Assembly: GCF_003258295.1 (NCBI RefSeq)
Contig: NZ_QKYN01000039.1
Span: forward strand, 1-64,000
Direction of reading: 5' to 3'
DNA length: 64,000 nt
Source of the DNA: Streptacidiphilus pinicola
Lineage (GTDB): Bacteria > Actinomycetota > Actinomycetes > Streptomycetales > Streptomycetaceae
This document shows positions 1-64,000 of the stretch, piece after piece. Below the pieces are notes generated by a model. That model was not told the origin of the DNA. It made no database searches and was given only the letters and a program-made list of their open reading frames with translations. How positions within the stretch are numbered: the stretch's first letter is position 1; the number at the start of each line of letters is the position of its first letter. The position numbers and the translations under genes are program-made.

Positions 1-480
1 GGCCTTGCTCTGGGCGCGGGCCACCACCAGCATCCCCTTGCGGTACCGGTCGCTGACCTCGGCCGCGCGCAGCGGACGGCCGTCCGCATGGAAGAAGCCG
101 GCCGGCCCGGTGAGGAAGGCGAGCCGGCGGCGCAGGACGCGTGCCTGGTCGGCCGGGTCGGGCAGGTGGCCGAGGAAGGCGAGGAGGGTGAAGAAGGAGG
201 AGCCGTCGGAGATCTCGATCTCGGACGGCTCGGTGAGGCGCCGCAGGAGTTCCGCCCGGCCGGGTTCGGTCAGGGTGAGGACCTGGCGGGTCGGGCCGGT
301 GCCCGTCTCCTCCGCGTGGCGGGTCAGGAGGCCGGCCTTCTGGAGTCGGTTGAGGGCCGGGTAGAGCGCGCCGTCGCTGACGGGGCGGGCGTGGCCCATC
401 AGATCGGAGATGCGTCGCCGCAGCTCGTAGGCGTGCAGCGGCTCCTCCGCGAGGAAGCCGAGGACGGCCAGGGTGAGCAC
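1..480 (-). CDS. PadR-family transcriptional regulator, C-terminus outside window
   Basis: The minus strand is open from a GTG at 480 to the window edge (160 codons). AAGGAG lies 8 bases upstream of the GTG. The N-terminal third is a PadR winged helix, with HAYELRRRI, then the recognition segment SDGALYPALNRLQKAGLL and a wing around TGPTRQVLTLTEPG. The remainder resembles the helical C-terminal dimerisation region of the PadR/AcrR-C (Vir) subgroup. It diverges from the MATE exporter at 576, and a long palindrome lies between the two genes, so it probably represses itself and the exporter. The inducer cannot be read from the sequence. The 3' end is missing. Confidence 0.88.
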   Translation of the reverse strand, partial: MLTLAVLGFLAEEPLHAYELRRRISDLMGHARPVSDGALYPALNRLQKAGLLTRHAEETGTGPTRQVLTLTEPGRAELLRRLTEPSEIEISDGSSFFTLLAFLGHLPDPADQARVLRRRLAFLTGPAGFFHADGRPLRAAEVSDRYRKGMLVVARAQSKA

Positions 481-529
481 CGGGCCGACTCCTTTCCGTG
501 AGCGACGACGAGCGACGACCACCATTCTC

Positions 530-568
530 AGGCTACCTCTATTCGAGACACTCGATGAGAGGTAGCCT
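530..568. promoter_or_regulatory. Long palindrome, probable PadR operator
   Basis: AGGCTACCTCT (530-540) is matched exactly by AGAGGTAGCCT (558-568). The next seven bases of each arm also pair except for two mismatches, giving about 18-base arms around ACA. The site lies between the divergent PadR and MATE genes, just before the MATE start. PadR dimers bind inverted repeats in such divergent promoters. The assignment to this PadR protein is inferred from position. Confidence 0.7.
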
Positions 569-575
569 CCTGCCC

Positions 576-1946
576 ATGGCCTCCTCCAAGCTGCTCGGAC
601 TCGCCGGGCCCGTCTACGTGGAACTGCTCTCGGGCGTGGTCGCCGGGATCGTCGACACCTTCTGGGTCGCCCGGCTGGGACGCACCGCGATCGGGGCGGT
701 CGCCGTCGCGAGCACCGTCGAGAACGTGCTGCTCGGGGTGGTGCTGGCGATCGGCATCGGCGCCACCGTGCTGCTCGCCCCCGACCGCGGCGCGCTGCGG
801 GTCACGGCCCGGGCGGCGGGCCTGCTCTGGCTGGCCGTCACCCCGCTGGTGGCGCTGGGCGGCTGGGCCGCCCGCGCGCCGCTGGCCGCCGCGCTGACCG
901 GCGGCGACGCCGCTCAGAGCGGGCCGACCGCCGCCTTTCTCGCGATCTCGATGCCCGGGATCGCCGTCTTCTTCGCGCAGAACGTCGTCGACGGCGTCTT
1001 CAAGGGACTCGGCGACACCCGGACACCGATGCGGATGGCCCTGCTGGCCAACGCCACCCTGCTCGTCCTGGACCCGGTGCTGATCTACGGGCTGCTCGGC
1101 GCGCCGAGACTCGGCGTCACCGGCGCCGCGCTCGCCCTGGTCGCCTCCCGGGTGGCGCCGCTGGTTATCAGCCTGCTCCGGGTGCGCCGCCTGCTGGGAC
1201 GCGACGACGCGAGCACATCCGGCCCGACCGACCGCCTGACCACCCGCCAGGCCGCCCGGCGTATCCTGCGCGTCGGCGTGCCGACCGCCGCCGACTTCGT
1301 CACCCGGATGCTGATCGGCCTGGCCATGGTCGCGCTGACGGCACGCTTCGGCGCGGTACCGCTCGCCGCCTACGGCATCGGCACCCGGATCATGCTGCTC
1401 GCCACCATGGCGTTCTACGCCGTCCGTCAGGCGGCCTCGATCCGGCTCAGCACCGCCCCGGACGCGCTCGCCCCGATCGGACGCGAGGCGCTGCGCCTCG
1501 CCTGGAGTGCGGCGCTCGTCGCGGACGCGGTCCTGCTCGCCGCGCCCGAACCGCTGCTGCGCCTGTTCACCCACGACGCCGCCGTCGTCCACACCGGCGT
1601 GGTCCTGCTGCGCTACCTGGCCGGCTACCTGCTCGCCCTCGCCGGGGTCGTCGCCCTCGCCGGGGCGCTGCTGGCGACGGGCCGGGCCCCGGTCATGTTC
1701 CGGATCACCCTGGTCGGCGCGGCGGTCCAGATCGCCCTCGCCTGGGCGCTGAGCAGCGCCGGGGGCGCGCAGGGGGTCTGGCTGGCCATGGTCCTCGGGA
1801 CAGCGCTGCAGTTCGCGCTGACGCTCGGCGCCCTCTTCCTACCGGGCGGTAGCCGGGGTATGGTGTCGGCACCACCTCCGTCGGCGTTGGGAGCCGCCGC
1901 GACGGAGCGTTCACGTGGTTCATCACCACGGCCTTCTTCACGCTGA
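576..1946 (+). CDS. MATE/DinF-like multidrug efflux transporter
   Basis: This 456-residue integral membrane protein has about 12 hydrophobic segments in two homologous halves, as in MATE exporters. The halves begin near ELLSGVVAGIVDTFWVARLG and RVGVPTAADFVTRMLIGLAMVAL. The FKGLGDTRTPM loop is typical of the DinF branch. It would export cationic drugs or metabolites in exchange for Na+ or H+; the substrate is unknown. The ATG at 576 gives an N-terminus that fits the family. In-frame starts at 498 and 555 lie within or before the operator. The last ~30 residues are rich in Ser, Ala and Arg and look like an unconserved tail. Expression is probably controlled by the divergent PadR gene. Confidence 0.88.
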   Translation: MASSKLLGLAGPVYVELLSGVVAGIVDTFWVARLGRTAIGAVAVASTVENVLLGVVLAIGIGATVLLAPDRGALRVTARAAGLLWLAVTPLVALGGWAARAPLAAALTGGDAAQSGPTAAFLAISMPGIAVFFAQNVVDGVFKGLGDTRTPMRMALLANATLLVLDPVLIYGLLGAPRLGVTGAALALVASRVAPLVISLLRVRRLLGRDDASTSGPTDRLTTRQAARRILRVGVPTAADFVTRMLIGLAMVALTARFGAVPLAAYGIGTRIMLLATMAFYAVRQAASIRLSTAPDALAPIGREALRLAWSAALVADAVLLAAPEPLLRLFTHDAAVVHTGVVLLRYLAGYLLALAGVVALAGALLATGRAPVMFRITLVGAAVQIALAWALSSAGGAQGVWLAMVLGTALQFALTLGALFLPGGSRGMVSAPPPSALGAAATERSRGSSPRPSSR

Positions 1947-2067
1947 GCCTGCGCCCTCGGCGACTTCTCTTCACGGTCCTCAGTCGCACCGTGTGCACCC
2001 TTTTCTCTCGCCGCCGCGTCGGAGCGGAACGACCGCGGCGTACTCCCTGCTTCCCAGGAGTCACGCC

Positions 2068-3849
2068 ATGTCCGAGAATTCCGTCTTCCCCACCGTCGCC
2101 GTCGTCGGCCTCGGCACCATGGGTGCCGGGATCGCCGAGATCGTCGCCCGCAGCGGCCGCCAGGTGATCGGCATCGAGGCCACCGCCGCCGAGGCGCACG
2201 CCGCGCGGGCGCGGATCGAGGAGGCCACCGCGCACTCCGTGCGCCGTGGCCGACTGTCCGAGGAGGAGCGCGCCGCGCTGCTCGGGCGGATCACGGTGAC
2301 CGAGGAGCTCACCGCCGCCGCCGGGGCGCAGCTGGTGATCGAGGAGGTGCCGGAGCAGCTGGAGCTGAAGCGCGAGATCTTCGCCGAGCTCGACAAGATC
2401 TGCCCGCCGGAGACCGTCCTCGCGACCGGCACCACCGCCCTCTCGGTCACCCGCATCGCCGCCGCGACCGGCCGCCCGGAGCGCATCCTCGGCCTGCACT
2501 TCTTCAACCCCGCGCCGGTGATGCAGCTGGTCGAGGTGGTCCGCACGGTGCTGACGAGCCCACAGGCCGCCGAGGACGCGGCGGAGTTCGCCCGCTCGCT
2601 CGGCAAGTCGCCGGTCGCCGCCGGGGACCGGGCCGGGTTCATCGTCAACGGGCTGCTCTTCGCCTACCTGAACCAGGCCGCCGCGATGTTCGAGTCGCGC
2701 TACGCCAGCCGCGAGGACATCGACGCCGCGATGCGCTTCGGCTGCGGTCTGCCGATGGGCCCGCTGGCCCTGCTGGACCTGATCGGCATCGACACCGCCA
2801 AGACCGTGCTGGAGGCGATGTACGCGCAGTCCCACGACCGCCTGCACGCGCCCGCGCCGATCCTCGGCCAGCTGGCCGCCGCGGGCCTGCTGGGCCGCAA
2901 GTCGGGTCGCGGCTTCTACAGCTACGCCGCGCCCGGCTCCTCCGAGGTCGTCGCCGAGGAGGGCTCCGCCAACAAGGTGCGCGTCGCGGGCCGCGAGGTG
3001 CGCAGCGTCGGAGTCTGCGGCTCGGGCACGATGGCCAACGGCATCGCCGAGGTCTTCGCCAAGGCGGGTTACACCGTCACCCAGGTCGCCCGCAGCCAGG
3101 AGAAGGCCGACCGGTCCAAGGCCGCGATCCAGAAGTCGCTGGACCGCATGGTCGCCAAGGGCCGCCTCTCCGAGGAGGACCGCGACGCCACCCTGGCCCG
3201 GGTCACCCCGAGCGGCAGCTACGAGGACCTGCACGGCGTCGACCTGGTCCTGGAGGCCGTCGCCGAGGACCTGGCGGTCAAGCGCGAGCTGTTCGCCACC
3301 CTCGACAAGATCTGCAAGCCGGGCGCGGTGCTGGCCACGACCACCTCCTCGCTCCCGGTGATCCAGTGCGCGACGGCCACCAGCCGCCCGCAGGACGTCA
3401 TCGGCATGCACTTCTTCAACCCGGCCCCGGCCATGAAGCTGGTCGAGGTGGTCTCCACCGTGCTGACCGCCGAGGACGTCACCGAGACCGTGCTGGACCT
3501 GTGCGCCACGGTCCGCAAGCACCCGGTGGAGTGCGGCGACCGGGCCGGCTTCATCGTGAACGCGCTGCTCTTCCCGTACCTCAACGACGCCGTGCGGATG
3601 ATCGAGGAGCACTACGCCTCGGTCGACGACGTCGACACCGCGATGAAGCTGGGCTGCGGCTATCCGATGGGCCCGTTCGAGCTGCTGGACGTGGTCGGCC
3701 TGGACGTCTCGCTGACCATCGAGAAGGTGCTGCACGCGGAGTTCCGCGAGCCGGGCCTGGCGCCGGCACCGCTGCTGGAGCACCTGGTGACCGCGGGCTG
3801 CCTGGGCCGCAAGACCGGCCGCGGCTTCCGCGACCACGCGCGTCGATGA
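2068..3849 (+). CDS. Tandem-fused 3-hydroxybutyryl-CoA dehydrogenase (two complete modules)
   Basis: The 593-residue protein contains two complete copies of an about 285-residue 3-hydroxyacyl-CoA dehydrogenase. Copy 1 opens with the NAD(P) loop VGLGTMGAGIAE near residue 10. Copy 2 opens with VGVCGSGTMANGIAE near residue 314. Each copy has the catalytic HFFNPAP segment, a GFIVN segment and a G(R/K)KxGRGF ending, so both may be active. The reaction interconverts acetoacetyl-CoA and 3-hydroxybutyryl-CoA, which feeds crotonyl-CoA to Ccr downstream. CAGGAG 7 bases before ATG 2068 sets the start; the longer open frame upstream has no support. A TetR gene and the ethylmalonyl-CoA genes follow on the same strand. 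Confidence 0.88.
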   Translation: MSENSVFPTVAVVGLGTMGAGIAEIVARSGRQVIGIEATAAEAHAARARIEEATAHSVRRGRLSEEERAALLGRITVTEELTAAAGAQLVIEEVPEQLELKREIFAELDKICPPETVLATGTTALSVTRIAAATGRPERILGLHFFNPAPVMQLVEVVRTVLTSPQAAEDAAEFARSLGKSPVAAGDRAGFIVNGLLFAYLNQAAAMFESRYASREDIDAAMRFGCGLPMGPLALLDLIGIDTAKTVLEAMYAQSHDRLHAPAPILGQLAAAGLLGRKSGRGFYSYAAPGSSEVVAEEGSANKVRVAGREVRSVGVCGSGTMANGIAEVFAKAGYTVTQVARSQEKADRSKAAIQKSLDRMVAKGRLSEEDRDATLARVTPSGSYEDLHGVDLVLEAVAEDLAVKRELFATLDKICKPGAVLATTTSSLPVIQCATATSRPQDVIGMHFFNPAPAMKLVEVVSTVLTAEDVTETVLDLCATVRKHPVECGDRAGFIVNALLFPYLNDAVRMIEEHYASVDDVDTAMKLGCGYPMGPFELLDVVGLDVSLTIEKVLHAEFREPGLAPAPLLEHLVTAGCLGRKTGRGFRDHARR

Positions 3850-3869
3850 GGCCAGGTAGCCTTCCCGTC

Positions 3870-4700
3870 ATGACCACGGAACAGCAGCTGCTGGAGCAGG
3901 CGGGCCTGGACGGCGCCGCAAGCGACGCGGGGACGTCCGGCGGCAACGGCGGTGCCACCCGCCGGGCGACGGCCCAACGGCAGCTGATGCGCCAGGAACT
4001 GGCCACAGCGGCCATGGAGCTGTTCGCCTCGCAGGGCTACGAGGAGACGACGGTCGACCAGATCGCCGCGGCGGCGGGCGTCGCCCGGCGCACCTTCTTC
4101 CGGTACTTCCGGTCGAAGGAGGAGGCGATCTTCCCGGACCACGACGACACCCTGGTCCGGGTGGCCGACCTGCTGGCCAGCGCCGACCCGAGCGAGCATC
4201 CGCTGGACGTGGTCTGCCGGGGCATCAAGGAGGTGCTGCGGATGTACGCGGCCACCCCCTCGGTCTCGGTGGCCCGCTACCGGCTGATCCGTCAGGTGCC
4301 GACGCTGCGCGAGCGCGAGATCGCGGTGGTCGCCCGCTACGAGCGGCTGTTCACCCGCTACCTGCTGGGCCGGTTCGACACCGACCAGGGCGACGACGCG
4401 ATGCTCGCCGAGGTCTCGGCGGCGGCCGTCGTCGCGGCCCACAACCACGTGCTGCGGCGCTGGCTGCGGGCCGGCGGCCGGGGCGAGGTGGAGTCCCAGT
4501 TGGACCACGCCTTCGAGGCCATCCGGCGGACCTTCTGGGGCGACCTCTCCACCCGCCGCGGCGACCGCCCGGCACTCCAGCTGGCACCGAGTGACACCCA
4601 CGGCGACGACTTCGTCATCACCGTCGCCCGCGCGGACGCCCCGCTGGACCAGGTCATGGCCGGCATCCGCGCCGCCCTGACCGGCCAGAACGAGGAATAA
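3870..4700 (+). CDS. TetR-family regulator of the ethylmalonyl-CoA cluster
   Basis: This 276-residue protein has a TetR N-terminal DNA-binding domain after a Gly/Ala-rich leader of about 40 residues. The helix-turn-helix reads TTVDQIAAAAGVARRTFFRYF, followed by SKEEAIF. The ligand-binding C-terminal domain is unassigned. ATG 3870 follows the dehydrogenase stop by 20 bases, so the two are probably cotranscribed. Lying between the dehydrogenase and ccr, it is the obvious candidate regulator of ccr, with an acyl-CoA as possible effector. That role is inferred from position. A strong hairpin follows the stop. Confidence 0.85.
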   Translation: MTTEQQLLEQAGLDGAASDAGTSGGNGGATRRATAQRQLMRQELATAAMELFASQGYEETTVDQIAAAAGVARRTFFRYFRSKEEAIFPDHDDTLVRVADLLASADPSEHPLDVVCRGIKEVLRMYAATPSVSVARYRLIRQVPTLREREIAVVARYERLFTRYLLGRFDTDQGDDAMLAEVSAAAVVAAHNHVLRRWLRAGGRGEVESQLDHAFEAIRRTFWGDLSTRRGDRPALQLAPSDTHGDDFVITVARADAPLDQVMAGIRAALTGQNEE

Positions 4701-4720
4701 TCGCAGGTCACACCAGTCAC

Positions 4721-4762
4721 ACACAGCAGTCCCCCGCCGGATTCGGCGGGGGACTGCTGTGT
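4721..4762 (+). terminator. 19-bp hairpin terminator after the TetR gene
   Basis: ACACAGCAGTCCCCCGCCG (4721-4739) and its exact complement (4744-4762) flank the loop GATT. The stem is perfect and GC-rich, with no T-run, which is common for actinomycete terminators. It begins 20 bases after the TetR stop and separates that unit from ccr. Confidence 0.85.
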
Positions 4763-5074
4763 CGTGTTGCAAGGTGATGACGCTCACGTGACACTGGATG
4801 CAATTGGTGGCACGCAGTGTCTTTACGAGTGGCACAGGGTGCCAGTACGTTGTTACCCACTGGTCGCGGCGCCGCGGCTCCCCACCCCGGCGCGCCTCGA
4901 CCTCCCGCCCGCGCGCCACCCCTGCGCAGGCCCCAATCTCGAAGCAGCACCGTTTCAGATCCTTACCGCGACTGACGTAGCCGGCGTCCGCTCCCGGCCA
5001 CACAACAGACCGCCCCCCGTCCCACTGACGCACCCTGCATCCCTCGTGCAGGTACGCCGCCGCCGGAGGCAGCC
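4763..5074 (+). promoter_or_regulatory. ccr upstream region with a TGGCAC/GTGCCA palindrome
   Basis: This 312-base stretch has no convincing gene. TGGCAC-AGG-GTGCCA forms a perfect palindrome at 4830-4844. Another TGGCAC lies at 4808-4813, 22 bases upstream, and TCACGTGA is at 4784-4791. The region follows a terminator and precedes ccr, so it should hold the ccr promoter, and the palindrome is a candidate TetR site. No clear -10/-35 pair was identified. Confidence 0.5.
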
Positions 5075-6421
5075 ATGGCAGCCATGAAGGAAATCCTCGC
5101 CGCGATCCAGAACCCGGAGACCACCGCCGCCGAATACGCGGCGCTGGAGCTCCCGGAGTCCTACCGCGCGATCACGCTCCACAAGGACGAGCAGGAGATG
5201 TTCGCGGGCCAGGAGAGCCGCAACAAGGACCCGCGCAAGTCCCTGCACCTGGACGAGATCGCCCTGCCGGAGCTCGGCCCGGGCGAGGCCCTGGTCGCGG
5301 TGATGGCCAGCGCGGTCAACTACAACACCGTGTGGAGCTCGATCTTCGAGCCGGTCTCCACCTTCGGATTCCTGGAGCGTTATGGCCGCCTCTCGCCCGA
5401 GACCGCGCGTCACAACCAGGACTTCCACGTCCTCGGCTCCGACCTGGCGGGCGTGGTGCTGCGCACCGGGCCGGGCGTGCACGCATGGAAGCCCGGCGAC
5501 AAGGTGGTCGCCCACTGTCTCAGCGTCGAGCTGGAGAGCGCCGACGGCCACAACGACACCATGCTGGACCCCGAGCAGCGCATCTGGGGCTTCGAGACCA
5601 ACTACGGCGGTCTGGCCGAGATCGCGCTGGTCAAGTCCAACCAGCTGATGCCCAAGCCGGAGCACCTCACCTGGGAGGAGGCCGCCTCCCCGGGCCTGGT
5701 CAACTCCACCGCCTACCGTCAGCTGGTCTCCCGCAACGGCGCCGGTATGAAGCAGGGCGACAACGTGCTGATCTGGGGCGCCTCCGGCGGCCTCGGCTCC
5801 TACGCCACCCAGTACGCGCTGGCCGGCGGCGCCAACCCGATCTGCGTCGTCTCCAGCCCGGCCAAGGCGAAGATCTGCGAGGAGATGGGCGCCGAGGCGA
5901 TCATCGACCGCTCCGCCGAGGGCTACAAGTTCTGGAAGGACGAGCACAACCAGGACCCGCGCGAGTGGAAGCGCTTCGGCGGCAAGATCCGCGAGCTGAC
6001 CGGCGGTGAGGACGTCGACATCGTCTTCGAGCACCCGGGCCGCGAGACCTTCGGCGCCTCGGTCTACGTCACCCGCAAGGGCGGCACCGTCGTCACCTGC
6101 GCCTCGACCTCGGGCTACATGCACCAGTACGACAACCGCTACCTGTGGATGTCCCTCAAGCGCATCGTCGGTTCGCACTTCGCGAACTACCGCGAGGCGT
6201 GGGAGGCCAACCGCCTGATCGCCAAGGGCAAGATCCACCCGACGCTGTCGAAGACCTACACCCTCGCCGAGACCGGCCAGGCCTCGCTGGACGTGCACCA
6301 CAACAAGCACCAGGGCAAGGTCGGCGTCCTGTGCCTGGCGCCGGAGGAGGGCCTCGGCGTCACGGACCACGAGCTCCGCGCCAAGCACCTCCCGGCCATC
6401 AACCGCTTCCGCGGGGAGTAA
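5075..6421 (+). CDS. ccr: Crotonyl-CoA carboxylase/reductase
   Basis: This 448-residue medium-chain dehydrogenase/reductase carries out the NADPH-dependent reductive carboxylation of crotonyl-CoA to (2S)-ethylmalonyl-CoA. The nucleotide loop WGASGGLGSYATQYA is at about 233-247. Asn84, Phe173, Glu174 and His368 fall exactly where the four CO2-pocket residues of the Kitasatospora setae enzyme lie (N81, F170, E171, H365, a constant offset of three). The protein should therefore carboxylate rather than only reduce. GGAGG 5 bases before ATG 5075 supports the start; a second ATG at 5084 is possible. It heads the run ccr-meaA-mcl-mch-mcd, and ethylmalonyl-CoA is also a polyketide extender unit. Confidence 0.96.
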   Translation: MAAMKEILAAIQNPETTAAEYAALELPESYRAITLHKDEQEMFAGQESRNKDPRKSLHLDEIALPELGPGEALVAVMASAVNYNTVWSSIFEPVSTFGFLERYGRLSPETARHNQDFHVLGSDLAGVVLRTGPGVHAWKPGDKVVAHCLSVELESADGHNDTMLDPEQRIWGFETNYGGLAEIALVKSNQLMPKPEHLTWEEAASPGLVNSTAYRQLVSRNGAGMKQGDNVLIWGASGGLGSYATQYALAGGANPICVVSSPAKAKICEEMGAEAIIDRSAEGYKFWKDEHNQDPREWKRFGGKIRELTGGEDVDIVFEHPGRETFGASVYVTRKGGTVVTCASTSGYMHQYDNRYLWMSLKRIVGSHFANYREAWEANRLIAKGKIHPTLSKTYTLAETGQASLDVHHNKHQGKVGVLCLAPEEGLGVTDHELRAKHLPAINRFRGE

Positions 6422-6427
6422 CCAGAG

Positions 6428-8473
6428 ATGACTGTCCATCGGGACCGGCCCTGGCTGATGAGGACGTACGCGGGGCACTCCTCCGCGGCCGCCTCGAACG
6501 AGCTGTACCGGAAGAACCTGGCGAAGGGTCAGACGGGCCTCTCCGTCGCCTTCGACCTGCCGACGCAGACCGGCTACAACCCCGACCACGTCCTCGCCCG
6601 CGGCGAGGTCGGGCGGGTCGGAGTCCCGGTCAGCCACGTGGGCGACATGCGGACCCTCTTCGAGGGCATCCCGCTGGAGCGCACCAACACCTCGATGACC
6701 ATCAACGCCACGGCCATGTGGCTGCTGGCGATGTACCAGGTGGTCGCCGAGGAGCAGGGCGCGGACATCGCCAAGCTGACCGGGACCACCCAGAACGACA
6801 TCATCAAGGAGTACCTGTCGCGCGGGACGCACGTCTTCCCGCCCGGGCCCTCCATCCGGCTGACCACCGACATGATCGCGTACACGGTCGCCAACATCCC
6901 CAAGTGGAACCCGATCAACATCTGCAGCTACCACCTGCAGGAGGCCGGGGCCACGCCGGTGCAGGAGCTGGCGTTCGCGATGTGCACGGCCATCGCCGTG
7001 CTCGACGCGGTCCGTGACAGCGGCCAGGTCAAGCCGGAGCAGATGGGCGAGGTCGTCGCCCGGATCTCCTTCTTCGTCAACGCGGGCGTCCGCTTCGTCG
7101 AGGAGATGTGCAAGCTGCGGGCCTTCGCCCAGCTGTGGGAGAAGGTGACGCTGGAGCGTTACGGCGTCACCGACCCCAAGCAGCGCCGGTTCCGCTACGG
7201 CGTCCAGGTCAACTCTCTGGGCCTGACCGAGGCGCAGCCGGAGAACAACGTCCAGCGCATCGTGCTGGAGATGCTCGCCGTGACGCTCTCGAAGGACGCG
7301 CGGGCGCGCGCCGTGCAGCTGCCGGCCTGGAACGAGGCGCTGGGTCTGCCCCGGCCCTGGGACCAGCAGTGGTCGCTGCGCATCCAGCAGGTCCTGGCGT
7401 TCGAGTCGGACCTGCTGGAGTACGGGGACCTGTTCACCGGCTCCGTCGTGGTCGAGGCCAAGGTCGCCGAGCTGCTCGCCGGCGCCGAGGCGGAGATCGC
7501 CAAGGTGCAGGAGATGGGCGGGGCCGTGGCCGCCGTCGAGTCCGGCTACCTGAAGGCCGCACTGGTCGCCTCGCACGCCGAGCGGCGCGCCCGGATCGAG
7601 TCGGGCGAGGACAAGGTCGTCGGCGTCAACTGCTACGAGACCACCGAGCCGAGCCCGCTGACCGCCGACCTGGACACCGCGATCATGGTCGTGGACGGGG
7701 ACGCCGAGCGTGCCGTGGCCGAGGCCTTCACCGGCTGGCTGGCCGAGCGCGACGAGGCCGCCGCGCAGGCGGCGCTGGGCGAGCTCAAGGCACAGGCCGC
7801 GACCGACGCCAACCTGATGACCGCCACCCTGGCCTGCGTCCGCGCGGGCGTCACCACGGGCGAGTGGGCCCAGGCGCTGCGGGACGTCTTCGGCGAGTAC
7901 CGTGCCCCCACGGGCGTCGGCGGCGCGCCGATCACCGGCACGATCGACCCGGAGTCCGGCTCCGAGCTGCTCACGGTCCGCGAGGCCGTCGCCCGCACGG
8001 CCGAGGAGCTCGGCAGCGGCAAGCTGCGGCTGCTGGTCGGCAAGCCCGGCCTGGACGGCCACTCCAACGGCGCCGAGCAGATCGCCGTGCGCGCCCGCGA
8101 CGCCGGCTTCGAGGTCGTCTACCAGGGCATCCGGCTGACGCCCGAGCAGATCACGGCCGCGGCCATCGCCGAGGACGTCCACTGCGTCGGTCTGTCGATC
8201 CTCTCCGGCGCCCACGCCGAGCTGGTGCCGGACGTGCTCCAGCGCCTGCGGCGCGCGGGAGTCGAGGACATGCCGGTCGTGGTCGGCGGGATCATCCCCG
8301 CCGCGGACGAGCAGGCCCTGCTTGCCCAGGGCGTGGCGGCGGTGTTCACTCCGAAGGACTTCGGGATCACCGCGATCATCGGCCGTATCGTCGACGAGAT
8401 CCGTCTGGCCCACGGCCTGGACCCGATCTTCACCACCCGTAAGACTCAGAAGGAAGAGACCCTCGCCTCATGA
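6428..8473 (+). CDS. meaA: Ethylmalonyl-CoA mutase (MeaA/Ecm), coenzyme B12-dependent
   Basis: This 681-residue single-chain acyl-CoA mutase converts (2R)-ethylmalonyl-CoA to (2S)-methylsuccinyl-CoA with adenosylcobalamin. The N-terminal TIM-barrel region begins with the substrate-binding stretch around FDLPTQTGYNPD. The C-terminal Rossmann-like B12 domain carries D543-G-H545-S-N-G548, where His545 is the expected lower cobalt ligand. A plain methylmalonyl-CoA mutase is the alternative, but position directly after ccr and single-chain size favour Ecm. It starts 6 bases after ccr and overlaps the next gene by four bases (ATGA), so it is probably translationally coupled. Confidence 0.93.
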   Translation: MTVHRDRPWLMRTYAGHSSAAASNELYRKNLAKGQTGLSVAFDLPTQTGYNPDHVLARGEVGRVGVPVSHVGDMRTLFEGIPLERTNTSMTINATAMWLLAMYQVVAEEQGADIAKLTGTTQNDIIKEYLSRGTHVFPPGPSIRLTTDMIAYTVANIPKWNPINICSYHLQEAGATPVQELAFAMCTAIAVLDAVRDSGQVKPEQMGEVVARISFFVNAGVRFVEEMCKLRAFAQLWEKVTLERYGVTDPKQRRFRYGVQVNSLGLTEAQPENNVQRIVLEMLAVTLSKDARARAVQLPAWNEALGLPRPWDQQWSLRIQQVLAFESDLLEYGDLFTGSVVVEAKVAELLAGAEAEIAKVQEMGGAVAAVESGYLKAALVASHAERRARIESGEDKVVGVNCYETTEPSPLTADLDTAIMVVDGDAERAVAEAFTGWLAERDEAAAQAALGELKAQAATDANLMTATLACVRAGVTTGEWAQALRDVFGEYRAPTGVGGAPITGTIDPESGSELLTVREAVARTAEELGSGKLRLLVGKPGLDGHSNGAEQIAVRARDAGFEVVYQGIRLTPEQITAAAIAEDVHCVGLSILSGAHAELVPDVLQRLRRAGVEDMPVVVGGIIPAADEQALLAQGVAAVFTPKDFGITAIIGRIVDEIRLAHGLDPIFTTRKTQKEETLAS

Positions 8474-9432
8474 GCAACGTCAACCGCTTGCGTCCGCGCC
8501 GTTCCTGCCTGGCCGTCCCCGGCTCGAACCCGCGCTTCCTGGAGAAGGCCCAGGGCCTGCCCGCCGACCAGGTCTTCCTGGACCTGGAGGACGCCTGCGC
8601 GCCGCTGGCGAAGGAGGGCGCCCGCCACACCATCGTCGACTTCCTGAACAACGGCGACTGGACCGGCAAGACCCGCGTGGTCCGGGTCAACGACTGGACC
8701 ACGCACTGGACCTACCGTGACGTCGTCACCGTCGTCGAGGGCGCCGGGCAGAACCTGGACTGCATCATGCTGCCCAAGGTCCAGGACGCCCAGCAGATCG
8801 TCGCGCTGGACCTGCTGCTGACGCAGATCGAGAAGACCATGGGCTTCGAGGTCGGCAAGATCGGCATCGAGGCGCAGATCGAGAACGCCAAGGGCCTGAT
8901 CAACGTGGACGCGATCGCCGAGGCGAGCCCGCGTCTGGAGACCATCATCTTCGGCCCGGCCGACTTCATGGCCTCCATCAACATGAAGTCCCTGGTCGTC
9001 GGTGAGCAGCCGCCCGGCTACCCGGCCGACGCGTACCACTACATCCTGATGCGCATCCTGATGGCGGCCCGCGCCAACGACCTGCAGGCCATCGACGGCC
9101 CCTACCTGCAGATCAAGAACGTCGACGGCTACCGCGAGGTCGCCGGCCGCAGCGCCGCGCTGGGCTTCGACGGCAAGTGGGTGCTGCACCCCGGCCAGGT
9201 CGACGCCGCCAACGAGGTCTACTCGCCCTCCCAGGAGGACTACGACCACGCCGAGCTGATCCTGGACGCCTACGACTGGTGCACCTCCGAGGCGGGCGGC
9301 AAGAAGGGCTCCGCGATGCTCGGCGACGAGATGATCGACGAGGCCTCCCGCAAGATGGCCCTGGTCATCTCCGGCAAGGGCCGCGCCGCCGGCATGCAGC
9401 GCACCACCAAGTTCGAGATTCCGGAAAGCTGA
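8470..9432 (+). CDS. mcl: CitE-family beta-methylmalyl-CoA/malyl-CoA lyase
   Basis: The 320-residue HpcH/HpaI-CitE-type aldolase has RSCLAVPGSNPRFLEKA and DLEDACAP near the N-terminus, with the acidic Mg2+ ligands in IEAQIENAKGL and FGPADF. WVLHPGQV near the C-terminus is also typical of the family. In the ethylmalonyl-CoA pathway this enzyme cleaves beta-methylmalyl-CoA to glyoxylate and propionyl-CoA. The reaction is assigned from the neighbours; plain citryl-CoA lyase activity is unlikely here. Its ATG overlaps the mutase stop. Confidence 0.88.
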   Translation: MSNVNRLRPRRSCLAVPGSNPRFLEKAQGLPADQVFLDLEDACAPLAKEGARHTIVDFLNNGDWTGKTRVVRVNDWTTHWTYRDVVTVVEGAGQNLDCIMLPKVQDAQQIVALDLLLTQIEKTMGFEVGKIGIEAQIENAKGLINVDAIAEASPRLETIIFGPADFMASINMKSLVVGEQPPGYPADAYHYILMRILMAARANDLQAIDGPYLQIKNVDGYREVAGRSAALGFDGKWVLHPGQVDAANEVYSPSQEDYDHAELILDAYDWCTSEAGGKKGSAMLGDEMIDEASRKMALVISGKGRAAGMQRTTKFEIPES

Positions 9433-9440
9433 GGGGCGCG

Positions 9441-9938
9441 ATGCAGTTCGGACGCACCTACGAGGAGTTCGAGGTCGGCGCGGTCTACAAGCACTGGCCC
9501 GGAAAGACCGTCACCGAGTACGACGACCACCTCTTCTGCCTGCTCACGATGAACCACCACCCGCTGCACATGGACGCGAACTACGCGACCACCACCGTGC
9601 AGGGCAAGAACGTCGTGGTCGGCAACTACATCTACTCGCTGCTGCTCGGCATGTCCGTCCCGGACGTGTCCGGCAAGGCGATCGCCAACCTGGAGATCGA
9701 GTCGCTCAAGCACGTGGCGCCGACCTTCCACGGCGACACGATCTACGGCGAGACCACGGTCCTCGACAAGAACATGACCTCGAAGCCGGACCGCGGCATC
9801 GTCTACGTCGAGACCAAGGGCTACAAGCAGGACGGCACCCTGGTCTGCGTCTTCCGCCGCAAGGTCATGGTGCCGACCGAGACGTACATCAAGGAGCGCG
9901 GGGGCGAGCAGCCCGGCCGCCCGGAGCTCCAGGACTGA
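9441..9938 (+). CDS. mch: MaoC-domain mesaconyl-CoA hydratase
   Basis: This 165-residue protein is a single MaoC/hot-dog dehydratase domain, with the start MQFGRTYEEFEVG and the active-site region FCLLTMNHHPLHMD. In this pathway it should hydrate mesaconyl-CoA to beta-methylmalyl-CoA. Proteobacterial Mch is about twice as long, with two hot-dog domains, so this short form must pair as a dimer. GAGGGG just before ATG 9441 supports the start, eight bases after mcl. The exact substrate is inferred from neighbours. Confidence 0.85.
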   Translation: MQFGRTYEEFEVGAVYKHWPGKTVTEYDDHLFCLLTMNHHPLHMDANYATTTVQGKNVVVGNYIYSLLLGMSVPDVSGKAIANLEIESLKHVAPTFHGDTIYGETTVLDKNMTSKPDRGIVYVETKGYKQDGTLVCVFRRKVMVPTETYIKERGGEQPGRPELQD

Positions 9939-10035
9939 CCCTCCCCCCCCCAGTGCTCGGGCGCTCCACGGTGTATGCCACGCCCGTGGGGCGCCCGGAC
10001 CGGCCCCCAGCCGCCGACGCAGAAGGACACGACCC

Positions 10036-11244
10036 ATGGGACGCCTCGCCCAGACCGAAGGTCTCAACGAGATCCAGCAGGAGATCCTCGCGACCGTTCG
10101 CAGCTTTGTCGACAAGGAGATCATTCCGGTCGCCACCGAGCTGGAGCACCGCGACGAGTACCCCACCGACATCGTCGAGGGCCTCAAGGAGATGGGGATC
10201 TTCGGCCTGATGATCCCGGAGGAGTACGGCGGCCTAGGCGAGTCGCTGCTCACCTACGCGCTGACCGTGGAGGAGATCGCCCGCGGCTGGATGTCGGTGT
10301 CGGGCATCATCAACACCCACTTCATCGTGGCCTACATGATCAACGCCCACGGCACGCAGGAGCAGAAGGACTACTTCCTGCCGCGCATGGCCACCGGCGA
10401 GATCCGCGGCGCGTTCTCCATGTCCGAGCCGGGCCTGGGTTCCGACGTCTCCGCCATCTCCACCAAGGCGACCAGGGACGAGAGCGGCGAGTTCTACGTC
10501 CTCAACGGCCAGAAGATGTGGCTGACCAACGGTGGCACGTCCTCCGTGATCGCCTGCCTGGTCAAGACGGACGAGGGCCACGCCTCGCCGTACAAGAACC
10601 TCACCACCTTCCTGATCGAGAAGACCCCGGGCTTCGGCCCGAACGAGACGGTCAAGGGTCTGACCGTCCCCGGCAAGATCGAGAAGATGGGCTACAAGGG
10701 CGTCGACACCACCGAGCTGGTGCTCGAGGACGTCAAGCTGCCCGCCGACCGGATCCTGGGCGGCGTCCCCGGCCGCGGCTTCTACCAGATGATGGACGGC
10801 GTCGAGGTCGGCCGCGTCAACGTCGCCGCCCGCGGCTGCGGTGTCGCGCAGCGCGCCTTCGAGCTGGGTATCCGCTACGCGCAGCAGCGGCAGACCTTCG
10901 GCAAGAAGATCGCCGAGCACCAGGCCATCCAGTTCAAGCTGGCCGAGATGGCCACCAAGGTCGAGGCCGCGCACCAGATGATGGTGATGGCCGCGCGCAA
11001 GAAGGACTCCGGCCAGCGCAACGACCTCGAGGCCGGCATGGCCAAGTACCTGGCCTCCGAGTACTGCAAGGAGGTCGTCGAGGACTCCTTCCGGATCCAC
11101 GGCGGCTACGGCTTCTCCAAGGAGTACGAGATCGAGCGCCTCTACCGCGAGGCCCCGATGCTGCTCATCGGTGAAGGTACTGCGGAGATCCAGAAGATGA
11201 TCGTGGGCCGCCGCCTGCTGGAGGAGTACAAGCTCGCAGAGTGA
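10036..11244 (+). CDS. mcd: Acyl-CoA dehydrogenase, probable (2S)-methylsuccinyl-CoA dehydrogenase
   Basis: The 402-residue flavoprotein has the usual acyl-CoA dehydrogenase fold. It shows the FAD/substrate segment AFSMSEPGLGSDVSA and the C-terminal signature RIHGGYGFSKEYEIERLYREA; the catalytic Glu should lie in or near that stretch. As the last gene of the run it fits oxidation of methylsuccinyl-CoA to mesaconyl-CoA. Proteobacterial Mcd proteins are longer, with an N-terminal extension that is absent here, so the assignment is by context. The AGAAGGA before ATG 10036 is a good ribosome site. A 97-base gap with a nine-C run separates it from mch, and a terminator follows. Confidence 0.82.
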   Translation: MGRLAQTEGLNEIQQEILATVRSFVDKEIIPVATELEHRDEYPTDIVEGLKEMGIFGLMIPEEYGGLGESLLTYALTVEEIARGWMSVSGIINTHFIVAYMINAHGTQEQKDYFLPRMATGEIRGAFSMSEPGLGSDVSAISTKATRDESGEFYVLNGQKMWLTNGGTSSVIACLVKTDEGHASPYKNLTTFLIEKTPGFGPNETVKGLTVPGKIEKMGYKGVDTTELVLEDVKLPADRILGGVPGRGFYQMMDGVEVGRVNVAARGCGVAQRAFELGIRYAQQRQTFGKKIAEHQAIQFKLAEMATKVEAAHQMMVMAARKKDSGQRNDLEAGMAKYLASEYCKEVVEDSFRIHGGYGFSKEYEIERLYREAPMLLIGEGTAEIQKMIVGRRLLEEYKLAE

Positions 11245-11299
11245 GGCAGCAGACTTGCCGGGCGCGCAGGCTGGGGAGCATGGCGCACTTCGGCAGCCT

Positions 11300-11330
11300 G
11301 GGGGCGTGAATCGTAAGGATTCACGCCCCC
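11300..11330 (+). terminator. Hairpin terminator after the acyl-CoA dehydrogenase gene
   Basis: GGGGGCGTGAATC (11300-11312) and its exact complement (11318-11330) flank a five-base loop, with a moderately T-rich tail. It closes the ethylmalonyl-CoA transcription unit. Confidence 0.85.
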
Positions 11331-11621
11331 ATTTCCTTGTGTTCCTCCCTGCCCTGCTCAACTGGCCCGCAGGCCAGGGATCTGAGGGGTTTGTCACCGT
11401 TCGCCTACAACCCTTGGCCCAGGCAGCCCAACCGGCTTACCTTGGCGGAGCAAAGAGAAAGCCGAGAGAAACGCGGGAGCACCCCACCAGGGTTCCCGGA
11501 GCTTGCTTCGGCACCACCCGCTGCCGATAGCATCCCCTCGGACGATTACAGGTCGCCTTCGACACAGTCGTCCCCGAACCCCTCGACACCGCGACCTTGT
11601 CGGTCGCGACAAAGGTCTTCG
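11331..11621 (+). promoter_or_regulatory. psd upstream region
   Basis: No gene is supported in these 291 bases; the psd frame is open but its upstream part is low-complexity and unlike the family. A small hairpin, CGCGACC-TTGTC-GGTCGCG (11590-11608), sits just before the ribosome site AAAGG and could affect translation initiation. No clear promoter hexamers were recognised. Confidence 0.4.
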
Positions 11622-12278
11622 ATGCCCCTTCGTCCGTCCCTTCCGACCGACGCCTCCCGGCCGCGCGTGACGCTGGCCCGCGGAGCGTCCCCCTGGCTCG
11701 TCCCGACCGTGCTCACGGCCGCCGCGTGCACCGCCCTCACCCGGCGCAACGGCAGATGGGCCCTGGCGGCGGTACCGGCCTCCGCGCTGAGCGCGGGCAT
11801 GCTCTGGTTCTTCCGTGACCCCGAGCGCGAGCTCGGTGCCGGCCGCGTGATCTCCCCCGCCGACGGCGTGGTCCAGAGCATCGACGCCTGGCCAGACGGC
11901 CGCACCCGCGTGGCGATCTTCATGAGCCCGCTCAACGTGCACGTCAACCGGGCTCCCCTGGACGGCGTCGTGCGCTCCGTCGAGCACGTGCCCGGCGGGT
12001 ACGTGCCGGCGTTCAACAAGGACAGCGACCGCAACGAGCGGGTCGTCTGGCACTTCGACACCGAGCTCGGTGACATCGAGATGGTGCAGATCGCGGGCGC
12101 GGTGGCCCGTCGCATCGTCCCGTACGTCACCAGTGGCACCAAGGTCGAGCGCGGCGAGCGGGTCGGCCTGATCCGCTTCGGCTCGCGCGTCGACACCTAC
12201 CTCCCGGAGGGCGTCCAGCCCGGCGTCGAGGTGGGGCAGAAGACGACGGCAGGGGTGACTCGCCTTGACCGTGACTGA
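11622..12278 (+). CDS. psd: Phosphatidylserine decarboxylase proenzyme, short form
   Basis: The 218-residue proenzyme decarboxylates phosphatidylserine to phosphatidylethanolamine at the membrane. The sequence IRFGSRVDTYLP holds the self-cleavage site Gly187-Ser188; Ser188 should become the pyruvoyl group. Residues 20-60 are hydrophobic membrane-association segments, and the core includes ISPADGVVQ and SPLNVHVNR. Length matches the short actinobacterial form. ATG 11622 gives the family N-terminus MPLRPSLP, with AAAGG upstream; the longer open frame is not credible. It overlaps pssA by 14 bases. Confidence 0.95.
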   Translation: MPLRPSLPTDASRPRVTLARGASPWLVPTVLTAAACTALTRRNGRWALAAVPASALSAGMLWFFRDPERELGAGRVISPADGVVQSIDAWPDGRTRVAIFMSPLNVHVNRAPLDGVVRSVEHVPGGYVPAFNKDSDRNERVVWHFDTELGDIEMVQIAGAVARRIVPYVTSGTKVERGERVGLIRFGSRVDTYLPEGVQPGVEVGQKTTAGVTRLDRD

Positions 12279-13155
12279 CCCTGAACACTACGAACCGGCC
12301 TACGCCGACCAGGACGACGAGGAGCAGGAGCGCGTCGCGCGCCGGCTGCGCTGGGCCCGCGACCGCGAGCTGCGCCGCCCGCTGTCGCCCCAGCACCTCT
12401 CCACGGCGGACCTGTTCACGCTGGGCAACGCCGTCTGCGGCTTCCTGGCGATCTACTGCACCACGACGGGCGTGCTCATCCCGCACCTCACCGGCGTGGC
12501 GACGAGCGGGGACCGCCGCAGTGCGGCCGCCGCGGTGACGCTGCTGCTCATCGGCTCGATGTGCGACCTCTTCGACGGCCTGGTGGCGCGCAAGCTGCGC
12601 TCCTCCGCGCTGGGCGCGGAGCTGGACAACCTCGCGGACCTGATCAGCTTCGGCATCGCGCCGGCGTACTTCGTCGTCGTCTGGGGCATGACCGCCGGCG
12701 GCGCGCACCAGCGCATCAGCGCCGGTATCGCGATCATGGTGCTGCTGGCGGTGGTGCTGCGGCTCGCGCGCTTCTCCTGCACGGCCGCCCGTCCTGGCGT
12801 CTTCCAGGGCATGCCCTCGCCGATGGGCGCGCTGACGGTGATCTCCATCGTGCTGCTGAACCCACCGTTCGCACTGGGCGCGGTCGGCATCGTGGCGGTC
12901 TCGGCGCTCATGGTCAGCCAGGTCGAGTACCCCAAGCCGCAGGGCAAGCTGGCCACGGCCACGCTGGTCTGGATCGTCGTCTCGATGGGCTGCCTCACGG
13001 CCTGGGCCACGGGCCTGCCGGGCGGCGCGACCCTGCTGCAGATCGGCGCCTCGCTCCAGGTCGCCCTGGCGCTGATGGCTCCGCTCATGGTCATCCGCCG
13101 CAAGGTCGGCGACGTCCGTGCCAAGCGCGCCGAGGCACGGAGCGCGACGAACTGA
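12265..13155 (+). CDS. pssA: CDP-diacylglycerol-serine O-phosphatidyltransferase
   Basis: The 296-residue membrane enzyme makes phosphatidylserine from CDP-diacylglycerol and serine, supplying Psd. The CDP-alcohol phosphotransferase motif is complete: DG at about 104-105, then VAR, G, and D-x3-D within ALGAELDNLAD. About seven hydrophobic segments follow. Initiation is at TTG 12265 inside the end of psd, or possibly GTG 12271, so translation is probably coupled. A strong terminator follows the stop. Confidence 0.94.
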   Translation: MTVTDPEHYEPAYADQDDEEQERVARRLRWARDRELRRPLSPQHLSTADLFTLGNAVCGFLAIYCTTTGVLIPHLTGVATSGDRRSAAAAVTLLLIGSMCDLFDGLVARKLRSSALGAELDNLADLISFGIAPAYFVVVWGMTAGGAHQRISAGIAIMVLLAVVLRLARFSCTAARPGVFQGMPSPMGALTVISIVLLNPPFALGAVGIVAVSALMVSQVEYPKPQGKLATATLVWIVVSMGCLTAWATGLPGGATLLQIGASLQVALALMAPLMVIRRKVGDVRAKRAEARSATN

Positions 13156-13173
13156 CGTCTGACGACACGTCCC

Positions 13174-13215
13174 GAGGGCGCCCGGCCGCACTGCGGCCGG
13201 GCGCCCTCGCCTTTT
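13174..13215 (+). terminator. 16-bp hairpin and T-run after pssA
   Basis: GAGGGCGCCCGGCCGC (13174-13189) and its exact complement (13193-13208) flank a three-base loop and are followed by GCCTTTT. This is a near-textbook intrinsic terminator separating psd-pssA from the LRR gene. Confidence 0.9.
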
Positions 13216-13231
13216 CGTGGAAGGAGCCGCG

Positions 13232-13951
13232 TTGGCGACCGTGATCAACCTCTGGCGACAGCGGCTCGACGAGGTGCCGGAGGAGGTGTGGGCGGACCGC
13301 GAGGCCGAGGTGCTGATCCTGGCCGACACCGGGCTGACCCGGCTCTCCCCGCGGATCGGCGGGCTGCGGCGGCTGCGGACGCTGGACGTCGGCCACAACG
13401 CGCTGGCGGCCGTGCCGGAGGAGCTCGGCGAGCTCGTGGGGCTGGCGGACTGCCTCTACCTGCACGACAACCGGCTGACCGCGCTGCCGGACTCCCTCGG
13501 GCGCCTGGACGCGCTGCGCTACCTCAACGTGGGCGAGAATCCGCTCGGCGGGCTCCCGGAGACGCTCGGGGGGATGACGGCGCTGGTCGAACTGCGGGCC
13601 CAGGACTGCGGCCTGACGGCCCTGCCCGCCTCGCTCGGCCGACTGGCGCGGCTGCGCGAGCTGCACCTGCGCGGCAACGCGCTGACCACGCTGCCGGGCG
13701 AGCTGGCCGGGCTGCGGGAGCTGCGCGTGCTGGAGCTGCGCGACAACGCCCTCACCGCCGTCCCCGACGCCCTGCGGGCCCTCCCCCGGCTGCGCCACCT
13801 CGACCTGCGCGGCAACCGCGTGGCCACCCTCCCCGGCTGGCTCAGCGGGCTCCCGGCCCTGGAGAAGCTCGACCTGCGCTGGACCGACGTCCGGCCGGGC
13901 GAGGCGCTGCTCGCCGAGCTCGCGGTCCGGGGCTGCTTCGTCCTGATCTGA
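13232..13951 (+). CDS. Bacterial leucine-rich-repeat protein
   Basis: The 239-residue protein is nearly all leucine-rich repeats of about 23 residues, with the pattern LxxLxxLxLxxNxLxxLPxxLGxL repeated about eight times. Examples are LRRLRTLDVGHNALAAVPEE and LARLRELHLRGNALTTLPGE. No signal peptide or membrane segment is visible, so it should be cytoplasmic. Such repeats bind partner proteins; the partner is unknown. AAGGAG 5 bases before TTG 13232 sets the start, while GTG 13217 lies before that ribosome site. It stands alone between a terminator and a regulator gene. Confidence 0.85.
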   Translation: MATVINLWRQRLDEVPEEVWADREAEVLILADTGLTRLSPRIGGLRRLRTLDVGHNALAAVPEELGELVGLADCLYLHDNRLTALPDSLGRLDALRYLNVGENPLGGLPETLGGMTALVELRAQDCGLTALPASLGRLARLRELHLRGNALTTLPGELAGLRELRVLELRDNALTAVPDALRALPRLRHLDLRGNRVATLPGWLSGLPALEKLDLRWTDVRPGEALLAELAVRGCFVLI

Positions 13952-13956
13952 AAGAC

Positions 13957-13970
13957 TTCTTTCGAAAGAA
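13957..13970. promoter_or_regulatory. TTCTTTCGAAAGAA palindrome, probable autoregulatory operator
   Basis: This perfect 14-base palindrome lies 38 bases before the winged-helix regulator gene, with further TCTTT/AAAGA half-site-like copies around it. It is unusually AT-rich for the region. Position fits an operator of the downstream regulator. Confidence 0.6.
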
Positions 13971-14008
13971 CTCTTTCCAACCTCCCGCCCAAGGGCTACG
14001 CTCCTGCC

Positions 14009-14602
14009 ATGAGCCCAACCGAACCGACCCCTCCTCTCCGGTCCGTCCGCGATCCGCGGACGCTGCGGGCGCTGGCGCATCCGGTGCGGATCGCGCTGCT
14101 GGAGGCGCTCGCCGTGCGCGGGACGCTGACGGCGACCGAGGCCGCGGAGATCGTCGGGGGGAACGCCTCGAACGCCTCGTACCACCTGCGGACGCTCGCC
14201 GCGCACGGGTACGTCACCCACGCCGACGGCGGCGCCGGGCGCGAGCGGCCGTGGCGGCTGGACGGCGCCGGAATGTCGTTCGACGAGAACGACGCGGACC
14301 CGAGCGTCGCCCAGGCGGCGACGGCCCTGTCCGACGTGCTCAGCGAGCGCTGGGCCGAGCGGCGGCGGCGCTACCAGCAGACCCGCGACCAGTACCCCGA
14401 GCCGGTCCGGCGCGCCGCCGGCCAGGGCCAGGCGGTCCTGTTCGTGACACCGGAGGAGATGGAACAGGTCAAGGACGAGGTCTTCGCCCTGCTGATGCGG
14501 TTCCAGAACCGCGTCGAGGACCCGTCCGCGCGACCGGAGGGCTCGGTGCCGTTCGAGGTCGTCGTCTCCAACGTCCCGTTCGCAGTCGAGCCGGAAGCCT
14601 GA
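14009..14602 (+). CDS. ArsR-like winged-helix regulator
   Basis: The 197-residue protein has an N-terminal winged helix of ArsR type, with DPRTLRALAHPVRIALLEAL, the helix-turn-helix TATEAAEIVGGNASNASYHLRTLAAHGYV and a wing around GRERPWRL. It has no cluster of cysteines for metal sensing, so a metal sensor is unlikely. The C-terminal half is helical and charged. It precedes an MFS exporter by 87 bases in the same direction, a common regulator/exporter pair, and a palindrome upstream suggests self-control. Confidence 0.85.
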   Translation: MSPTEPTPPLRSVRDPRTLRALAHPVRIALLEALAVRGTLTATEAAEIVGGNASNASYHLRTLAAHGYVTHADGGAGRERPWRLDGAGMSFDENDADPSVAQAATALSDVLSERWAERRRRYQQTRDQYPEPVRRAAGQGQAVLFVTPEEMEQVKDEVFALLMRFQNRVEDPSARPEGSVPFEVVVSNVPFAVEPEA

Positions 14603-14689
14603 GCGGCGACTCAGGTCGAACACCTACCCCCTCCGTCACGGCGAGGGTATATCTGTCATGCCCATGATGATCCGATAGGGGGACCACCC

Positions 14690-15931
14690 GTGCGCACCCT
14701 GCTCTCACAACCGCGTATGCGCCTGTACTTCCTCGGCACCACGCTCAGCACCGTCGGCGACTACGCGCTCTGGCTCGCCGCGGGTGTCTGGGTCAAGGAG
14801 CTCACCGGCTCGACCGCGCAGGCGGGTCTGTGCATGCTGGCCCTGATCCTCGGCACGCTGCTCTCCCCCGTCGCCGGCTACGTCGCGGACAGCATGCGCC
14901 GCAAGCCGCTGCTGCTGGCCACCAACGCCGTCACCGGCCTGCTGGTCCTCGCGCTCACCCAGGTGCACGGGGCCGGCGACGTGTGGCTGATCTACGCCGT
15001 CATGTTCGTCAACGGCCTCGCCGTCTCGCTCACCGACTCCGCGACGACGGCACTGCTGCCGCGCCTGGTCGCTCCGGAACAGCTCGGCGCGGCCAACGGT
15101 CTGACGCAGGCGCTGACCCAGGGCCAGCGGCTGATCACCCCGGCGCTCGGCATCGGGCTGCTGGCCGCCTTCGGCGGCGGCGTGGTGGCCGCGATCGACG
15201 CGGCCTCCTTCGCCGTGGGCTTCCTGTGCTGGGCCTTCATCAAGGTCGACGACCCGCGCCCGCGGCCCACCGAGCTGAACTGGCGTCAGGAGACCACGGC
15301 CGGCTTCGGCTTCCTGCTGCGCACGCCGTCGCTGCGGCAGCTGACCGGCGCGATGGTCCTCGGCCTGTTCGTGATCGGCATGTTCGAGACGCTCTCGCTG
15401 GCGGTCACCACCGTCGGCCTGCACCGCGCGCCGACCTGGGTCGGCGTGCTGGTCACCGTGATGGGCGTGTCCGGGATCCTCAGCGGCCTGCTGGCCGGCA
15501 GGCTGCTCACCCCGCTCGGCGCGGGGAGGCTCACCGCCCTGGGCCTGGCCCTGTTCGGTGTGGGCGCGCTGGGCATGGCCGTGCCGATGACGGCCGTGGT
15601 CGTCGCGGCCGCCCTGCTCTTCGGCTTCGGGCTGCCCTGCATCATCGTCGGCGCGATCACGGCACTCCAGCTGACCACCCCGAACGAGCTCCTCGGCCGC
15701 GTCTCCGGCGCCCGCGCCTTCGCCATCACCGCCGGCCAGGCGCTCGGCATGGCCGCCGGTTCGGCGCTGATCTCCGTGGTCTTCTACCGCGACATCGCCT
15801 ACGCCGCCGCCGCGCTCCTCACCCTCAGCGCCCTCTACCTCTTCACCCGCCGCGAGCAGCACCCGGCCGGGGCGCCCGCCTCCGCCGAGGAGACCGCGGA
15901 GCAGGAGACGGCGGCCGAGACCGCCGCCTGA
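14690..15931 (+). CDS. MFS transporter of the EntS/MFS_3 type
   Basis: The 413-residue protein has about 12 membrane segments and the start MRLYFLGTTLSTVGDYALWLAAGVWV. The cytoplasmic loop AGYVADSMRRKPLL matches the MFS motif GxxxDRxGRR in degenerate form. The C-terminus is Ala/Glu-rich. It probably exports a small molecule under control of the preceding winged-helix protein. GGGGGA 7 bases before GTG 14690 sets the start. It ends 3 bases from the convergent lipoprotein gene. Confidence 0.87.
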   Translation: MRTLLSQPRMRLYFLGTTLSTVGDYALWLAAGVWVKELTGSTAQAGLCMLALILGTLLSPVAGYVADSMRRKPLLLATNAVTGLLVLALTQVHGAGDVWLIYAVMFVNGLAVSLTDSATTALLPRLVAPEQLGAANGLTQALTQGQRLITPALGIGLLAAFGGGVVAAIDAASFAVGFLCWAFIKVDDPRPRPTELNWRQETTAGFGFLLRTPSLRQLTGAMVLGLFVIGMFETLSLAVTTVGLHRAPTWVGVLVTVMGVSGILSGLLAGRLLTPLGAGRLTALGLALFGVGALGMAVPMTAVVVAAALLFGFGLPCIIVGAITALQLTTPNELLGRVSGARAFAITAGQALGMAAGSALISVVFYRDIAYAAAALLTLSALYLFTRREQHPAGAPASAEETAEQETAAETAA

Positions 15932-15934
15932 GCG

Positions 15935-16504
15935 TCACTGGCAGTCGGCGTCGCCGCTCTGGGCCCTGACCTCGACGACCTGGCCGGGGCCGGAGAAGGG
16001 GACGTCGACCCAGGCCGGATTCGGGAGCTTGGTGGGGTTGATCCAGGCCTGCCAGTTGTGCCAGGTCAGCTCGTAGCCGTCGGACACGGGCGGCGCCTGG
16101 GTCCACCCGTCCTGGAGCAGTTCCTTGTGCAGCGTCTGCGCGAGGTCCGGCTCGACGCCCTCCGGGAGGTAGAAGGCGTAGCCCACCAGGCAGCCCGTGG
16201 GCGAGGCCGGGTACGCGGCGTCCTTCCGGCCGGATTCGGTGATCCCCGCCCGCTCCAGGGCCTGGTCCAGCTGCTGCCCGACCCGCCGGTACTCCGCCTG
16301 GCGCTGCGCCCCGGCGGCCAGCTGGGCCGCGTGGACGGCCGCGGCCGCCTTGCTCGCCGCCGCCGCGGACGCGCTCGCCGCCGAGGCGCTCGCCTCGGCC
16401 GGGGTGGGCCCGGAGTGGCCCGAGCATCCGGCGGCGAGTGCGATCACGGGCAGGCAGGAGAGCGCCACGGCGGCGCGGGAAAAGCGGAACATGACCGTCA
16501 GCAT
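15935..16504 (-). CDS. Putative secreted lipoprotein
   Basis: The 189-residue protein begins with a short positive segment and hydrophobic core ending in the lipobox LAAGC, with Cys27 the expected lipidated residue. An Ala/Ser-rich stretch of about 35 residues then links to a globular C-terminal domain with Trp- and Pro-rich segments such as ELTWHNWQAW and two cysteines. No known domain was recognised. AGGAG 10 bases before ATG 16504 supports the start; GTG 16525 is less likely. It follows the adhE remnant on the same strand. Confidence 0.75.
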   Translation of the reverse strand: MLTVMFRFSRAAVALSCLPVIALAAGCSGHSGPTPAEASASAASASAAAASKAAAAVHAAQLAAGAQRQAEYRRVGQQLDQALERAGITESGRKDAAYPASPTGCLVGYAFYLPEGVEPDLAQTLHKELLQDGWTQAPPVSDGYELTWHNWQAWINPTKLPNPAWVDVPFSGPGQVVEVRAQSGDADCQ

Positions 16505-16540
16505 AGGCGGGAAGCTCCTGGTCACCGCGGTGGGGTCGGT

Positions 16541-18136
16541 TCAGCGACCGTAGTAGGCCCGGGTCATCAGCCGCTTCATGCCGTCGATCATCGGCATCCG
16601 CGGGTTCGCGGGCGCGCACTGGTCGGCGTAGGCGTTGAGCGCCTGCTGCGGGAGGGCGGCCAGGAAGGCCTGCTCGTCGACGCCCTCGCCCTGGAAGGAG
16701 CGCGGGCTGCCGCAGCGGTCGCGCAGCTCCTCGACGGCCCTGGCGAAGGCCATGCCCGCGATGGTGGACGCGTTGTGCATCTTCTCGCGCGCCTCCGGGT
16801 CCTTGGCGCCGTCGGTGACGCAGCGCTCCAGGTTCTCGAAGATCAGGCGGATCACCTGCAGGCACTGGCCGTCGGTGAAGTCGCTGGCGTAGGCGGAGAC
16901 ATAGGCCTCCGTCGCGTGGGTCAGCGCGTCGAAGCCGGAGTCGGCGGTGACGGTCGGTGGCAGGTTCATCGGCAGCACCGGGTCGACGATCGCGACGGAC
17001 GGGGTCAGCGCGTAGTCGGCCAGCGGGTACTTCTGCGCGGCGGCCGGGTCGGAGATGACCGCGAACGGGGTGACCTCGGAGCCGGTGCCCGAGGTGGTGG
17101 GGATCGCGACCAGCTGCGCCTTCTCACCCAACTGCGGGAAGGTGTAGGCGCGCTTGCGGATGTCGAAGAACTTCTCCTTGGTGTCCGCGAAGGCCACCTC
17201 GGGGTGCTCGTACATCAACCACATGATCTTCGCGGTGTCCATCGGCGAGCCGCCGCCCAGCGCGACGATGGTGTCGGGCTGGACGTCCCGCATCATCGCG
17301 GCGCCCTGGACCACCGTCTCCAGCTCGGGGTTGGGCTCGACATTGTCGATGACCTGAATGGCGACCGGCTCCTGACGGGCGTTCAGGATGTCGGTGACGC
17401 GCCGGACGATGCCGATCGCGCCCATGGTCTTGTCGGTGACCAGCGAGACGCGGTGGATTCCGTCCATCTCGCCCAGGTGGCGCAGCGAGTTGCGCTCGAA
17501 GTAGATCTTCGGCGGGACCGTGTGCCACTGCATGTTGGTGTTGCGTCGTCCTATCCGCCTGATGTTGAGCAGGTTGACCGCGGTGACGTTGTTCGACACC
17601 GAGTTGCGGCCGTAGGAGCCGCAGCCGAGGGTCAGCGAGGGCAGGAAGGCGTTGTAGACGTCGCCGATGCCGCCGAAGGTGGAGGGCGCGTTGACGATCA
17701 CCCGGACCGCCTTGACGGCCCGGCCGAACGCCTCGACCAGCGCCTCGTCCTCGGTGTGGATCGCGGCGGAGTGGCCCAGGCCGTCGAACTCGACCATCCG
17801 CGCGGACAGTTCGATGCCGTGCGCGGCATCGTCGGCGCGCAGCGCGGCCAGGATCGGCGAGAGCTTCTCACGGGTCAGCGGCTCGGCCGGGCCGACCTCG
17901 GCGCACTCGGCGCACTCGGCGAGCAGGATCGCGGTACCGTCCGGGACCTCGAAGCCCGCCTGCTCGGCGATCCACTGCGGCGACCGGCCGACCACCGCCG
18001 CGTTCAGCTTTGCGCCACCGCAGTTGGCGCCGCCCGCGGTGACGCCGAAGACGAACTCCTCCAGCTTGGCCTTCTCCGCCGCGCTCAGCACGCGGGCGCC
18101 CAGGCGGACGAACTCGGCGATGCCGGCCCGGCTCAG
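16541..18136 (-). pseudogene. adhE: Decayed adhE: 5'-truncated and internally deleted aldehyde-alcohol dehydrogenase
   Basis: The frame corresponds to the last part of the aldehyde dehydrogenase domain plus the iron alcohol dehydrogenase domain of AdhE (about 870-890 residues when complete). The N-terminal ~300 residues, including the catalytic Cys region, are absent: homology begins at the stop of the upstream MarR gene. GGGSPMDTAK (NAD site) and FDALTHATEAYVS (metal Asp and first His) are present. After TIAGMAFA (near 16742) the protein jumps in frame to the AdhE C-terminal segment ending DQCAPANPR...YYGR. This removes about 90 residues that carry the other two metal-binding histidines. The longest conventional frame starts at GTG 18091 (516 residues) without a ribosome site. 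It is probably inactive. Confidence 0.82.
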
Positions 18137-18627
18137 CCCAGCGGCGGCAGGGCCTGCTGGGCGTGCTGCCCCAGCTCGTCCAGGCCCTCGATGGTGGCGG
18201 CGAGTTGCTCCGGCTTGAGCACCTGGAAGACGTGCTCGTCGATCGCGCGGGCGTGCCGCTGGGCCGCCTCGGCGAGCTTGCTCTCGCCGAGCGGTGTGAT
18301 GGTGACGACCTGGATCCGGCGGTCGGTGCGGGAGCGCTCGCGCAGCACCAGTCCCGCCTCGACCATCCGGTCCACCAGGCGCGTGGCGCCGCCGCTGGTG
18401 AGGACGGCGTCACGGGAGAGGTCCCCCATGGTCGCGCCCTCGGGCACGGCGGCGAGCCGGAGCAGCACCTCGAACATCGCGTGCGAGATGCCGCTCTCGC
18501 GCTCCATGGCCGCGCCGAGCAGTCGCTCCAACCGTGCGGCCGCCGTCAGCAGGACCCCGAACGCCTGGACCCGTTCGTCGGCCACGGCGTCGGCGGCGGT
18601 CCGGATACTGATGCTGGCAGCGGTCAT
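18133..18627 (-). CDS. MarR-family transcriptional regulator
   Basis: The 164-residue protein has the MarR fold, with MFEVLLRLAAVPEGATMGDLS, a recognition helix in SGGATRLVDRMVEAGLV and the wing RERSRTDRRIQVVTIT. AAGGAG 7 bases before ATG 18627 sets the start. Its stop codon lies at the point where adhE homology begins, so a deletion may have joined the two genes. The target may be the NAD(P)H-binding gene just upstream; the ligand is unknown. Confidence 0.88.
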   Translation of the reverse strand: MTAASISIRTAADAVADERVQAFGVLLTAAARLERLLGAAMERESGISHAMFEVLLRLAAVPEGATMGDLSRDAVLTSGGATRLVDRMVEAGLVLRERSRTDRRIQVVTITPLGESKLAEAAQRHARAIDEHVFQVLKPEQLAATIEGLDELGQHAQQALPPLG

Positions 18628-18705
18628 CGTGCGGCTCCTTCCCCAGGGGATCGTGCACACGTTACCGCCCGTTCGTCACCGACTACCCTCCGGGGCGGTC
18701 GGCCG

Positions 18706-19356
18706 TTAGCGGCCGACCGTGAAGCGGCGGCCGAGGTGGGCCGGCTGCTCGATCTCGTCGACCAGCGCGACGGCGTAGTCCTCGGTGCTGATGTGGCTGT
18801 TGCCCTCGGCGTCGACCACCAGCTGTTCCAGGCCGGTGCGGTAGCTGCCGGTGCGCTCGCCGGGCTGGATCAGGGCGGCGGGGCTGAGCACGGTCCAGGT
18901 GACGTCGTCGACGGTGTTGTAGAACGCCTGGGCGTCGCCGTGGGCGTGCATGATCTGCAGCAGCCAGTCCGGCAGGCCCGGCGCGTCCCAGACCTTGACG
19001 CCGGGCGCGGTCTCCAGGCTGCCGGCGCCGCCGACGGCGATCAGGCGCGGGGCCGCCGAGCCCAGCCCACGCAGGCCCTGCACCAGCGACTGCGCGGCGG
19101 GCACCATCACCGCGGCGTGCCCCGGTCCGTCGCCCCCGCCGACGGCGCTGACCAGCACGTCCTGCCCGGTCGCGGCCTCGGCGACGGCGGCGGACTCCAG
19201 CACGTCACCGGCCACCACGGCGGTGACGCCCTCCGGCGCGCTGTACGTGGCGGGGTCCCGGACGACGGCGGTCACCTGGTGGCCCCGGGCGAGCGCCTCG
19301 GTGACGACCCGGGATCCGATGGCACCCTTGGCTCCGAGAACAGCGATCTTGGCCAT
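18706..19356 (-). CDS. NAD(P)H-binding atypical short-chain dehydrogenase
   Basis: The 216-residue single Rossmann-domain protein starts MAKIAVLGAKGAIGSRVV, with the glycine motif of NmrA-like/extended SDR proteins. The active-site region DVTWTVLSPAALI is typical of the YwnB/HSCARG-like group. It may be a redox sensor or oxidoreductase; the substrate is unknown. AAAGG before ATG 19356 supports the start. A palindrome lies 58 bases upstream, and a MarR gene follows on the same strand. Confidence 0.8.
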   Translation of the reverse strand: MAKIAVLGAKGAIGSRVVTEALARGHQVTAVVRDPATYSAPEGVTAVVAGDVLESAAVAEAATGQDVLVSAVGGGDGPGHAAVMVPAAQSLVQGLRGLGSAAPRLIAVGGAGSLETAPGVKVWDAPGLPDWLLQIMHAHGDAQAFYNTVDDVTWTVLSPAALIQPGERTGSYRTGLEQLVVDAEGNSHISTEDYAVALVDEIEQPAHLGRRFTVGR

Positions 19357-19413
19357 GAGCTGGGCCTTTCATGTCATGAGGAGCGGATTCTCCGCGCTTC
19401 CACTCCCCAGAAC

Positions 19414-19429
19414 ATCTGACTGCTCAGAT
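19414..19429. promoter_or_regulatory. ATCTGA-CTGC-TCAGAT palindrome upstream of the NAD(P)H-binding gene
   Basis: This perfect inverted repeat with six-base arms and a four-base spacer lies 58 bases before the 19356 start. MarR and HxlR proteins bind sites of this size. The neighbouring MarR protein is the natural candidate, by position only. Confidence 0.55.
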
Positions 19430-19452
19430 TTCATTCCCCGGCCCCGGCCCGG

Positions 19453-19857
19453 TCAGCGGTCTCCGGTGAGGTGCGGCTTGACGTCCAGGATCGGCGTCCC
19501 GTCGAGCGCCTCCAGACCGCGCACCCGGACCCGCAGCCCCTCGACGGCGAGGACGTGGACGTCGTGCAGGCCGATCGGGTTCGGCCGGTCCGGCGAGCGG
19601 GTGGCGAAGACCCCGGTGGGCGGGCGGGTGGCGTCGCCACGCGGGCGCACCGTGAGCGTGGCCCGGTCGGCCCGGTCCAGCCAGGTGAGGAGCAGCACCT
19701 CCTGGCCGGGAGCCAGCCCGTCCAGGGCGGCGGCGTACGCCTCCTGGAAGACCAGCCAGGCGGCGGGCGCTCCCTCGTCGGGCTGGCGGGGTGCACCCTC
19801 CCGCCGGGTGAGCGGGGACTCGACATGCCCGATCGGGCGCAGCTCGTAGGCGGTCAC
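19453..19857 (-). CDS. trmO: TrmO-like (TsaA/YaeB) tRNA N6-methyltransferase family protein
   Basis: The 134-residue protein matches the TsaA/VirR beta-barrel domain, with RPIGHVESPL at the start and the diagnostic stretch RSPDRPNPIGLHDV, which binds S-adenosylmethionine. TrmO methylates t6A37 in threonine tRNA. E. coli TrmO has an extra C-terminal domain that is missing here, so the protein is a minimal form and its substrate is not certain. GTG 19857 follows GGAG. It lies 9 bases after the tautomerase-family gene on the same strand. Confidence 0.85.
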   Translation of the reverse strand: MTAYELRPIGHVESPLTRREGAPRQPDEGAPAAWLVFQEAYAAALDGLAPGQEVLLLTWLDRADRATLTVRPRGDATRPPTGVFATRSPDRPNPIGLHDVHVLAVEGLRVRVRGLEALDGTPILDVKPHLTGDR

Positions 19858-19866
19858 GGCTCCGGA

Positions 19867-20214
19867 TCACCCCACCGAGTGGACGGAGCGGTAGGTGGCG
19901 CGGTCCAGTTCGGTGATCTCGACCGCGAGGGAGGCCGGGACCGGGATGTGCCGCTGGAGCAGCGCGAGGACGCGGGCGGAGAGCTCGGCGCGGAGTTCGG
20001 CGCTGCGGCCGGAGAGCAGCTTGACCTCGAGCAGCACGACCGGGTGACCGGCGGCGCCGTCGCCGACGAAGTCGTCCGCGGCGGCACGGAAGACGGTCTT
20101 GCACTCGGAGATCCTGGCCTCGATCACCTCGGCGATCAGCGGATGCAGCTCCTTGGCGAAAGCCTGGCGGTCGAAGGGGATTTCGGCGGAGTGGTCGACG
20201 AGGATCTGCGGCAC
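19867..20214 (-). CDS. 5-carboxymethyl-2-hydroxymuconate isomerase-family protein
   Basis: The 115-residue protein belongs to the tautomerase superfamily. It begins Met-Pro-Gln, so Pro becomes the N-terminal catalytic base after Met removal. The body matches the CHMI/HpaF fold (PLIAEVIEARISECKTVF, HPVVLLEVKLLSGRS). No other homoprotocatechuate degradation genes are visible, so the physiological substrate is unknown. GGGAGG 6 bases before GTG 20214 sets the start; a longer overlapping frame to 20964 is a shadow of the BNR gene. Confidence 0.82.
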   Translation of the reverse strand: MPQILVDHSAEIPFDRQAFAKELHPLIAEVIEARISECKTVFRAAADDFVGDGAAGHPVVLLEVKLLSGRSAELRAELSARVLALLQRHIPVPASLAVEITELDRATYRSVHSVG

Positions 20215-20267
20215 GGGAACCTCCCGGGGGCAGGCGACAGGATGGCTCGACGCTACCGGAAAGCACG

Positions 20268-20302
20268 GTGCCCCCGTCCGCGAAGAGCGGACGGGGGCAC
20301 CG
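20268..20302 (-). terminator. 15-bp hairpin terminator after the BNR-repeat gene
   Basis: GGTGCCCCCGTCCGC (20268-20282) and its exact complement (20288-20302) flank a five-base loop. It lies 16 bases beyond the BNR stop on the minus strand and before the tautomerase gene. It has only a weak T-run. Confidence 0.8.
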
Positions 20303-20318
20303 GTGGTGCGGAGGGGGC

Positions 20319-22925
20319 TCAGCCGTTGCCGAGGTCGCGCAGCTCGATCGAGTAGATACCGCGGCCGTGGGTGGCCGCGTAGACGCGGCCGTCCGGGCCG
20401 AGCAGGATCTGGTCGACGGAGACCGCCGGGAGCTCGGCCATCGCGCGCCACTGGGCGCGGCCCGGGGCGCGGTAGACCGCACCCAGGTCCGTGCCGACGA
20501 GCAGACCGCCGGCCGGGGTCAGCGACAGCGAGTTGACCGGGACGTCCGGCAGGTTCGCCGAGATGTCCGTCCAGCTCGCGCCCGAGTCGTGGGTCTCGAA
20601 GACGTGGCCGATGCCCGAGCCCGGCCCCTCGTTCCACTCGCGGGAGAAGCCGCTGAACGTGAGGTAGGCGTGCGAGCTGTCCGCCGGGTCGACGGTGATG
20701 TCGCTGATGTAACGGTTCGGCAGGTTCGCCGGCAGCGCGAGCTGCTGCCAGCCGGTGCCGTCCGCGTTGCCGACGGCGACGCCGTGCGTGAAGCCCTGGC
20801 TGTTGCACGGGCCGCACCAGGCCGCGTAGACCTTGCCGCCGGAGGAGGCGACCGCCGTGGCCACGTGGCCCGCGCCGAGGTCGAACGCGCTGGTCCAGGC
20901 CGAGGAGGAGCGGATGGCGAAGCCCTGGTTCTGCACCCAGACGTGCTGGCCGCCGGCGACCCACAGGTTCGGGTTCTTCAGGTCCGCCGTGAACGGCGCG
21001 ATGAAGCGCGCCGCGGAGGTGGCCTGGTCCGGCGGCGGCACGTCATACGTCGTCGGCGCGGTCAGACCGTTGTTGACGGCGCAGTCCTGGGTGACGTTGA
21101 TCTCCAGGTAGACGTACTCCTGGGCCTCGTTGCAGCCGTTGGTCGGGTCGACCAGCGTCATGCCGCCGTCGCCGCCGAAGTTGGAGCCCATCACCGTGTC
21201 GACGGCCTTGGAGCCGTAACCGCGCAGCACCGACTGCCCGTTGTCCTGCAGACCGCCGGTGACGACGACGCCCTTGCCCGCCGGGTCGTTGCCGACGCCG
21301 ACCGAGTAGAACTGCAGGGTGTCGATGGTTCCGTCGTTGAGCGAGGTCCAGTCGGTCGCGTGGCCGAGGGAGTTGGCCGCACCGTCGACCGGGCGCCGGT
21401 ACAGGCCGCCGTCGTTGGCCGCGACGACGTAGCTCTGGCCGTTCATGCTGCCGATGGCCAGACCGTGCTGGTCCGGGTGGGTGGTCTGCGGGCAGGTGCC
21501 GCTCTGCGCGTTGGGGTCCAGGCTCCAGCAGGCGAGCGGGAAGTTCCAGTAGATGCCCGGGGTGGTCCAGGTGGCGCCGCCGTCGGTGGTCTGGAAGACC
21601 TCCTCCAGGCCCGCGTAGACGTGGTCGTGGTTGTTCGGGTCCACGATCAGCGACTCGTCGTACCAGGACTGGCCGCCGACGTTCGACAGCGCCGAGCCCG
21701 AGGCCGCGAGCGTCGTGGCGTTCGCGATCTGGGTCCACGGACCGAACGGGGAGCCCGACTTGGAGACGTAGATGCCACCGAGGCCGCCGCCCGCGTTCAG
21801 CGACTTCGGGGACTCGGTGATCGCGTAGTAGCGCTGGTGGTCCACGGAGGCCGCGAAGGTGACCGCGCCCACGTTGCCTGCGTCCGTCGGCAGGTCGCCC
21901 AGGCCGGAGGTGACGAGCTGCCAGCTGCCGCCGGTGTTGGTGTAGTACCCGTTGTAGCTGGAGCCGTTGGGCAGCACGCCGGAGCGCCAGCCCACGGCCG
22001 CCAGCACGTGGTCGGGGTTGGCCGGGTCGAAGGCGACGTCGCTGACGATGTTCTCGTAGGCGGCGTTGGAGTCGCTCGCCAGCGAGTGGCCCGGCAGGTA
22101 GTCGGGGTTCGGCGCGAACTCCAGCTTCCACGGCCCGCCGAGGTTCGTGATCGAGTGCGACCACAGGCCCTCGGTGGTGGCGGCCCAGATCTTGTCGCCC
22201 GAGATGCGCAGCTCGTGGATGCTCGTGCTCTGCAGCTCGTCGCCGCCGATGCGGTTGTGCGGCGAGAAGCGGCTGTGGGACGGGTCGTCCAGCATGTAGA
22301 CGCCGGCGCCGAGGTAGGCGTCCGCGTTGGTGGTCGCCTCGCCGGTGCCGAGCCAGAGACGGCCCCTGCCGTCCAGCGCCAGCGCGCCGGTGGCCTGGGC
22401 GGGCAGCTGGTCGCTGATCGACTGCCAGTTGCCACCGCCGCTGGTGGACCGCCACACGCCGCCGCCGGCCGAACCGGCGTAGACGTCACCGTGGTTGTCG
22501 GCGACGACGGCCGCGGCGCGGCCGGTCACATTGCCCATGCCCGCGGTGGAGTTGGAGTTGTAGTCGCGGTAGCGCGGGTCGTCCGAGTTGTAGGGCAGCT
22601 TGGTCACCTGACGCCAGTCGCCGCCGGTGCGCTTCAGGCCCTGCATCGCGGCCCAGGCCGCGCCGTACGCGCCGGGCTGGACGACACCGGGCGAGTTGCG
22701 CGCCTCGGCGCGCTGGTCGGCGCCCTCCTGGATGGAGTCCGACTCCTCGCCGCCGCCGTCGTCACCGCCACCGGTGCTGACCTGGGCGTGCATGCCGCCG
22801 CTGACGGGGTGGCGGTGGTGGACCGGCATGCCGATCGCCGGCGTGGTGGCCACCAGCGCGCCTGCGGCGGCGGTGGCTATCGAGAGCAGGACAAGGCGCC
22901 TGCGGCCGCGGTGCGGGATGGTCAA
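20319..22925 (-). CDS. Secreted BNR/sialidase-like beta-propeller protein
   Basis: The 868-residue protein has a signal peptide (Arg-rich n-region, hydrophobic core, cleavage near residue 33). It then has many BNR/Asp-box repeats of the type SxxGxxW, such as STSGGGNWQSI, TTDGGATWTT and THDSGASWTDI. The fold should be one or two large beta-propellers, as in sialidases, xyloglucanases and VPS10-like proteins. The arginine triad of sialidases was not identified, so enzymatic activity is uncertain. GGAGG 5 bases before TTG 22925 sets the start; the longer frame to 23054 lacks a signal-peptide-like N-terminus. It is probably extracellular. Confidence 0.84.
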   Translation of the reverse strand: MTIPHRGRRRLVLLSIATAAAGALVATTPAIGMPVHHRHPVSGGMHAQVSTGGGDDGGGEESDSIQEGADQRAEARNSPGVVQPGAYGAAWAAMQGLKRTGGDWRQVTKLPYNSDDPRYRDYNSNSTAGMGNVTGRAAAVVADNHGDVYAGSAGGGVWRSTSGGGNWQSISDQLPAQATGALALDGRGRLWLGTGEATTNADAYLGAGVYMLDDPSHSRFSPHNRIGGDELQSTSIHELRISGDKIWAATTEGLWSHSITNLGGPWKLEFAPNPDYLPGHSLASDSNAAYENIVSDVAFDPANPDHVLAAVGWRSGVLPNGSSYNGYYTNTGGSWQLVTSGLGDLPTDAGNVGAVTFAASVDHQRYYAITESPKSLNAGGGLGGIYVSKSGSPFGPWTQIANATTLAASGSALSNVGGQSWYDESLIVDPNNHDHVYAGLEEVFQTTDGGATWTTPGIYWNFPLACWSLDPNAQSGTCPQTTHPDQHGLAIGSMNGQSYVVAANDGGLYRRPVDGAANSLGHATDWTSLNDGTIDTLQFYSVGVGNDPAGKGVVVTGGLQDNGQSVLRGYGSKAVDTVMGSNFGGDGGMTLVDPTNGCNEAQEYVYLEINVTQDCAVNNGLTAPTTYDVPPPDQATSAARFIAPFTADLKNPNLWVAGGQHVWVQNQGFAIRSSSAWTSAFDLGAGHVATAVASSGGKVYAAWCGPCNSQGFTHGVAVGNADGTGWQQLALPANLPNRYISDITVDPADSSHAYLTFSGFSREWNEGPGSGIGHVFETHDSGASWTDISANLPDVPVNSLSLTPAGGLLVGTDLGAVYRAPGRAQWRAMAELPAVSVDQILLGPDGRVYAATHGRGIYSIELRDLGNG

Positions 22926-23070
22926 CGGGTCCTCCCCGGACGTGTGGATGCCCACCGGTTCGTTGCGCTGTGCACGGCCTGGGTGACAGGCCGCGAGCGA
23001 CTTGACCACACTCACGGGGGTGACAGCTACGGGAAGGAGCCGCGATTTATCCAACCGTTATCGAGGCTGG

Positions 23071-23087
23071 AGTGACACCTGGTCACT
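23071..23087. promoter_or_regulatory. AGTGAC-ACCTG-GTCACT inverted repeat upstream of the BNR gene
   Basis: This six-base-arm palindrome lies in the 190-base gap between the amidohydrolase stop and the BNR start. It could be an operator for the secreted protein. No regulator is adjacent. Confidence 0.35.
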
Positions 23088-23115
23088 TCGGACCCGATCG
23101 CGCCAACTGCGGCAC

Positions 23116-24222
23116 TTAGGGCAGCTTGTACAGCCTTCGGGCGTTTTCGCCGCTGATGAGCGCGACGATCCTGGCCGCCTCGGCGGGTACGGGCACGGCC
23201 TCGCCGAGCCACGCGTCCAGGGCGTCGGTGAAGGCGGCGGACCCGACCAGGTAGAGCTCGGGAAGCCCGTAGGCGTCGGTGGAGAACAACAGCTTGTGGA
23301 ACGGCGCCAGTTCGAGGGTCTCGGCCAGCACCCGCCGGGCGCCCGCACCGACGTGAGTGAGCGTCAGGCCCAGGTCGCAGTAGACGTGCGGGAAGGCCTG
23401 GGCCAGCCAGGCCGCCTGGCGGTGGTACGGCCAGCCGTGCAGCAGCACCAGCGGCGTGCCCAACGGCTCGACCGCGCGGATGAACCCGGTGAGCAGCGAC
23501 GGGTCGCTGCGGTGCAGCACCAGGTCCGGATCACCGAAGCCGGTGTGCAGTTGCAGGGGCAGGCGCAGCTCCAGCGCCTCCCAGAGCAGATGGCGCAGCA
23601 GCACCGGGTGCGTCAACCTGCCGCCGCCGGAGGCCAGGTGGACCGCCGCGGCGTTGGCGACCTCGGCCGGGGCCGGCCGGCGCGCGTCGAAGTCCAGCCC
23701 GCAGCGGTACGCCACCACCGACTTGAGTCCCACCGCGTTCCGCGCCGCCCGGCGCAGCGCGTCTCCGACCGTCGCCGCCCAGGTGTGCGCGGCGGTGGCG
23801 GGCGTCGTCGCCAGCTCGGCGACCCGCTCGATCCGCACGATCTCGTGCACGTCCGCGTGCGCGACCCCACCGAGCTCCTCCGGGGACAGCAGCGGCACCC
23901 CGGCCGCCTCCGTGAGGCCGGTGTCCACCAGGCAGGCACCCAGCCCCGCCGCCCGCAGCAACCGCCGCGTCGCCTCGGCGACGCCGAGCTCCCGCCGCCG
24001 TTCCCGGTACGCCTCGACGGACGCGAACTGCGGCAGCTCCAGCACCGGCGCGCACCACCGCCGCACAGCCAGCCCCAACGCGCTGTCCCACGGCGACGCC
24101 CCGGGCCCGAGCGGCCGGTCCGACTCGGTGAGCAGGGACGCGAACGCGTCCTCACCGAGCTCCGCACCGACGACACTGTGACAGTGCTGATCGATGAGGA
24201 CAGGAGCCCCGAGCTCGTGCAT
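23116..24222 (-). CDS. Amidohydrolase-family metal enzyme paired with a glutamine-synthetase-like gene
   Basis: The 368-residue TIM-barrel amidohydrolase has the metal motif LIDQHCHS near the N-terminus, then LQLHTGFGDPD, LLHGWPYHRQ and LLFSTDAYGLPELY for the remaining ligands. The same combination of amidohydrolase and glutamine-synthetase-like domains is fused in fungal FluG. Its ATG overlaps the synthetase stop by one base (TGATG), so the two are coupled. It may hydrolyse a gamma-glutamyl or related amide. Substrate unproven. Confidence 0.84.
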   Translation of the reverse strand: MHELGAPVLIDQHCHSVVGAELGEDAFASLLTESDRPLGPGASPWDSALGLAVRRWCAPVLELPQFASVEAYRERRRELGVAEATRRLLRAAGLGACLVDTGLTEAAGVPLLSPEELGGVAHADVHEIVRIERVAELATTPATAAHTWAATVGDALRRAARNAVGLKSVVAYRCGLDFDARRPAPAEVANAAAVHLASGGGRLTHPVLLRHLLWEALELRLPLQLHTGFGDPDLVLHRSDPSLLTGFIRAVEPLGTPLVLLHGWPYHRQAAWLAQAFPHVYCDLGLTLTHVGAGARRVLAETLELAPFHKLLFSTDAYGLPELYLVGSAAFTDALDAWLGEAVPVPAEAARIVALISGENARRLYKLP

Positions 24223-25601
24223 CAGTACCGCCACCGGGTCGCGGCGATCAGGTCCTCGGGCGGGAGTTCGGCGTAGGCCGCGTTCTCGGCGGCGCGGACG
24301 GCGGCGATCGCCTCGAAGAGGACGTCGCCGAGGGCGTCGCGGAGCGCCGTCGAGGTGCGGAAGGCGGTCAGGGTGGCGTCCAGGCTGGTGGGCAGGCGCG
24401 GAGGCTGCCGTTCGGGCGGCAGCAGCGCCGGGTCGCCCTGGACGGGCTCGGGGAGGGGCGCCTTGGCGTCCAGCCCGGCCAGTCCCGCCGCGATGACGCC
24501 GCCGACGGCGAGGTAGGGGTTGGCGGCCTGGTCGAAGCACTTGACCTCGGCGTTGGCCTGGTCGTCCGCGCCCTGGATCAGCCGCAGCGCGGCCTCGCGG
24601 TTCTCCACGCCCCAGCAGCGGAAGCAGCCGGCCCAGTGCGAGGGCACCAGCCGCAGGTAGCTCGCCGGGCTGGGCGCGCCGAGCGCGAGCAGCGCGGGCA
24701 GCTCCCGCAGCACCCCGGCCAGGAACGACGCGCCGTCACCGGCCGGGCGCTCCCCCGCCGGTCCCGCCAGCAGGTTGTGTCCGTCGCGCCAGGCGCTGAG
24801 GTGCAGGTGGCCGCCGTTGCCGACGCCGTCGGGCTCGAAGGCCGGGGCGAAGGAGGCGCGCAGCCCGTGCTGCGCGGACACCCCGCGGATCGTCGCCCGG
24901 ACCAGCACCGCGTCGTCGGCCGCGCCGAGCGGGTCCTTCGCGGCCACGGAGACCTCGAACTGCCCGGGCGAGTACTCGGGATGGAGCTGCTGCACGGTCA
25001 ACCCCTGGGCCTCCAGGGCCAGCAGGACGTCGCGCAGGTAGTCGGAGCAGTCGGTCACCCGGTGCAGGCCGTAGGCCGGGCCGTCGGTCGGGTAGGAGCC
25101 GTCCGCGGCGCGCTGCACGATCCACTCGGTCTCGAACGCGGCCCGGAAGGCGATGCCGCGCTCGGCCGCGGCCTCCACCATGCGCGCGGCGAAACGCCGC
25201 TGGCAGGCGGGGTGGGGCAGACCGTCCTGCCGGTACCGCTCGCCGGGCGCGAGGGCCCAGCCCGGCTGCGCCGCCAGCGCCACGGCCCGGTCCAGCACCG
25301 GGAAGACCCGCAGATCCCCGTCGGGGCCGCCGAGATAGCGGCTGGTGGTGACCGCGTCGTCGACCAGGAACACGTCGAAGACCGGCGAGAAGCCGACGCC
25401 CTCCACCGCGACCTCCGGCAGCCGCTGCAGCGGAACGCCCTTGACGCGGGCCACGCCGGCGTTGTCGACCCAGGTGAGCGCGAGCGCGACGACGCCCTCG
25501 CCGCTGAGCCGCGCCGCGGTCAACCGCGCCTCGGCGCGGGCCTCCTCGGGCGTCCGGCCGTGCGGCATGTCCGCCGTGGGCGGCTCTTGGCCCTGGTCCA
25601 C
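24222..25601 (-). CDS. Glutamine-synthetase-like gamma-glutamyl-amine ligase
   Basis: The 459-residue protein has the glutamine synthetase catalytic fold, with FETEWIVQ, GNGGHLHLSAW, RLVPSHWAGCFRCWGVENREAALRL and ANPYLAVGGVIAAGLAGL. It lacks the usual GlnA adenylylation tyrosine loop and is shorter than GlnA-I. Actinomycete paralogues of this type ligate glutamate to polyamines or ethanolamine rather than ammonia. AAAGGGG 6 bases before GTG 25601 sets the start; ATG 25568 is an alternative. It lies between an unknown gene (43-base gap) and the amidohydrolase. Confidence 0.85.
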   Translation of the reverse strand: MDQGQEPPTADMPHGRTPEEARAEARLTAARLSGEGVVALALTWVDNAGVARVKGVPLQRLPEVAVEGVGFSPVFDVFLVDDAVTTSRYLGGPDGDLRVFPVLDRAVALAAQPGWALAPGERYRQDGLPHPACQRRFAARMVEAAAERGIAFRAAFETEWIVQRAADGSYPTDGPAYGLHRVTDCSDYLRDVLLALEAQGLTVQQLHPEYSPGQFEVSVAAKDPLGAADDAVLVRATIRGVSAQHGLRASFAPAFEPDGVGNGGHLHLSAWRDGHNLLAGPAGERPAGDGASFLAGVLRELPALLALGAPSPASYLRLVPSHWAGCFRCWGVENREAALRLIQGADDQANAEVKCFDQAANPYLAVGGVIAAGLAGLDAKAPLPEPVQGDPALLPPERQPPRLPTSLDATLTAFRTSTALRDALGDVLFEAIAAVRAAENAAYAELPPEDLIAATRWRY

Positions 25602-25644
25602 CTGTGGCCCCTTTCCGGGTCGGTCCCCGCCGTCGGGCGAGTCG

Positions 25645-27066
25645 TCAGGCGCCGCCGTCGTGCACGCTGAACGCGCTGCGCCGGGCGGCCCTCGCCACAC
25701 CAGGATCGGGGTGCGCGGACGCCACAGCCGCCAGGACATGCCCGGCGCGCGGGTGACCCACCTGGCGCGCGAGAGCGAAGAGGCGCCCGGGATCGCCGTC
25801 GGCCGCCCCCTGCACGTGCCGCACCAGCATGCCGGTGTCGCCGTGCTCCAGCACCGCCGCGCCGGTGTCCACCCAGAGCCAGGCGGCGTCCTGCTGGCCC
25901 AGCACATCGGCCGGCAGCACCCCCTCGTCGGCGTGCTCGGCCAGCCACAGCAGCGCGTACGGGCGCAGCATCGGCTCGTCCACCGCGTGCCGGACGCTCG
26001 GCTCCGCCGGCTGTCCCGCCACGCGCAGCGCCTCGAAGGCAAGCCCGCGCAGCAGCGCGTCCTCGCCGCGGGCCACGTCCAGCAGGTCCGCGACCGCGCG
26101 GTCCACCTGACGGGCCGCCAGCCAGGCGCGGTACTCCGCGCGCGCCGGGCCGGGCGAGTAGCCGGCGCAGGCGGCCAGCAGCTCGTGGGCGGACTGCTCG
26201 ATGTGCCCGGCCGCGGTCTGCGCGACCGTGCAGATCTCCTCCAGCTTGGCGCGCACCGCCCAGTGGCCGAGCGGGGTCAACTCGTAGCTCTGCTCCGGGT
26301 CCTCCGGACCGGTTCTGCGCACCAGGGCCCCCACCGCGCGGAAACCGTCCAGCATCCAGCGCAGCACGGCCACGATCTCGCCCTGGGACGGCGGCGCGGC
26401 CGCGTCCCCGTCCCGCGCGTCGGCGCGGACCGCGGAGACCGCGAGCGCGGCGTGCGGCACGGGCGTGGCGGCGGTGGGGTGCAGACCGGCGAACCACTGC
26501 TCCTCCAGTCCGCGACGGAGCAGCTCCAGCAGTTCGGTCTCGGCGACCGGCGCGTCCACCAGGTGCAGGAACGACAGCAGTTGCGGCGCGTGGTCGACGG
26601 CCCGACCCGCCAGCCGGGTCAGCGCCCGGTCCGGGACGGAGACCAGCAGCGTCCACGCGTCGAAGAGCGCGGCCCACCCGCGCAGCACCGCCTCGTCGTC
26701 GTGCGCCCAGGCGTGCAACCGCCAACCGGGGCCGGCCCCGGCACCCCGCAGCTCCACCAGGCCCGTCAGCCGCGCCCGCTCCCAGGCCGCGAGGGCCTGG
26801 TCCACGGTCAGATCCAGTTCCTTCGCCGCGTCCGCGGCGTCCGTCGGCAGCAGGTCCCCGCGCCGGTCCACGGCCTCCAGCTCGCCCGCCCAGCGGGCGA
26901 CCCGCACCGCGTCCGCGAGCAGACGCCGCGCCGGCGGCGCGAGGTTGCCCGGTCCGGGCAGATCAGCCGGCGGCGTCCGACGCACCTGCCCCTTGGGGCG
27001 GGGCAGCCGGGCCACACGGGCGGCAGGGATATCGGCATCACGGTCACGCGGATTCCGGGACGTCAC
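25645..27066 (-). CDS. Conserved-looking hypothetical protein, first gene of the synthetase/amidohydrolase operon
   Basis: This 473-residue protein was not recognised. It has no signal peptide or membrane segment. The middle (about 85-260) is helical with a winged-helix-like stretch, QSYELTPLGHWAVRAKLEEI. The C-terminal ~150 residues look like short HEAT-type helical repeats, for example RAGHVLAAVASAHPDPGVARAARRSAF. It shares the strand and probably the transcript with the glutamine-synthetase-like gene. A scaffold or regulatory role is possible, but no function is assigned. Confidence 0.7.
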   Translation of the reverse strand: MTSRNPRDRDADIPAARVARLPRPKGQVRRTPPADLPGPGNLAPPARRLLADAVRVARWAGELEAVDRRGDLLPTDAADAAKELDLTVDQALAAWERARLTGLVELRGAGAGPGWRLHAWAHDDEAVLRGWAALFDAWTLLVSVPDRALTRLAGRAVDHAPQLLSFLHLVDAPVAETELLELLRRGLEEQWFAGLHPTAATPVPHAALAVSAVRADARDGDAAAPPSQGEIVAVLRWMLDGFRAVGALVRRTGPEDPEQSYELTPLGHWAVRAKLEEICTVAQTAAGHIEQSAHELLAACAGYSPGPARAEYRAWLAARQVDRAVADLLDVARGEDALLRGLAFEALRVAGQPAEPSVRHAVDEPMLRPYALLWLAEHADEGVLPADVLGQQDAAWLWVDTGAAVLEHGDTGMLVRHVQGAADGDPGRLFALARQVGHPRAGHVLAAVASAHPDPGVARAARRSAFSVHDGGA

Positions 27067-27204
27067 GCGGTGCAGTCTTCCCCGTCATACGGCAACTTGT
27101 CACATTCCCAGGCGTGGCGCGGTGCGGGCTGCGTCAGGCGGGACAAGACAGCAGCCAAGTTGCACGTTCACCGCCTGCGCGGACCCCGAACCACCGGGAG
27201 ACTC

Positions 27205-27220
27205 CGTGACGCACGTCACG
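27205..27220. promoter_or_regulatory. CGTGAC-GCAC-GTCACG inverted repeat
   Basis: This perfect six-base-arm repeat lies in the 178-base gap between the unknown protein start (27066) and the hydrolase stop (27245), both minus-strand. It could be an operator for the downstream operon. No other signal was recognised in the gap. Confidence 0.35.
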
Positions 27221-27244
27221 TTGCACTCGCTCAGGTGAGTGCGA

Positions 27245-28363
27245 TTACAGCAGTGGCGTCACGAACCGGCGGAGGATGTCCTCGTAGGCGTGGGGGTCGG
27301 CGTTCCACAACGCCTCGTGCTCGGTGCCGGGGAACTCGCGGAAGAGGACCAGGTCGTCCCGGCGGGAAGCCAGCCTTCGGACCGGTTCGATGGGGGCGAT
27401 GGTGTCGTCCGGGCTGTGCAGCACCAGCGCCGGGACCTGGAGGCCGTCGCCGGACGCCAAGTGGGCGAAGGTGGTCGTGTCGACACCCGCGCGGCCCTCC
27501 GCCGCACGGGCGCCGAGCTCCGCGAGGGCGTGCGGGACGCCGCGGCGGGTCGCCTGTCGCCGCACCGACGTGCGGAAGTCGAGGACCGGCGAGTCCAGCA
27601 CCAGCCCGCGGATCACCTCCCGCCACGCGGACCGCTCCGCGGCCTGCAACGCCATGGTCGCGCCCACCCCCCAGCCGAGCAGCAGCACCCGGCTCGCGCC
27701 GGAGTCCACGGCGAGGCGGATCGCCGCCTCCACGTCGCGCCACTCGGTCTCACCGAAGTGACCGATCCCGTCCGGCGACGGCGGCGCGCCCGGGTCGTTG
27801 CGGTAGCTGACGCTGAGTACGGGCAGCTTGAACCGCTCGAACATCGGCAGCAGCGGCAGCACCTGGCCGCGGTCCGCGCCCGTGCCGTGCACGGCGATCA
27901 CCCACGGGTCGCGCAGGCCGGGCAGGTACCAGGCCGGCATCGCGCCCAACTCGGTGGCCACCGCGGTCTCGGAGAATTCCAGGCCCAGCGCGGAGCGCGG
28001 GTCCCCGCGCAGCACCCACGGCGTCAGCACGACCTTCTCGCCCGGCTTCGGCAGCGTCGCGCCCTCGGAGCGGATCGCGCGCACGACGGTCTGCGCTGTC
28101 GTGGACAGCAAGTCGCCGAGGACAAGGTGGCCGTCCGCCCCCCACTCCAGCGCCCAGACCCCCGGCCGCTCCGTCTCCGGAGCGCGGGTCAGCTCCACCC
28201 GGTCCGCCGCCACCGAGTGCACCCGCAGACCGCCCACGGAGGCGGGCGCCGCGCCACCCGACCGCACCGAGATCTCGGAGACCACCCGTCCCACCACGAG
28301 CGCCGCCGCACCCGCGCCGACGGCGGAGGCGGTGACCACAACGGCTGCCTTGCCCCAACGCAT
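27245..28363 (-). CDS. Alpha/beta-hydrolase-fold protein lacking the nucleophilic serine
   Basis: The 372-residue protein has an N-terminal membrane anchor (residues 5-30) and a C-terminal alpha/beta-hydrolase domain, with WVIAVHGTG as the oxyanion region. The nucleophile elbow, normally GxSxG, reads G230-W-G-V-G234. The serine position is glycine, encoded by GGG at 27668-27670. The acid (D319/D320 in HSPDD) and His349 (GTEHE) remain. It is probably catalytically impaired or a binding protein. ATG 28363 follows GGGAG. It is divergent from the FAD oxidoreductase. Confidence 0.82.
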   Translation of the reverse strand: MRWGKAAVVVTASAVGAGAAALVVGRVVSEISVRSGGAAPASVGGLRVHSVAADRVELTRAPETERPGVWALEWGADGHLVLGDLLSTTAQTVVRAIRSEGATLPKPGEKVVLTPWVLRGDPRSALGLEFSETAVATELGAMPAWYLPGLRDPWVIAVHGTGADRGQVLPLLPMFERFKLPVLSVSYRNDPGAPPSPDGIGHFGETEWRDVEAAIRLAVDSGASRVLLLGWGVGATMALQAAERSAWREVIRGLVLDSPVLDFRTSVRRQATRRGVPHALAELGARAAEGRAGVDTTTFAHLASGDGLQVPALVLHSPDDTIAPIEPVRRLASRRDDLVLFREFPGTEHEALWNADPHAYEDILRRFVTPLL

Positions 28364-28593
28364 GTCGCTCTCCCGACGGACCCTCGATCGGATGTTCTCT
28401 CCATCCCAGTACCCCGGACCTCCGCCCGCCACCGGGGCGCGCCCGGACGGGGCGCGCGGGACACGTCCGCTGTCAGTCGACGCTTTGTCCCAAGAAACGG
28501 ACCCGACCTTGACACTCTGTGCATTGCCGCAGCTCGCAGCCCCGGATAGCGTGCCCGGATCTCCCCAGGGACGACAGAGGAAGCAGGTCTGAA
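28364..28593. promoter_or_regulatory. Divergent promoter region between hydrolase and oxidoreductase genes
   Basis: No gene is supported in these 230 bases. A TTGACA lies at 28510-28515 on the plus strand, but no matching -10 sits at the usual 17-18 base spacing. The region must serve both genes; no palindrome of note was seen. Confidence 0.35.
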
Positions 28594-29994
28594 GTGACCA
28601 CGTCCACCACCGTCAACGGCGGTGTCTCCTTCTGGTACTCCGCGATCGGCCTCCCCGCGCCGCGCCCCGCGCTGGACGGCTCCGTCGAGGTGGACGTCGC
28701 CGTCGTCGGCGGCGGCTTCACGGGCCTGTGGACGGCCTACTACCTCAAACAGGCCGAGCCGACCCTGCGGGTGGCCGTCCTGGAGCAGCGCTTCTGCGGC
28801 TATGGCGCCTCCGGCCGCAACGGCGGCTGGCTCTACAACGGGTTCGCCGGCCGCTCCGTCTTCGCCAGGCGCTACGGCAAGCCGCGCGCCGTCGCCCTGC
28901 AGCAGGCGATGAACGCCGCGGTGGACGAGGTGCTGCGGGTCTGCGACACCGAGGACATCGACGCCGACCAGACCAAGGGCGGCGTTCTGGAGGTCGCGCT
29001 CACCCCCGCCCAGCTGGAGCGGCTGGACGCCTTCGTCGCGGGCGAGCACGCCTTCGGCGAGAAGGACGTACAGCGGCTGACGGCCGCGGAGGCGTCCGAG
29101 CGGATCGCCGTCGCCGGTGCCCTGGGCGGGAGTTGGACCCCGCACGGCGCGCGCGTGCAGCCGGCCAAGCTGGTGCGCGGCCTCGCGGAGGCCGCGGAGC
29201 GGCTCGGTGTCAAGATCTACGAGCAGACCGCGGTCACCGAGATCCACCCCGCGCGCGGCGCGGCCCCCGCCCGCGCGGTCACCGGGCGCGGCACCGTCTC
29301 GGCGAAGTACGTGCTGCGCTGCACGGAGGGCTTCACCGCGAACCTGCAGGGCGAGAAGCGCACCTGGCTGCCGATGAACTCCTCCATGATCGTCACCGCG
29401 CCGCTGCCGGCCTCGTTCTGGGACTCCGTCGGCTGGCGCGGCCGCGAGACGCTGGGCGACTTCGCGCACGCGTACATGTACGCGCAGCGCACGGCGGACG
29501 ACCGCATCGCGCTGGGCGGCCGCGGCGTCCCCTACCGCTTCGGATCCCGGACGGACAACGACGGCACCACCCAGGCCAGGACGGTCGAGCAGCTGACGGA
29601 GATCCTGACCCGGTTCTTCCCCGCGGCGCGGGGTGTCCCGATCGACCAGGCCTGGTCCGGCGTGCTGGGCGTCCCGCGCGACTGGTGCACCACCGTCGCC
29701 GTCGACCCGGCGACGGGCCTCGGCTGGGCCGGCGGCTACGTCGGCAGCGGCGTCACCACGACCAACCTCGCCGCGCGGACCCTGCGTGATCTGGTGCTCG
29801 GGGAGCACACGGAGCTGACCGCCCTGCCGTGGGTGGACCACAAGGTCCGCAAGTGGGAACCGGAACCCTTCCGCTGGCTCGGCGTCCACGGCATGTACGC
29901 GGCCTACCACTTCGCCGACGCACAGGAGCGCGGCGGCCGCGCGACGACCTCTCCGGTTGCGCGCGTCGCCGACGTGATCTCAGGACGGCACTAG
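28594..29994 (+). CDS. FAD-dependent amine/amino-acid oxidoreductase (DAO family, PuuB-like)
   Basis: The 466-residue flavoprotein has the dinucleotide motif VAVVGGGFTGLWTAYYL (Gly39-Gly44), then the DAO-family segment GYGASGRNGGW. The C-terminal FAD-binding region is GLGWAGGYVGSGVTTTNLAARTL. The best-known relatives oxidise glycine, sarcosine or gamma-glutamylputrescine. The nearby gamma-glutamyl-amine ligase makes the last attractive, but the genes are not in one operon. GTG 28594 is 10 bases after GAGGAAG; the longer frame from 28519 is unsupported. Confidence 0.85.
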   Translation: MTTSTTVNGGVSFWYSAIGLPAPRPALDGSVEVDVAVVGGGFTGLWTAYYLKQAEPTLRVAVLEQRFCGYGASGRNGGWLYNGFAGRSVFARRYGKPRAVALQQAMNAAVDEVLRVCDTEDIDADQTKGGVLEVALTPAQLERLDAFVAGEHAFGEKDVQRLTAAEASERIAVAGALGGSWTPHGARVQPAKLVRGLAEAAERLGVKIYEQTAVTEIHPARGAAPARAVTGRGTVSAKYVLRCTEGFTANLQGEKRTWLPMNSSMIVTAPLPASFWDSVGWRGRETLGDFAHAYMYAQRTADDRIALGGRGVPYRFGSRTDNDGTTQARTVEQLTEILTRFFPAARGVPIDQAWSGVLGVPRDWCTTVAVDPATGLGWAGGYVGSGVTTTNLAARTLRDLVLGEHTELTALPWVDHKVRKWEPEPFRWLGVHGMYAAYHFADAQERGGRATTSPVARVADVISGRH

Positions 29995-30111
29995 ACACCC
30001 TCCAGGGGCGCCCCTCAAAAGGTGCGGATGTGTCCGTTTTGTCGGACTCTGTTGGGAGGACGGATCGGGGTCCGTCCAGGCCGCAGCAGCATTCGACACC
30101 TTGGGGTGCCC

Positions 30112-30267
30112 ATGTCTGTCATCTTGTGCCTGCTTGTCGCCCCGCTGGGACTCGTCCTGATCCTCGGCCTCTCCTGGTTCGAGGACCACGTCCTCCGTCC
30201 GCCCGCGAGCCCCGCGGACCAGGCCCTGCAGAAGGCCGTAGAACTGCTCAACAAGCCCCGTGCGTGA
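30112..30267 (+). CDS. Small single-pass membrane protein, 51 residues
   Basis: MSVILCLLVAPLGLVLILGL forms one hydrophobic segment at the extreme N-terminus. It is followed by an acidic turn (FEDHV) and a short charged helix ending in LLNKPRA. There is no recognised family. It lies just before the cobalamin riboswitch on the same strand, after a stem GGACGGA-TCGGGG-TCCGTCC (30058-30077). The ATG at 30112 is preferred over the in-frame start at 30022, which would add a Cys/Arg-rich leader. Codon use and the hydrophobic design suggest a real peptide, but proof is limited. Confidence 0.55.
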   Translation: MSVILCLLVAPLGLVLILGLSWFEDHVLRPPASPADQALQKAVELLNKPRA

Positions 30268-30295
30268 CCGTGACCGGTGACACCGGCAGGACCGG

Positions 30296-30500
30296 TTGAC
30301 GCTGCCTCCGGCGACATGGTGGGATCTCTACGCCAATCGGAGGCAAGGAGAGGAAGCCGGTGCGAATCCGGCGCGGTCCCGCCACTGTCACCGGGGAGCA
30401 CCTGCGAACGACGGCCACGGCAGCGCGACGCTGCTGGAAGGCCCGCCGGTGCGTCGATCCGGAAGCCAGGAGACTCTCGCCTTCGGATCGTCGATCCAGG
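30296..30500 (+). promoter_or_regulatory. Cobalamin riboswitch controlling the cob operon
   Basis: The conserved aptamer core is clear: GAGAGGAAGCCGG, TGCGAATCCGGCGCGGTCCC, GCCACTGT, and the B12 box GGAAGCCAGGAGACTCTCGC at 30461-30480. Stems include GCCTCCG/CGGAGGC (30304-30310 with 30338-30344) and GCCGG/CCGGC (30356-30360 with 30368-30372). After the box, GGATCG (30485-30490) can pair with CGATCC at 30455-30460 or at 30492-30497, a plausible switching element near the cobD ribosome site. Adenosylcobalamin should shut the operon down. Confidence 0.93.
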
Positions 30501-30529
30501 GCGCGGACCCTGAGTGAGGACACGCACCG

Positions 30530-31480
30530 GTGCGCACCAGCACCATGCGCAACAGCGCATTCGCGTTCGGGGCCGTGGTGGGTTACGCGGCGGACGCCAT
30601 GTTCGGCGACCCCAGGCGTGGTCACCCCGTAGCAGGCTTCGGTCGGTTCGCGGGCGCGTTGGAACAGCGCCTCTACCGGGACCATCGCGGCGTCGGGACC
30701 GCCTTCACCCTCGCCGCCGTGGGCGCCGTCACCGCCGCCGCGCTGGCCGCGGAGCGCGCCACCCGCCGGTCGCCCGCGGCGCAGGCGGCGCTCGCCGCCG
30801 CCGCGACGTGGACCGTGCTGGGCGGCGCGTCACTCACGCGCGAGGCGCGCGTCATCGCGGGTGCGCTGGAGCGGGGTGACGTCGCGGCAGCGCGCGAGCG
30901 CCTGCCGCACCTGTGCGGGCGCGACCCGAGCGCCCTGGACGCGCAGCAGCTCGCGCGCGCCGTGGTGGAGTCCGTCGCCGAGAACACCGCCGACGCCGTC
31001 GTCAACGCGCTGACCTGGGGCGCCCTGGCCGGCACGCCCGGCCTGCTGGCCTTTCGGGCCGTCAACACCCTGGACGCGATGGTCGGGCACCGCAACCCGC
31101 GGCTGATCCGCTTCGGCTGGGCCTCGGCCCGCCTCGACGACGTCGCGGGCTGGCCGGGCGCGCGGCTGACCGGGCTGCTGACCGTGGCCGCGAGCGAGGA
31201 CCCGGGGCGCGCGTGGCGGGTGTGGCGGCGTGACGCCGCCTCGCACCCCAGCCCGAACGCCGGACACGCCGAGGCGGCCTTCGCGGGCGCGTTGGGCGTC
31301 CGGCTCGGGGGCACGCTCCAGTACGGGGCGAAGACGGAACACCGGCCCGTGCTCGGCGCGGAACTGCGGCCGGTCGCGGTCGGGGACGTGGAACGCGCCT
31401 GCCGGCTGTCGCGCCGGGTCGGCGCGCTGGCACTGGCGACCACCGTCGCGGTGGCACTGCTGAGGGGGACGCACAAGTGA
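30530..31480 (+). CDS. cobD: Adenosylcobinamide-phosphate synthase CobD/CbiB
   Basis: The 316-residue membrane protein attaches (R)-1-amino-2-propanol phosphate to adenosylcobyric acid. Diagnostic stretches are [63 protein letters not shown] and [24 protein letters not shown] 10 bases before GTG 30530 sets the start; ATG 30545 is also in frame. It is the first gene behind the riboswitch and overlaps cobQ by four bases. Confidence 0.95.
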
Positions 31481-32976
31481 GTGGGGCACTGCTGGTCGCC
31501 GGGACGACCTCGGACGCGGGCAAGAGCGTCGTCACGGCGGGGATCTGCCGCTGGCTGAGACGTCAGGGCGTCAAGGTCGCGCCGTTCAAGGCGCAGAACA
31601 TGTCGCTGAACTCCTTCGTCACCCTCGACGGCGCGGAGATCGGCCGGGCCCAGGCGATGCAGGCGGCCGCCGCCGGGGTCGAGCCGGAGGCGGCGATGAA
31701 CCCGGTGCTGCTCAAGCCCGGCGGCGACGGGCGCAGCCAGGTCGTGGTGCTGGGCAAGCCGGTGGCGGAGGTCGGCGCGCTCGACTACCGCGACCGCAAG
31801 CCCGCGCTGCTGCGCATCGCGCTCGACTGCCTGGCCGACCTGCGCAGCCGTCACGACGTGGTGATCTGTGAGGGCGCCGGCTCCCCCGCCGAGATCAACC
31901 TGCGGGACCGGGACATCGCCAACATGGGCCTCGCCGTCGCCGCGGACCTGCCCGTCGTCGTGGTCGGCGACATCGACCGGGGCGGCGTCTTCGCCTCGAT
32001 GTTCGGCACGCTGGCGCTGCTGTCCGCGGAGGACCAGGCACACATCGCCGGATGGCTGGTGAACAAGTTCCGCGGCGACGCGCGGCTGCTCCGGCCCGGA
32101 CTGGACATGCTGCGCCAGGTGACACACCGACCGGCGCTCGGCGTGCTGCCGATGCTGCCGGGCCTGTGGCTGGACGCCGAGGACTCGCTCGACCTGGCCG
32201 GGGTCATGGCCCGCGGCGCCTCCGGCCCGCCCGTCGGCGACGACGTGCTGCGGGTCTCGGTGGTGCGGCTGCCCCGACTGTCGAACTTCACCGACATCGA
32301 CGCCCTCGCCCAGGAGCCCGGCGTGCTGGTCCGCTGGGCGACGCGCCCCGAGGAGCTGGCCGACGCCGACCTGGTCGTCCTGCCCGGGACCCGCGCCACC
32401 GTCGCCGACCTGGCCTGGCTGCGCGACCAGGGCCTGGACAAGGCCGTCACCGAGCGCGCGGCGCGCGGGCTGCCGGTGCTGGGCGTCTGCGGCGGCTACC
32501 AGATGCTGGCCCGCACCATCGACGACCGCTTCGAGTCGAAGCAGGGCGAGGTCGACGGCCTCGGCCTGCTGCCCGTGCGGATCGCGTTCGCGCAGGAGAA
32601 GACGCTGGCCCGACCGGTCGGCGAGGGCTACGGCGAGGTCGTGCACGGCTACGAGATCCACCACGGCACCGGGACCGTCGAGGGCGGCGAGAAGTGGCTG
32701 GACGGGTGCCGCGCGGGGTCCGTGTGGGGCACCACCTGGCACGGCGCGCTGGAGAACGACGGCTTCCGCCGCGGCTTCCTGCGCGAGGTCGCCGCGGCCG
32801 CCGGGCGCGCCTTCGTGCCCGCGCCCGACACCTGCTTCGAAGCCGCCCGCGAGGAGCGGCTGGACCGCCTCGGCGACCTGATCGCCGAGCACGCCGACAC
32901 CGACGCGCTGTGGCGGCTGATCGAGGGCGGCGCGCCGCAGGGCCTGCCGTTCGTGCCGCCGGGGGCGCCCGCATGA
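31477..32976 (+). CDS. cobQ: Cobyric acid synthase CobQ/CbiP
   Basis: The 499-residue two-domain enzyme amidates adenosylcobyrinic acid diamide at four carboxylates with ATP and glutamine. The N-terminal synthetase domain starts with the P-loop-like [10 protein letters not shown] and [10 protein letters not shown]. The C-terminal class I amidotransferase domain has the nucleophile Cys in [11 protein letters not shown] and a downstream His in GYEIHHG. It overlaps cobD and cobN by ATGA. Confidence 0.95.
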
Positions 32977-35900
32977 GCCATCAATTCGCACCAACCAGCA
33001 ACACGAACGAGGGAGTTGACCGGGTGGCTGAGAACCGGGAGCGCGGGACCACGGTCCTGCTGCTGTCGACCGCCGACACCGACCTGCTCGCGGCACGCGC
33101 CTCCGGGGCGCGGTACCTGATCGGCAACCCGACCCGGACGGACGTCGCCTCCGAGCTCCCCGGGCTGCTCGCCGACGCGGACGTCGTCGTGGTCCGCCTG
33201 CTCGGCGGCCGCCGCGCCTGGGAGGACGGCCTGGACGCCATCGCCGCCTCCGGCGTGCCGACGGTGCTGCTGGGCGGCGAGGCCGTGCCGGACGCCGAGC
33301 TGATGGGCCTGTCCTCGGCCCCCGCGGGCGTCGTCGCCGAGGCGCTGCGCTACCTCGTCGAGGGCGGCGCGGCCAACCTCGCGGAGCTGGCCCGCTTCCT
33401 GTCCGACACGGTCCTGCTGACCGGCGAGGGATTCGCGCCTCCGCAGGCCATGCCGCAGTACGGCGTGCGGGGCGCCGGTGACGTCCGGGAGGGCCGTCCC
33501 ACCGTGGGCGTGCTCTTCTACCGCGCCCACGAGCTGTCGGGGAACACCGCGTTCGTGGACACGCTGGTGCGGGCGATCGAGGCCAAGGGCGGCAACGCCC
33601 TGCCGATCTACTGCGGTTCGCTGCGTGGCGCCGACGCCGGTCTCTTCGAGCTGGTGGGCCGGTGCGACGCGCTGGTCACTACGGTGCTGGCGGCCGGCGG
33701 GACGGTGGCCGCGGACGCCTCGGCGGGCGGGGACGGCGAGGAGAGCTGGGACGTCGGGCAGCTCGCCGAGCTGGACATCCCCGTCGTCCAAGGCCTCTGC
33801 CTCACCACCTCCCGTGCCGTCTGGGACGAGTCCGACGCCGCGCTGTCGCCGATGGACGCGGCCATGCAGGTCGCCATCCCCGAGTTCGACGGCCGGCTGA
33901 TCTCCGTGCCCTTCTCCTTCAAGGAGACCGGCGCCGACGGCATCCCCGTCTACGTCGCCGACGAGGAGCGTGCCGCCCGCGTCGCCGGGATCGCGCTGCG
34001 GCACGCCGCGCTGCGCCACAAGCCGAACGCCGAGAAGAAGCTCGCGATCGTCTTCACCGCCTACCCGACCAAGCACTCCCGCGTCGGCAACGCCGTCGGC
34101 CTGGACACCCCGGCCTCGGCCGTCCGCCTGCTCGACGCGCTGCGCGGCGCCGGCTACACCGTCGACGGCTACCCCGACAACGGCGACGAGCTGATCCATT
34201 CGCTCATCGCCGCAGGGGGCCACGACGTCGAGTGGCTGACGGAGGAACAGCTGCGGGCCGCGCCCGCGCGCGTGCCGCTCAAGGACTACCAGCAGTGGTT
34301 CGACGCGCTGGACGAGGAGTTGCGCGAGGGCGTGCTGGAGCACTGGGGCGAGGCCCCCGGCCAGCTCTACGTCGACGGCGACGAGATCGTGCTCGCCTCG
34401 CTGGCGTTCGGCAACGTCGTGCTGATGATCCAGCCGCCGCGCGGCTTCGGCGAGAACCCGATCGCGATCTACCACGACCCCGACCTGCCGCCGTCGCACC
34501 ACTACCTCGCCGCCTACCGGTGGCTGGAGGCTGCGACATCGTCGGGCGGCTTCGGCGCCGACGCCGTGGTGCACCTGGGCAAGCACGGCACGATGGAGTG
34601 GCTGCCGGGCAAGGGCCTCGGCCTGTCGCGGGGCTGCGCGCCGGACGCGGTGCTGGGCGAACTGCCGCTGATCTACCCGTTCATCGTGAACGACCCCGGC
34701 GAGGGCACGCAGGCCAAGCGGCGCGGGCACGCCACCATCGTCGACCATCTGGTGCCGCCGATGGCGCGCGCCGACACCTACGGCGACCTGGCCAAGCTGG
34801 AGCAGCTGCTGGACGAGTACGCGCTGGTCAGCGACCTGGACCCGACCAAGGCCCCGGCTGTCCGCGCGCAGATCTGGACCCTCGTCAAGGCCGCCGAGCT
34901 CCACCACGACCTGCACGTGGACGAGCAGCCGGACGACGACGAGTTCGACTCGTTCGTCATGCACATCGACGGCTACCTGTGCGAGATCAAGGACGTGCAG
35001 ATCCGCGACGGCCTGCACATCCTGGGCGGCGGCCCGGTGGACGAGGCGCGCGTCAACCTGGTGCTGGCGGTGCTGCGTTCGGCGCAGATCTGGGGCGGGC
35101 GCGCGGACGCGCTGCCCGGCCTGCGGGCCGCGCTGGCCACCCACTTCGGGCTGGTCGAGAAGGAGTTGCTGGGCGAGCCGGGCGCGGTCGTGACGGTCTC
35201 GCCGCAGCTGCGGGTGCTCGTGGACGGCCCGGCACGGACGGGCGCCGACGCGCTGGACCTGCTGGAGCAGCTGTGCCGGCGGCTCGCCGAGGGCATGGAG
35301 GCGCGGGGCTGGGCGGTCGAGGCCGCTCCGGGCCTGGTGCTGGAGGTGCTGGGCGGACCACTCGACACCGCCGTCGCGGTGCTGGAGTTCGCGGCCGAGG
35401 AGGTCGTGCCCCGACTGGCCCGCACCACCGACGAGTTGGACCACATCCTGCGCGCGCTGCGCGGCGGCTACGTGCCCGCCGGCCCGTCCGGCTCGCCGAC
35501 GCGCGGGCTGGTCAACGTGCTGCCGACGGGCCGGAACTTCTACTCGGTCGACCCGAAGGCCATCCCGTCGCGCCTGAGTTGGGAGGTCGGGCATGCGCTC
35601 GCGGACTCGCTCGTCGCGCGCTACCTCCAGGACACCGGCGCCTACCCCAAGTCCGTGGGCCTCACGGTCTGGGGCACCTCCTGCATGCGCACCCAGGGCG
35701 ACGACATCGCCGAGATCCTGGCGCTGCTCGGCTGCCGCCCGGTCTGGGACGACGCCTCGCGGCGCGTCACGGGCTTCGAGGTCGTGCCGCTCGCGGAGCT
35801 GGGCCGTCCGCGCATCGACGTGACCGTCCGCATCTCCGGCTTCTTCCGCGACGCCTTCCCGCACGTCGTCGCGCTGCTGGACGACGCGGTGCGGGCCGTG

Positions 35901-36716
35901 GCGGAGCTGGACGAGCCCGCCGACGCCAACTACGTGCGGGCGCACGTGGACGAGGACACGGTCGAGCACGGCGACCGCCGCCGCGCCACCGCCCGCATCT
36001 TCGGCTCCAAGCCCGGTGCCTACGGCGCGGGCCTGCTGCCGCTGATCGACGCCCGCAACTGGCGCTCCGACGCCGACCTGGCCGAGGTCTACGCCGTCTG
36101 GGGCGGCTACGCCTACGGCCGCGGCCTCGACGGCCGAGCCGCCCGTGGGGACATGGAGCAGGCGTTCCGCCGCATCTCCGTGGCGGCGAAGAACGTCGAC
36201 ACGCGGGAGCACGACCTGGTCGACGCGGACGACTACTTCCAGTACCACGGCGGCATGGTGGCGATGGTCCGTCACCTCACCGGCGACTCCCCCGCCGCCT
36301 ACGTCGGCGACAGCGCCACGCCGAGCCAGGTCAAGACCCGCACCCTGGGCGAGGAGACGCACCGCGTCTTCCGCGCCCGCGTGGTCAACCCGCGCTGGAT
36401 GGCGGCCATGCGCCGCCACGGCTACAAGGGCGCGTTCGAGATGGCCGCGACCGTCGACTACCTGTTCGGCTACGACGCCACGGCGGGCGTCGTCGACGAC
36501 TGGATGTACGAGAAGCTGGCGGCGGAGTACGTCTTCGACCCCACCAACCAGGAGTTCATGCGCACGTCCAACCCCTGGGCGCTGCGCGGCATCACCGAAC
36601 GGTTGTTGGAGGCGGCCGAGCGCAAGCTCTGGGCCGAACCCGACCAGGAGACGCTGGACCGGCTGCGAGCGACCTATCTGGAGCTCGAAGGCGACCTGGA
36701 AGGGGACGCGGAGTGA
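32973..36716 (+). CDS. cobN: Cobaltochelatase large subunit CobN
   Basis: The 1247-residue protein is the Mg-chelatase H-type subunit that inserts Co2+ into hydrogenobyrinic acid a,c-diamide. Family stretches include [38 protein letters not shown] and [42 protein letters not shown]. Length is that expected. ATG 32973 overlaps the cobQ stop. GTG 33024, 8 bases after GGGAG, is a strong alternative and would remove 17 unconserved residues. It acts with the fused ChlI/ChlD subunit just downstream. Confidence 0.95.
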
Positions 36717-38800
36717 CCACCACCGAGAACCAGGACGCCCGCTACCCGTTCACCGCCGTCGTCGGCATGGACGACCTGCGGCTCGCGCTGCTGCTGAACG
36801 CCGTCTCGCCGCAGGTCGGCGGGGTGCTGGTGCGCGGCGAGAAGGGCACCGCCAAGTCGACCATGGTCCGCGCGCTGGCCGGGCTGCTGCCCGCGATCGG
36901 CGTCGTGTCCGGCTGCCGCTTCGCCTGCGACCCCGCGTCGCCGGACCGGCAGTGCCCGGACGGGCCGCACGTGGGCACCGTGGCGGACGAGCGCCCGACC
37001 TCGCTGGTCGAACTGCCGGTCGGTGTCAGCGAGGACCGCATCGTCGGTTCGCTGGACCTGGAGCGTGCCCTCGCCGAGGGCGTCAAGGCCTACGAGCCGG
37101 GCCTGTTGGCAGCGGCTCATCGGGGCGTGCTCTACATCGACGAGGTCAACCTGCTCCACGACCACCTCGTGGACCTGCTGCTCGACGCGGCCGCGATGGG
37201 TCGCTCCTACGTGGAGCGCGAGGGCGTGTCGGTGCGGCACGCCGCCCGGTTCCTGCTCGTCGGGACGATGAACCCGGAGGAGGGCGAGCTGCGGCCGCAG
37301 CTGCTGGACCGCTTCGGGCTGACCGTCGAGATCGCCGCCACCCGCGAGCCCGAGCAGCGCGCGGAGGTCGTGCGGCGTCGCCTCGGCTACGACGCCGACC
37401 CGGACGGCTTCGCCGCACGCTGGCGTGACGAGGAACGGGCGTTGGCCCAGCACATCGTCACCGCACGGGAGCTGCTGCCGCAGGTGGTGCTCGGCGATGC
37501 GGCGCTGCGTCAGATCACCGCCGTCTGCGCGGCGTTCGAGGTGGACGGGCTGCGCGCGGACATCGTGATGGCCCGTACGGCCGTCGCGCTGGCCGCCTGG
37601 GCCGGCCGCACGCAGGTGCTGGCCGAGGACGTCCGCGTCGCCGCGCAGCTGGCGCTGCCGCATCGGCGACGCCGCAACCCGTTCGACGCACCGGGGTTGG
37701 ACGAGGAGAAGCTGGACGAGACGCTCCAGCAGTTCGCGGGCGAGACCGCGGACTCCGAAGACGGTGAGACGGACCCCGACGGCGACCCCGATGGTGACGG
37801 CCCGGACGGTCCCGACAACGGCGGTGGTGGCGGAGGCGGGGGCCAGGACGCACCCGGCGGACCGGAGTCGGAGGCGTCCGCTCCCGAGAGCCCGGCCGAT
37901 ACCCCCGCCTCGGATCAGCCGCAGCCCACCGCCGGGGCGCCCGCTCCGCGCGAGGCGACGCCGGTCGCGGCCGACCAGCCCTACCGGACGCGGCTGTTCA
38001 AGGTGCCCGGCACCGGTCAGGGCGTGCAGGGCCGCCGCTCGCGCGCCGAGACCGACGGCGGGCACACCATCCGCGCGGCGCGCCCCACCGGCGCGCTCCA
38101 GCGCCTGCACCTGTCCGCCACGCTCCAGGCCGCCGCTCCGCACCAGCTCGCGCGCGGGCGCGACGGGCGCGCGCTGGTGTTGCGCCGTGACGACTTCCGC
38201 CAACAGGTGCGCGAGGGCCGCGAAGGCAACCTCGTCCTCTTCGTCGTCGACGCCTCGGGCTCGATGGCCGCGCGGCAGCGGATGTCGGCGGTCAAGGGCG
38301 CGGTGCTCTCCCTGCTGATGGACGCCTACCAGCGCCGGGACAAGATCGGGATGATCTCCTTCCGCGGCGCGAGCGCCGAGCTGCTGCTGCCGCCCACCTC
38401 CTCGGTCGAGGCGGGCGCGGCGCGGCTGGAGCTGCTGCCGACGGGCGGCCGGACACCGCTCGCGGCGGGGCTGCTGCGCGCCCACGAGACGCTCCGCGTC
38501 GAGCGGCTGCGCGATCCGCTGCGCCGTCCGCTCGTTGTGCTGGTGACGGACGGCCGCGCGACCGGCGCCCGCTCCGCGCTGGACGACGCCCGGCGCGCCG
38601 CGGGGCTGCTGGCCGCGTCCGGCGCGGCGAGCGTGGTGGTGGACTGCGAGAGCGGTCCGGTGCGGCTCGGACTGGCCGGCGAGCTGGCCGGTCACCTGCA
38701 GGCCCCGGCCGTCCGGCTGGACGAGTTGCGCGCGGACACCATGACCGCGCTGGTACAGACGATGACGACGCAGAAGACGATGCAGAAGAAGGCGGCGTAG
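36713..38800 (+). CDS. Fused ChlI/ChlD-type AAA+ and VWA cobaltochelatase subunit
   Basis: The 695-residue protein combines the two small subunits of Mg/Co-chelatase. The N-terminal AAA+ domain has Walker A GEKGTAKST (42-50), Walker B VLYIDEVNLL and arginine-finger region TMNPEEGELRPQLLDRF. A disordered linker (about 345-430) is rich in Asp, Gly and Pro. The C-terminal VWA domain has the MIDAS motif D513-A-S-G-S517. It should power metal insertion by CobN. GTG 36713 overlaps the cobN stop by four bases. Confidence 0.92.
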   Translation: MTTTENQDARYPFTAVVGMDDLRLALLLNAVSPQVGGVLVRGEKGTAKSTMVRALAGLLPAIGVVSGCRFACDPASPDRQCPDGPHVGTVADERPTSLVELPVGVSEDRIVGSLDLERALAEGVKAYEPGLLAAAHRGVLYIDEVNLLHDHLVDLLLDAAAMGRSYVEREGVSVRHAARFLLVGTMNPEEGELRPQLLDRFGLTVEIAATREPEQRAEVVRRRLGYDADPDGFAARWRDEERALAQHIVTARELLPQVVLGDAALRQITAVCAAFEVDGLRADIVMARTAVALAAWAGRTQVLAEDVRVAAQLALPHRRRRNPFDAPGLDEEKLDETLQQFAGETADSEDGETDPDGDPDGDGPDGPDNGGGGGGGGQDAPGGPESEASAPESPADTPASDQPQPTAGAPAPREATPVAADQPYRTRLFKVPGTGQGVQGRRSRAETDGGHTIRAARPTGALQRLHLSATLQAAAPHQLARGRDGRALVLRRDDFRQQVREGREGNLVLFVVDASGSMAARQRMSAVKGAVLSLLMDAYQRRDKIGMISFRGASAELLLPPTSSVEAGAARLELLPTGGRTPLAAGLLRAHETLRVERLRDPLRRPLVVLVTDGRATGARSALDDARRAAGLLAASGAASVVVDCESGPVRLGLAGELAGHLQAPAVRLDELRADTMTALVQTMTTQKTMQKKAA

Positions 38801-38802
38801 CG

Positions 38803-39399
38803 ATGCCCCAGGGACAGCCGACCAGCGTTCCCGACGACGGCCTGACCACGCGTCAGCGCCGCACCCTGCCCGTGCTGGCCGTCCACACCGGCCCCGGCAA
38901 GGGCAAGTCGACTGCCGCCTTCGGCATGGCGCTGCGTGCCTGGAACCAGGGCTGGCCGATCGGGGTGTTCCAGTTCGTCAAGTCCGCCAAGTGGAAGGTC
39001 GGCGAGGAGCACGCGCTGAAGGTCCTCGGTGCGAGCGACGAGGGCGGCACCGTCTCGTGGCACAAGATGGGCGAGGGCTGGTCCTGGGTCCAGCGCGAGA
39101 TCGCCGAGTCCGAGGACGCGGCGCGCGAGGGCTGGGAGCAGGTCAAGCGCGACCTCGCCGCCGAGACCTACCGCTTCTACGTGCTCGACGAGTTCACCTA
39201 CCCGATGCACTGGGGCTGGATCGACGTGGACGAGGTGCTGGAGGTGCTGGCCGATCGGCCCGGCTCGCAGCACGTCGTCATCACCGGCCGCTACGCGCCC
39301 GAGAAGCTCGTCGAGGCCGCCGACCTGGTCACCGAGATGACCAAGGTGAAGCACCCGATGGACGCCGGCCGCAAGGGGCAGCGGGGCATCGAGTGGTAG
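38803..39399 (+). CDS. cobO: Cob(I)yrinic acid a,c-diamide adenosyltransferase CobO
   Basis: The 198-residue ATP-binding protein adenosylates the cobalt atom of corrinoids. The P-loop TGPGKGKSTAAFG is at 29-41. The family stretches NQGWPIGVFQFVKSAKW and YVLDEFTYPMHWGWID are also visible. It starts two bases after the chelatase gene and overlaps cobB by seven bases. Confidence 0.95.
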   Translation: MPQGQPTSVPDDGLTTRQRRTLPVLAVHTGPGKGKSTAAFGMALRAWNQGWPIGVFQFVKSAKWKVGEEHALKVLGASDEGGTVSWHKMGEGWSWVQREIAESEDAAREGWEQVKRDLAAETYRFYVLDEFTYPMHWGWIDVDEVLEVLADRPGSQHVVITGRYAPEKLVEAADLVTEMTKVKHPMDAGRKGQRGIEW

Positions 39400-40784
39400 C
39401 GGACGTGCCGCGCGTCGTCCTGGCCGCGCCCGCCTCGGGCAGCGGCAAGACGACCGTGGCGACGGGCCTGATGGCGGCGCTGACCGCGCGCGGCCTGCGG
39501 GTCTCCCCACACAAAGTCGGGCCCGACTACATCGATCCCGGCTACCACGCGCTCGCCACCGGCCGTCCGGGGCGCAACCTGGACGCCTTCATGAGCGGCC
39601 CCGAGCGGATCGCGCCGCTGTTCCTGCACGGCGCGGCCGGGGCGGACGTGGCCGTCGTCGAGGGCGTGATGGGCCTGTTCGACGGCGCGGCCGGACGGGG
39701 CGAGTTGGCGTCCACGGCGCACGTCGCCAAGTTGCTGCGGGCGCCGGTGGTCCTGGTCGTGGACGGCTCCTCGCAGAGCCGGTCCGTGGCCGCACTGGTG
39801 CACGGCTTCGCGTCCTGGGATCCCGAGGTGCGGCTGGGCGGGGTGATCCTCAACCGGGTCGCCTCCGACCGGCACGAGGCGATGCTGCGGGAGGCGCTGG
39901 AGGAGGGCGGCGGCGTGCCGGTGCTCGGCGCGCTGCGGCGGACGGACGCGGTGGCGACGCCGTCGCGCCACCTGGGGCTGGTGCCGGCGGTCGAGCGGGA
40001 CGCGGCGGCGCTGGAGGCCGTTCGGGCGATGGGCGAGCTGGTGGCCGCCGGGGTGGACCTGGACGCGCTGCTCGCCCTGGCTCGCAGCGCACCCGCTTTG
40101 CCGGACCTGCCGTGGGATCCGGTGGAGGAGATCACCGCTCTCGATCCTGAGCACGCGTCACAGCCGCGTCCCGTGATCGCGTTGGCGGGCGGTGCGGCGT
40201 TCTCGTTCTCCTACGCCGAGAACGCCGAGCTGCTCACCGCCGCCGGTGCGGAGGTGGTCACCTTCGACCCGCTGCACGACGAGAAGCTGCCCGAGCGCGC
40301 GTCCGCCCTCGTCGTCGGCGGCGGCTTCCCGGAGATCTACGCGTCGGAGCTCTCCGCCAACCAGGCGCTCCGCGACGAGATCACCGCTCTCGCGGCGTCC
40401 GGGGCGCCGATCGCGGCGGAGTGCGCCGGGCTCCTCTATCTCTGCCGCTCGCTGGACGGCGCCCCCATGTGCGGCGTCCTCGACGCGGAGGCGTGCATGT
40501 CCCCCCGCCTCACCCTCGGCTACCGCGAGGCCGTCGCCCTCAGCGACAGCCCCCTCGCGCCGGCGGGCCTGCGCCTCCCGGGACACGAGTTCCACCGCAC
40601 CCGCACCGTCCCCGGATCCGGCCCCTCCCCTGCCTGGGGCTGGCGCCCCCACGACGGCAAGCTGACCACCGAGGGCTTCACCTCCCCGTCCCTGCACGCC
40701 TCCTACCTCCACCTCCACTGGACCGCCGCTCCGTCCGTCGCACTCCGCCTCGTCCGGCACGCGCGCGCCCACGCGGCAGAATGA
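39393..40784 (+). CDS. cobB: Cobyrinic/hydrogenobyrinic acid a,c-diamide synthase CobB
   Basis: The 463-residue glutamine-dependent ligase amidates the a and c side chains of the corrin. The N-terminal domain opens with the P-loop APASGSGKTT (about 12-21) and HKVGPDYIDPGYH. The C-terminal amidotransferase domain has its Cys in IAAECAGLLYL and a terminal His stretch SYLHLHW. GTG 39393 overlaps cobO; GTG 39405 is also possible. It is the last corrin gene of this operon. Confidence 0.94.
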   Translation: MVADVPRVVLAAPASGSGKTTVATGLMAALTARGLRVSPHKVGPDYIDPGYHALATGRPGRNLDAFMSGPERIAPLFLHGAAGADVAVVEGVMGLFDGAAGRGELASTAHVAKLLRAPVVLVVDGSSQSRSVAALVHGFASWDPEVRLGGVILNRVASDRHEAMLREALEEGGGVPVLGALRRTDAVATPSRHLGLVPAVERDAAALEAVRAMGELVAAGVDLDALLALARSAPALPDLPWDPVEEITALDPEHASQPRPVIALAGGAAFSFSYAENAELLTAAGAEVVTFDPLHDEKLPERASALVVGGGFPEIYASELSANQALRDEITALAASGAPIAAECAGLLYLCRSLDGAPMCGVLDAEACMSPRLTLGYREAVALSDSPLAPAGLRLPGHEFHRTRTVPGSGPSPAWGWRPHDGKLTTEGFTSPSLHASYLHLHWTAAPSVALRLVRHARAHAAE

Positions 40785-40788
40785 CCCC

Positions 40789-41181
40789 ATGACCAGCACC
40801 GCCCTCTGCCCTTGCGGCACCGGCCGCCCCTACGCCTTCTGCTGCGGCCCCTTCCACGCGGGCAACGCCCAGGCCCCGACCGCCGAAGCCCTGATGCGCT
40901 CCCGCTTCTCGGCCTTCGCCAAGCGCGAGGTTCCCTACCTGCTGCGCACCTGGGCCCCGGAGACGCGTCCGCCGGCGATCGATCTCGAGCCGGACCTGCG
41001 CTGGGAGCGCCTGGAGATCGTGGGCACGACGGAAGGCGGCCCCTTCCACCAGCAGGGCACGGTCGAGTTCCGCGCCCACTTCCGCGAGGGCCGGGGCGGC
41101 GGGGTGCTCCACGAGAACAGCCGTTTCCGCCGCGAGGACGGCGCCTGGGTCTACGTCGACGGCGACATCCAGGACTCTTGA
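40789..41181 (+). CDS. YchJ-family SEC-C motif protein
   Basis: The 130-residue protein starts with the zinc-binding SEC-C motif CPCGTGRPYAFCCG, followed by the UPF0225/YchJ fold (LMRSRFSAFAKREVPYLLRTW and a cystatin-like NTF2-type domain). Function is not established. It starts four bases after cobB and so may ride on the cob transcript. Confidence 0.88.
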   Translation: MTSTALCPCGTGRPYAFCCGPFHAGNAQAPTAEALMRSRFSAFAKREVPYLLRTWAPETRPPAIDLEPDLRWERLEIVGTTEGGPFHQQGTVEFRAHFREGRGGGVLHENSRFRREDGAWVYVDGDIQDS

Positions 41182-41256
41182 CCAGCACATGAGTTGAGCG
41201 TCACGATGACCTGCGCCTGCTGCGGCGCGGAGGTCCGCACGGGGGCGGTGGGGAAC

Positions 41257-41937
41257 GTGACGGAGACCCGGAGCCGCCCGGACGTCCGAGCGACTCCGCC
41301 TCCGGCGCTGCCCGCGTCACTGCGCGCACCGCTCGGCCTGGCCGCCGCGCTCGGCGCGCTCGTGGTCGTGCTGCTCGGGGTCGTCTCCGCGAGCCACAGC
41401 GAGCCGGGCCGGGTGGACACCTGGGTCCAGCCCGCCTCGACCGAGCTCTCCTCGCCGTGGCGGACCATCGCGCTGGCGCTGGACTTCCTGGGGCAACCGG
41501 TCGGCGCGGTGCTGCTGGTCGGCGTCCTCGCGGTGGGCTGCCTGCCGCTGCGCGGTCCTCGCGCGGCGGCGCTCGTGGTCGTCGGCGCCGGCCTGACGGT
41601 GGTGACGACGACGCTGCTCAAGCACCTGGTGGGGCGCACCATCCACGGCGACAACCTCTCCTACCCGAGCGGGCACACCGCCCTGCTGACCGCGCTCGCC
41701 CTCGCGGTGGCGCTGCCGGTGACCGGCCGGGCCCGGCTGGGCAGGACGGCCGGCACGCTGCTCGTCCTCACCGCGGCGCTGGTCGCCGGGGCCGCCGCGG
41801 GCTGGGCCCAGGTCTCCCTGGGCGCGCACTACCCGACCGACGCACTCGCCGGCTGGTGCACCGCACTGACGGTGCTTCCGGCGACCGCCTGGCTGATCGA
41901 CCGGACCGTCGACGCCGCTCGGCCGGGGCGGCGCTGA
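41257..41937 (+). CDS. PAP2-superfamily membrane phosphatase
   Basis: The 226-residue protein has about six membrane segments and the PAP2 motifs KHLVGRT, SYPSGHTALL and LGAHYPTDALAG, so it probably dephosphorylates a lipid phosphate. Motif 1 has Thr for the usual Pro and motif 3 has Leu for the usual Arg. The start is uncertain: GTG 41257 gives a family-like N-terminus, while ATG 41206 would add a short CACC-containing leader. It is convergent with the polysaccharide operon, 7 bases away. Confidence 0.78.
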   Translation: MTETRSRPDVRATPPPALPASLRAPLGLAAALGALVVVLLGVVSASHSEPGRVDTWVQPASTELSSPWRTIALALDFLGQPVGAVLLVGVLAVGCLPLRGPRAAALVVVGAGLTVVTTTLLKHLVGRTIHGDNLSYPSGHTALLTALALAVALPVTGRARLGRTAGTLLVLTAALVAGAAAGWAQVSLGAHYPTDALAGWCTALTVLPATAWLIDRTVDAARPGRR

Positions 41938-41944
41938 CGTCGGC

Positions 41945-43270
41945 TCACACCCGGCGACGGAAGGCGGGTTTCACCGGTCGCCCGCCCGTCCAGGGGGTGG
42001 GATCGGCGGCGTCCAGGGCCTTCCGGTACACCGCGCAGGCCTGGGCCACCGCCTCGACGGTGCGGTCGACGTCGTCCTCGCCGAGCGCGCTGCTCACCAC
42101 GAACGACGGGGCCAGCACCCCGCCCAGCAGGAGCTGGCGCAGGAACAGGGTGCGGTAGGACTGCGACGGCTGCCGCTGCTCGTCGAGGGTGGCGAAGACC
42201 AGGTTGGCGGCCCGGCCGCGGACGACGACGTGCTCGCCGACGCCCATGGTGGCCGCGGCCTGGCGGACACCGGCGGCCAGGCGTTCGCCGAGGGCGGCCA
42301 GCCGGGCGCTGACGCCCTCCTCGACATAGGTGTCGAGCACGGCCATCGCCGCGGCCAACGCGTGCGTCTCCGCGCCGTGCGTGGTGGACAGCAGGAAGAC
42401 CCGCTCGCCGCAGTGGCGCAGCCCGCCCCACTCCATCAGCTCGCGGCGCCCGGCCAGCGCGGCGACGGCGAACCCGTTGCCGAGCGCCTTGCCGAAGGTG
42501 GAGAGATCCGGGGTGACGCCGTAGAGGCCCTGGGCGCCGGCCTCGGACCAGCGGAAGCCGGTGATCATCTCATCGAAGACCAGGACGCAGCCGTGCCGGT
42601 CGGCCAGCTCGCGCAGCCCGGCGAGGTACCCGGGCGGAGGCTCGGTGGCGGTGGCGGGTTCGAGGATCAGGCACGCCACCTCCCCCTGGTGCCGGGCCAG
42701 CAGGGCCTCCGTGGCGGCCAGGTCCCCGTAGGGGAAGGCCACGGTGAGCGCGGTGGTCTCCGCCGGGATGCCGGCGGACATCGGCGTGGTGCCGATGAAC
42801 CAGTCGTCGACGGAGAAGAACGGGTGGTCGGCGCAGACGGCCACCAGCGGACGTCCGGTGACGGCGCGGGCGAGGCGTACCGCGGCGGTGGTGACGTCGG
42901 AGCCGTTCTTGGCGAACTTCACCATCTCCGCGGTCGGCACCGTGGCCAGGAAGAGCTCCGCGGCCTCGACCTCGAGGATGGACGGCCGGACGAAGTTGCT
43001 GCCGCGGTCGAGCTCCCGCCGCACCGCCTCGGTGACGCGCGGGTGGGCGTGGCCGAGGCTGACCGACCGCAGGCCGGAGCCGTACTCGACGTACCGGTTG
43101 CCGTCGACGTCCCAGACGTGGGCGCCGCGGCCGTGGCTGATGACCGGCGCGAGGTTCTCGGGGTACTGGTCGTCGCCCTTGGCGTAGGTGTGCGCGCCCC
43201 CGGGGATCAGGGCGTGCAGTCGCTCGTTGGCCTGCCGCGAGCGGGGCAGGAGGAGCTCTTCGGAGTGCAC
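41945..43270 (-). CDS. Class III aminotransferase, GSA-aminomutase-like, in polysaccharide operon
   Basis: The 441-residue PLP enzyme resembles glutamate-1-semialdehyde aminomutase (HemL), with GGAHTYAKGDDQYPENLAP at the start, VLVFDEMITGFRWSEAGAQG and the PLP lysine in LSTFGKALGNGF. It is in a sugar operon, so it more likely transaminates a sugar or side-chain intermediate than makes heme. GAGG 5 bases before GTG 43270. It is the last gene of the operon. Confidence 0.86.
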   Translation of the reverse strand: MHSEELLLPRSRQANERLHALIPGGAHTYAKGDDQYPENLAPVISHGRGAHVWDVDGNRYVEYGSGLRSVSLGHAHPRVTEAVRRELDRGSNFVRPSILEVEAAELFLATVPTAEMVKFAKNGSDVTTAAVRLARAVTGRPLVAVCADHPFFSVDDWFIGTTPMSAGIPAETTALTVAFPYGDLAATEALLARHQGEVACLILEPATATEPPPGYLAGLRELADRHGCVLVFDEMITGFRWSEAGAQGLYGVTPDLSTFGKALGNGFAVAALAGRRELMEWGGLRHCGERVFLLSTTHGAETHALAAAMAVLDTYVEEGVSARLAALGERLAAGVRQAAATMGVGEHVVVRGRAANLVFATLDEQRQPSQSYRTLFLRQLLLGGVLAPSFVVSSALGEDDVDRTVEAVAQACAVYRKALDAADPTPWTGGRPVKPAFRRRV

Positions 43271-43277
43271 ACCGACC

Positions 43278-43829
43278 TCACTTCTCGTTCGTTCGGACGA
43301 CCTCGGCGAGCCGGGGTGCGTCCGCGTCCCGCTTGGACATGGAGGTGACCGGCAGCGGCCAGGGAATGGCGAGTTCGGGGTCGTCGAAGGCGATCGTCAC
43401 GTCCTCGGCCGGATCGTGCGGCCGGTCGATCCGGTAGGAGACGTCGGCAGTCCCGGTCAGCGCCTGGAAGCCGTGGGCGCAGCCCGCCGGGACGTAGAGG
43501 GTGGTCTGGGTCTCGCCGGACAGCTCGAAGAAGGCCCGGTTGCGATAGGTCGGCGAGCCCGGCCGCAGGTCCACGACGACATCGAAGACCTTGCCGTAGG
43601 AGCAGCGCACCAGCTTGGCCTCGCCGGCGCCGGAGCGCAGGTGCAGCCCGCGCAGGACGCCCTCGACCGAGCGGGAGACGCTGTCCTGGACGAAGGCGTC
43701 CGGGTCCAGGCCCACGGAGCGGAGCACGTCGGCGTCGAAGGTGCGGCAGAAGAAGCCGCGTTCGTCCGCGTGCGGTGTCGGCTCGAAGAGGTACGCGCCG
43801 GCGATGGCCGGGACCTCGGTCGCTTTCAT
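43278..43829 (-). CDS. RmlC-like nucleotide-sugar 3,5-epimerase
   Basis: The 183-residue cupin-type protein matches dTDP-4-keto-6-deoxyhexose 3,5-epimerases, with DERGFFCRTF, QDSVSRSVEGVLRGLHLR (catalytic His) and VPAGCAHGFQALTGTADVSYRID. With the RfbF gene in the operon, the substrate may be a CDP-linked keto sugar. The ATG 43829 overlaps the stop of the pyruvyltransferase, with AGGAGG just before it. Confidence 0.87.
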   Translation of the reverse strand: MKATEVPAIAGAYLFEPTPHADERGFFCRTFDADVLRSVGLDPDAFVQDSVSRSVEGVLRGLHLRSGAGEAKLVRCSYGKVFDVVVDLRPGSPTYRNRAFFELSGETQTTLYVPAGCAHGFQALTGTADVSYRIDRPHDPAEDVTIAFDDPELAIPWPLPVTSMSKRDADAPRLAEVVRTNEK

Positions 43830-45046
43830 CGGGCCTCCTGGGCGACCGGGAAGAGAGCCGCGGTCAGATCGGTGAACTGGTCCTGGACGCGCCGGGCGGC
43901 GACCACGTTCCGCTCGGCGAGGGTCTGCCGCAGCTGTGCCGAGTGCCGTTCCAACTCCCGGAACTGCTCCAGCAGTCGGTCGGCGTCGACGGCGCGGGCC
44001 GGGTGGCAGTACGCGGCCAGCCCCAGGTCCGCCATCAGCGCCTCGGTCTTGGCCGCGTAGCTGAGGGCGAGGGTGGGCGTGCCGACCTTCAAGGCGGAGA
44101 TCAGGTTGTGGTAGCGGATCGCCACCACGGTCGCGGCGGCCGCCGTCTCCTTCATCAGGTCGGCCAGCGAGGTCACGTCGGCGGCGGTGAGCAGCGGCGA
44201 GGGCACCGCGTCGAGGATCGCGGCGACCACCGGCGCGTCCACCCCGTCGCCGTACAGCAGTCGGACCGGCCGGCCGTCCTCGACCAGCGTGCGGACGAAA
44301 CGGATCGTCCCGTCGAGGTAGCGCCGGTGGATCTCGTCCGCCCGGGCGCGGTCGTCGTCGCTGCCGTGGTAGTCCATGACGCCGACGCAGACGGGTCCGC
44401 GCGGGTCCGCGGGGGCGCTCGCCGGAAGGGTGGGCAGCGCGAAGGCGAGGTCCGGGTAGACCCCGTCGCGCGCGGTGTTCACGCCCATCGCCCGCATCGC
44501 CTCCCGGGACGGGGCGTCCCGGTAGGACCGGTACCGGGCCAGCCGCGCCGACCAGCGCACCAGGGCGCGGGTCGCCGGGTTGCCGATCACGGCGGCGCCG
44601 ACGCTGACCAGCGCGACCGGGGTGCCGAACAGCCGGCCGGTCGCGCAGAGCAGGAACAGCGCGTAGGGGAAGCCCCAGGGGCGCAACGGCAGCGTGGCCT
44701 CCAGGACGCCCATGCCCGGCACGATCACCACGTCGTGCCGGCGCACCCACGCGGCAGTGCGGGCGACGTCGAGGAGTTTGCCGAGGCTCTTCGTCGCGAG
44801 GGCGCCCGCCCGCGAGGCGGTGCGGTACTCGCCGCGGTTCCAGTGCATGCGTGTCGCGGGGATCCCGAACCGGGCGGAGACGAACTCGGGCCCGCCGCAC
44901 AGCGCGTCCACAACGGCCTCCGGGTGCTCGGCGCTCAGGTGGCCGAGCAGGGCCTCCAAGGAGCCGTCGTTGCCCAGGTTGCCGGAGCCGAGCAGCCCGA
45001 ACACCCCGATCCGCACCGGAGTTCGGGTCCCGTTCGCGGAGGTCAT
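43826..45046 (-). CDS. Polysaccharide pyruvyl transferase family protein
   Basis: The 406-residue protein fits the WcaK/CsaB/EpsI family, with RIGVFGLLGSGNLGNDGSLEALL, VVIVPGMGVLE, and the C-terminal segment VVAIRYHNLISALKVGTPTLALSYAAK. The family transfers pyruvyl groups from phosphoenolpyruvate to sugars, making acidic ketals. ATG 45046 overlaps the previous stop by four bases. Confidence 0.86.
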   Translation of the reverse strand: MTSANGTRTPVRIGVFGLLGSGNLGNDGSLEALLGHLSAEHPEAVVDALCGGPEFVSARFGIPATRMHWNRGEYRTASRAGALATKSLGKLLDVARTAAWVRRHDVVIVPGMGVLEATLPLRPWGFPYALFLLCATGRLFGTPVALVSVGAAVIGNPATRALVRWSARLARYRSYRDAPSREAMRAMGVNTARDGVYPDLAFALPTLPASAPADPRGPVCVGVMDYHGSDDDRARADEIHRRYLDGTIRFVRTLVEDGRPVRLLYGDGVDAPVVAAILDAVPSPLLTAADVTSLADLMKETAAAATVVAIRYHNLISALKVGTPTLALSYAAKTEALMADLGLAAYCHPARAVDADRLLEQFRELERHSAQLRQTLAERNVVAARRVQDQFTDLTAALFPVAQEAR

Positions 45047-46002
45047 GCCCGCCTCCCCTCGCGCCCGGCGACCAGCTCGTCGACGGAGACGCTGAGCAGG
45101 CCGGGGTCGACCGGGGCGCGGTCCTCGACCCGCTCGCCGGCTCCGGGCCGGGCCCGGCTGGCCGCCCAGTCGACCAGGTGGCGGTAGCAGGCGCGCTTGT
45201 CGGCCGGGCTCAGCGGCGCCCGCCGGACCACCGAGACGAAACCCCAGACGTACTCGGCGAGCAGACGGGGTGTCGGGTGCAGCGGCCCGGCCCGGCGCGG
45301 GTCGAGGTTGACGCAGCGGGAGCGCTTGTCCGGGTTGGCCCGCTCGGCGCGGGTGGGGTGGTCGCGGCGGAAGTACAGCAGCTCCGGCACCTGGTGGAAC
45401 GGCCCGTGCAGGGCGATCTCGGCGACGAAGGTGCGGTCGGCGTGGTGGTAGCTGTCGAGCGGCTTCACCCGGCGCAGCACGTCGGCGCGGATCACCCCGT
45501 AGTAGTCGTCGCCGCCGGGCTCGAACAGCAGGCTGCGGAAGCGCTCGGGCGCGCGGGGCGAGTCGGTGGCGATCCGGTACTCGTAGGGGACCTTGACCTT
45601 GCCGTCCTCGTCGACGACGGCCTCGTCGGCGTGCGCGAGGATCACCCCCGGTCGCTCGTCCAGCGCCTCCACGCAGCGCCGCAGCAGGTCCCGGGCGTAG
45701 AGGTCGTCGTGCGAGGCCCACTTGAACAGCTCGCCGCGGCTCTCGTCGAAGACGTGGCCGTGGTTCGGCGCGGCCCCGATGTTCCGGGGCAGCCGCAGGT
45801 AGCGGATGCGCGAGTCCCGCGCGGCGTACCGGCGGCAGATGTCCGCGGTCCCGTCGGTCGAGGCGTTGTCCGAGATGACGAGTTCGAAGTCCTCGAAGGT
45901 CTGGCCCAGCAGGGCGTCGAGCGACTCGGCGAGGTACTCCTCGCCGTTGTAGACGGGCAGGCCGATGCTCAGCCGGGGCCGGGCGGTCCTGGGCGCGGTC
46001 AT
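45043..46002 (-). CDS. Glycosyltransferase family 2
   Basis: The 319-residue GT-A enzyme begins RLSIGLPVYNGEEYLAESLDALLGQTF, has the nucleotide-binding stretch VISDNASTDGT, and the metal motif in KWASHDDLYARDLL. It should add a sugar to the growing repeat on the cytoplasmic face. Donor and acceptor are unknown. It starts 7 bases after the flippase stop. Confidence 0.9.
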   Translation of the reverse strand: MTAPRTARPRLSIGLPVYNGEEYLAESLDALLGQTFEDFELVISDNASTDGTADICRRYAARDSRIRYLRLPRNIGAAPNHGHVFDESRGELFKWASHDDLYARDLLRRCVEALDERPGVILAHADEAVVDEDGKVKVPYEYRIATDSPRAPERFRSLLFEPGGDDYYGVIRADVLRRVKPLDSYHHADRTFVAEIALHGPFHQVPELLYFRRDHPTRAERANPDKRSRCVNLDPRRAGPLHPTPRLLAEYVWGFVSVVRRAPLSPADKRACYRHLVDWAASRARPGAGERVEDRAPVDPGLLSVSVDELVAGREGRRA

Positions 46003-46009
46003 GGCGTCC

Positions 46010-47311
46010 TCACTTCACGGATGGGTTCTCTTGGTGCTCGCGCAGGGCGGTCCGCAGTTGCAGCCACCACACGACCGAGCCGCTGAAGGTCGCGGCGGCG
46101 GCGCCCCAGGCGGAGCCGACGGTGCCGGCCACGGCCGCCCCGCCGATCCCGCCGCCCGCGTAGCAGGCGGAGGCGAAAAGCTGGCCGCGCAGGCTGCGCC
46201 GGGCCACGCCGAGCGCGCGCAGCCCGGCCGTCGCGCCGATGCCGAGGCTGGCGCCGGCGACGCTGAGGGTGGCCGGCACGATGAGCTGCTCGGAGGAGTG
46301 CCAGACCCCGCCGAGCAGGAGGTGGCCGACCCGGTCCGGCATCAGCAGCAGCGCCCCGCCCCAGAGCAGCGCCGCGACGGCCTGCCCGACGCTGAGCAGC
46401 AGGCAGAACTGGCCCAGCCGGTGCGGGGCCCGCCGCAGCACCCGCGCCGCCTCCGCCACGGTGACCAGGGACAGCCCGGTCAGCACCGCGTAGAACGGCC
46501 CGAGCAGCAGCTCGACGCCCCGGACCACCCCCACCGCGCTGACCCCGACGAGCGCGGTGAGTCCGGACGCCCGCAGCTGGTACGCGCCGCTGAGGCTGAC
46601 GTTCTCGACCAGGTACCGGTAGCCGAGGTCGCGCTGCTCGCGCAGCCATCCGCGCACTCCGGTCACCTGCGGCCGGAGGCCGGACTGGAGGCAGCCGTAG
46701 CCCGCGGCCACCGCGGCGGAGGCGCCCCAGGCGAGCAGGAAGGCGGCCACGCTGCCCACCCGGGCCGCCACCACCATGGCCGGGATCAACGCCACGCCCC
46801 AGACGACGTCGTTGGCGAACGCCTTCCGCCCGGTGCCGGCCGCGAAGAACGAGAACCGCCAGGCGTCCTGGAGCAGCAGGCCCGGCAGGATGACGCCGAG
46901 GCTCACGTACGCGGACCCCACCTGGCCGCCGACGCCCAGGCCGAGCACCAGACACGCCGTGCCGAGCGCGGCCCCGACCCCGAGCGCGGTGCCCGTCGCC
47001 TTGGCCACCGCTCCGCGCCAGGACGCGACCGGCACACCGCTGAAGCGCACCATGAGCGGGTCGGTGGCCAGACCGCGGGAGACGTTGATGACCACGCCGT
47101 AGGTCGCCCACGCCAGGCTGAACACACCGAAGGCGGCCAGCCCCAGCGAGCGGGCGACATAGATCCCCACCGCGAAGTTGCTGAGGCTGCAGGCCGCCTG
47201 GTCGGCCAGCCCCCAGGACAGCCGGCCGGCCACGGCCCGCGTGGCGGTCCGCCAGGCGGGGGCGGCTCCGGTCGCGGTCCCCGGCGGCGCCGTCCCGCTG
47301 TCCGTGGTCAC
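46010..47311 (-). CDS. Wzx-like polysaccharide flippase
   Basis: The 433-residue polytopic protein has about 12-14 membrane segments and is of the MOP/oligosaccharide-flippase type (LADQAACSLSNFAVGIYVARSLGLAAFGVFSLAWA). It should move lipid-linked repeat units across the membrane for the Wzy protein encoded upstream. GTG 47311 overlaps the DUF4910 gene by four bases. Confidence 0.88.
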   Translation of the reverse strand: MTTDSGTAPPGTATGAAPAWRTATRAVAGRLSWGLADQAACSLSNFAVGIYVARSLGLAAFGVFSLAWATYGVVINVSRGLATDPLMVRFSGVPVASWRGAVAKATGTALGVGAALGTACLVLGLGVGGQVGSAYVSLGVILPGLLLQDAWRFSFFAAGTGRKAFANDVVWGVALIPAMVVAARVGSVAAFLLAWGASAAVAAGYGCLQSGLRPQVTGVRGWLREQRDLGYRYLVENVSLSGAYQLRASGLTALVGVSAVGVVRGVELLLGPFYAVLTGLSLVTVAEAARVLRRAPHRLGQFCLLLSVGQAVAALLWGGALLLMPDRVGHLLLGGVWHSSEQLIVPATLSVAGASLGIGATAGLRALGVARRSLRGQLFASACYAGGGIGGAAVAGTVGSAWGAAAATFSGSVVWWLQLRTALREHQENPSVK

Positions 47312-48585
47312 GGGCTCCCCGCCTTGATCAGCCCGGCCTCGTCCAGGGCGTCGGCCGCGGCGGCCACCGACGCGAACGGCAGGCCGGACCGCTCGGCGAC
47401 GTCCAGCAGGCTGTGCTCTCCGTCGGAGAGGTTGAGCACCCACAGCATGGCCAACTGGGCGTCCTTCGCGTCGCTGCGGCCGCCGAGCGACCCGTACAGC
47501 CCTCGGCGGCCCAACTGCGGTTCGCCGTAGGGGCTGAGGTTGAGGTAGCGCCGGTTGCGGTCCAGCACCGCGCAGGCCTCGCGGCAGACGGCCAGGGTGT
47601 CGGCCATCGCCTCCGGGGAGACGAAGTCCAGGTTGTCCGCCGAGGTGTGGTACTCGGGGTAGCCGGCGTACGGGGTCCGGGTGAGCGAGCCCACGCCGAG
47701 GTCGAAGCCGGGTGAGCAGAACTGCCGCTCGTCGTAGCCGTAGGGCGTGAACTCCACGACGCGGTGCGGGCGTTCGGATGCGGTCAGCACGTGCTGCAGC
47801 ACCCGGTCGATGTCCGCGTCGCCGCGCCTGCTCCGCTTGTACGTCAGCTGCCCGGGGTCGCCCGCGCAGGCCAGCACCAGCCCGTGGCGGACCCGTTCCA
47901 CTCGGTTGCGGGCCAGCCAGGTGATCGCCCCGATGGTGCCGGGGGCGAACAGGAAGCGGTAGGTGTACCACGGGGTCCGCTCCGCCAACTCCCGGGCCAG
48001 GAAGGTCGCCACCGCGATCCCGGCCAGATTGTCGTTGGCCAGCGAGGGGTGGCAGACGTGGCAGGAGACGATCACCTCCTCGGCGACCTGACCGGGCACC
48101 ACGTGCTCGGCGTAGGTGAGGTGGCCGTCCGCGAGGGTGGAGTCGATCCGCACCTCGTACTCGCCGTCCGGCAGCGCGTCCAGGGTCTCCTGGGACAGGC
48201 AGAACCCCCACGTCGGCGCGTAGTAGCTGGTGCGGTAGGGCACCAGGGTCGGCTGCTCCGGCAGGGTGTGCAGATGGGCGCGGAGCTCGGCGAGCGGCAT
48301 GGTGGCCGACACCGGCACGCTGTAGCCGAGCACGTGGAGGTTGGACGCGGCGAAGTCGACGACCCGGCGGCCGGTGGTGTCGGCGACGTACGCGTCGCGG
48401 ATGTTCCACTCCTGCGGCACCGTCCAGTCGAGCACCTGAGTCCCCGTCGGCACCTCGTGCACGTCCAGCGGCAGGTACTCGCCGACGATGTCCAGGGTGG
48501 CGCGCACCCCGTCGCCGGTGATGCTCCGGCAGAGCGGGTACAGCCGCTCCACCAGCCCGTACATGTCCTCGCCGGTCGAGCTCAT
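47308..48585 (-). CDS. DUF4910/DUF2172 putative M28-like aminopeptidase domain protein
   Basis: The 425-residue protein matches the DUF4910 family that is frequent in O-antigen clusters. It begins MYGLVERLYPLCRSITGDG, and has metallopeptidase-like stretches SCHVCHPSLANDNLAG and YPEYHTSADNLDFV, in which His and Asp residues could bind zinc. A winged-helix-like tail ends it. Function in polysaccharide synthesis is unproven; hydrolysis of an amide on a sugar intermediate is possible. ATG overlaps the epimerase stop. Confidence 0.85.
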   Translation of the reverse strand: MSSTGEDMYGLVERLYPLCRSITGDGVRATLDIVGEYLPLDVHEVPTGTQVLDWTVPQEWNIRDAYVADTTGRRVVDFAASNLHVLGYSVPVSATMPLAELRAHLHTLPEQPTLVPYRTSYYAPTWGFCLSQETLDALPDGEYEVRIDSTLADGHLTYAEHVVPGQVAEEVIVSCHVCHPSLANDNLAGIAVATFLARELAERTPWYTYRFLFAPGTIGAITWLARNRVERVRHGLVLACAGDPGQLTYKRSRRGDADIDRVLQHVLTASERPHRVVEFTPYGYDERQFCSPGFDLGVGSLTRTPYAGYPEYHTSADNLDFVSPEAMADTLAVCREACAVLDRNRRYLNLSPYGEPQLGRRGLYGSLGGRSDAKDAQLAMLWVLNLSDGEHSLLDVAERSGLPFASVAAAADALDEAGLIKAGSP

Positions 48586-49607
48586 CGGCGCCACCGCAGG
48601 GTCTCGTCGACGGACCCGGCCTCGGCGGCCGCGCGGAGCACGGCCAGCCGGGTGAAGCGCCGCTCGAAGTCCACCGCGGTCAGCCCGTGGGCCCGGTAGG
48701 CGTCGGCGAGTTCGAGCGCGCCGCGTTTGACCGACCACTCGCAGTCGAAGCCGGGCACCGCGGCGCGGAACCGGGAGAAGTCCACCCGGTACGAGCGCGG
48801 GTCGGCGCCGGTCTCCCCGGTGATCACCACCTGTGACCCGGCGACGGCCTCGGCGACCTGACCGGCGATCTCGGCGACCGTGACGTTGTTGCTCTCGCTG
48901 CCAATGTTGAACGCCCGGTCGTGCACCGCCTCCCGGGGCGCTTCGAGGGCGGCCGTGAAGGCCCGCGCGATGTCGGCGGCGTGCACCAGCGGGCGCCACG
49001 GGGTGCCGTCGGAGAGCACCCGGACCTCGCCGGACAGGCAGGCGTGGCCCACCAGGTTGTTCAGCACGATGTCGGCGCGGAGCCGGGGCGAGTGGCCGAA
49101 CGCGGTGGCGTTGCGCATGTACACCGGGGTGAAGTCCCCGTCGGCCAGCGCGTGCAGGTCGTCCTCCACCCGCACCTTGGACTCCGCGTAGGGCGTCACC
49201 GGGCGCAGCGGGGCGTCCTCGGCGACCAGGTCGTCGCCGCCGGCGGCTCCGTAGACCGAGCAGGTCGAGGCGTACAGGAACCGTCGTACCCCGGCGTCGC
49301 GGGCCAGCCGGGCCAGCCGCACGGACGCGCGGTGGTTGATGTCGTAGGTGAGCTCGGGCGCCAGCGACCCCAGCGGGTCGTTGGAGAGCGCGGCCAGGTG
49401 GATCACCGCGTCCACGCCCGCCAGGTGGTCGGCCGTGACGTCGCGCAGGTCCACCCGCACCCCGGGCGGGTCGGCGGGCGTCGGGCCCAGCACGCAGTCG
49501 GCGAAGAGGCCGGCGTCGAGGCCGACGACCTCGTGTCCGGCGGCGGTGAGGATCGGGGCCATCACGGTGCCCAGGTAGCCCTGGTGTCCGGTCAGCAGCA
49601 CGCGCAC
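48582..49607 (-). CDS. NAD-dependent epimerase/dehydratase
   Basis: The 341-residue extended SDR protein has VLLTGHQGYLGTVMAPIL (NAD loop) and the YxxxK pair in VTPYAESKVRVEDDL, with STCSVYG providing the Ser. It should modify a nucleotide sugar, perhaps the CDP-sugar made after RfbF. GTG 49607 follows GGGGGA closely. Confidence 0.88.
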   Translation of the reverse strand: MRVLLTGHQGYLGTVMAPILTAAGHEVVGLDAGLFADCVLGPTPADPPGVRVDLRDVTADHLAGVDAVIHLAALSNDPLGSLAPELTYDINHRASVRLARLARDAGVRRFLYASTCSVYGAAGGDDLVAEDAPLRPVTPYAESKVRVEDDLHALADGDFTPVYMRNATAFGHSPRLRADIVLNNLVGHACLSGEVRVLSDGTPWRPLVHAADIARAFTAALEAPREAVHDRAFNIGSESNNVTVAEIAGQVAEAVAGSQVVITGETGADPRSYRVDFSRFRAAVPGFDCEWSVKRGALELADAYRAHGLTAVDFERRFTRLAVLRAAAEAGSVDETLRWRR

Positions 49608-49610
49608 GGG

Positions 49611-50258
49611 TCAATCCCCCAGGTTCAGAGTGAGTTTGGTGACGGCGAACGCCTCGGCGTAGCGCGCGTGGCATTCGATGCCACGGATCCGGGCGAGCCC
49701 GAGGAAGGCCTCGCGGTCGTACCAGGGCCGGTGCCGTTGTGAGGGGTAGTGCTCCTGCAGCAGCCGCACCTTGCGCTCGGCCGTGTCCGGCGAGAGCGGC
49801 TGGTAGGCGGCCGGGCGGCCGAGATCGCCGTCCCACTTGGTGATCTCGTAGCCGAGCACGAGGTGGTCGCGGAAGGCGGTGGTCATCAGCTTCGCGAGGC
49901 CCCGGTGGTCCTGGTGCGCGTCGTCGGTGCGTGGCGCCAGCACCAGGTCGGGGTCGCTCTGCGCGCGCAGCTCCTCGACGGCCGCCTTGGCCTCGTCCCA
50001 GTGCGCGGGCAGCCGTCCGTCCGGCACCTTGTGGACGGTCAACCGGAGTTCGGCGTCCGGGCAGAAGGCGGCGAGCGCGGCGTGCTCCTCCCGTTCCCGC
50101 TCGGTGCCACCGCCGGAGAGCACCATGGCGTCCACACGCAGGCCCGGCCGGGCGCGGCTCATGGCCAGCAGCGTGCCGCCGGCGCCGATGGCGATGTCGT
50201 CGCAGTGCGCGCCCACCGCGACGATCCGGTGCAGCCGCCCGGTCCCGAGCCGGATCAC
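49611..50258 (-). CDS. PIG-L-family deacetylase
   Basis: The 215-residue protein has the metal motif VGAHCDDIAIGAGGTL and the second His segment in DDAHQDHRGLAKLM, as in LmbE/PIG-L N-deacetylases. It likely removes an acyl group from an amino sugar or a linked side chain. GTG 50258 overlaps the RfbF stop by four bases. Confidence 0.88.
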   Translation of the reverse strand: MIRLGTGRLHRIVAVGAHCDDIAIGAGGTLLAMSRARPGLRVDAMVLSGGGTEREREEHAALAAFCPDAELRLTVHKVPDGRLPAHWDEAKAAVEELRAQSDPDLVLAPRTDDAHQDHRGLAKLMTTAFRDHLVLGYEITKWDGDLGRPAAYQPLSPDTAERKVRLLQEHYPSQRHRPWYDREAFLGLARIRGIECHARYAEAFAVTKLTLNLGD

Positions 50259-51058
50259 GCGGTACCCACCGCGGCGCCGTCCCGGTCCCGTTCCCAGACG
50301 ACCCAAGGGCGGTCGCCACGGGTGTAGGCGGCGTCGAGCTGGGCCCGCTCCTTCACGGTGTCGGTCGGCTTCCAGAAGCCGCGGTGCCGGTAGGCGGCCA
50401 GCCGGCCGCGCTTGGCCAGTTGGGCGCAGCCGTCGGCCACCAGGTCGCCGTTCTCCGGGATGTGGTCGAAGACCTCCTGCCGGAGCACGAAGTAGCCGCC
50501 GTTCTCCCACAGCGGCATCTCGCTGACCGCGGTGATGCCGCCCACCATGCCGTCCTCGCCCAGGTCCACGCAGTGGAACGAGGACTGCGGCGGCACCACC
50601 ATCAGCGACGCGCCGGCGTCGACCCCGGCGAACCGGTCGATCATCTCCGGCAGCGGGGCGTCGGTGAGCACGTCGGCGTAGTTGGCGAGGAACATCTCGT
50701 CGCCGTCCAGGTGGTGCCGCACCCGGCGCAGCCGCTCACCGATCGGCGACTCGATCCCGGTCTGCGCGAAGGTGATCGTCCAGTCGGCGATGTCCGTGGA
50801 CAGCAGCTCGGTCCGGCCGTAGCGCAGCACGAAGTCGTTGGAGGTCGTCTCCTCGTAGTTGAGGAAGAACTCCTTGATGTGGTGCGCCCCGTAGCCGAGG
50901 CAGAGGATGAAGTCCTTGTGCCCGTAGTGCGCGTAGTAGCGCATGACGTGCCAGATCAGCGGGCGCGGGCCGACCATCGCCATGGGCTTGGGGGTGTCGT
51001 CGGAGGCGCCGTTGCGCATGCGCTGTCCGTAACCGCCGCAGAACAGGACGACCTTCAT
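50255..51058 (-). CDS. rfbF: Glucose-1-phosphate cytidylyltransferase-like nucleotidyltransferase
   Basis: The 267-residue protein has the nucleotidyltransferase start MKVVLFCGGYGQRM, then TPKPMAMVGPRPLIWHVMRYYAHYG, which is diagnostic of RfbF. It should make CDP-glucose or a related CDP-hexose from CTP and sugar 1-phosphate, the entry to 6-deoxy and branched CDP-sugars. The expected CDP-glucose 4,6-dehydratase is not seen unless the 48582 protein fills that role. ATG overlaps the methyltransferase stop. Confidence 0.88.
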   Translation of the reverse strand: MKVVLFCGGYGQRMRNGASDDTPKPMAMVGPRPLIWHVMRYYAHYGHKDFILCLGYGAHHIKEFFLNYEETTSNDFVLRYGRTELLSTDIADWTITFAQTGIESPIGERLRRVRHHLDGDEMFLANYADVLTDAPLPEMIDRFAGVDAGASLMVVPPQSSFHCVDLGEDGMVGGITAVSEMPLWENGGYFVLRQEVFDHIPENGDLVADGCAQLAKRGRLAAYRHRGFWKPTDTVKERAQLDAAYTRGDRPWVVWERDRDGAAVGTA

Positions 51059-52290
51059 CGCTCCACCTCGACAATGCTCAGTTCCGGGATGGGAAAGACC
51101 AGTCGGCCGCCCCAGGCGTGCACGAACGCGAGTTGCTCGACCAGTTCGGCCCGCAGGTTCCACGGCAGGACGAGCACGTAGTCGGGCCGGTCGACGGCGA
51201 TCTGCTCGGGCGGCAGGATCGGAATCCGGGTGCCGGGGGTGAACCGGCCGTGCTTGTAGGGGTTCCGGTCCACCGTGTACGGCAGCAGGTCGGGCCGGAT
51301 GCCGCAGTGGTTGAGCAGGGTGTTGCCCTTGCCCGGGGCGCCGTAGCCGACCACCGTCTCGCCGCGGTCGGCCGCCTCGATCAGGAACCGCAGCAGGTCC
51401 CGGCGGACCTTGGCCACCCGGGCGGAGAACTCGGTGTAGCCGGACAGCTCCTGCAGCCCGGCCGCCTTCTCCCTGGCCAGCACGTCGAGCACGCGCTGGG
51501 TCGGCTCGCCCGCCGCCTCCGCCGGCCTGGCCCAGAGCCGGACGGAGCCTCCGTGCGTCGGCAGCAGCTCGACGTCCACCAGGGTCAGGCCGCCGCTCGC
51601 CAACGCGCGGATCGCGGACGCGACCGTGTAGTACTGGAAGTGCTCGTGGTAGATGGTGTCGTACTGGTTCTGCTCAATCAGGGTCAGCAGGTGCTGCACC
51701 TCGATCGAGACCCAGCCGTCGTCGGCGACCAGGGCCCGCAGCCCCTCGGTGAACCCGACCACGTCCGGGATGTGCGCGTACACGTTGTTCGCCACGACCA
51801 GGTCCGCCGGACCGTGCTCGGCGCGGACCGCCGCACCGGTGTCCGGGGAGAGGAACGCGGTGAGCGTGGGCACCCCGGCCTCCCGCGCCGTGGCACCGAC
51901 GTTCGCCGACGGCTCGATGCCGAGGCACCGGATGCCGCGGTCCACCACATGCCGCAGCAGGTAGCCGTCGTTGCTCGCGACCTCGGTCACGAAGGCGTCC
52001 GGTCCGAGGTCCAGCCGCCGGACCGCGTCGGCGACGAAGGTCCGGGCATGCTCCACCCAGGAGGTCGAGTAGGAGGAGAAGTACGCGTACTCGGTGAACG
52101 TCTCCTCCGGCGTGACCAGCGGCGGGATCTGCGCCAGCCAGCAGTCGGTGCAGACCCGCAGGTGCAGCGGGTACGCCGGCTCCGGCCGGTCCAGTTCGTC
52201 CGCCGCGAGAAAGCTCTCGCACGGCGGTGTCGCCCCCAGGTCGACGACGCTGGCCAGCGCCGCCGAGCCGCAGAGTCGGCATCGGGTCAT
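51055..52290 (-). CDS. SAM-dependent sugar C-methyltransferase (NovU/TylCIII-like)
   Basis: The 411-residue protein has the three-part layout of nucleotide-sugar C-methyltransferases. An N-terminal zinc knuckle (CRLCG ... VCTDCW) is followed by a Rossmann SAM domain with EVASNDGYLL and the catalytic stretch YHEHFQYYT. The C-terminal Rossmann-like domain has GYGAPGKGNTLLNHCG. It should place a methyl branch on a keto sugar. Its gene sits directly before rfbF in transcription. Confidence 0.88.
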   Translation of the reverse strand: MTRCRLCGSAALASVVDLGATPPCESFLAADELDRPEPAYPLHLRVCTDCWLAQIPPLVTPEETFTEYAYFSSYSTSWVEHARTFVADAVRRLDLGPDAFVTEVASNDGYLLRHVVDRGIRCLGIEPSANVGATAREAGVPTLTAFLSPDTGAAVRAEHGPADLVVANNVYAHIPDVVGFTEGLRALVADDGWVSIEVQHLLTLIEQNQYDTIYHEHFQYYTVASAIRALASGGLTLVDVELLPTHGGSVRLWARPAEAAGEPTQRVLDVLAREKAAGLQELSGYTEFSARVAKVRRDLLRFLIEAADRGETVVGYGAPGKGNTLLNHCGIRPDLLPYTVDRNPYKHGRFTPGTRIPILPPEQIAVDRPDYVLVLPWNLRAELVEQLAFVHAWGGRLVFPIPELSIVEVER

Positions 52291-53562
52291 CTACTGCCCC
52301 CCATCCGCGCTCGCGCGGGCATCCCCGCGCGAGGCTGTTTCTCCCGGTTCCACCGGCGGCGCGAAGTCCCCGCCGCCGGACCGCTCCGCGATCGCGGAGC
52401 GGTACCCCTCCACCAGTCGCTCCAGCCCGACAGCCGGGCTGAAACCCTGCTCGTAACGGCGCCGGGCCGCTTGGCCCATCGCCTGTCCGCGCGCCGGATC
52501 GGCGGTGATCCGGCGGATGCACGACGCGAGCGAGTCGGCCTCGCCCGGCCGGTGCAGCAACCCGGTCACCCCGTCCTCGACGAGCTCGACGAAGGCCCCG
52601 TGGCCGGCCGCGACGGTGGGGACCCCGGCCGCCATCGCCTCGACGACCACCAGGCCGAAGGCCTCCAGCCACGTCGAGGGGGCCACCACCGCGACCGACC
52701 GTGCGAGCAGCGCCCGGCTCTCCGCCCGGTCGCACAGGCCGAGGTGGCGCACGTCCTGACGGCCCGCCGCCCAGGCGGCGACCTCGCCCTCCAGTGGCCC
52801 CGCGCCGGCGACCACCAGCGGCACACCCACGCCGCCGTCCGCTGCGAGCGCGTCCCAGGCGGCCATGAGCAGCCGCAGCCCCTTGGCCTCCGCCAGCCGG
52901 CCGAGGAAGAGCACGTGTTCGCCGGCCCCGACCCGGAGCGCACCCGGGTCCGGCACGAAGTTGTGCTTCACCGCCAGCCGTTCGGCCGGCATGCCGGCCC
53001 GCACCAGGACGTCGCGCTGCGCCGCGGAGATGCAGAAGAAGCGCTCCACCCCGGACCACCACCGCCGCCGGTTGACCGCCAGGCTGACCGCCAGCGGCAC
53101 CGTCGCCAGTCGGGAACCCCGGTAGCAGCCGTGCCGGACCGCGGGCAGCGGGGCCGACCCGACGCACTCGCCGCACGGCCGCCCGTCCCGCTGCAGCGTG
53201 CCGGGCGGGCAGACCTGGGTGTAGTTGTGCAGCGTGGCGACGACGGGCACGCCGACGTCGGCGCAGGCGGCCAGCACCGCGGGCGACAGCAGCGGGAAGA
53301 CGTTGTGGACGTGCACGACATCCGGCCGCTCGGTACGGAGCCGGGCGGCGAGCTCCGCGCGGACCGCCGGGTTCCACGGCACCAGCAGCGGCACCGCCAC
53401 CTTGCCCGCCAGGGACCTGCGGGCGATGTCGTCGCTGCGGCGCTCGAGCACCTCGGCCCGGTGGCCCGCCTCGCGCAGCAGACCCACCTCCTGGTCGACG
53501 ACGTTGTTCTCCCCGCTCGGCTGCCCCGAGGAGTAGCGGTTGTGCACGACGAGGACGTGCAT
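52291..53562 (-). CDS. Glycosyltransferase family 4
   Basis: The 423-residue GT-B retaining transferase starts MHVLVVHNRYSSGQPSGENNVV and has the donor-binding E-x7-E motif in EAFGLVVVEAMAAGVPT. A cysteine-containing insert (CPPGTLQRDGRPCGECVG) is typical of one exopolysaccharide subgroup. It should add one sugar of the repeat. GGGAGG lies inside the upstream gene, 10 bases before ATG 53562. Confidence 0.9.
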   Translation of the reverse strand: MHVLVVHNRYSSGQPSGENNVVDQEVGLLREAGHRAEVLERRSDDIARRSLAGKVAVPLLVPWNPAVRAELAARLRTERPDVVHVHNVFPLLSPAVLAACADVGVPVVATLHNYTQVCPPGTLQRDGRPCGECVGSAPLPAVRHGCYRGSRLATVPLAVSLAVNRRRWWSGVERFFCISAAQRDVLVRAGMPAERLAVKHNFVPDPGALRVGAGEHVLFLGRLAEAKGLRLLMAAWDALAADGGVGVPLVVAGAGPLEGEVAAWAAGRQDVRHLGLCDRAESRALLARSVAVVAPSTWLEAFGLVVVEAMAAGVPTVAAGHGAFVELVEDGVTGLLHRPGEADSLASCIRRITADPARGQAMGQAARRRYEQGFSPAVGLERLVEGYRSAIAERSGGGDFAPPVEPGETASRGDARASADGGQ

Positions 53563-53564
53563 GC

Positions 53565-54860
53565 TCAGGCCACCTCCCTTCCTGCCGTGGTGTGTTCTGC
53601 CGTGGCGCGTTCTGCCGTGGGGCCGGCCGCGGTGGTGCCGGGGGCCCGGGGTCGGGGCCGCCGAGGCCGGGGCAGCGGGGGCACCGGGACGTTCACCGCC
53701 TGGGCGGGAGCCGCCAACAGCGAGGCGGCCAGGGCCAGATGCAGCAGATAGGGAGACGCGTCGCCCAACCCGGCCTCGGTGTAGGAGGCGGACACGCAGT
53801 AGCTGATCAGGAAGATCGCGCAGGCCCGCGCCAGCGACGGCGGCCGCAGCAGCGCGATGCCGCCCAGCACCAGCAGGAACGCGGCCACCAGCGCGACGCC
53901 GACCAGGCCCTGCTCGTGGAAGACGGCCAGCCAGCTGTTGTCGATCGGCAGCCCGCCGTACGACTTGTCGCCCAGGCCCACCCCGAACGTCGTCTCCAGG
54001 GCCGTCCGAGGGGCCGTCAGCAGGGCGTCCCAGACCTTGGCCCGGCCGGTGAGACTGCTGAAGTTGTCCTGGCTCTGTCCGCGCAGGAACCACGTCTGCA
54101 GCGCCGAACTGAACCCGACCGCCGCCACCAGGGCGATCAGCACCGTCCAGGAGAAGAACCGGCGCGCGGCGGCGCTGGTCAGGATGAGCGAGCCGATCGC
54201 CAGCACCAGACCGACGATCAGGCCGAGGGTGGCCGTCCGGGTGTGGGTGAGCGCCAGCAGGACGAACGACGGCACGATGACGACCGCCGCACTGCGCCAG
54301 GTGGTCTGCCGGCCCAGCGCGAGCAGCACCGCGAGTCCGATGATCACCGCGGCGTACTGCCCGATCTGTGGCGGGGTGAGCGGCCACAGATCGCCGACCA
54401 GTCGCCCGCCGTAGAGATCGGGCAGGGCCGCGCCCGGTGAGACGGCGAGGCCCGCGGCCACCGTCACCAGCACCGCGAAGTACCACCGGACGTGATGCCG
54501 GACGAAGCCCAGGCCACCGTCCCACCAGCGGCTGAGCAGCCACAGCGTGCCGACGAAGAGCGTCAGCCGGAAGCAGCGGAACAGCGAGCCGAGCCCGGAC
54601 TCCAGGCGGGCGCTGGACACCACGCTCGCCACCAGGAGCAGGGTCAGCAGCAGCAGGTAGGCGCTGGTGCGGATGCGCACCCGGGGGTTGAGGACCAGCG
54701 CCAGCAGGAAGGCGCTGACCAGCGCTCCCATGGTGACCATCTGGATGAAGGAGCGGGGCAGCGGGACGATGGTCTTCGCGCCGGCGGAGCCGAGCGTGTT
54801 GAGGATCAGCAGGCCCCAGACGGTCCCGACGGTCTTCGGTGTGCCGCTGGCTTCAGCCAT
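53565..54860 (-). CDS. O-antigen polymerase/ligase-like membrane protein (Wzy type)
   Basis: The 431-residue polytopic protein has about 12 membrane segments and a large periplasmic-type loop containing FLRGQSQDNFSSLTGRAKVWDALL, typical of Wzy/WaaL. It should polymerise repeat units outside the membrane. The C-terminal ~45 residues are Pro/Arg/Ala-rich. ATG 54860 overlaps the beta-helix stop by eight bases; GTG 54869 is an alternative. Confidence 0.85.
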   Translation of the reverse strand: MAEASGTPKTVGTVWGLLILNTLGSAGAKTIVPLPRSFIQMVTMGALVSAFLLALVLNPRVRIRTSAYLLLLTLLLVASVVSSARLESGLGSLFRCFRLTLFVGTLWLLSRWWDGGLGFVRHHVRWYFAVLVTVAAGLAVSPGAALPDLYGGRLVGDLWPLTPPQIGQYAAVIIGLAVLLALGRQTTWRSAAVVIVPSFVLLALTHTRTATLGLIVGLVLAIGSLILTSAAARRFFSWTVLIALVAAVGFSSALQTWFLRGQSQDNFSSLTGRAKVWDALLTAPRTALETTFGVGLGDKSYGGLPIDNSWLAVFHEQGLVGVALVAAFLLVLGGIALLRPPSLARACAIFLISYCVSASYTEAGLGDASPYLLHLALAASLLAAPAQAVNVPVPPLPRPRRPRPRAPGTTAAGPTAERATAEHTTAGREVA

Positions 54861-56379
54861 CGTAGTCACCGTCCCCGGGACGGTAGGTGCTGCCCGCGTC
54901 CTGCTGGTAGGGCGTGTCCCGCCACCGCGCGTAGTCGATGGTCTGGCTCGCGTCGTGGACGACGAAGCTCCACGGTCCGACGTAGAGGTTGTCGTGCCAG
55001 ACGTTCTGCTGCTTGAAGGTGATCGCGTCGGCCACCCGGTCGCCCTGGTAGGGCGACCAGTCGGGATAGGTGCCGTAGTTGGAGAGCAGGGCCATCCGGC
55101 CGCAGCTCCCCGGGCACTCGGCGGCGTCCGCGCCCAGCACGAAGCGGTTGTCGTGGATGTCCACCCGCTGGGTCCGCCACCGGCAGTCGTCGTAGAGCGG
55201 AGCGGCGGCGATCCCCGGCCGCACACAGCTGCCGGCGGACTTCACCAGCAGCGTGCAGTCACCCGAGGAGGTGTTGGCGGGGCTGTTGCAGAACCGGTCG
55301 GCGTTCTCCCACAGGGTGATCCCGGAGAAGTTGTCGTCCAGCAGGTTGCCGTAGATGTCGATCTTGTTCGTGCGGGCCGGGATCCGCGGTTCGCCGCCGG
55401 ACTCAGAGACGTAGACCGATCCGTAGGGGAAGTCGTCGCCGCGGTCGGCGTACGCGCGTCCCTCGACCCAGGTGTTCCGCCGGATCGTGTTGTTCCGGAT
55501 GACCGCGTTGTAGCTGATCTCGTAGATCAGCGCGGGGCCGTCGTTGGCCTCGATCACGTTGTCCTCGATGAGGAAGTCGTTGTTGTTCGTGTCCGCCCAC
55601 AACCCGGCCCCCCGGTTGTCGTGCACCCAGTTGCCGCGGACGTCGGCGCCGTTGACGGCCCAGAACTTGACGCCCCCGGAACAGCCGCACCCCGGGCGCC
55701 TGTGCTCCCAGTCGTCGGTGTTGTTGCCGGTGATCTCGTTGCCCTCCAGCACCAGACCGGTGAGGGCGCCGGTGCCCTTGTAGGCGTTCATGCCGTACTG
55801 GCCGTTGGCGCGCAGACAGCTGTCGCGGACCTGCTGATGGGCGCCGGCCATCAGCCCGGCGCCGGAGTTCTCCTGCACCGTCGCGTGGTCGATCACCCAG
55901 CCGTCGGCCGAGTCGTGGTTGACCACTCCCTCGTCGGGCGGGGCGACGAAGTGCTGCACCGTCAGGTCGCGGATCACGACGCCGGTGGCGGGGCCGCTGA
56001 ACGCGTACGCGTTGACCTTCCGGCCGTCGAGCACCGCGCCGGGCGCGCCGAGATAGACGTCCCCCTCCTTGGGGACGACCTGGGCGTAGCGGTCCGGCTT
56101 CAGGGTGTGGGTGCCCGGTCGGAGCCAGAACGTGGTGTGCGGAGGGCTGTCGAGGGTCTTCGTGGCCAGGTCGCCGACCACCGCCGGGTCGACCGTCACC
56201 GCGCCCGCGGGCGCCTGCGCCGGTCCGGCCGCGGGTGCGGCGCACACCCGGGCCACGGGCGCGGCGGACGTGGAGGGCACAGCAGAGGGCACCGTGCCCG
56301 TGCCCGGCGTGCTCACACAGCCGGCCAACGCCAGCAGAGCCGCCACCGGCCACGCGAGCGACAGCGTCCGACGCCGCAT
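54853..56379 (-). CDS. Secreted right-handed beta-helix lipoprotein
   Basis: The 508-residue protein begins MRRRTLSLAWPVAALLALAGC, a lipoprotein signal with Cys21 lipidated. The remainder is a parallel beta-helix of the pectate-lyase type, with many short coils containing N/D pairs such as LVLEGNEITGNNTDD, VRGNWVHDN and IRNNTIRRN. Such proteins bind, cleave or epimerise polysaccharides. Six or more cysteines may form disulfides. GTG 56391 with GGAGG is an alternative start. It is downstream of the heparinase-like gene. Confidence 0.85.
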   Translation of the reverse strand: MRRRTLSLAWPVAALLALAGCVSTPGTGTVPSAVPSTSAAPVARVCAAPAAGPAQAPAGAVTVDPAVVGDLATKTLDSPPHTTFWLRPGTHTLKPDRYAQVVPKEGDVYLGAPGAVLDGRKVNAYAFSGPATGVVIRDLTVQHFVAPPDEGVVNHDSADGWVIDHATVQENSGAGLMAGAHQQVRDSCLRANGQYGMNAYKGTGALTGLVLEGNEITGNNTDDWEHRRPGCGCSGGVKFWAVNGADVRGNWVHDNRGAGLWADTNNNDFLIEDNVIEANDGPALIYEISYNAVIRNNTIRRNTWVEGRAYADRGDDFPYGSVYVSESGGEPRIPARTNKIDIYGNLLDDNFSGITLWENADRFCNSPANTSSGDCTLLVKSAGSCVRPGIAAAPLYDDCRWRTQRVDIHDNRFVLGADAAECPGSCGRMALLSNYGTYPDWSPYQGDRVADAITFKQQNVWHDNLYVGPWSFVVHDASQTIDYARWRDTPYQQDAGSTYRPGDGDYDG

Positions 56380-56424
56380 CGTGCCCCCCACCCGTCCTCC
56401 CCTCCCTGGTCCCGGACTCCCCGG

Positions 56425-58386
56425 CTACCCGAACGTGAGCACCGTCGTCAGTCCCCGCACCCGGTCGGCCGGGCCGGTGCCGACCAGGACCGTGGCGGGT
56501 TCCCTGCGCCCGAAGCCGACCGAGTACCAGCCCAGCGGCGGGTCGATCTCGCCCCGATGGGCCCGCCAGCTCAGTTGCTCCGGCAGGTCGAGCACCGCCG
56601 AGCGGTCCTCGCCGTCGCGGGTCCAGCGCAGCTCCGCCCGGCTCCCGGTCAGCTCCGCGGCGATCGTCGGACCGAGGTGGAAGGCCAGGCGCACCTCCGG
56701 GCTCGGCCCGCGCACCTCGTCGACCACGCGCAGCTCCCGGCGCGCGGCCGTCAGCTCGACCCAGCGGCGGTGCACGGTCGGCCGGTACCCGGAGTGCTCG
56801 GCGCCCCAGCGGAGGACGCCCTCCTCGGAGGTGTCCGCGAGCAGGACACGGCTGCGGGCGTGCCGGGTCCACAGGAACGGGCCGCCGGAGACGGACTGGT
56901 CGGCGCCGTCCAGCTGGAGGGTGTTGTGACCGAGGGTCGAGCGGAAGTACCGCCGCCACTCGGGCTGGCCGTGGTAGCAGTACGTCCCCGGGTCGGCGAG
57001 CACGTCGACGCCGTCGTGCCGGACCTCCACGGACAGGGCGTCCGCGTGGGCGTGCGCGGCGATGGACAGGAAGCCGTGCGGGCCGCCGTCGCAGCGGCAC
57101 CAGATCTCCCCCGCGCCGCCCGCACCCGGGTCACGCAGGAGGGTCATCCCCGCGTCGGCGAGGTGGTCCGGCCGGCGCGCGGGGCGGATCTCCGCCGGTG
57201 TGGTGGGCCGGATCAGCGCGGCCAGCAGCGAGGTGCGCACATCGGTGCCGGTCACCGCCGGCCACCAGGCGAGGCGCCCGAACACGGCCTCCCCGGTGGT
57301 CAGCAGCGAGGCCCAGCGGTCGGTGCCCGCGCCGTCGACGACCAGGCCGTACCCGTCGTCCGCGTCCCCCTGGCGCGGCGGCCGCAGCCGGACGTCCACG
57401 ACGGCCGCGAGCGCGTCGGTCATCCGCAGCAGCACCGTCCGGATCGACACGGGGACCGGCACACCGACCGCGTCGGCCTCGGCCAGCGCGGCCAGGCCGA
57501 GCTCCAGCACCAGGCCGTGGTACTCGGTGGCCAGCTCGCGGTTGAGGCCGGAGTCGAACGTGTTGCTCCGCAGGTGCCGCTCCAGCGACCGCAGCGCACC
57601 CGCCCGCCAGTGCGGGGACTCGGGGAACCACCCGAACGCGCAGGCCGCGGCGAACTGCCCGGCGGCCTCGGCCACCACGTGGTTGTTGGCGGAGGACCCG
57701 CGGCTGGGGAAGGCGGCCAGCCAGCGCTGGTGGTGCCAGATCTGCCGCAGCGCCCCGGGGTTCGCCTCGAACAGCCCGGGCGCGCCCGGCCAGCCGTCGA
57801 GCAGGCGGCGAATCCACACCCAGGAGAGCAGCCGGATGCCCAGCTCGATCCCGCTCACCCAGTGCACCCCGCGCAGCGGGGGGTTGGCCTCCCACCAGGA
57901 CCGCAGGTGCTCCCCCACGCGCTCGGCGTAGCGCTCCTCCCCGGTGACCGCGTAGGCCGCGGCGAGCACGGTCAGGTACTGGTGCCGGGACGGCTCCCAG
58001 ATCTGCTTGACGTCCCCGACCGCCTCCTCGTCCCGGTACGGCACGTCGAAGGCGTAGCCCGAGGGGGCGCGGCGCCCAGTCTTCGGGTCGAGACACCAGT
58101 CGGGGGCGGCGAGGTCGTCGCGGACCACGCCGAAGAACTCCGCCTGACCGTCCATCAGCCGGTCCGCCTCGGCGACGAGGCGCTTGGCGGCGTCCGACGG
58201 CACCGCGTCGAGCGTCCCGGCGGGCAGCGGAGCGGTGAACCGGGCGCCGGACACCCGAGGGCCGTCCGGCAGCGCTGTGCGCCACCGCCTGCGGCGCACC
58301 GTGTCGCCCACCCGGCCGCCGACCTCCGCCGGACCCATCCGGGACAGTCGCCGCAGGTACCAGCCCGCGGTCGTGCTCGTGCTCAT
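56425..58386 (-). CDS. Heparinase II/III-type polysaccharide lyase
   Basis: The 653-residue protein has an N-terminal alpha/alpha-toroid (RSWWEANPPLRGVHWVSGIELGIR, SANNHVVAEAAGQFA, ATEYHGLVLELGL) and a C-terminal beta-sandwich starting at GFLSIAAHAHADALSVEV. The Asn, His and Tyr of these segments correspond to the catalytic residues of the family. It would eliminate uronic-acid linkages, either trimming or releasing the polymer. No signal peptide is seen. ATG 58386 overlaps the oxidoreductase stop. Confidence 0.88.
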   Translation of the reverse strand: MSTSTTAGWYLRRLSRMGPAEVGGRVGDTVRRRRWRTALPDGPRVSGARFTAPLPAGTLDAVPSDAAKRLVAEADRLMDGQAEFFGVVRDDLAAPDWCLDPKTGRRAPSGYAFDVPYRDEEAVGDVKQIWEPSRHQYLTVLAAAYAVTGEERYAERVGEHLRSWWEANPPLRGVHWVSGIELGIRLLSWVWIRRLLDGWPGAPGLFEANPGALRQIWHHQRWLAAFPSRGSSANNHVVAEAAGQFAAACAFGWFPESPHWRAGALRSLERHLRSNTFDSGLNRELATEYHGLVLELGLAALAEADAVGVPVPVSIRTVLLRMTDALAAVVDVRLRPPRQGDADDGYGLVVDGAGTDRWASLLTTGEAVFGRLAWWPAVTGTDVRTSLLAALIRPTTPAEIRPARRPDHLADAGMTLLRDPGAGGAGEIWCRCDGGPHGFLSIAAHAHADALSVEVRHDGVDVLADPGTYCYHGQPEWRRYFRSTLGHNTLQLDGADQSVSGGPFLWTRHARSRVLLADTSEEGVLRWGAEHSGYRPTVHRRWVELTAARRELRVVDEVRGPSPEVRLAFHLGPTIAAELTGSRAELRWTRDGEDRSAVLDLPEQLSWRAHRGEIDPPLGWYSVGFGRREPATVLVGTGPADRVRGLTTVLTFG

Positions 58387-60569
58387 CGCGCCCGCTCCAG
58401 CGTCACCGGCGCACCGCTGACCAGGCTGGCCCGGACCGCGAGGGTCGCCGCCGTGGTGGTGGCCAGCGACTCCAGCGCGACCGGCATCGGCCTGCCGGTC
58501 CGCACGGCCTCCAGGAAGGCGTCCAGCTCCGCGCGTTGCCCCTTGTCCCGGCCCTTGGGCAGCCGCGAGCTGACCCACCGCTTGCCGCCGTAGACCGAGG
58601 CCCGGACGAAGTCGTCGAGCCGCAGCGCGTGGCCGTCCGTGAGCAGGTCCAGGGTCTCCTTGGGGAAGCCGGGCGCGCCGTTGGTGAGGTAGCTGATGGT
58701 CGCCGTGGATCCACCGGGGTAGCGCAGCACGACCTGCAGGTCCTCGTTGCCGGGCGTGGTGACCGCGTAGACCGAGAACGGATCGGCCGCCAGCAGCCAG
58801 CTCGCCGTGTCGATGAAGTGGCCGCCCTCGCCCGCGAACCGTGAGCCCTCGGTGTCCTGCCGCAGGTACCAGCTGCCGTGGTCCAGCCGGCCGGCGTTGA
58901 CCAGGTAGCGCAGGCTCGCCGGACCGGTGCGCGAGCCGAGCCGCCTCCTGGCCTCCTCCAGCAGCGGCGAGAACCGGCGGTTGAAGCCCACCTGCAGCCG
59001 GTCGTTGCCTGACTCCTCCACCGCTGCGAGCACGTCGGCCAGTTCGTCCTCGGCGAGCGCCAGCGGCTTCTCCACGAACACCGCCTTGCCGGCCAGCAGC
59101 GCCTTCCGGGTCAGCGCGGCGTGCGAACTGTGCCGGGTGACCACGAACACCGCGTCGACGGACGGGTCGTCGAGCACCGCGTGGAGATCGGTGGTGGCCC
59201 GGCCGAAGCCGAACTTCCGCTGGGCGTTGGCGCCGGACAGCGCCGTCGTGGTGACCACCGTGGCGAGCTCCACGCCCTCGCGCCCGGCCAGGTGCGGCAG
59301 CAGCATCGACGTCGCGTAGTTGCCCGCGCCGACGAACGCCAGCCGTACCGGCGCCGCGGCGGACCGTGCGGGGAGGGAGCGAGACGGCACCTTCACCGTG
59401 GGCACCGTCACGGCGGCTGCCGTCGCCGCCGCGGCCTCGGCGGCGGCCTCCGGGTAGCGGAACAGCACGGCCACGGCCTTCAGTTCGCCGTCCCGCAGCC
59501 GCTGGTAGGTGTCCACGGCGTCGTCGAAGTCGGCGACGTGGGAGACCAGCGGCTCCACGTCGACGCGGCCGCGGGCGACCAGGTCGAGGAAGCAGGCCAG
59601 GTTGCGTCGCTCGGTCCAGCGCACGTAGCCGATCGGGTAGTCGCGGCCCTCGAGTTCGTACTCCGGGTCGTAGCGCCCGGGACCGTACGAACGGGAGAAG
59701 CGGACGTCGAGCTCCTTCTCGTAGTACGCGTTCCACGGCAGGTCGAGGCGGCACTTGCCGATGTCGACCACCCGGCCCCGGTCCCGGCTCAGCCTGGCCG
59801 CCAGCTCGACGGGCTGGTTGCTGCCGCCGCCCGCGGCCAGGTACACCTGGTCCACCCCGTGACCGTCCGTCAGCTCGGCGACGGCGGCCTCCACCGCCGC
59901 GGATCCGGGGTCGCCGCAGGCCACGGCGCCCAGCCGCTCGGCGAGTTCGCAGCGCGCCGGATCGGGGTCGACGCCGACGACGCGGACCCCGGAGGCGGCC
60001 AGCAGCTGCACCACCAACTGCCCGATCAGCCCCAGGCCGATGACCAGGGCCGTCTCGCCGAGCTGCGGCTCCCCCCGGCGGACGCCCTGCAGGGCGATCG
60101 ACCCGACGGTGCCGAAGGCGGCGTGCCGGGCCGCGAGGCCGTCCGGCACCCGGGTGTAGAGGTTCCTCGGCACCCAGTTCAGTTCGGCGTGCAGCGCGTG
60201 CTCGTTGCCGGCGCAAGCTACCAGGTCGCCGACGGCCACGTCGTCGATCCCGGGGCCGACCTGCTCGACCACCCCGCACAGCGAGTAGCCCAGCGGCGTG
60301 TACGAGTCGAGCCGGTTCATCACCTTGCGATAGGTGGCGGGCACCCCGTTGGTGGCCACGCTCTGCAGGACCTTGGCCACCTGGTCCGGCCGCGAGCGCG
60401 CCTTGCCGATCATCGACATGCCGGCCTCGGAGACCTTCATCAGCTCGGTCCCGGTGGAGATCAGCGAGAAGGCGCTGCGGACCAGCACCCCGCCCGGCTT
60501 GCAGCCGGGCACCGGCACCTCGAGCAGCGCCAACTCGCCGCTCTTGTAGTTCTGCACGACCTGCTTCAC
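58383..60569 (-). CDS. Bi-domain oxidoreductase: zinc-type dehydrogenase fused to Gfo/Idh/MocA domain
   Basis: The 728-residue protein joins an N-terminal medium-chain dehydrogenase (about 1-355; ALVIGLGLIGQLVVQLLAASG) to a C-terminal Gfo/Idh/MocA oxidoreductase (about 405-728). The second half has VRLAFVGAGNYATSMLL and the EKP motif in FVEKPLALAEDEL. The fusion recurs with heparinase-like genes in polysaccharide loci and may oxidise and isomerise a sugar. GTG 60569 overlaps the asparagine synthase stop. Confidence 0.88.
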   Translation of the reverse strand: MKQVVQNYKSGELALLEVPVPGCKPGGVLVRSAFSLISTGTELMKVSEAGMSMIGKARSRPDQVAKVLQSVATNGVPATYRKVMNRLDSYTPLGYSLCGVVEQVGPGIDDVAVGDLVACAGNEHALHAELNWVPRNLYTRVPDGLAARHAAFGTVGSIALQGVRRGEPQLGETALVIGLGLIGQLVVQLLAASGVRVVGVDPDPARCELAERLGAVACGDPGSAAVEAAVAELTDGHGVDQVYLAAGGGSNQPVELAARLSRDRGRVVDIGKCRLDLPWNAYYEKELDVRFSRSYGPGRYDPEYELEGRDYPIGYVRWTERRNLACFLDLVARGRVDVEPLVSHVADFDDAVDTYQRLRDGELKAVAVLFRYPEAAAEAAAATAAAVTVPTVKVPSRSLPARSAAAPVRLAFVGAGNYATSMLLPHLAGREGVELATVVTTTALSGANAQRKFGFGRATTDLHAVLDDPSVDAVFVVTRHSSHAALTRKALLAGKAVFVEKPLALAEDELADVLAAVEESGNDRLQVGFNRRFSPLLEEARRRLGSRTGPASLRYLVNAGRLDHGSWYLRQDTEGSRFAGEGGHFIDTASWLLAADPFSVYAVTTPGNEDLQVVLRYPGGSTATISYLTNGAPGFPKETLDLLTDGHALRLDDFVRASVYGGKRWVSSRLPKGRDKGQRAELDAFLEAVRTGRPMPVALESLATTTAATLAVRASLVSGAPVTLERAR

Positions 60570-62521
60570 CGGATCTCCTCTGTTCCCGCGCCCGTCAGGA
60601 GAGCGCTCGGGGCGGACCCGGAGGTCGCGCCGCGGTACCAGTACTCGAGCGTCAGCACATGCCACAGATGCTTGGAGTAGTCGTGTTGCCCGGCGGCGTC
60701 CGCGGCGACGAGCCGGGCCAGCGCGTCGCGGCGCAGGATCCCGGCACGCACGAGCTCGCCGTCGTTGACCACCTCCCGGACCAGCGGCGCCAGATCCCGG
60801 CTCATCCAGGCCCGCAGGGGTGCGCTGAACAGGCCCTTGGGCCGGTACACGATCTCCCGGGGCAGAATCGTGGTGGCCGCCTGCTTGAGGGCGGCCTTGC
60901 CCTGCCGCCCGACGATCTTGCGGTCGCCGGGCACCGCGAACGCGGCCCTGACCACCTCGACGTCCACGTACGGCACCCGCACCTCGGTCGAGGCGGCCAT
61001 GCTGGACCGGTCGGTGTAGGCGAGGTTCAGGCCCGGCAGGAACATCCGGGAGTCGGCCAGGCACATCCGGTTGACGAAGTCGTCGAGCTCGTTGTCGCGG
61101 TAGACGTCCGCGTGCTCGTCCAGCACGTCCTGGACGGTCCCGGCGAGGTCGGGGTCGACCAGAGCGAGCAGCTCGTCCCGGTCGTACATGGTGTAGCTGC
61201 GCCGGAACGCCGTCTCCTCCGGCAGGTCGGCGAAGGAGAGGAACCGCTTCGCGAAGCGCACCGACCGGTACCCGCGCCGGGCGGTGGCGACCGGCAGCCG
61301 GTCCACCGCCGCCGACACCCCGCGCCGCAGCGGCCCGGGGACGCGTTGGTAGCGCAGCGCGATCAGGTTGGCCAGGTGTTTGCGGTAGCCGGCGAACAGC
61401 TCGTCGGCCCCCATCCCGGAGAGCATCACCTTGACCCCGGCCTCCCGGGCGGCCGAGCAGATCAGGAAGGTGTTGATCGCGGCCGGGTCGCCGATCGGTT
61501 CGTCCAGGTGGTACGTCATCCGCGGCAACAGATCGAGCACCTGCGGGGCGATCTCGATCTCGTGCAGCTCGACGCCGAAGCGCGCCGCCACCTGGCGGGC
61601 GTAGCGCAGGTCGTCCGGCATCGCCTCGAACCTGGCGTCCTCGGCCCGGAACCCGATCGTGTAGGCGGAGATCCCGGCCTGGTGACGGGCCGCCAGCGCA
61701 GTCAGGTAGCTGGAGTCCAGCCCGCCGGAGAGGAAAGTCGCCACCGGAACGTCGGAGACCAGGTGTCGCCGGGTCGACTCCTCGACGACCGCCGCCAGGT
61801 CCGGCTGCTCACCGGCCAGGGCCCGCTCGCGCCCCTCGGCGGCGACGTCCTTCAGGTTCCAGAACCGGCCGCGCTCCACCCGGCCGTCGGGCCGGCAGCG
61901 CAGCCAGCTCCCCGGCGGCAGCTTCTCCGCCTCGCGGAAGGCGCACCGCGAGTCGGGCACCCAGTAGTACAGCAGCGAGGCCACCAGCGCCCCGTGGTCC
62001 ACCTGCAACGACCCGCCGGTCACGGCGGCGAGCGCCTTGAGCTCGGAGGCGAACACCAGCCCCTCGCCCCTCCGCAGCAGGAACAGCGGCTTGATGCCGA
62101 GCTGGTCGCGGGCGAGCACCAGCTCACCGGTGCGCTCGTCGAAGACCCCGAACGCGAACATGCCGCGCAGCCGGGGCAGGCAGTCCGTGCCCCAGCGCCG
62201 CCAGGCCTCCAGCACCACCTCGGTGTCGGAGGTGCCGCGGAAGCGCACCCCGTGCCCGGCCAACTCGGCCCGCAGCTCGGGCGCGTTGTAGAGCTCGCCG
62301 TTGTAGGTGAGGGCGAGACCGCCGGAGACCATCGGCTGGGCGCCGGTCCCGGTCAGGTCGATGATCGCCAGCCGACGGTGGCCGAGGTGCACCTCGCCCG
62401 CTCCGGCGGAGTGGCCGTACCGGCCCTCCCCGTCCGGCCCGCGGTGGGCGAGGACGTCGGTGAGACGCTCGACCACGGCCTTCCCGTCCGGCCAGTGGTA
62501 CGCGCCTGCGATGCCGCACAT
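60566..62521 (-). CDS. asnB: Glutamine-hydrolysing asparagine synthase-like amidotransferase
   Basis: The 651-residue protein has the N-terminal glutaminase with Cys2 (MCGIAGAYHW) and the synthetase domain with the PPi loop SGGLDSS at 265-271. In polysaccharide operons this family probably amidates a carboxyl group such as a uronic acid rather than free aspartate; this is inferred from context. The start is sure because Cys2 must follow Met1. It begins four bases after the Wzz-like gene. Confidence 0.9.
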   Translation of the reverse strand: MCGIAGAYHWPDGKAVVERLTDVLAHRGPDGEGRYGHSAGAGEVHLGHRRLAIIDLTGTGAQPMVSGGLALTYNGELYNAPELRAELAGHGVRFRGTSDTEVVLEAWRRWGTDCLPRLRGMFAFGVFDERTGELVLARDQLGIKPLFLLRRGEGLVFASELKALAAVTGGSLQVDHGALVASLLYYWVPDSRCAFREAEKLPPGSWLRCRPDGRVERGRFWNLKDVAAEGRERALAGEQPDLAAVVEESTRRHLVSDVPVATFLSGGLDSSYLTALAARHQAGISAYTIGFRAEDARFEAMPDDLRYARQVAARFGVELHEIEIAPQVLDLLPRMTYHLDEPIGDPAAINTFLICSAAREAGVKVMLSGMGADELFAGYRKHLANLIALRYQRVPGPLRRGVSAAVDRLPVATARRGYRSVRFAKRFLSFADLPEETAFRRSYTMYDRDELLALVDPDLAGTVQDVLDEHADVYRDNELDDFVNRMCLADSRMFLPGLNLAYTDRSSMAASTEVRVPYVDVEVVRAAFAVPGDRKIVGRQGKAALKQAATTILPREIVYRPKGLFSAPLRAWMSRDLAPLVREVVNDGELVRAGILRRDALARLVAADAAGQHDYSKHLWHVLTLEYWYRGATSGSAPSALLTGAGTEEIR

Positions 62522-62524
62522 GAC

Positions 62525-64000
62525 TTAGCGTGCCTCCCGATCGCTGTCCGGGACGCGCACGACCCAGGACGGGCGCTCCGTCCGCGGCTGTGCCGTGCCG
62601 TTCTGCTGTGCCGGTCGCTCCACGCGGCCGCGCAGCGCGGTCTGCAGCCCGTCCCACAGCGTCCCGTCGGTCCGGTCGCGCGGGTCGGCGTCGATCACCA
62701 CCACGCCCAGCACCGGAATGCGCAGGTCCGCCAACTGCCGGGCCACGGTGTGCAGCCAGGCGGCGCTGCCGTGTCCGGCCCGGACCAGGAGCACCGTGCG
62801 GGTGCCGAGGTGCTGGAGGTCGGTCCAGGCCGTGCCCGGGGCGACCGAGCCGACGCCGAGGCGGCGCTCCTGCGGCACCCCGGTCGTGACCCGCTCGCTG
62901 CCGACCACGACCGGGTCTCCCGGCTTCTGCCGGCGGTTGTCGAACCACCGGCCCGGCAGACCGTCGACGATCACCAACGGGCCGTCCGCGGCCAGGGTTC
63001 TGCCCAGGTCCAGGGCGATCACGGCCGCGCTGCGCGCGCACCCGAGCTCCAGCAGCGACACCGGTTCCGCCGAGCCGCGCACGGTGCGGGCCAGCGTCAC
63101 GGTGAGCCGTTCCCGCGCGGTCCGGGTCCGCCGACGCCAGCGCAACCCGGTCGAGCGACGCGGTACCTGACGCAGCTCCGCGATCACCGAGGCGCCCAGG
63201 TTCGCCGCGATGTCCCGGCGCAGCACCGGCCGGTCCGCCACCACGGTGCCGACGGCGGAGATCGCCAGCCCGAGGACGAGCCCGAGCGCGAGCCCGATCC
63301 CGGCGTCGGTGGCGGCGACCTTGGGCAGCGACTTCACCACCGCCTGTGGCCCGTCCACGACCTGGGTGCCGACCACGAGTTGGGGCGTGCCCACCCGGGC
63401 GTCCTGGGCGCGTTGGGTGTAGTCGTCGATCTGCGAGGTGAGCGCGGCCCGGCGGGCGAAGAGCGACTCGAGGGTCGCCGCCGCGCTCGGGTCGCTGCCC
63501 TGGGCCGGCTCCTTCCCGATCTCCGTGTTCACCTGGGCGAGTTCGGTCCGCAGCCGGTTGCCCTCCCCGAGCAGGGCGTCGGCCTGGGCGTTCGCCTCCG
63601 CCCGCAGTTGGCTCACGTGGTCCGCCACGAAGGCGTTCGCCAGCGCCTTGGCCCGGGCCAGCGCCTGTTCCCGGGTGGTGCCGGTCACCGTGATCTGCAG
63701 GACGTTGTTGGTCAGGCCGACGCCCTGGTAGTCCTTCAGGAAGAGCGCCGGATCCTCGGAGGACCCGAGGGACTTCAGGGCCAGACCCGCGATCCGCGTA
63801 GTCTCCAGCACGGCCACGTCGGTCTTGATCAGCGTGCCGGGGTCGTTCGGCTGGTCCGCCTGATGCGCGACCAGCACCTTGGTCTCCGCGGTCGGCGCGG
63901 CCGGCATCAGCGCCGCCGCCGCCGCGCCGACGAGCAGCCCCAGCAGCGCCAGGGCGCTCCACAGCCGACGGCGCCTGCGCACCGCCACCACCAGCCCCTG
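62525..64000 (-). CDS. Wzz-like chain-length protein with degenerate kinase-like domain, start outside window
   Basis: The visible 491 residues have an N-terminal membrane helix (LWSALALLGLLVGAAAAALMP), an extracytoplasmic Wzz domain with coiled-coil (about 100-180) and a second helix (GIGLALGLVLGLAISAVGTVVA). A cytoplasmic domain follows. In actinomycete BY-kinases this last part carries a P-loop; here the corresponding stretch reads LLELGCARSAAVIALDLGRTLA, with no GK(S/T). The tyrosine tail is also absent. It probably sets chain length without kinase activity. The frame is open to the window edge. Confidence 0.82.
   Translation of the reverse strand, partial: QGLVVAVRRRRRLWSALALLGLLVGAAAAALMPAAPTAETKVLVAHQADQPNDPGTLIKTDVAVLETTRIAGLALKSLGSSEDPALFLKDYQGVGLTNNVLQITVTGTTREQALARAKALANAFVADHVSQLRAEANAQADALLGEGNRLRTELAQVNTEIGKEPAQGSDPSAAATLESLFARRAALTSQIDDYTQRAQDARVGTPQLVVGTQVVDGPQAVVKSLPKVAATDAGIGLALGLVLGLAISAVGTVVADRPVLRRDIAANLGASVIAELRQVPRRSTGLRWRRRTRTARERLTVTLARTVRGSAEPVSLLELGCARSAAVIALDLGRTLAADGPLVIVDGLPGRWFDNRRQKPGDPVVVGSERVTTGVPQERRLGVGSVAPGTAWTDLQHLGTRTVLLVRAGHGSAAWLHTVARQLADLRIPVLGVVVIDADPRDRTDGTLWDGLQTALRGRVERPAQQNGTAQPRTERPSWVVRVPDSDREAR

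Follow-up and report, generated by a model that had tools for sequence, protein, structure and literature searches.

In Escherichia coli AdhE, the bifunctional aldehyde-alcohol dehydrogenase, four residues bind the metal of the alcohol dehydrogenase (ADH) half, namely D653, H657, H723 and H737 (PMC7470043). The contacts of the E. coli spirosome include a dimerization element at residues 87–101, the linker 440–451 and AdhE-specific loops, among them 758–772 (PMC7080775), and F670 also holds the filament (PMC6778083). Partial adhE genes are documented in Lactobacillaceae, where fragments comprising only the aldehyde dehydrogenase (ALDH) domain retain the NAD site in conserved form and are considered useful (PMC11269746). 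A literature search on adhE pseudogenes in Streptomyces listed no relevant paper.

Here we analyze an adhE remnant in Streptacidiphilus pinicola, within a window of 64,000 nucleotides (contig NZ_QKYN01000039.1 of assembly GCF_003258295.1, positions 1 to 64,000, forward strand). The remnant has lost parts of both enzymatic halves, and we conclude that it is very probably a young pseudogene of adhE, broken only recently.

Two deletions in adhE behind a MarR-family gene

Between 18124 and 16541 on the minus strand, the window carries AdhE-coding sequence that lacks two pieces and contains no stop codon (Table 1). Its open reading frame (18091–16541, minus strand) begins at a GTG and is 516 codons long. 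Its similarity to AdhE falls into two blocks, separated by a gap at residue 452/453; in a phmmer search against the PDB, query residues 27–452 correspond to residues 290–717 of the E. coli chain and 453–516 to 802–865. The iron-ADH N-lobe (Pfam PF00465) is complete, and the best stretch of the C-terminal iron-ADH domain covers only the first 70 of its 194 positions. The remnant scores 717 bits for NF010378 against a cut-off of 951, which places it outside functional AdhE as defined by complete ALDH and Fe-ADH domains and a score above the cut-off (PRK13805/NF010378).

Table 1 Features of the adhE locus (coordinates in the window)
Feature	Position	Strand	Description
Small lipoprotein-like ORF, directly downstream of remnant	15935–16525	-	No Pfam match
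adhE remnant	16541–18128	-	G008 AdhE residues ~270–728 + 810–875; frame from GTG 18091
Deletion junction 2	16739–16748	-	243 bp missing in frame at 5-bp CGCCA microhomology
9-bp tandem duplication	17901–17918	-	GCCGAGTGC x2, +3 residues; private to source genome among fetched loci
Deletion junction 1	18124–18136	-	MarR stop (18133–18135), then AdhE residue ~270 within ~10 bases
MarR-family regulator, intact, directly upstream of remnant	18133–18660	-	Present in 14/14 genus genomes

An intact counterpart occupies the same place in a congener: in G008 the same MarR gene is immediately followed by a gene for a whole AdhE of 875 residues, whose DNA is 93% identical to the remnant over the shared part. 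Alignment to this protein, a comparison proposed in the first-pass annotation, delimited both deletions. On the 5′ side, about 0.93 kb is gone between the MarR stop codon and AdhE residue ~270, and AdhE homology begins at ~18124–18128, at most ~10 bases past that stop. This deletion took the 136-bp MarR–adhE spacer with its ribosome-binding site, the start codon and the first ~269 codons (G008 numbering; 265 if AdhE starts at ATG). The lost part includes residue 255 of G008, the catalytic cysteine of ALDH in GMICASEQ, which a functional AdhE requires. The bases at the MarR stop, TGAGCCG, are the same as in G010.

The internal deletion removed exactly 81 codons between G008 residues 728 and 810, including the residues that correspond to E. 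coli His723 and His737. Only two of the four metal ligands are left, the equivalents of Asp653 and His657, again short of a functional AdhE. A repeat of at least 5 bp arises in 2.3% of random 243-bp deletions placed in adhE; the CGCCA repeat agrees with a microhomology-mediated deletion without proving one. No long repeats were found at either junction.

The first-pass annotation had described an adhE remnant with two large deletions and an open frame, homology starting at the MarR stop, two metal-binding histidines lost and the C-terminal tail kept. All of this is borne out, the tail being the equivalent of G008 residues 810–875. Both losses are also real, the internal one in frame as described, and both are smaller than first estimated (~300 residues at the N terminus and ~90 internally).

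The short form is private to this genome. Full-length AdhE occurs in 5 of 14 Streptacidiphilus genomes, and neither a second AdhE nor the missing adhE parts were found elsewhere in the source assembly. Across 298 genomes of the family, 89 have an AdhE-like match, mostly of about 860–875 residues, and none of the others has the short form; among GTDB genomes, the best matches spanning the gap have lengths that include the missing segment. In three family genomes adhE is broken otherwise, by an in-frame stop plus a split (G150), a split frame (G214) or reduction to a short fragment (G243), which suggests repeated independent loss of adhE in the family. Another congener, G001, has a 47-residue stretch (L032:4695–4835, plus strand) that matches the AdhE C-terminal tail at 51% identity (E 2e-6) and is accompanied by no other AdhE part; it is possibly an older adhE relic.

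History of the locus

A pseudogene combines an intact counterpart in relatives with the loss of essential parts, and both are found at this locus. In the history we propose, a whole adhE would once have stood directly behind MarR in this lineage, as it still does in G008. The deletion that may have come first would have fused the MarR stop to adhE codon ~270, at the cost of the spacer, the ribosome-binding site, the start codon, the catalytic cysteine and most of the ALDH N-terminal part. The 81 codons, and with them two of the four ADH metal ligands, would have gone in a second deletion, for which slippage or end-joining at the CGCCA repeat is the probable mechanism; what is left would give no functional protein.

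The surrounding genes fit two histories, descent from a common ancestor with subsequent losses and transfer between relatives. adhE is absent from behind MarR in G003, G005, G010 and G012 and also in G007, where the order is MarR, lipoprotein-like gene, MFS. In the neighbour-gene tree, the window falls between a G008/G012/G003 group and a G005/G007/G010 group. The lipoprotein-like ORF evolves fast and, among the compared syntenic loci, was seen only in G007 (61% identity). Upstream, an NAD(P)H-binding (NmrA-like) gene (18706–19356, minus strand) adjoins MarR in five compared congeners and is missing in G008.

Alternatively, the fragment could have arrived ready-truncated from a G008-like relative, by illegitimate recombination between MarR and the lipoprotein gene, and never have been functional in this lineage. 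This origin, which we consider unlikely, would account for the several syntenic relatives without adhE here, G007 with its lipoprotein gene directly after MarR among them, and for homology to G008 that ends on one side with the stop codon of adhE and on the other near that of MarR. It would also suit the synonymous divergence (dS) of adhE from G008, 0.166, a lower value than for MarR (0.468), TrmO and MFS. However, the adhE value lies inside the range of the neighbouring genes (0.115–0.50), with ACAD at 0.115, MaoC at 0.125 and the VPS10-like gene at 0.212. The site is moreover shared, as adhE in G008 also follows this MarR gene directly, and the position of the window in the locus tree allows inheritance plus losses.

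Selection, start signals and predicted fold

We estimated selection on the retained part from a codon tree of 12 sequences, with close Streptomyces outgroups, under three codon models. On the branch leading to the window, ω was 0.048 against a background of 0.047, 0.144 against 0.175 and 0.084 against 0.082, and no raised ω was found on it with the three models; ω = 1 was rejected for the branch taken whole. Depending on the model, at most about 3% to 10% of the branch, at its terminal end, could have been neutral (limit taken at a drop of 1.92 in lnL). The retained part was thus under normal constraint over at least about 90–97% of the branch, which points to recent damage. Parsimony counts (27 synonymous and 21 nonsynonymous changes for the window versus 22 and 7 for G008) leaned towards a raised ω, but they included an outgroup row, G023, on the wrong strand and are superseded by the codon models. 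Three changes on the window branch, versus none in G008, affect sites invariant in the other compared AdhE sequences, a hint of some relaxation. Judged from the codons, the retained adhE either behaved as a functional gene until not long ago or is still under selection; the codon data alone fit both.

The 5′ end of the remnant offers no evident start. No Shine–Dalgarno match precedes GTG 18091, start codons near the 5′ end of the remnant have no good match, and other early in-frame starts have only weak or badly spaced ones. The sole well-placed GGAGG precedes ATG 16780, at codon 438, and in the intact adhE of G008 the ATG is preceded at 5 nt by GAGGTGA. A scan restricted to sigma-70-like promoters found none near the remnant, and no structured RNA was found at Rfam thresholds in 12–24 kb of the window.

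Three features count against a pseudogene: the 516-codon open frame, an internal deletion that is a multiple of three and a window-branch ω not above background, which a short protein still under selection would equally give. Such a protein could be translated and retained in a different function, for example as an NAD-binding or assembly subunit without catalytic activity, and the partial adhE genes retained in Lactobacillaceae (PMC11269746) would offer an analogy. An AlphaFold model, built on a moderate alignment of 32 sequences and taken as supporting evidence only, predicts the NAD-binding lobe (residues ~200–300) with confidence (pLDDT mostly 81–94). The model as a whole is poor (mean pLDDT 65, pTM 0.53), with region 128–190 at about 24–33 and the junction at 448–457 under 50. 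Retention for a new role nonetheless seems to us very unlikely: start signals are absent, the form is confined to this genome, and the Lactobacillaceae fragments retain an ALDH domain where here neither domain is whole. The linker sequence 440–451 and the F670 position are retained, but the spirosome elements 87–101 and 758–772, the latter an ALDH–ADH interface loop (PMC7080775), lie inside the deletions, and a role in spirosomes is not supported. A more specific version, in which the MarR-side fusion gives rise to a translated AdhE fragment that binds NAD, is catalytically dead and is selected as a regulatory or assembly partner, is highly improbable.

A private form with no start signals and neither active site favors recent loss over continued selection. 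An open frame is what a young pseudogene would be expected to have. Of the two explanations offered at first pass, recent loss thus gains support, from the intact copy that a congener has at this site, from the uniqueness of the form and from codon models that leave no more than a few percent of the branch neutral; retention for another role such as spirosome assembly is not supported, and the sharing of the short form by relatives that would have counted against the initial reading was not seen in the 298 family genomes.

That the assembler dropped two pieces of a gene whole in the reads is barely conceivable, even in a draft genome (8.43 Mb, 281 contigs), because the repeat at junction 2 is only 5 bp long, too short for assemblers normally to collapse on, and the missing parts are on no other contig; both junctions are also internal to a 68-kb contig.

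Comparison with known adhE genes

The locus very probably captures gene decay at an early stage: the gene carries two deletions, a congener still has it intact, and neutral drift has hardly begun. It illustrates that a long open frame alone is no proof of a living gene. Because adhE is patchy in the genus, the remnant fits a picture in which a fermentation enzyme is lost repeatedly. The finding is well supported and most likely represents ordinary bacterial genome decay.

Compared with the intact AdhE of Streptomyces and Streptacidiphilus (NF010378/PRK13805), the remnant is close to the G008 gene in DNA sequence and shares its place behind MarR, but lacks the ~269 N-terminal and 81 internal residues, and with them the catalytic cysteine and two metal ligands. 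The broken genes of G150, G214 and G243 likewise carry sporadic, genome-specific damage, although their lesions are different. The partial adhE genes of Apilactobacillus and other Lactobacillaceae (PMC11269746) resemble it as lineage-specific partial losses that leave an open fragment; whereas theirs keeps the ALDH domain, the remnant described here has lost both the ALDH N-terminal part and ADH metal ligands.
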